NCBI GenBank assembly: GCA_002772325.1
Contig: PCSL01000095.1
Location: 363 to 10,707 of the forward strand
DNA: 10,345 nucleotides
Direction of reading: 5' to 3'
Source: Chloroflexi bacterium CG23_combo_of_CG06-09_8_20_14_all_45_10
Lineage (GTDB): Bacteria > Chloroflexota > Dehalococcoidia > GIF9 > AB-539-J10
The position numbers and the translations under genes are program-made. A model generated the notes under the pieces. It did not search any database, had not been told where the DNA came from, and was given only the letters and a program-made list of their open reading frames with translations. Shown piece by piece: positions 1-10,345 of the stretch. Numbering within the stretch: the stretch's first letter is position 1; each line of letters opens with the position of its first letter.

Positions 1-36
1 TTTAGCATCATTAATCTCTTCTGTTCTTCTCTACTC

Positions 37-45
37 AATGTCACC
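37..45. repeat. Left half of the palindromic target of IS110 element 1
   Basis: AATGTCACC lies just outside the left end of element 1. Joined to the right flank with the element removed, it reads AATGTCACCAT, a 7-base loop (CTCCTTC), then ATGGTGACATT: a perfect 11-bp inverted repeat. Element 1 therefore inserted within the 5' arm of a hairpin. The arm is also the sequence read by the left target guide. Confidence 0.75.
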
Positions 46-1544
46 TATAGAGTAAACTTAGGAATGAGGTTAAAATACTAGTGGAGAGGAATCTGGGGAG
101 AGCACTTTCAATGTCACTGTGGCCAAGACCACCGGAGATGGAACTGTGCCTCCCCAGACCTCTACGGGCAAAACGGTCAAAAGGGAGACGTGCCTTGAGC
201 ACCACTATAGGTAAATCTTGTCCCGTAGCCTCTCAAATAATAACAGGAAAGGAGGTAAGTTTCTATGAAGCGAATCTATGTCGGGATCGATTGGGCTGAT
301 GATCATCATGATATCCACGTTACCGATGATACTGCGGAGGTGCTCGACAGCTTTACTATTCCCTATAACTATGAAGGAATGGAGAAGCTAAGAGAGCGCC
401 TAGCAAAATTCTCCTCCAGCCCGGAGAATGTCTTAGTTGCCATTGAAAGCAACGAGGGGCTACTATTTTGGAATCTGCTAGAGGAAAAATACCAAGTCTA
501 TCTCATCAACCCAAAGGCAATGAGTCGCTATCCCGACAGGTATCGCATAAGTTCGAGCAAATCCGATCCTGAAGACGCCATGGTGCTAGCTAATATCTTA
601 CGCACTGACCTTCATCTCTATAAGCCTTTTTCCAAGGACTCATGGGCTGATGCCAGGCTGAAGCACCTTACACGGGCACATAAATCCTTGATACAGGAGA
701 AGGTAAAGTTAGTTAATCAACTGACTACCCAGCTAAAAAACTATTACCCAGTGGTGCTGCAGATATTCTCCCATCTTGATCAAGAGATCACTCTTGCCTT
801 TCTGCAGCAATACCCATCGCCAGAGAAAGCCAAAACTGCCTCTCTAGAAGAGCTTCAAGACTTCTTTAGAAAGGAGAAATATTCACATCCCGACAAAGTG
901 CTGTTTATCCACAAGTCTCTGCACAGGCCGTCTCTTAAAGCACCCAGGGAATTGGCTGAAATCTACGAGATGATAGTGCTCAGCCTCGTGCCTGTGCTTC
1001 ACTGCCTCTTAGGCCAAATAAAGGGGCTGGAGAAAAGGATAGCCTTGGTATTTGAGGAAAACCCAGCGCACGATATGTTCTCCAGCCTGCCTGCTGGCCC
1101 GATAATCGCCGCTCGCCTCAATGCTGAAGTCGGCAGCGCTAGCGCACGTTATCCTACTAGAGAGTCCCTGCAGACAGAAGCCGGCACAGCACCGGTGACT
1201 AAAAGGAGTGGCAAAAGCATTATAGTGTGCTTCCGCTGGCAGTGTAACAAACACCTCAGAAATGCCGTTCAGAGCTTAGCTCGGGAGAGTGTTCACAAGT
1301 GCCCCTGGGCAAGGAGGTATTTTGCCAACCAGTTGAGGTTAGGGCACAAAGCTTCAAGAGCATACCGCGCTCTCGGTAATAGGTGGACAGCTATCATCTG
1401 GAAAATGCTTCAAGAGGGGCAGTGCTTTAGTCAAGCCCGATTAGAAGACAGCCTAACTAAGGCACTACATAGCTCAATCGGGATAAATAAAGTACTTGCA
1501 ACACTTCAAAAATCTGGCTCCCGAGGGCTTGACAAAGGGAGTCC
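44..1544 (+). mobile_element. IS110-family element 1, complete, with mapped ends
   Basis: A complete IS110-type insertion sequence of about 1.5 kb, made of a structured left noncoding region, a DEDD transposase gene and a very short right end. The junctions are inferred from bridge RNA guides. Left target bases 36-43 are followed by a CC core (44-45) and the left end starts TATAG (46-50). The right end finishes AAAGGGAGT (1534-1542), followed by a CC core (1543-1544) and right target ATCTCC (1545-1550). There are no terminal inverted repeats or long target duplication, as expected for IS110. The right end falls inside the transposase reading frame. The element interrupts a palindrome reconstituted from 37-45 and 1545-1564. 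The exact dinucleotide core is an inference from what both junctions share. Confidence 0.8.
84..234 (+). ncRNA. Bridge RNA of IS110 element 1
   Basis: The left noncoding region folds into two guide loops. The first stem pairs CTGGGGAG (93-100) with CTCCCCAG (150-157) and GCAC (102-105) with GTGC (146-149), enclosing the target loop. The second stem pairs TACGGG (163-168) with CCCGTA (222-227), enclosing the donor loop. An outer GAGAGG (84-89) can pair with CCTCTC (229-234). All four guides of the IS621 model are found. Left target guide CAATGTCAC (109-117) equals the left flank (36-44). Right target guide GGAGATGG (134-141) is the reverse complement of the right flank (1543-1550). Left donor guide AAAGGGAG (180-187) equals the right end (1534-1541). 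Right donor guide CTATAGGT (205-212) is the reverse complement of the left end (43-50). The transcript ends are not known. Confidence 0.82.
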
Positions 1545-1560
1545 ATCTCCTTCATGGTGA
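265..1560 (+). CDS. IS110-family transposase (DEDD recombinase), element 1
   Basis: A bridge-RNA-dependent recombinase of 431 residues. The N-terminal RuvC-like domain carries the acidic tetrad, seen as D9 (VGIDWA), E61 (AIESNEG) and D101/D104 (KSDPEDA). A helical region follows, and then the C-terminal IS116/IS110/IS902 domain (about 272-360), where S315 in the KRSGKS context is the likely catalytic serine. An AAAGGAGGT ribosome site (248-256) sits 8 bases before the ATG. The bridge RNA lies directly upstream on the same strand. Oddly, the reading frame crosses the inferred right end at 1542, so the last five residues (PSPSW) and the stop come from target DNA. No frameshift is seen, so the element may be active. 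Family assignment is firm; the catalytic residue assignments come from family knowledge. Confidence 0.95.
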   Translation: MKRIYVGIDWADDHHDIHVTDDTAEVLDSFTIPYNYEGMEKLRERLAKFSSSPENVLVAIESNEGLLFWNLLEEKYQVYLINPKAMSRYPDRYRISSSKSDPEDAMVLANILRTDLHLYKPFSKDSWADARLKHLTRAHKSLIQEKVKLVNQLTTQLKNYYPVVLQIFSHLDQEITLAFLQQYPSPEKAKTASLEELQDFFRKEKYSHPDKVLFIHKSLHRPSLKAPRELAEIYEMIVLSLVPVLHCLLGQIKGLEKRIALVFEENPAHDMFSSLPAGPIIAARLNAEVGSASARYPTRESLQTEAGTAPVTKRSGKSIIVCFRWQCNKHLRNAVQSLARESVHKCPWARRYFANQLRLGHKASRAYRALGNRWTAIIWKMLQEGQCFSQARLEDSLTKALHSSIGINKVLATLQKSGSRGLDKGSPSPSW

Positions 1561-1609
1561 CATTTTCGCTTAACAATTAAGGGGTGACAAAATCGTAAAA
1601 CATCGACAA
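1554..1609. repeat. Right palindrome arm and 27-base direct repeats
   Basis: ATGGTGACATT (1554-1564) is the right arm of the interrupted target hairpin. It also starts the first of two direct repeats spaced 27 bases apart, at 1556 and 1583, with the pattern GGTGACA-N4-CG-N3-AACA. Repeated GGTGACATTTTCG-type units are reminiscent of the multiple terminal repeats of IS21-like elements, so this may be the scar of an older insertion sequence. That origin is an inference; only the repeats are seen. Confidence 0.5.
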
Positions 1610-1628
1610 AAAAAACCTGAAAAAATGC

Positions 1629-1656
1629 TTGACAGTGCGGGGGGGTGATATAATAT
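1629..1656 (+). promoter_or_regulatory. Sigma70-like promoter of cassette 1
   Basis: A perfect -35 box TTGACA (1629-1634) is followed by an AT-rich -10 region. TATAAT at 1649-1654 gives a short 14-base spacer, while the overlapping TAATAT at 1651-1656 gives 16 bases. A G-run (1639-1645) fills the spacer. It lies about 130-160 bases before the secreted-protein gene, leaving a long leader. The corresponding promoter precedes cassette 2. Confidence 0.55.
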
Positions 1657-1675
1657 AAACTAAGATTTTGGAGAA

Positions 1676-1688
1676 GCTAAACTGTTAC
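1676..1688 (+). promoter_or_regulatory. Conserved 13-base leader element, cassette 1 copy
   Basis: GCTAAACTGTTAC is identical to 6731-6743 in cassette 2 and lies at the same place, downstream of the promoter and upstream of the secreted-protein gene. The surrounding leader DNA has diverged strongly, so this block stands out. It could be an operator or part of a transcript structure; the role is unknown. Confidence 0.45.
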
Positions 1689-1730
1689 GAAAAAGGTTTC
1701 CAGATCATTAAAAGGTCGAGTTTTTGGACA

Positions 1731-1770
1731 ACTTCTGAGGTAGGACACGAATTCTTGCAAAGTGGTTATA
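1731..1770 (+). repeat. Degenerate copy of the cassette leader ORF
   Basis: This stretch aligns imperfectly with the leaders at 6779 and 10270. It shares GAGG, then CACGAATT, then CTTG and a final GGT-TATAG-like end. The reading frame corresponding to H-E-L-L in the other copies gives H-E-F-L here, but no ATG with a good ribosome site is visible. It is probably the decayed or diverged leader of cassette 1. Confidence 0.35.
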
Positions 1771-1787
1771 GATGAAAAGGAGGGAAT

Positions 1788-2732
1788 ATGAAATTCAATA
1801 AATTATCTTCACTATTAGCAATGTGCCTATTGCTAATAACAACGATGTTCACGGCAGTCCCAGCTCATGCCCAAGAACCTACGCAAATAGCTGTAGAAGA
1901 AATGGTGATTACACCTGCCGGCCCTATGCTAAAATCCCACGTTTTTGAAGTTCCAAGCGGCAGCTGCATAGAAGAAACGACCAATGAGATAAGGGTTTAT
2001 GCCTCTCGCTACGATGCAGAACGGGGTGGAAACAAAATATTGGTCATACGTAAAGAACAGGGCAAGAAAGATTCTGTCCAGCCCGCAGCTCAAGGCTGGA
2101 TAGAGGATGCACGAAATTCCGCGTCAAGTATAGCAGAGGTTGGTAGGTTCCAAGCCAACTGGACCGTACCTTCTTCACCACCCAGATTTGGTGGTGCTGG
2201 TATATGTGACTTTCTTTTCCCTGGGTTGCAGCCGGATGCAGGTGGCAAAATAATTCAACCTGTGTTGCAATACGGTCATAGTGATTTTGGCGATTATGGA
2301 AAGTGGTATGGTGCATCTTGGTATGTCAGCGGGGGATACAGCATTCACAGTCCAGGGATAAGTACCGACGTTGGCCACGGCATTTATGGATACATGCAGT
2401 ACTGGTCAGGTGCCAATCCGGGATGGTCAATATATTTTCAAGATACTTGGACAGGCCAAGCAACTGACCTAGAGACATTGGAGACAACGCAGCCGTTTAG
2501 CCCGTACAACGTTGATGCCTTTATAGCATTGGAAGGCTATGGCGTAAGCGGTGATATAGATGTTCCAGGAGATACAACTTTTACAAGCATCTCATTCAAG
2601 AATGTAGCTGGCGGGTCAATAGCTGTACCTCTGGACCGATACTACTGGCCGGGGTGGAGTGGAATACTTACTGGCTTAAGAGTTGATATATTGGATAGCA
2701 ATACCAAAGTAATCCTAAACACCGCTAATTAA
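1788..2732 (+). CDS. Secreted G1 (eqolisin)-like putative glutamic peptidase, paralog 1
   Basis: An exported protein of 314 residues. A Sec signal peptide (1-28) has a clear AHA cleavage site before Q29. A short motif, EEMVITPAGPMLK (37-49), follows at the mature N terminus, then a variable linker, then a beta-rich domain (about 118-314). That domain resembles the peptidase G1/concanavalin-like fold: FQANWTVP (121-128), IIQPVLQYG (155-163), WYGASWYV (173-180), the GHGIYGYMQYW strand (196-206), WSIYFQDTWTG (213-223), ALEGYG (247-252) and DVPGDTTF (258-265). By analogy with scytalidoglutamic peptidase, Q157 and E249 would be the catalytic pair. Activity is inferred and the fold could have become a binding domain. 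The start is fixed by AAGGAGGG (1777-1784). It has a full-length paralog at 6888 and is followed by a lipoprotein gene. Confidence 0.78.
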   Translation: MKFNKLSSLLAMCLLLITTMFTAVPAHAQEPTQIAVEEMVITPAGPMLKSHVFEVPSGSCIEETTNEIRVYASRYDAERGGNKILVIRKEQGKKDSVQPAAQGWIEDARNSASSIAEVGRFQANWTVPSSPPRFGGAGICDFLFPGLQPDAGGKIIQPVLQYGHSDFGDYGKWYGASWYVSGGYSIHSPGISTDVGHGIYGYMQYWSGANPGWSIYFQDTWTGQATDLETLETTQPFSPYNVDAFIALEGYGVSGDIDVPGDTTFTSISFKNVAGGSIAVPLDRYYWPGWSGILTGLRVDILDSNTKVILNTAN

Positions 2733-2752
2733 ACATAGCAGCAACTGGAAAA

Positions 2753-2792
2753 TACTCCAGGGAGTAAACGAATTGCCTCACTCCCTGGGGTA
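2753..2792 (+). promoter_or_regulatory. Intercistronic hairpin, cassette 1
   Basis: A perfect 9-bp inverted repeat, CCAGGGAGT (2757-2765) with ACTCCCTGG (2780-2788), extends to 13 bp including one G-U pair. It starts 21 bases after the stop of the secreted-protein gene. There is no T-tract afterwards, so it is more likely an mRNA stabiliser or attenuator than a full terminator. Cassette 2 has a hairpin of different sequence in the same position. Confidence 0.6.
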
Positions 2793-2857
2793 TGTTAAAA
2801 TTAGAGTTGATTCAGCAGAGTCTGACCTATGTGTTGTTCAGGCTGAAAAGGGGGGGA

Positions 2858-3376
2858 ATGAGAAGATTTTACATTTTATTGATGCTAGTAACTATAGCAA
2901 TGATTGGTGGAGGTCTTTCTTGCTCAAATCATAAGGTACCGGATGGAGAAGAAATTATTAATACACCTGGCGGTCCTATGTACAAAGCCAATGTGCACGA
3001 AGCGGGGGAATCCCCTTGGGCGCCGCCTATTAAGGTAACTGAATTAGTCTTAGGAGCCGATGTCAACGCTCCTCATCTCTGGTACAGGGACTACATAGAA
3101 ACACAAACCGGACAGACCAGAAATAACCTGTTTACTGTTGCAATGTCTACATTGTCTCCTGACACCCCCATAAAAATAGAGCCGGTTAGTGTACCCGCTG
3201 GGATAAAGGTCAAGCATGCAGGTCAGTGGAATAATATGCCACACACGAGCACGAGGCTGCTCCAAATTGAAGTCTCAAAAGACATAAAACCTGGAAAATA
3301 CATGATTAAAATCCGCATTGAAATTGATGGGAAGGATTATGACCGGGTTCCATGTGTAATTAAAGTGCTGGAATAG
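2858..3376 (+). CDS. Putative lipoprotein with shared TP-x-GPM motif, cassette 1
   Basis: Function is not recognised. The ATG at 2858 is chosen over one at 2792 because an AAAAGGGGGG ribosome site precedes it and it gives a proper lipoprotein leader: MRR, a hydrophobic stretch, then GLSC with C22 as the lipidation residue (the -3 Gly is atypical). The product is 172 residues. EEIINTPGGPMYK (31-43) matches the N-terminal motif of both G1-like proteins. The rest is beta-rich and Ig-like in feel: strands around 57-62 and 90-98, then VPAGIKV, and a C-terminal IKPGKYMIKIRIEIDG segment. The C-terminal part resembles the cassette 2 lipoprotein (PPGLEV, then S-x-x-L-P-x-GEY). It lies downstream of the G1-like gene and is probably co-transcribed across the hairpin. 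A surface-anchored partner or inhibitor is possible but unproven. Confidence 0.72.
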   Translation: MRRFYILLMLVTIAMIGGGLSCSNHKVPDGEEIINTPGGPMYKANVHEAGESPWAPPIKVTELVLGADVNAPHLWYRDYIETQTGQTRNNLFTVAMSTLSPDTPIKIEPVSVPAGIKVKHAGQWNNMPHTSTRLLQIEVSKDIKPGKYMIKIRIEIDGKDYDRVPCVIKVLE

Positions 3377-3393
3377 CTGTGTATGATACCCTT

Positions 3394-3810
3394 TTAGCCT
3401 TTTTCCGTCAGCGGTAGCAATATTGAAAAGGTACTTCCCACCCCGACCTTGCTCTCCCCCTCGATTTTCCTGCCGTGAAGCTCAACTATTTGTTTACAGA
3501 TAGCTAAACCCAAGCGCCTCCTCATTCGTCTTATTAACTCGATTGTCGATAAAAACGCTCGAAAATATGCGGTAAATGCTCTTCAGAAATTCCGATGCCG
3601 GTGTCCTTAATGGCAACACAGGTGCTATTGTCCCGCTTGGTAAGAGAGAGGAATATGCTTCCTCCCTTGGGCGTATATAGCGGATGGCGTTATCCAGAAG
3701 GTTCAAAAATAGCTCTCGCAGCTTTACTTCGTCTCTTTTTACTGACAAGTTTTCCGCAGTATCCAGCCGGAACTTTTCTCCAAATCAGCGCCAGTTCTAT
3801 TGCAAAGTGA
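3394..3810 (-). pseudogene. Decayed 3' half of a sensor histidine kinase
   Basis: The minus strand encodes the ATP-binding (HATPase_c) end of a two-component sensor kinase, spread over three frames. An N box, LFLNLLDNAIRYI, lies near 3673-3710. A G1 box, DTGIGIS, is at 3585-3605, followed by an F box, IFERFYR (3546-3566), and then an in-frame stop. A G2-type GLAICKQIVELHG lies around 3470-3510, followed by VGVGSTFSILLPL and a TAA at 3394-3396. At least two frameshifts and one internal stop break it. The sensor and dimerisation parts are missing: homology stops where the second IS110 transposase begins (about 3810-3819), and the missing half is not in this window. It converges with the cassette 1 lipoprotein, ending 17 bases away. 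It is non-functional as read. Confidence 0.85.
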
Positions 3811-3819
3811 AGGTGAGAG

Positions 3820-3823
3820 ATGA
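3820..3823 (+). CDS. 5' exon of transposase 2 (start codon and one base)
   Basis: ATG plus A, directly before the intron GTGTG, with AAGGTGA at 3810-3816 as ribosome site. Spliced to 5415 it forms ATG ATT AAG, restoring a standard IS110 N terminus. This is an inference from frame and family pattern; the RNA has not been seen. Confidence 0.65.
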
Positions 3824-4114
3824 GTGTGCCGAGTAAAGCGTATCCGTTCTTGTTGGTGAAAGTCCAACTTGGGCAAAGGTTAGCCACCAGCCCAACACTT
3901 AATCCCACATTCAACTGGGTAACTGGTTGGACGGTGCGGGAAGCAGGAGGTATCGAGCCATAGTGAAAGCGAACCGATTGAGCCCCGAAATCCACCATCG
4001 TGTCGGAGGCCGATACTGTTCATTAAGGAGCAGGCAGTATTCTTGTAACCGTTATTGGCGAGGTTGTAAGAGCCCGACGGGGTCTGAGAGGATGGCGAGA
4101 TACTACAAGGAGGT
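3824..4114 (+). ncRNA. Group II intron ribozyme domains I-III
   Basis: A 291-base noncoding stretch between the intron 5' end and the maturase ORF. It is rich in the small GNRA-like stems typical of domain I and ends in GACGGGGTCTGAGAGG, characteristic of the domain III/IV boundary in related bacterial introns. No large deletion is obvious. Exon-binding sites were not assigned. This stretch accounts for the lack of genes between the kinase fragment and the maturase. Confidence 0.7.
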
Positions 4115-5375
4115 ATGAACTCGGGAGAGCCAATGTATTCCCTGAGAGAATGCGGTATCAAGCCTATAGACGGTAAGATGCGGCAAGACATTATACATTG
4201 GCAGTCGGACTATCCCATAGTATCGCGGAAGTCCGTGAAAGCGGATGGAGAGAAGGGGATAGCGGTAATGCAGCGGGACGCAAGGGACACATCTGCCAGA
4301 CTCAGAACTGGGGAACAGATGACAACAAAACTTGCGTCCCTAACTCTACGAGCCAGGGGAAATCCGAAAGGTAAGTTTACATCTCTAGCTCACTTACTTA
4401 CTGAGGATTTTCTTGTGGAGTGTTTCTGGGAGCTGAAAAGGGATAAGGCTTCTGGGATAGACGGGGTAGGGGCAAGGGATTATGAGGTCAACTTAGAAGG
4501 GAACATTAAGGATTTAGTGGCAAGGTTGAAGGCAAAGAAATATAAGCCACAACCAGTAAGGCGGGTTTACATACCGAAGAGTGACGGTAGTAAGCGTGGA
4601 TTGGGAATACCCACGGTAGAGGACAAGATGGTGCAGATGGGGATAAAGAAAATCCTTGAAGCAATCTTTGAAGTTGATTTCATGGATGTATCCTTTGGAT
4701 TTCGTCCCAACAGGAGTTGCCATGATGCCTTAGATGTGCTGGACAAGGCAATCATGACCAAGCCAGTCAACTATGTAGTTGATATGGATATTGAGAAATT
4801 CTTTGATAAAGCAAAGACTCAGTAAGTTTGGGTTAAGGATTGCCGAGAGCAAAACAAGGATAATGGAGTTTGGTCATTATGTTTGGGAGAAGGCACAGAA
4901 ACGAGGCAAGAGAGGTGCGACCTTTGATTTTCTGGGATTTACACATTATTGCGATAAAACCAGAAAAGGCAAATTTAAGTTAGGGCGGAAGACGAGTGCC
5001 AAGAAGTTCAGGCAAAAGCTGGAGGAGATGAACCTTTGGTTGAAGAAGGTTCGAAACCTTGTAGGGTTAGAAGAGTGGTGGAAGGTGTTAAGGCTAAAGT
5101 TGCTAGGACACTACCGCTACTATGGAATAAGTGGCAATATAGAGGCACTGAGGAAATTCTATAGACAGACTTCAAAGCTTGCCTACAAATGGATGAATAG
5201 ACGAAGTCAGCGAAAGAGTTTCACCTATGCCCAATATTGTAAGTTTAAGGAATATAACCCTTTGCCTGAGCCGAAGATATATCACTTAACCTATACTCTG
5301 TCATCGTATCGAGGAAGTATTACCGAAGAGCCGAATCTGGGAAATCTGGATGTTCGGTTCTGTGAGGGGCATTAA
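4115..5375 (+). pseudogene. Group II intron reverse transcriptase/maturase, core deleted and frameshifted
   Basis: Two out-of-frame pieces of one intron-encoded protein. Piece 1 (4115-4825) carries the finger motifs: KDKASGIDGV-like RDKASGIDGV (109-118), VYIPKSDGSKRGLGIPT (151-167), the DVSFGFRPNRSCHDAL region (191-206) and DMDIEKFFD (223-231), which holds the first catalytic Asp. It then breaks off. Piece 2 resumes at about 4815 in another frame with RLSKFGLRIAESKTRI, the post-YADD region, followed by the thumb/domain X maturase part (about 4980-5290). The YADD box and neighbouring motifs are absent. Compared with LtrA, roughly 100 residues are missing at about 4810-4818. No HNH endonuclease domain follows, and the last codons run through ribozyme domain V. 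The native start may be the ATG at 4115 or one further in (4268). It should have no reverse transcriptase activity. Confidence 0.9.
5328..5360 (+). ncRNA. Group II intron domain V
   Basis: A 33-base hairpin with lower stem GAGCCGAA (5328-5335) pairing TTCGGTTC (5353-5360), a two-base TG bulge, and an upper stem capped by a GAAA-type loop. It is followed by TGTGAGGGG, the usual sequence after domain V in bacterial introns. It carries the catalytic AGC. It overlaps the end of the maturase ORF, giving the typical EEP...VRFCEG tail. Confidence 0.85.
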
Positions 5376-5414
5376 ATAACTACGGAAGGAGGTTATAAAA
5401 GATGTCTACTCGAC
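5364..5414 (+). ncRNA. Group II intron domain VI and 3' splice site
   Basis: GGCAT (5368-5372) can pair with ATGTC (5402-5406) and ATAAC (5376-5380) with GTTAT (5392-5396), with unpaired A residues (5397-5400) as branch-point candidates. It ends TACTCGAC (5407-5414), with the AY terminus expected of these introns. Unusually, the loop contains AAGGAGG (5386-5392) and the 3' strand contains an ATG (5402) in frame with the downstream transposase. Confidence 0.65.
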
Positions 5415-6625
5415 TTAAGTATCATGTAGGAGTAGATGTTAGCAAAGATAAGCACAAGGTTTGTATCCGCAATCTTTCCCAGGACTCTTATTCAGGAGTA
5501 TCCTCTATCAGTGTCAATCGCCAAGGATTCGAGAAATTCTTGAGCACTCTGGAAAAGCTTTCCCAAAACAAGGAAGACTTTATTATCGGCATTGAGGCAA
5601 CGGGGAATTATGGGATTACTTTGGCTTACTTCCTTCTGGCTCAAGGCTACAAGGTGGTGGAGATTAATCCCTACAGAGCAAGTCAATTCCGCAAGGCTCA
5701 AGGAAAGAAAGCTAAAAGCGACCGCATTGACGCTCGTTCCCTGGCAACCCTTCTCTCCTTGGAAAACCATAAATCTCTTTCCCTTCCTGATCCTGTGCTC
5801 GATAACCTCAGGGAACTCACCCGCTTCCGTGCCGATATGGTGAAGGACCGCACTAGCCTGGTGAATCAGCTCCGCGAAGCTCTTTCTACTCTTTTCCCCG
5901 AACTAGCCGCCATTTTTAGCCAGCTTGATTCCCCCACTTGCCTGTCTTTGCTTATAGCTTATCCTGGTCCAGGATATATTTCTCGTGCCGGGGAGACAAA
6001 GGTAGCTGAAAGTTTGAGGATTGCCAGCCGAGGCAGGATAGGAGAGGCTTTAGCTAAAACCCTTGTGGAAATAGCCCAAGATAGTGTGGGAGTGGTTCAG
6101 AGGCAATCAGCTTTGGCACTCAGAGTATCCATCCTGGGCGAAAGAATCGTGGCTCTGGCAGGAGCTATTGAAAAGGTGGAAAAGGAGATAGCCGACCTTT
6201 TCCACAAGTTGCCCTATAAGCCTGAGGATTTTCCTGTAGGGAATATCACTTCTCTGGCTGCTCTTATCTCTGAAATTGAGGATATCAATCACTTTCCTAC
6301 TCTCAAGCAATTCCTGTCCCACTTTGGCTGGTGTCCTCAGAGCCTCCAAAGTGGTAGCTATAGGCTGGAGCATCCCAGAATGAGTCATGCCGGCAATAAG
6401 TATGTAAGAAGACTTATCTGGATGCTCTCAATAGTTGCTGTGAGAACCATACCCAGGTACCGAACTTACTTTGAGCGACGAGTTGCCAAAGGTAAATCTA
6501 AGATGCATATTCTTGTAGCCGTAGGGCGTAAACTCCTTTCCGTATTCTATGCTATTTTGAAAAAGGGAGTGCCCTATAATCCTAATTGGGAGGTAAACCA
6601 CCATTTTGCCCTGGCAAGGAGTTGA
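5402..6625 (+). CDS. IS110-family transposase, element 2 (3' exon plus intron-supplied start)
   Basis: A DEDD recombinase of 407 residues as read from the unspliced DNA. The acidic tetrad is D12 (VGVDVSK), E65 (GIEATGNYG), D107 and D110 (KSDRIDARSLA). The C-terminal IS116/IS110/IS902 domain carries the likely catalytic S317 (SLQSGSY). Family homology starts at about K6; the first residues, MSTR, are encoded by intron domain VI, which also supplies the AAGGAGG site (5386-5392). The native start is probably the ATG at 3820-3822 with AAGGTGA (3810-3816). Joining 3823 to 5415 gives M-I-K-Y-H-V-G. Both spliced and unspliced transcripts could therefore yield a near-identical enzyme. No frameshift is seen in the body. 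No bridge RNA was found beside it, so it may act only on other copies, or not at all. Confidence 0.93.
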   Translation: MSTRLKYHVGVDVSKDKHKVCIRNLSQDSYSGVSSISVNRQGFEKFLSTLEKLSQNKEDFIIGIEATGNYGITLAYFLLAQGYKVVEINPYRASQFRKAQGKKAKSDRIDARSLATLLSLENHKSLSLPDPVLDNLRELTRFRADMVKDRTSLVNQLREALSTLFPELAAIFSQLDSPTCLSLLIAYPGPGYISRAGETKVAESLRIASRGRIGEALAKTLVEIAQDSVGVVQRQSALALRVSILGERIVALAGAIEKVEKEIADLFHKLPYKPEDFPVGNITSLAALISEIEDINHFPTLKQFLSHFGWCPQSLQSGSYRLEHPRMSHAGNKYVRRLIWMLSIVAVRTIPRYRTYFERRVAKGKSKMHILVAVGRKLLSVFYAILKKGVPYNPNWEVNHHFALARS

Positions 6626-6665
6626 CATCAATATAGTAATCATCGACATTTTACCCCAAACCCTA

Positions 6666-6695
6666 TTGACAAAAATAATGTCTTAGTCTTATAGT
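6666..6695 (+). promoter_or_regulatory. Sigma70-like promoter of cassette 2
   Basis: A perfect -35 TTGACA (6666-6671) and a -10 TATAGT (6690-6695) are separated by 18 bases. CATCGACA lies 25 bases upstream (6641-6648); cassette 1 has CATCGACA at 1601-1608, 28 bases before its own TTGACA. The promoter is thus part of the duplicated unit and lies just after transposase 2. It should drive the leader ORF, the G1-like gene and the lipoprotein. Confidence 0.6.
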
Positions 6696-6730
6696 ATTCT
6701 TGACGATTAAATTCACGACTTTTTAGGAAA

Positions 6731-6743
6731 GCTAAACTGTTAC
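6731..6743 (+). promoter_or_regulatory. Conserved 13-base leader element, cassette 2 copy
   Basis: GCTAAACTGTTAC, identical to 1676-1688, lies 36 bases beyond the -10 box. Its conservation in a diverged leader suggests a regulatory role at DNA or RNA level. Confidence 0.45.
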
Positions 6744-6778
6744 TACTAGAGATTGTTTTAATAACCGAGGAGGTCTTT

Positions 6779-6868
6779 ATGAGGCTTCACGAATTACTTG
6801 GAGTATGGCAGGTGGATAGAACATCCCACCCTCTCCGCGGTGGGAAAGGAGTACTTAGAAGAACGTAA
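6779..6868 (+). CDS. Small leader ORF, 29 residues, cassette 2
   Basis: An ORF too short for usual gene calling: MRLHELLGVWQVDR, then a basic tail ending RRT. A strong GAGGAGGT site (6766-6773) precedes its ATG, and it ends 19 bases before the G1-like start, so translational coupling or attenuation is possible. The first 13 codons recur at 10270. The two differences between copies in this part (AGG/AGA, GTG/GTA) are both synonymous third-position changes, which suggests the peptide is selected. The 3' half overlaps an RNA hairpin (6825-6844) and is not conserved as protein. I do not recognise the peptide. Confidence 0.5.
   Translation: MRLHELLGVWQVDRTSHPLRGGKGVLRRT
6825..6844 (+). promoter_or_regulatory. 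Leader hairpin, cassette 2
   Basis: CCCACC (6825-6830) pairs with GGTGGG (6839-6844) around an 8-base loop, five bases after the conserved leader block. The third leader has a different but equally perfect stem at the same offset (10316-10337). An AAAGGAG lies directly downstream. There is no T-tract, so it is not a classical terminator. Confidence 0.5.
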
Positions 6869-6887
6869 ATTTTCGAGGAGGTAAACG

Positions 6888-7841
6888 ATGATGAAAGCAT
6901 CAAACAAGCTACGTTCAATCTTACTTGTGATTTGTTTGGTTCTCACTACCATGACCTACATGACTCTTCCTGCATCTGCTCAGGAATCGCAATTACAACA
7001 GAGCAACGAAGAAATCGTCTATACACCGGTCGGCCCAATGTTAAAATCACATGTTCATAAGGTTCCAAATGGTTCTTACGTTTTAAAGACCGCTGATGAG
7101 CTCAAAGTATACGCTTCACGCTCTGACGCCGATAAGGGTAGTGAATGCATATTGACCATACCCTTGGAGAGACGATGTCCATCGCTACCTCCGCAACCTC
7201 CAGCCGGTGGATGGATTGAATGGGCTCATAATAAGTACAGTGTCTCAAATATCGGCAGATTTGAGGCTTACTGGACCGTACCCTCGTCACCCCCGAGATT
7301 TGGCGGGTATGGTGTACTATCATATATATTCAATTCACTAAGTGAACCCGGTGAAATAATCCAGCCTGTTCTTCAATATGGCGAGGGGTGTTTTGGTAGC
7401 AATGGTAACTGGTACGGTGCATCATGGTACGTATGGGGAGGTACATGTGGACAAGCAATTTACAGTGAGCCCATAGATACCGCAGTGGGACACCACATCT
7501 ATGGGTACATGCAGTATTGGGCAGGAAATAATCCAGGATGGTCAATATTCTTTCAGGACCGCACTGCTAACATGGCAACCGCTTTGGAAGTAGGAACTGT
7601 GTTAGATCCAGATAACGTTACCCCAGATATCGCTCTTGAAGGGTATGGCATTAGTGGTGATATAGACGTCCCAGGGGATACCACCTTCACTGGCATTAGC
7701 TTCAAGAATACCAGTGGTAACTCAATCTCAGTGGAACTAGAAGGGGTGGTCGACCATGCCAAATGGGACGGAATACTCACGGGGTTAGGCGTAGACGTAC
7801 TGTATAATAGTACAAGAGTGGTTCTAAATACTGTAAATTGA
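6888..7841 (+). CDS. Secreted G1 (eqolisin)-like putative glutamic peptidase, paralog 2
   Basis: An exported protein of 317 residues and full-length paralog of the protein at 1788. The signal peptide ends ASA (29-31) before Q32. The N-terminal motif NEEIVYTPVGPMLK is at 40-53. In the C-terminal domain, WTVPSSPPRFGG, IIQPVLQYG (157-165), WYGASWYV, HIYGYMQYW, NPGWSI, IALEGYG (248-254) and GDIDVPGDTTFT are shared with paralog 1. The candidate catalytic pair Q159/E251 has the same 92-residue spacing as Q157/E249 there. Two extra cysteines around 168 and 187 could form a disulfide. Start: GAGGAGGT (6875-6882) serves either of two adjacent ATGs (6888, 6891). Glutamic peptidase activity is inferred from fold-level similarity only. 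Third-position divergence between the paralogs suggests an old duplication. Confidence 0.78.
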   Translation: MMKASNKLRSILLVICLVLTTMTYMTLPASAQESQLQQSNEEIVYTPVGPMLKSHVHKVPNGSYVLKTADELKVYASRSDADKGSECILTIPLERRCPSLPPQPPAGGWIEWAHNKYSVSNIGRFEAYWTVPSSPPRFGGYGVLSYIFNSLSEPGEIIQPVLQYGEGCFGSNGNWYGASWYVWGGTCGQAIYSEPIDTAVGHHIYGYMQYWAGNNPGWSIFFQDRTANMATALEVGTVLDPDNVTPDIALEGYGISGDIDVPGDTTFTGISFKNTSGNSISVELEGVVDHAKWDGILTGLGVDVLYNSTRVVLNTVN

Positions 7842-7855
7842 TAAGGTGAGGTACA

Positions 7856-7896
7856 TGGCAGGTTGGTCTTCCATTAAAGGAATTACCAACCTGCCA
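7856..7896 (+). promoter_or_regulatory. Intercistronic hairpin, cassette 2
   Basis: A perfect 12-bp stem, TGGCAGGTTGGT (7856-7867) with ACCAACCTGCCA (7885-7896), has a second small stem TTCC/GGAA inside the loop. It begins 15 bases after the G1-like stop. No T-tract follows directly. Its place matches the cassette 1 hairpin although the sequences are unrelated, which points to a conserved post-transcriptional role such as differential expression of the two genes. Confidence 0.65.
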
Positions 7897-7982
7897 ATTA
7901 GGAGGTTCAGTGTTTTTCTTTGTGCTTCACGGGATTGACCACTATCACACATAAAGCTATTATGATAGGGGACGAATAGGAG

Positions 7983-8453
7983 ATGAGGAAAATTGCAATT
8001 TTGGTACCCATATGCTTAATATTAGTGGCTATGGTTGCATCGTGTAACACCAATCATAATAACTACCCGCCTCCAGGAGGCACACCCTATATAAGATTCC
8101 AAAACCACGTGGAACTGAGGCCAGGGCAAATCAAGTCAATCGATGTTTTCTTAACCATCCGGAAACCGGCACAGATGAATGTTTCTTATGGAATCTTCGT
8201 CGCAAGGAAAGTAGAACAGTATTCTCCGCTTGAAAATGGAGTACCGTATGAAAAATTATCAACGCCACCAGGGCTCGAAGTTACTATCAAACCAAGTGAT
8301 TTCATAGCTTATCCGGGTAAGACTTATAACTCGGTAGTCGAGATTAAGACTAGTTCTGAGCTGCCCCAGGGCGAGTATCAGCTTTTTCTTGAAGTCTTTT
8401 TGGATAATAACCGATGGCCTGGCAGCGGATGGATTACAGTTAACGTCAAATAA
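7983..8453 (+). CDS. Putative lipoprotein, cassette 2
   Basis: Function is not recognised. 156 residues: MRK, a hydrophobic stretch, and a good lipobox VASC with C21 as the lipidated residue, then a polar, Pro-rich linker (22-33). The remainder looks like one beta-sandwich domain: HVELRPGQIKSIDVFLTI, a PPGLEVTIKPSDF segment, then VVEIKTSSELPQGEYQLFLEVFLDN and a terminal WITVNVK strand, in the style of Ig-like or NEW3-type domains. The second half resembles the cassette 1 lipoprotein, but the TP-x-GPM motif is missing. The likely ribosome site is TAGGGGAC (7967-7974); an AGGAG directly before the ATG is too close. It is the last gene of cassette 2 and is probably anchored at the cell surface with the secreted G1-like protein as partner. 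Confidence 0.75.
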   Translation: MRKIAILVPICLILVAMVASCNTNHNNYPPPGGTPYIRFQNHVELRPGQIKSIDVFLTIRKPAQMNVSYGIFVARKVEQYSPLENGVPYEKLSTPPGLEVTIKPSDFIAYPGKTYNSVVEIKTSSELPQGEYQLFLEVFLDNNRWPGSGWITVNVK

Positions 8454-8642
8454 AGTTACATCTGTTCTTGTTCTTAGCGAAGCTCTAAAGATGCACCTGC
8501 TCATCCCGTCAAGAAAGTCTCAGGAACGGTTCAGCTATACCGAGCCCCAGCGTAATCTATGCTTTTCCGCATCGAATTAAGTACTGTGGAATCCGCATTT
8601 GGGTAAGCATTGCAGAACTTACATGCTACCATAGTACTATCC
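8454..8642. other. Spacer between cassette 2 and element 3, no clear gene
   Basis: About 190 bases without a supported gene. A 33-codon minus-strand ORF (about 8525-8625; MVACKFCNAYPNADST start) has no good ribosome site and no recognised family. It may be decayed coding DNA. No terminator with a T-tract is seen after the lipoprotein gene. Confidence 0.4.
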
Positions 8643-8669
8643 ATTTTGGTATGAAAATACTCCCGTTAG

Positions 8670-9908
8670 TCATGCTGCCACCAGAATGGGTTCTAGAGAA
8701 ACACAATATCCCAATGACTGTAGTTTTTTGACCAAGCTTGTTTCTAGGGCTTTGCGGTGGAGCTTATCAAAGTAGTCTGACCCCAAATCGAGATAAGAAC
8801 GACCTTGCTTTAATACATGATAAACTATGACCAATATCTTATGTCCCAGAGCCATTATAGCTCGCTTTTTACCGCGGCGAGCTGCTATCCTATGGTACCT
8901 CGCCGAGAGATAGGTATTCTTTGTCCTTGAAGCTCCCCAAGCTGCCTCGCATAAGGTACACCTTAATGAACTGTCTCCTTTGGTCGTCCGTCCGCTCTTC
9001 CTCTTCCCAGCACTTTCATTATTGCCCGGACTCATACCCGCCCAAGAGGAAAGATGAGCATCGGTAGGGAAACGAGACATGTCAGTCCCTATCTCGGCTA
9101 TCAAGGAGGCGGCGGTCTGCTCCTTTACGCCAGGAATGGTTTGAAGCAGCTCGCATTCCTCTCCATAGGGCTCAAGACAAGCATCGATTCTTTGCTCCAG
9201 TTCTTCAATGGGCTCTTCAAGGAACTCAAGATGTCTAAGGCTTTTCTCCAGAAGGTATCTATGATGGTCAGAAAGGCAGCCATTAAGTGATTCCACGAGC
9301 TCAGGAATTTTGCCTCGCAGTTTTCCTTTGGCGAGCTGAGCCATCTCCTCAGGGCTTTGCTCACCCTGGGTTAAGGCTTGGAGAATTTCCCTCCCTGAGG
9401 CTCCAAAGACATTGCTAGCCACAGAGGAAAACTTAATATTGGCATCTTCAAGGATCTTTTGTACTCTATTTCTCTCGGCCGTTGCTGCACTAACCAGCTT
9501 TTTGCGATACCTAGTAAGATCACGAAGCTCTCGAATAGGCTTGGGGGGGATAAAGCTTTCTTCGATCAGGCCACAGCGTAGAAGCTTAGCAATCCACTCA
9601 CAATCCTTAACATCTGTCTTTCGCCCCGGGAGATTCTTTATGTGCCTGGCATTAGCCAGAATGACCTTTACCGAGCTTTCCAGGATGTTGAACACCGGCT
9701 TCCAGTAAACTCCAGTGCTCTCCACAGCAACATGGGTACATCCCTCTGCCTCTAGCCAATCCCTGAGCTTGAGAAGGTCATTGGTCATGGTGGAAAAGGT
9801 CTTGATGGTTTTCTTTACCTCTCCATTTAGCTCGCCAACGAGAAGGCAGGCCACTACTTTGGATTTGTGGACATCGATTCCGCAGCATCTTTCTAGATTG
9901 TCTTCCAT
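8670..9908 (-). CDS. IS110-family transposase, element 3
   Basis: A DEDD recombinase of 412 residues, intact. The acidic tetrad is D12 (CGIDVHKS), E63 (AVESTGVYWKP), D99 and D102 (GRKTDVKDCEW). A helical middle follows, then the C-terminal IS116/IS110/IS902 domain starting around LLQTIPGVKEQTAASLIAEIG (254-274), with the SWAGMSPGNNESAGKRKSG region (288-306) and S299 as likely catalytic serine. The ribosome site AAGGAGG lies just upstream (complement of 9913-9919). It is clearly different from transposases 1 and 2, so three separate IS110 lineages are present in 10 kb. The full-length ORF and structured upstream region suggest it may be active. Confidence 0.95.
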   Translation of the reverse strand: MEDNLERCCGIDVHKSKVVACLLVGELNGEVKKTIKTFSTMTNDLLKLRDWLEAEGCTHVAVESTGVYWKPVFNILESSVKVILANARHIKNLPGRKTDVKDCEWIAKLLRCGLIEESFIPPKPIRELRDLTRYRKKLVSAATAERNRVQKILEDANIKFSSVASNVFGASGREILQALTQGEQSPEEMAQLAKGKLRGKIPELVESLNGCLSDHHRYLLEKSLRHLEFLEEPIEELEQRIDACLEPYGEECELLQTIPGVKEQTAASLIAEIGTDMSRFPTDAHLSSWAGMSPGNNESAGKRKSGRTTKGDSSLRCTLCEAAWGASRTKNTYLSARYHRIAARRGKKRAIMALGHKILVIVYHVLKQGRSYLDLGSDYFDKLHRKALETSLVKKLQSLGYCVSLEPILVAA

Positions 9909-9933
9909 TTATCCTCCTTTTCAGCAGGTAAGC

Positions 9934-10062
9934 GAGTAGCCTTATCTTAAAGATTTTGGTATGCGTGCTTCCCATAAGGAGCGACAATTGGTTGTGCCTT
10001 GGCTACTCAAGTCAGTTTCATCTTCGGGGATATACCTCCAGAAAATTACCGACTTTTCCCCG
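9934..10062 (-). ncRNA. Candidate bridge RNA of IS110 element 3
   Basis: Upstream of transposase 3 the minus strand can form two stem-loops. CGGGGA pairs with TCCCCG (plus 10057-10062 and 10025-10030). A perfect 8-bp GAGTAGCC/GGCTACTC (plus 10001-10008 and 9934-9941) encloses 59 bases with a small inner hairpin. Three 10-11-base segments here recur outside: 9953-9963 at 8643-8653, 9987-9996 at 10128-10137 and 10013-10023 at 10186-10196. These could be guides, but their polarity does not fit the four-guide pattern cleanly, so the assignment is tentative. Confidence 0.5.
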
Positions 10063-10197
10063 CCAGCCATCAATATAAGAAAGTCCGCTACATAAATCAA
10101 CTCCTCTGTCCCAAACTCATTTTCATGATTGGTTGTGGCCTCTAGGCCATGGGGGTTTCATCTTCTTTTCATCTTTGATTCATGCCAGTTTCATCTT
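10013..10197. repeat. Short direct repeats TTTCATCTT at left end of element 3
   Basis: TTTCATCTT occurs at 10016-10024, 10156-10164, 10167-10175 and 10189-10197. The last three starts are 11 and 22 bases apart, about one and two DNA turns. The first and last copies extend to CAGTTTCATCT. Adjacent ATTGGTTGTG copies (9987-9996, 10128-10137) make a longer imperfect repeat with the first two. They could be protein-binding sites or IS ends. Confidence 0.5.
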
Positions 10198-10269
10198 TAC
10201 CTGTTAGACTAATGATGCGCTCAGGTGAAAGCCGGGCCTAGTCACCATTTTAATACGGAGGAGGTCTTT

Positions 10270-10345
10270 ATGAGACTTCACGAATTACTTGGAGTATGGC
10301 AGGTAGATAGTTTTTGCCCTACCTATAGTGGTAGGGCGGATAGCA
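10270..10345 (+). CDS. Small leader ORF, cassette 3 (partial)
   Basis: Starts MRLHELLGVWQVD like the ORF at 6779, after GGAGGAGGT. It then diverges to SFCPTYSGRADS and is open at the window end. Only synonymous differences are seen over the shared 13 codons. Confidence 0.45.
   Translation, partial: MRLHELLGVWQVDSFCPTYSGRADS
10316..10337 (+). promoter_or_regulatory. Leader hairpin, cassette 3
   Basis: GCCCTACC (10316-10323) pairs perfectly with GGTAGGGC (10330-10337) around a 6-base loop. Like the hairpin at 6825, it starts five bases after the conserved GATAG. The stem sequence differs but pairing is kept, which supports a structural role. Confidence 0.55.

What the first reader, a model, noticed from the sequence alone, without database searches (positions are those of the whole stretch)
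36..1550. Full four-guide bridge RNA assignment for an undescribed IS110 element
Both loops of the left-end RNA carry segments matching exactly what the IS621 bridge RNA model predicts. A 9-base left target guide (109-117) equals 36-44. An 8-base right target guide (134-141) is complementary to 1543-1550. An 8-base left donor guide (180-187) equals 1534-1541. An 8-base right donor guide (205-212) is complementary to 43-50. All four have the correct sense and order and converge on a shared CC at both junctions. The matches are seen in the sequence; the model is established; the CC core is inferred. In the left target guide the second core position would be a U-G wobble.
Basis: partly seen in the sequence, partly recalled or inferred. 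Interest (0 to 1): 0.9.

Follow-up and report, generated by a model that had tools for sequence, protein, structure and literature searches.

The report
IS110 jumping gene with bridge RNA
This is a bacterial jumping gene of the IS110 family whose short RNA appears to steer it to one exact spot at the start of a rival jumping gene's enzyme gene; comparison with relatives and with uninterrupted copies of that spot supports the predicted guides, so it is a well-supported new example of a recently discovered mechanism rather than a new mechanism.

Summary
Window 44-1544 is an IS110-group element in a MAG of class Dehalococcoidia. It has a DEDD/serine recombinase (265-1560) and a left-end RNA with two looped stems, and sits between codons 4 and 5 of an ISNCY-type transposase gene. 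Relatives with other flanks carry other, matching guides: own flanks fit better than foreign ones in 13 elements (0 of 50,000 permutations) and in the 7 whose ends were set without guides. The circle junction would rebuild a TTGACA-17-TAAACT promoter. Corrections: the right donor guide is 7 bases, not 8 (base 43 is target); the left donor guide mismatches beside the core. The notable feature is the CC core: IS621 relatives are said to have a near-invariant T at its second position, yet here and in L069 (36% protein identity) it is CC, and RTG and RDG read CC too. Nothing was tested at the bench.

The parts
1..43 (-). left target flank: codons 5 onward of the interrupted ISNCY-type transposase gene (reads on the - strand; only about 14 codons before the scaffold gap)
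   Evidence: alignment with uninterrupted copies; (L101 ORF = ISNCY family transposase, NF033594)
36..43 (+). left target (LT), followed by the core
44..45 (.). left core dinucleotide CC
   Evidence: single copy in empty sites; homologous position is CT in more distant relatives
44..50 (+). right donor (RD) including core, CCTATAG
53..58 (+). -10-like TAAACT, 17 bases from TTGACA across the circle junction
   Evidence: junction strings
65..235 (+). bridge RNA (ends inferred, not mapped)
   Evidence: 80-262 folds with z -3.05; three-sequence consensus fold
93..157 (+). target-binding stem-loop: outer arms 93-100/150-157, inner stem 119-122/129-132
109..118 (+). left target guide CAATGTCA + CU opposite the CC core (U-G wobble at second core base)
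134..141 (+). right target guide GGAGATGG, pairs with CCATCTCC
162..228 (+). donor-binding stem-loop: outer arms 162-168/222-228, inner stem 190-193/199-202
   Evidence: outer arms; inner stem
180..189 (+). left donor guide AAAGGGAG(A)C, mismatch at 188
205..211 (+). right donor guide CTATAGG
265..1560 (+). IS110-family recombinase, 431 aa; D9, E61, D101, D104 and S315-G316 invariant; reads through the right end into the target
1529..1534 (+). -35-like TTGACA in the right end
1534..1542 (+). left donor (LD)
1543..1544 (.). right core dinucleotide CC
1545..1550 (+). right target (RT), after the core
1545..1603 (-). right target flank: first four codons and terminal region of the ISNCY-type element (outer limit approximate)

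Best explanation
Window 44-1544 is an IS110-group insertion sequence. It excises as a circle that joins its right and left ends, which rebuilds a promoter (TTGACA-17-TAAACT) and transcribes the left-end bridge RNA. The first RNA loop pairs with CAATGTCA-CC-ATCTCC at the start of an ISNCY-type transposase gene (LTG with the bottom strand, RTG with the top). The second loop pairs with the element's own joined ends AGGGAGT-CC-TATAG. The DEDD/serine recombinase then exchanges strands at the shared CC, inserting the element without target duplication and interrupting the host IS's transposase gene between codons 4 and 5. Shown in sequence: boundaries, empty site, guide-flank matches and their covariation in relatives, catalytic residues, junction promoter motif. 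Inferred from IS621: RNA expression, pairing in the cell, the circle and the catalytic steps.
For: Exact matches; 0 of 5000 shuffles with a comparable set. Empty target: exact 16-mer in 9 of 30 loci, at most one mismatch in 18 of 30, same spacing as the joined flanks. Closest relatives: L014 flank AACAAACCC with LTG AACAAACCC; L015 flank ACCCTCACC with LTG ACCCTCACC; L015 right end AAAGGAAG with LDG AAAGGAAG. Own versus foreign flank matches over 13 elements (12 for RT and LD): LT 7.38 vs 5.75 of 8, RT 6.42 vs 5.32 of 7, LD 6.75 vs 5.52 of 7, RD 7.00 vs 5.63 of 7; 0 of 50,000 permutations each. With only the seven elements whose ends were set without guides: LT 13 of 5040, RT 1 of 720, LD 2 of 720, RD 24 of 5040 permutations as good. 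Multi-copy relatives fix ends by where copies stop being identical. Profile of 14 relatives hits IS621 (8.5e-19) and ISCro4 (4.1e-19). Junction promoter.
Against: LDG mismatches at 188/1542 and the LTG gives only a wobble at the second core base. For six of the 13 elements (L016, L019, L024, L030, L035, L069) the left boundary was picked with the help of guide matches, so their part is partly circular. In one search, 11 of 17 scanned elements did not beat their shuffles (three ties), and window ORF 3 did with an implausible AA core. In one search the four best matches were in the expected order in 7 of 12 elements with both ends; not in L015, L019 (wrong right end there, corrected), L030, L035 and L027. 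L015 has TC, not CC, at the right end. The three-sequence RNA fold has an unfavourable covariation term (+0.56) despite three compensatory pairs, and no IS621-like 5' stem-loop was seen. No expression or activity data.
Confidence: 0.93

Rival explanations
1. The matches are chance or the reader's choice among many short matches; the element is an IS110 insertion but its RNA guides are elsewhere or absent.
For: Each 8-base match alone is not rare: 13 to 42 of 2000 shuffles. The free-boundary scan leaves a tied register shifted to TC.
Against: 0 of 5000 shuffles give the ordered set; covariation with flanks in relatives; exact empty sites.
Confidence: 0.02
2. The element is a real bridge RNA element but now dead or decaying: the recombinase has lost its stop codon and reads through the right end, so the copy is a relic.
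For: ORF is 431 aa and ends at 1560 in the target, while most of the 120 listed homologues are about 404 aa or shorter. It is the only copy found in its own 73%-complete genome.
Against: Catalytic residues, both ends, four guides and junction promoter motif are intact; the extra residues are at the C terminus.
Confidence: 0.3
3. The core is not CC but a neighbouring dinucleotide, and the apparent CC core is an alignment accident.
For: TC register at 41/1542 ties; L015 right end reads TC.
Against: CC is the only sequence shared by both junctions and single in empty sites; end alignment with multi-copy CT-core relatives places CC at the core; RDG pairs with the whole core in 13 of 13 elements, CC in four and CT in nine (six of these left ends were guide-informed).
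Confidence: 0.04

Closest known systems
IS621 (IS110 group; PMC11208160: outline, abstract, sections 6 and 12 and passages seen; PMC11208158: passages seen)
   Same: DEDD plus serine recombinase; RNA in the left end; two internal loops with LTG, RTG, LDG, RDG in the same order and strand sense; core included in pairing; promoter rebuilt across the circle junction; LD position 7 described there as appearing more mismatch tolerant, the position that mismatches here
   Different: Core CC instead of CT, where the second T is described as almost invariant; 8-base RTG instead of 4; contiguous 7-base RDG instead of a discontiguous one; recombinase 431 aa instead of 326; target is the start of an ISNCY-type transposase gene rather than a REP element (REP target recalled)
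ISCro4 (PDB 9t56)
   Same: Recombinase related by sequence profile
   Different: Not compared further; no target or RNA data read
ISEc21 and the IS1111/IS110 seekRNA elements (PMC11187229, passages seen)
   Same: RNA from the non-coding end selects the target; in IS110 and some relatives the longer non-coding region is upstream of tnp, as here
   Different: Targets differ; the IS1111 type has subterminal inverted repeats and its longer non-coding region at the other end
Distant relatives found here (L016, L024, L070, L095, L072)
   Same: Like end motifs and guide order; 17-base junction spacing in L016, L024 and L070
   Different: 37-42% protein identity, CT core, different targets

Membership tests
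IS110 family (IS110 group) | Recombinase with RuvC-like DEDD domain and Tnp (Transposase_20) domain | tested here: met
   PF01548 7e-35, PF02371 4.2e-9; NF033542 150.9 bits, cut-off 140; D9, E61, D101, D104, S315, G316 invariant in 14 sequences
IS110 family (IS110 group) | Long non-coding left end, short right end | tested here: met
   219 bases from after the core to the start codon; ORF reaches through the right end
IS110 family (IS110 group) | No target duplication beyond the shared core | tested here: met
   Empty sites have a single CC and the same spacing
Bridge RNA elements | Two loops with LTG, RTG, LDG, RDG matching target and donor | tested here: met
Bridge RNA elements | Guides covary with target and donor among relatives | tested here: met
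[quoted passage not shown]
   TTGACA-17-TAAACT in silico; activity not tested
IS621-like subgroup | CT core with near-invariant T at position 2 | tested here: not met
   Core is CC
IS621-like subgroup | 5' stem-loop before the two looped stems | tested here: inconclusive
   Not seen in the single-sequence or three-sequence fold, which started at window position 80
IS1111 group | RNA in the right end | tested here: not met
   RNA and guides are in the left end and the right end is covered by the ORF
IS1111 group | Subterminal inverted repeats of 7-17 bp | not tested
   No search for them was run
Bridge RNA elements | RNA expressed and bound by the recombinase, RNA-directed recombination | not testable with these tools
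   Needs experiment

The most novel reading that the evidence does not exclude
There is a natural lineage of IS110 bridge recombinases with a CC core. The T at the second core position, described as almost invariant in IS621 relatives, has been replaced, and the RTG and RDG have changed with it, while the LTG in two of four such elements (window and L069) carries U, as a CT-core guide would, and pairs by wobble. Such enzymes would recognise the core differently from IS621 and open target sites that IS621 does not use well.
Probability: 0.7. Interest if true: 0.5.

Novelty: new member of a known kind. Interest (0 to 1): 0.4.

Why it matters
It is a fully readable, internally cross-checked case of RNA-guided insertion in a Dehalococcoidia metagenome-assembled genome, with a predicted empty site found exactly in related genomes. 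It shows one mobile element apparently aiming its RNA at the start of another's transposase gene. The CC core with co-changed guides makes the published explanation for the near-invariant T at core position 2 directly testable, and could widen the set of usable cores for bridge recombinases.

Tried and rejected
Idea that the residue after the catalytic Glu sets the second core base (Thr in CT-core relatives, not Thr in CC-core ones): rejected, because L076 and L089 have ERPD like the CC-core L069 but a right end that reads CT. That pattern search found the loop in only part of the loci it was given, and missed the window's own.

First scan of relatives let the RNA include the flank, so the LTG matched the LT itself; discarded and redone. 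In one search, 6 of 17 elements beat their 8 shuffles (window element, L016, L019, L024, L030 and window ORF 3 with an AA core, judged spurious), three tied (window ORF 2, L027, L035) and eight fell below. The 13 elements are those for which I could place at least the left end; other scanned relatives were left out. The right boundary of L019 used was wrong; corrected. L015's RNA holds an insertion, so its LD position is out of order.

I first took the target for an IS21-family end; the neighbouring ORF in L101 is an ISNCY family transposase (NF033594, 226.8 bits against a cut-off of 250, from a 241-aa piece). Two other loci looked at first (L102, L113) showed no such ORF of 120 aa or more beside the site; a wider check found matches to that protein in 20 of 30 loci, 10 of them over 100 aa or more.

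Searches that gave nothing: viral contigs; PDB with the single protein (no IS110 enzyme). No further close copies in 52 genomes of the family (DNA), 84 of the order (protein) or 15 of the order of G216, apart from those known. Rfam has no match on the element up to E 1. No structure prediction was run.

Full report
OBSERVATION. Singly the 8-base matches are not rare (RTG 25, LDG 42, RDG 13 of 2000 shuffles; the 9-base LTG 1 of 2000), but the ordered exact set with freely chosen boundaries was not found in 5000 dinucleotide shuffles of 80-262 and was found once in the real sequence (match lengths were set after seeing the data). A scan that was not told the ends returned left core 44 and right core 1543 as joint best, with a register shifted to TC in a tie.

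THE ELEMENT. ORF 265-1560 is an IS110-family recombinase. Its DEDD residues and the Ser-Gly pair are invariant among 14 sequences, and a profile of these finds IS621 and ISCro4 in the PDB; the single sequence did not. The left end folds better than shuffles (z -3.05). A three-sequence consensus with L014 and L023 gives two stems, each with an internal loop and an apical stem, and three compensatory pairs, though its covariation term is slightly unfavourable (+0.56) and L023 lacks the native left end. The guides lie on the 5' and 3' sides of these two loops.

BOUNDARIES AND TARGET. The window's genome (G000) holds a paralogous uninterrupted site (L002) with the same left half and the same spacing as the joined flanks but three mismatches in the 16-mer. 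A search of 84 genomes of the order found this sequence in 32 of them. Of the 30 loci fetched (L098-L127, one per genome), 9 contain the exact joined 16-mer CAATGTCACCATCTCC, 18 are within one mismatch, and 5 have no hit within three mismatches. The ORF beside it in L101 starts MKERVTLNKKEQ and matches the ISNCY family transposase model; matches to that protein are present in 20 of the 30 loci, over 100 aa or more in 10. The window's flanks read MKEM|VTLSREEQ in that frame (translated by hand from the string), so the element sits between codons 4 and 5, in the opposite orientation. Only about 14 codons remain on the window side before a scaffold gap, so whether the rest of that gene is intact is unknown.

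COVARIATION. The nearest relatives found outside the genome are degraded copies in Dehalococcoidia UBA2777 (G061 and G216 give the same matches and G216 is in the window's class). L014 has flank AACAAACCC and LTG AACAAACCC; L015 has flank ACCCTCACC and LTG ACCCTCACC. L014's RTG predicts CCTCATGA; a deleted sister copy on contig C15 with the same left target, whose own RNA is gone, is followed by CCTCATGG, 7 of 8. L015's right end and LDG both read AAAGGAAG where the window has AAAGGGAG. Over 13 elements (12 for RT and LD) each RNA matches its own flanks better than those of others on average, 0 of 50,000 permutations as good for each of the four guides. Six of these left ends were placed with the help of guides; with the other seven alone, permutations as good are LT 13 of 5040, RT 1 of 720, LD 2 of 720 and RD 24 of 5040. 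Relatedness is not corrected for. In one search the four best matches stand in the expected order in 7 of 12 elements. In multi-copy relatives the ends were fixed by where identity between copies stops (G675, G711, G748); there the RTG matches the right target 7 of 7 in the one copy used of each, while the LT matches only 6 of 8.

DETAILS THAT AGREE WITH IS621. The right end has TTGACA and the left end TAAACT, 17 bases apart when joined; the same spacing holds in the six relatives tested, with TTGACA and TAAACT or TAAGGT. IS621 is reported to rebuild a promoter in this way (PMC11208158, passages). The LDG mismatch at 188/1542 falls on LD position 7, which PMC11208160 describes as appearing more mismatch tolerant (passages); L014 and L015 share the A in the LDG.

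CORE. Of 13 elements with a placed left end, four have CC (window, L014, L015, L069) and nine CT; the RDG pairs with the whole core in all 13. The right core is CC in the window, in L069 and in the C15 copy, but TC in L015. PMC11208158 states that the second T is almost invariant and contacted by the backbone of G63 (passages). The LTG carries U opposite the second C in the window and in L069, and C in L014 and L015. A simple protein correlate was tested and failed.

COMPARISON AND NOVELTY. It works like, and by the sequence features tested belongs to, the IS110 group of bridge RNA elements; it differs from IS621 in its CC core, longer RTG and contiguous RDG. Elements of this family aiming at other mobile elements are known (IS4321/IS5075 on Tn21-type ends; recalled, seen only in a search listing). 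Besides the window's own protein, 119 homologues at 51-71% identity are listed, the best of 930 hits, with sources jgi, lgn, ena and, for five, ncbi, so the protein lineage is not rare. Whether this element is catalogued in ISfinder was not checked. Four searches of the papers library (listings capped) showed no paper whose title or abstract start names this element or a CC-core IS110; only the three papers cited here were opened, and none in full.

Noticed in passing
window 3859-5414 and 5402-6625 (+): A group II intron (RF02005 3859-4092, RF00029 5326-5414) with a reverse transcriptase ORF in two pieces ends right at the start of a second IS110-family ORF; the intron's last bases would supply that ORF's ribosome site and start codon.
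   Followed up: partly
window 8670-9908 (-): A third, different IS110-family recombinase, with a weak match to the TIGR-Tas endonuclease model (1.7e-7, below cut-off). Three IS110-type genes lie within 10 kb.
   Followed up: no
window 1788-2732 and 6888-7841 (+): Two similar-looking predicted secreted proteins of 314 and 317 aa with no Pfam or NCBIfam match, each followed by a smaller ORF.
   Followed up: no
L023 2315-2400: The flank is joined directly to the bridge RNA at the left target guide, so the left end is missing; the deletion would run between the target and its copy in the guide.
   Followed up: partly
L015 about 2270-2410: The bridge RNA gene of this copy is itself interrupted by an insertion (with a run of N) whose end resembles the right flank of the C15 copy.
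   Followed up: no
L051 (G061 contig C15): Deleted IS110 copy: left end fused to about codon 287, both CC cores kept.
   Followed up: partly
window 1477-1560: The recombinase ORF lacks the stop found near residue 404 in many close homologues and reads through the right end into target DNA.
   Followed up: no
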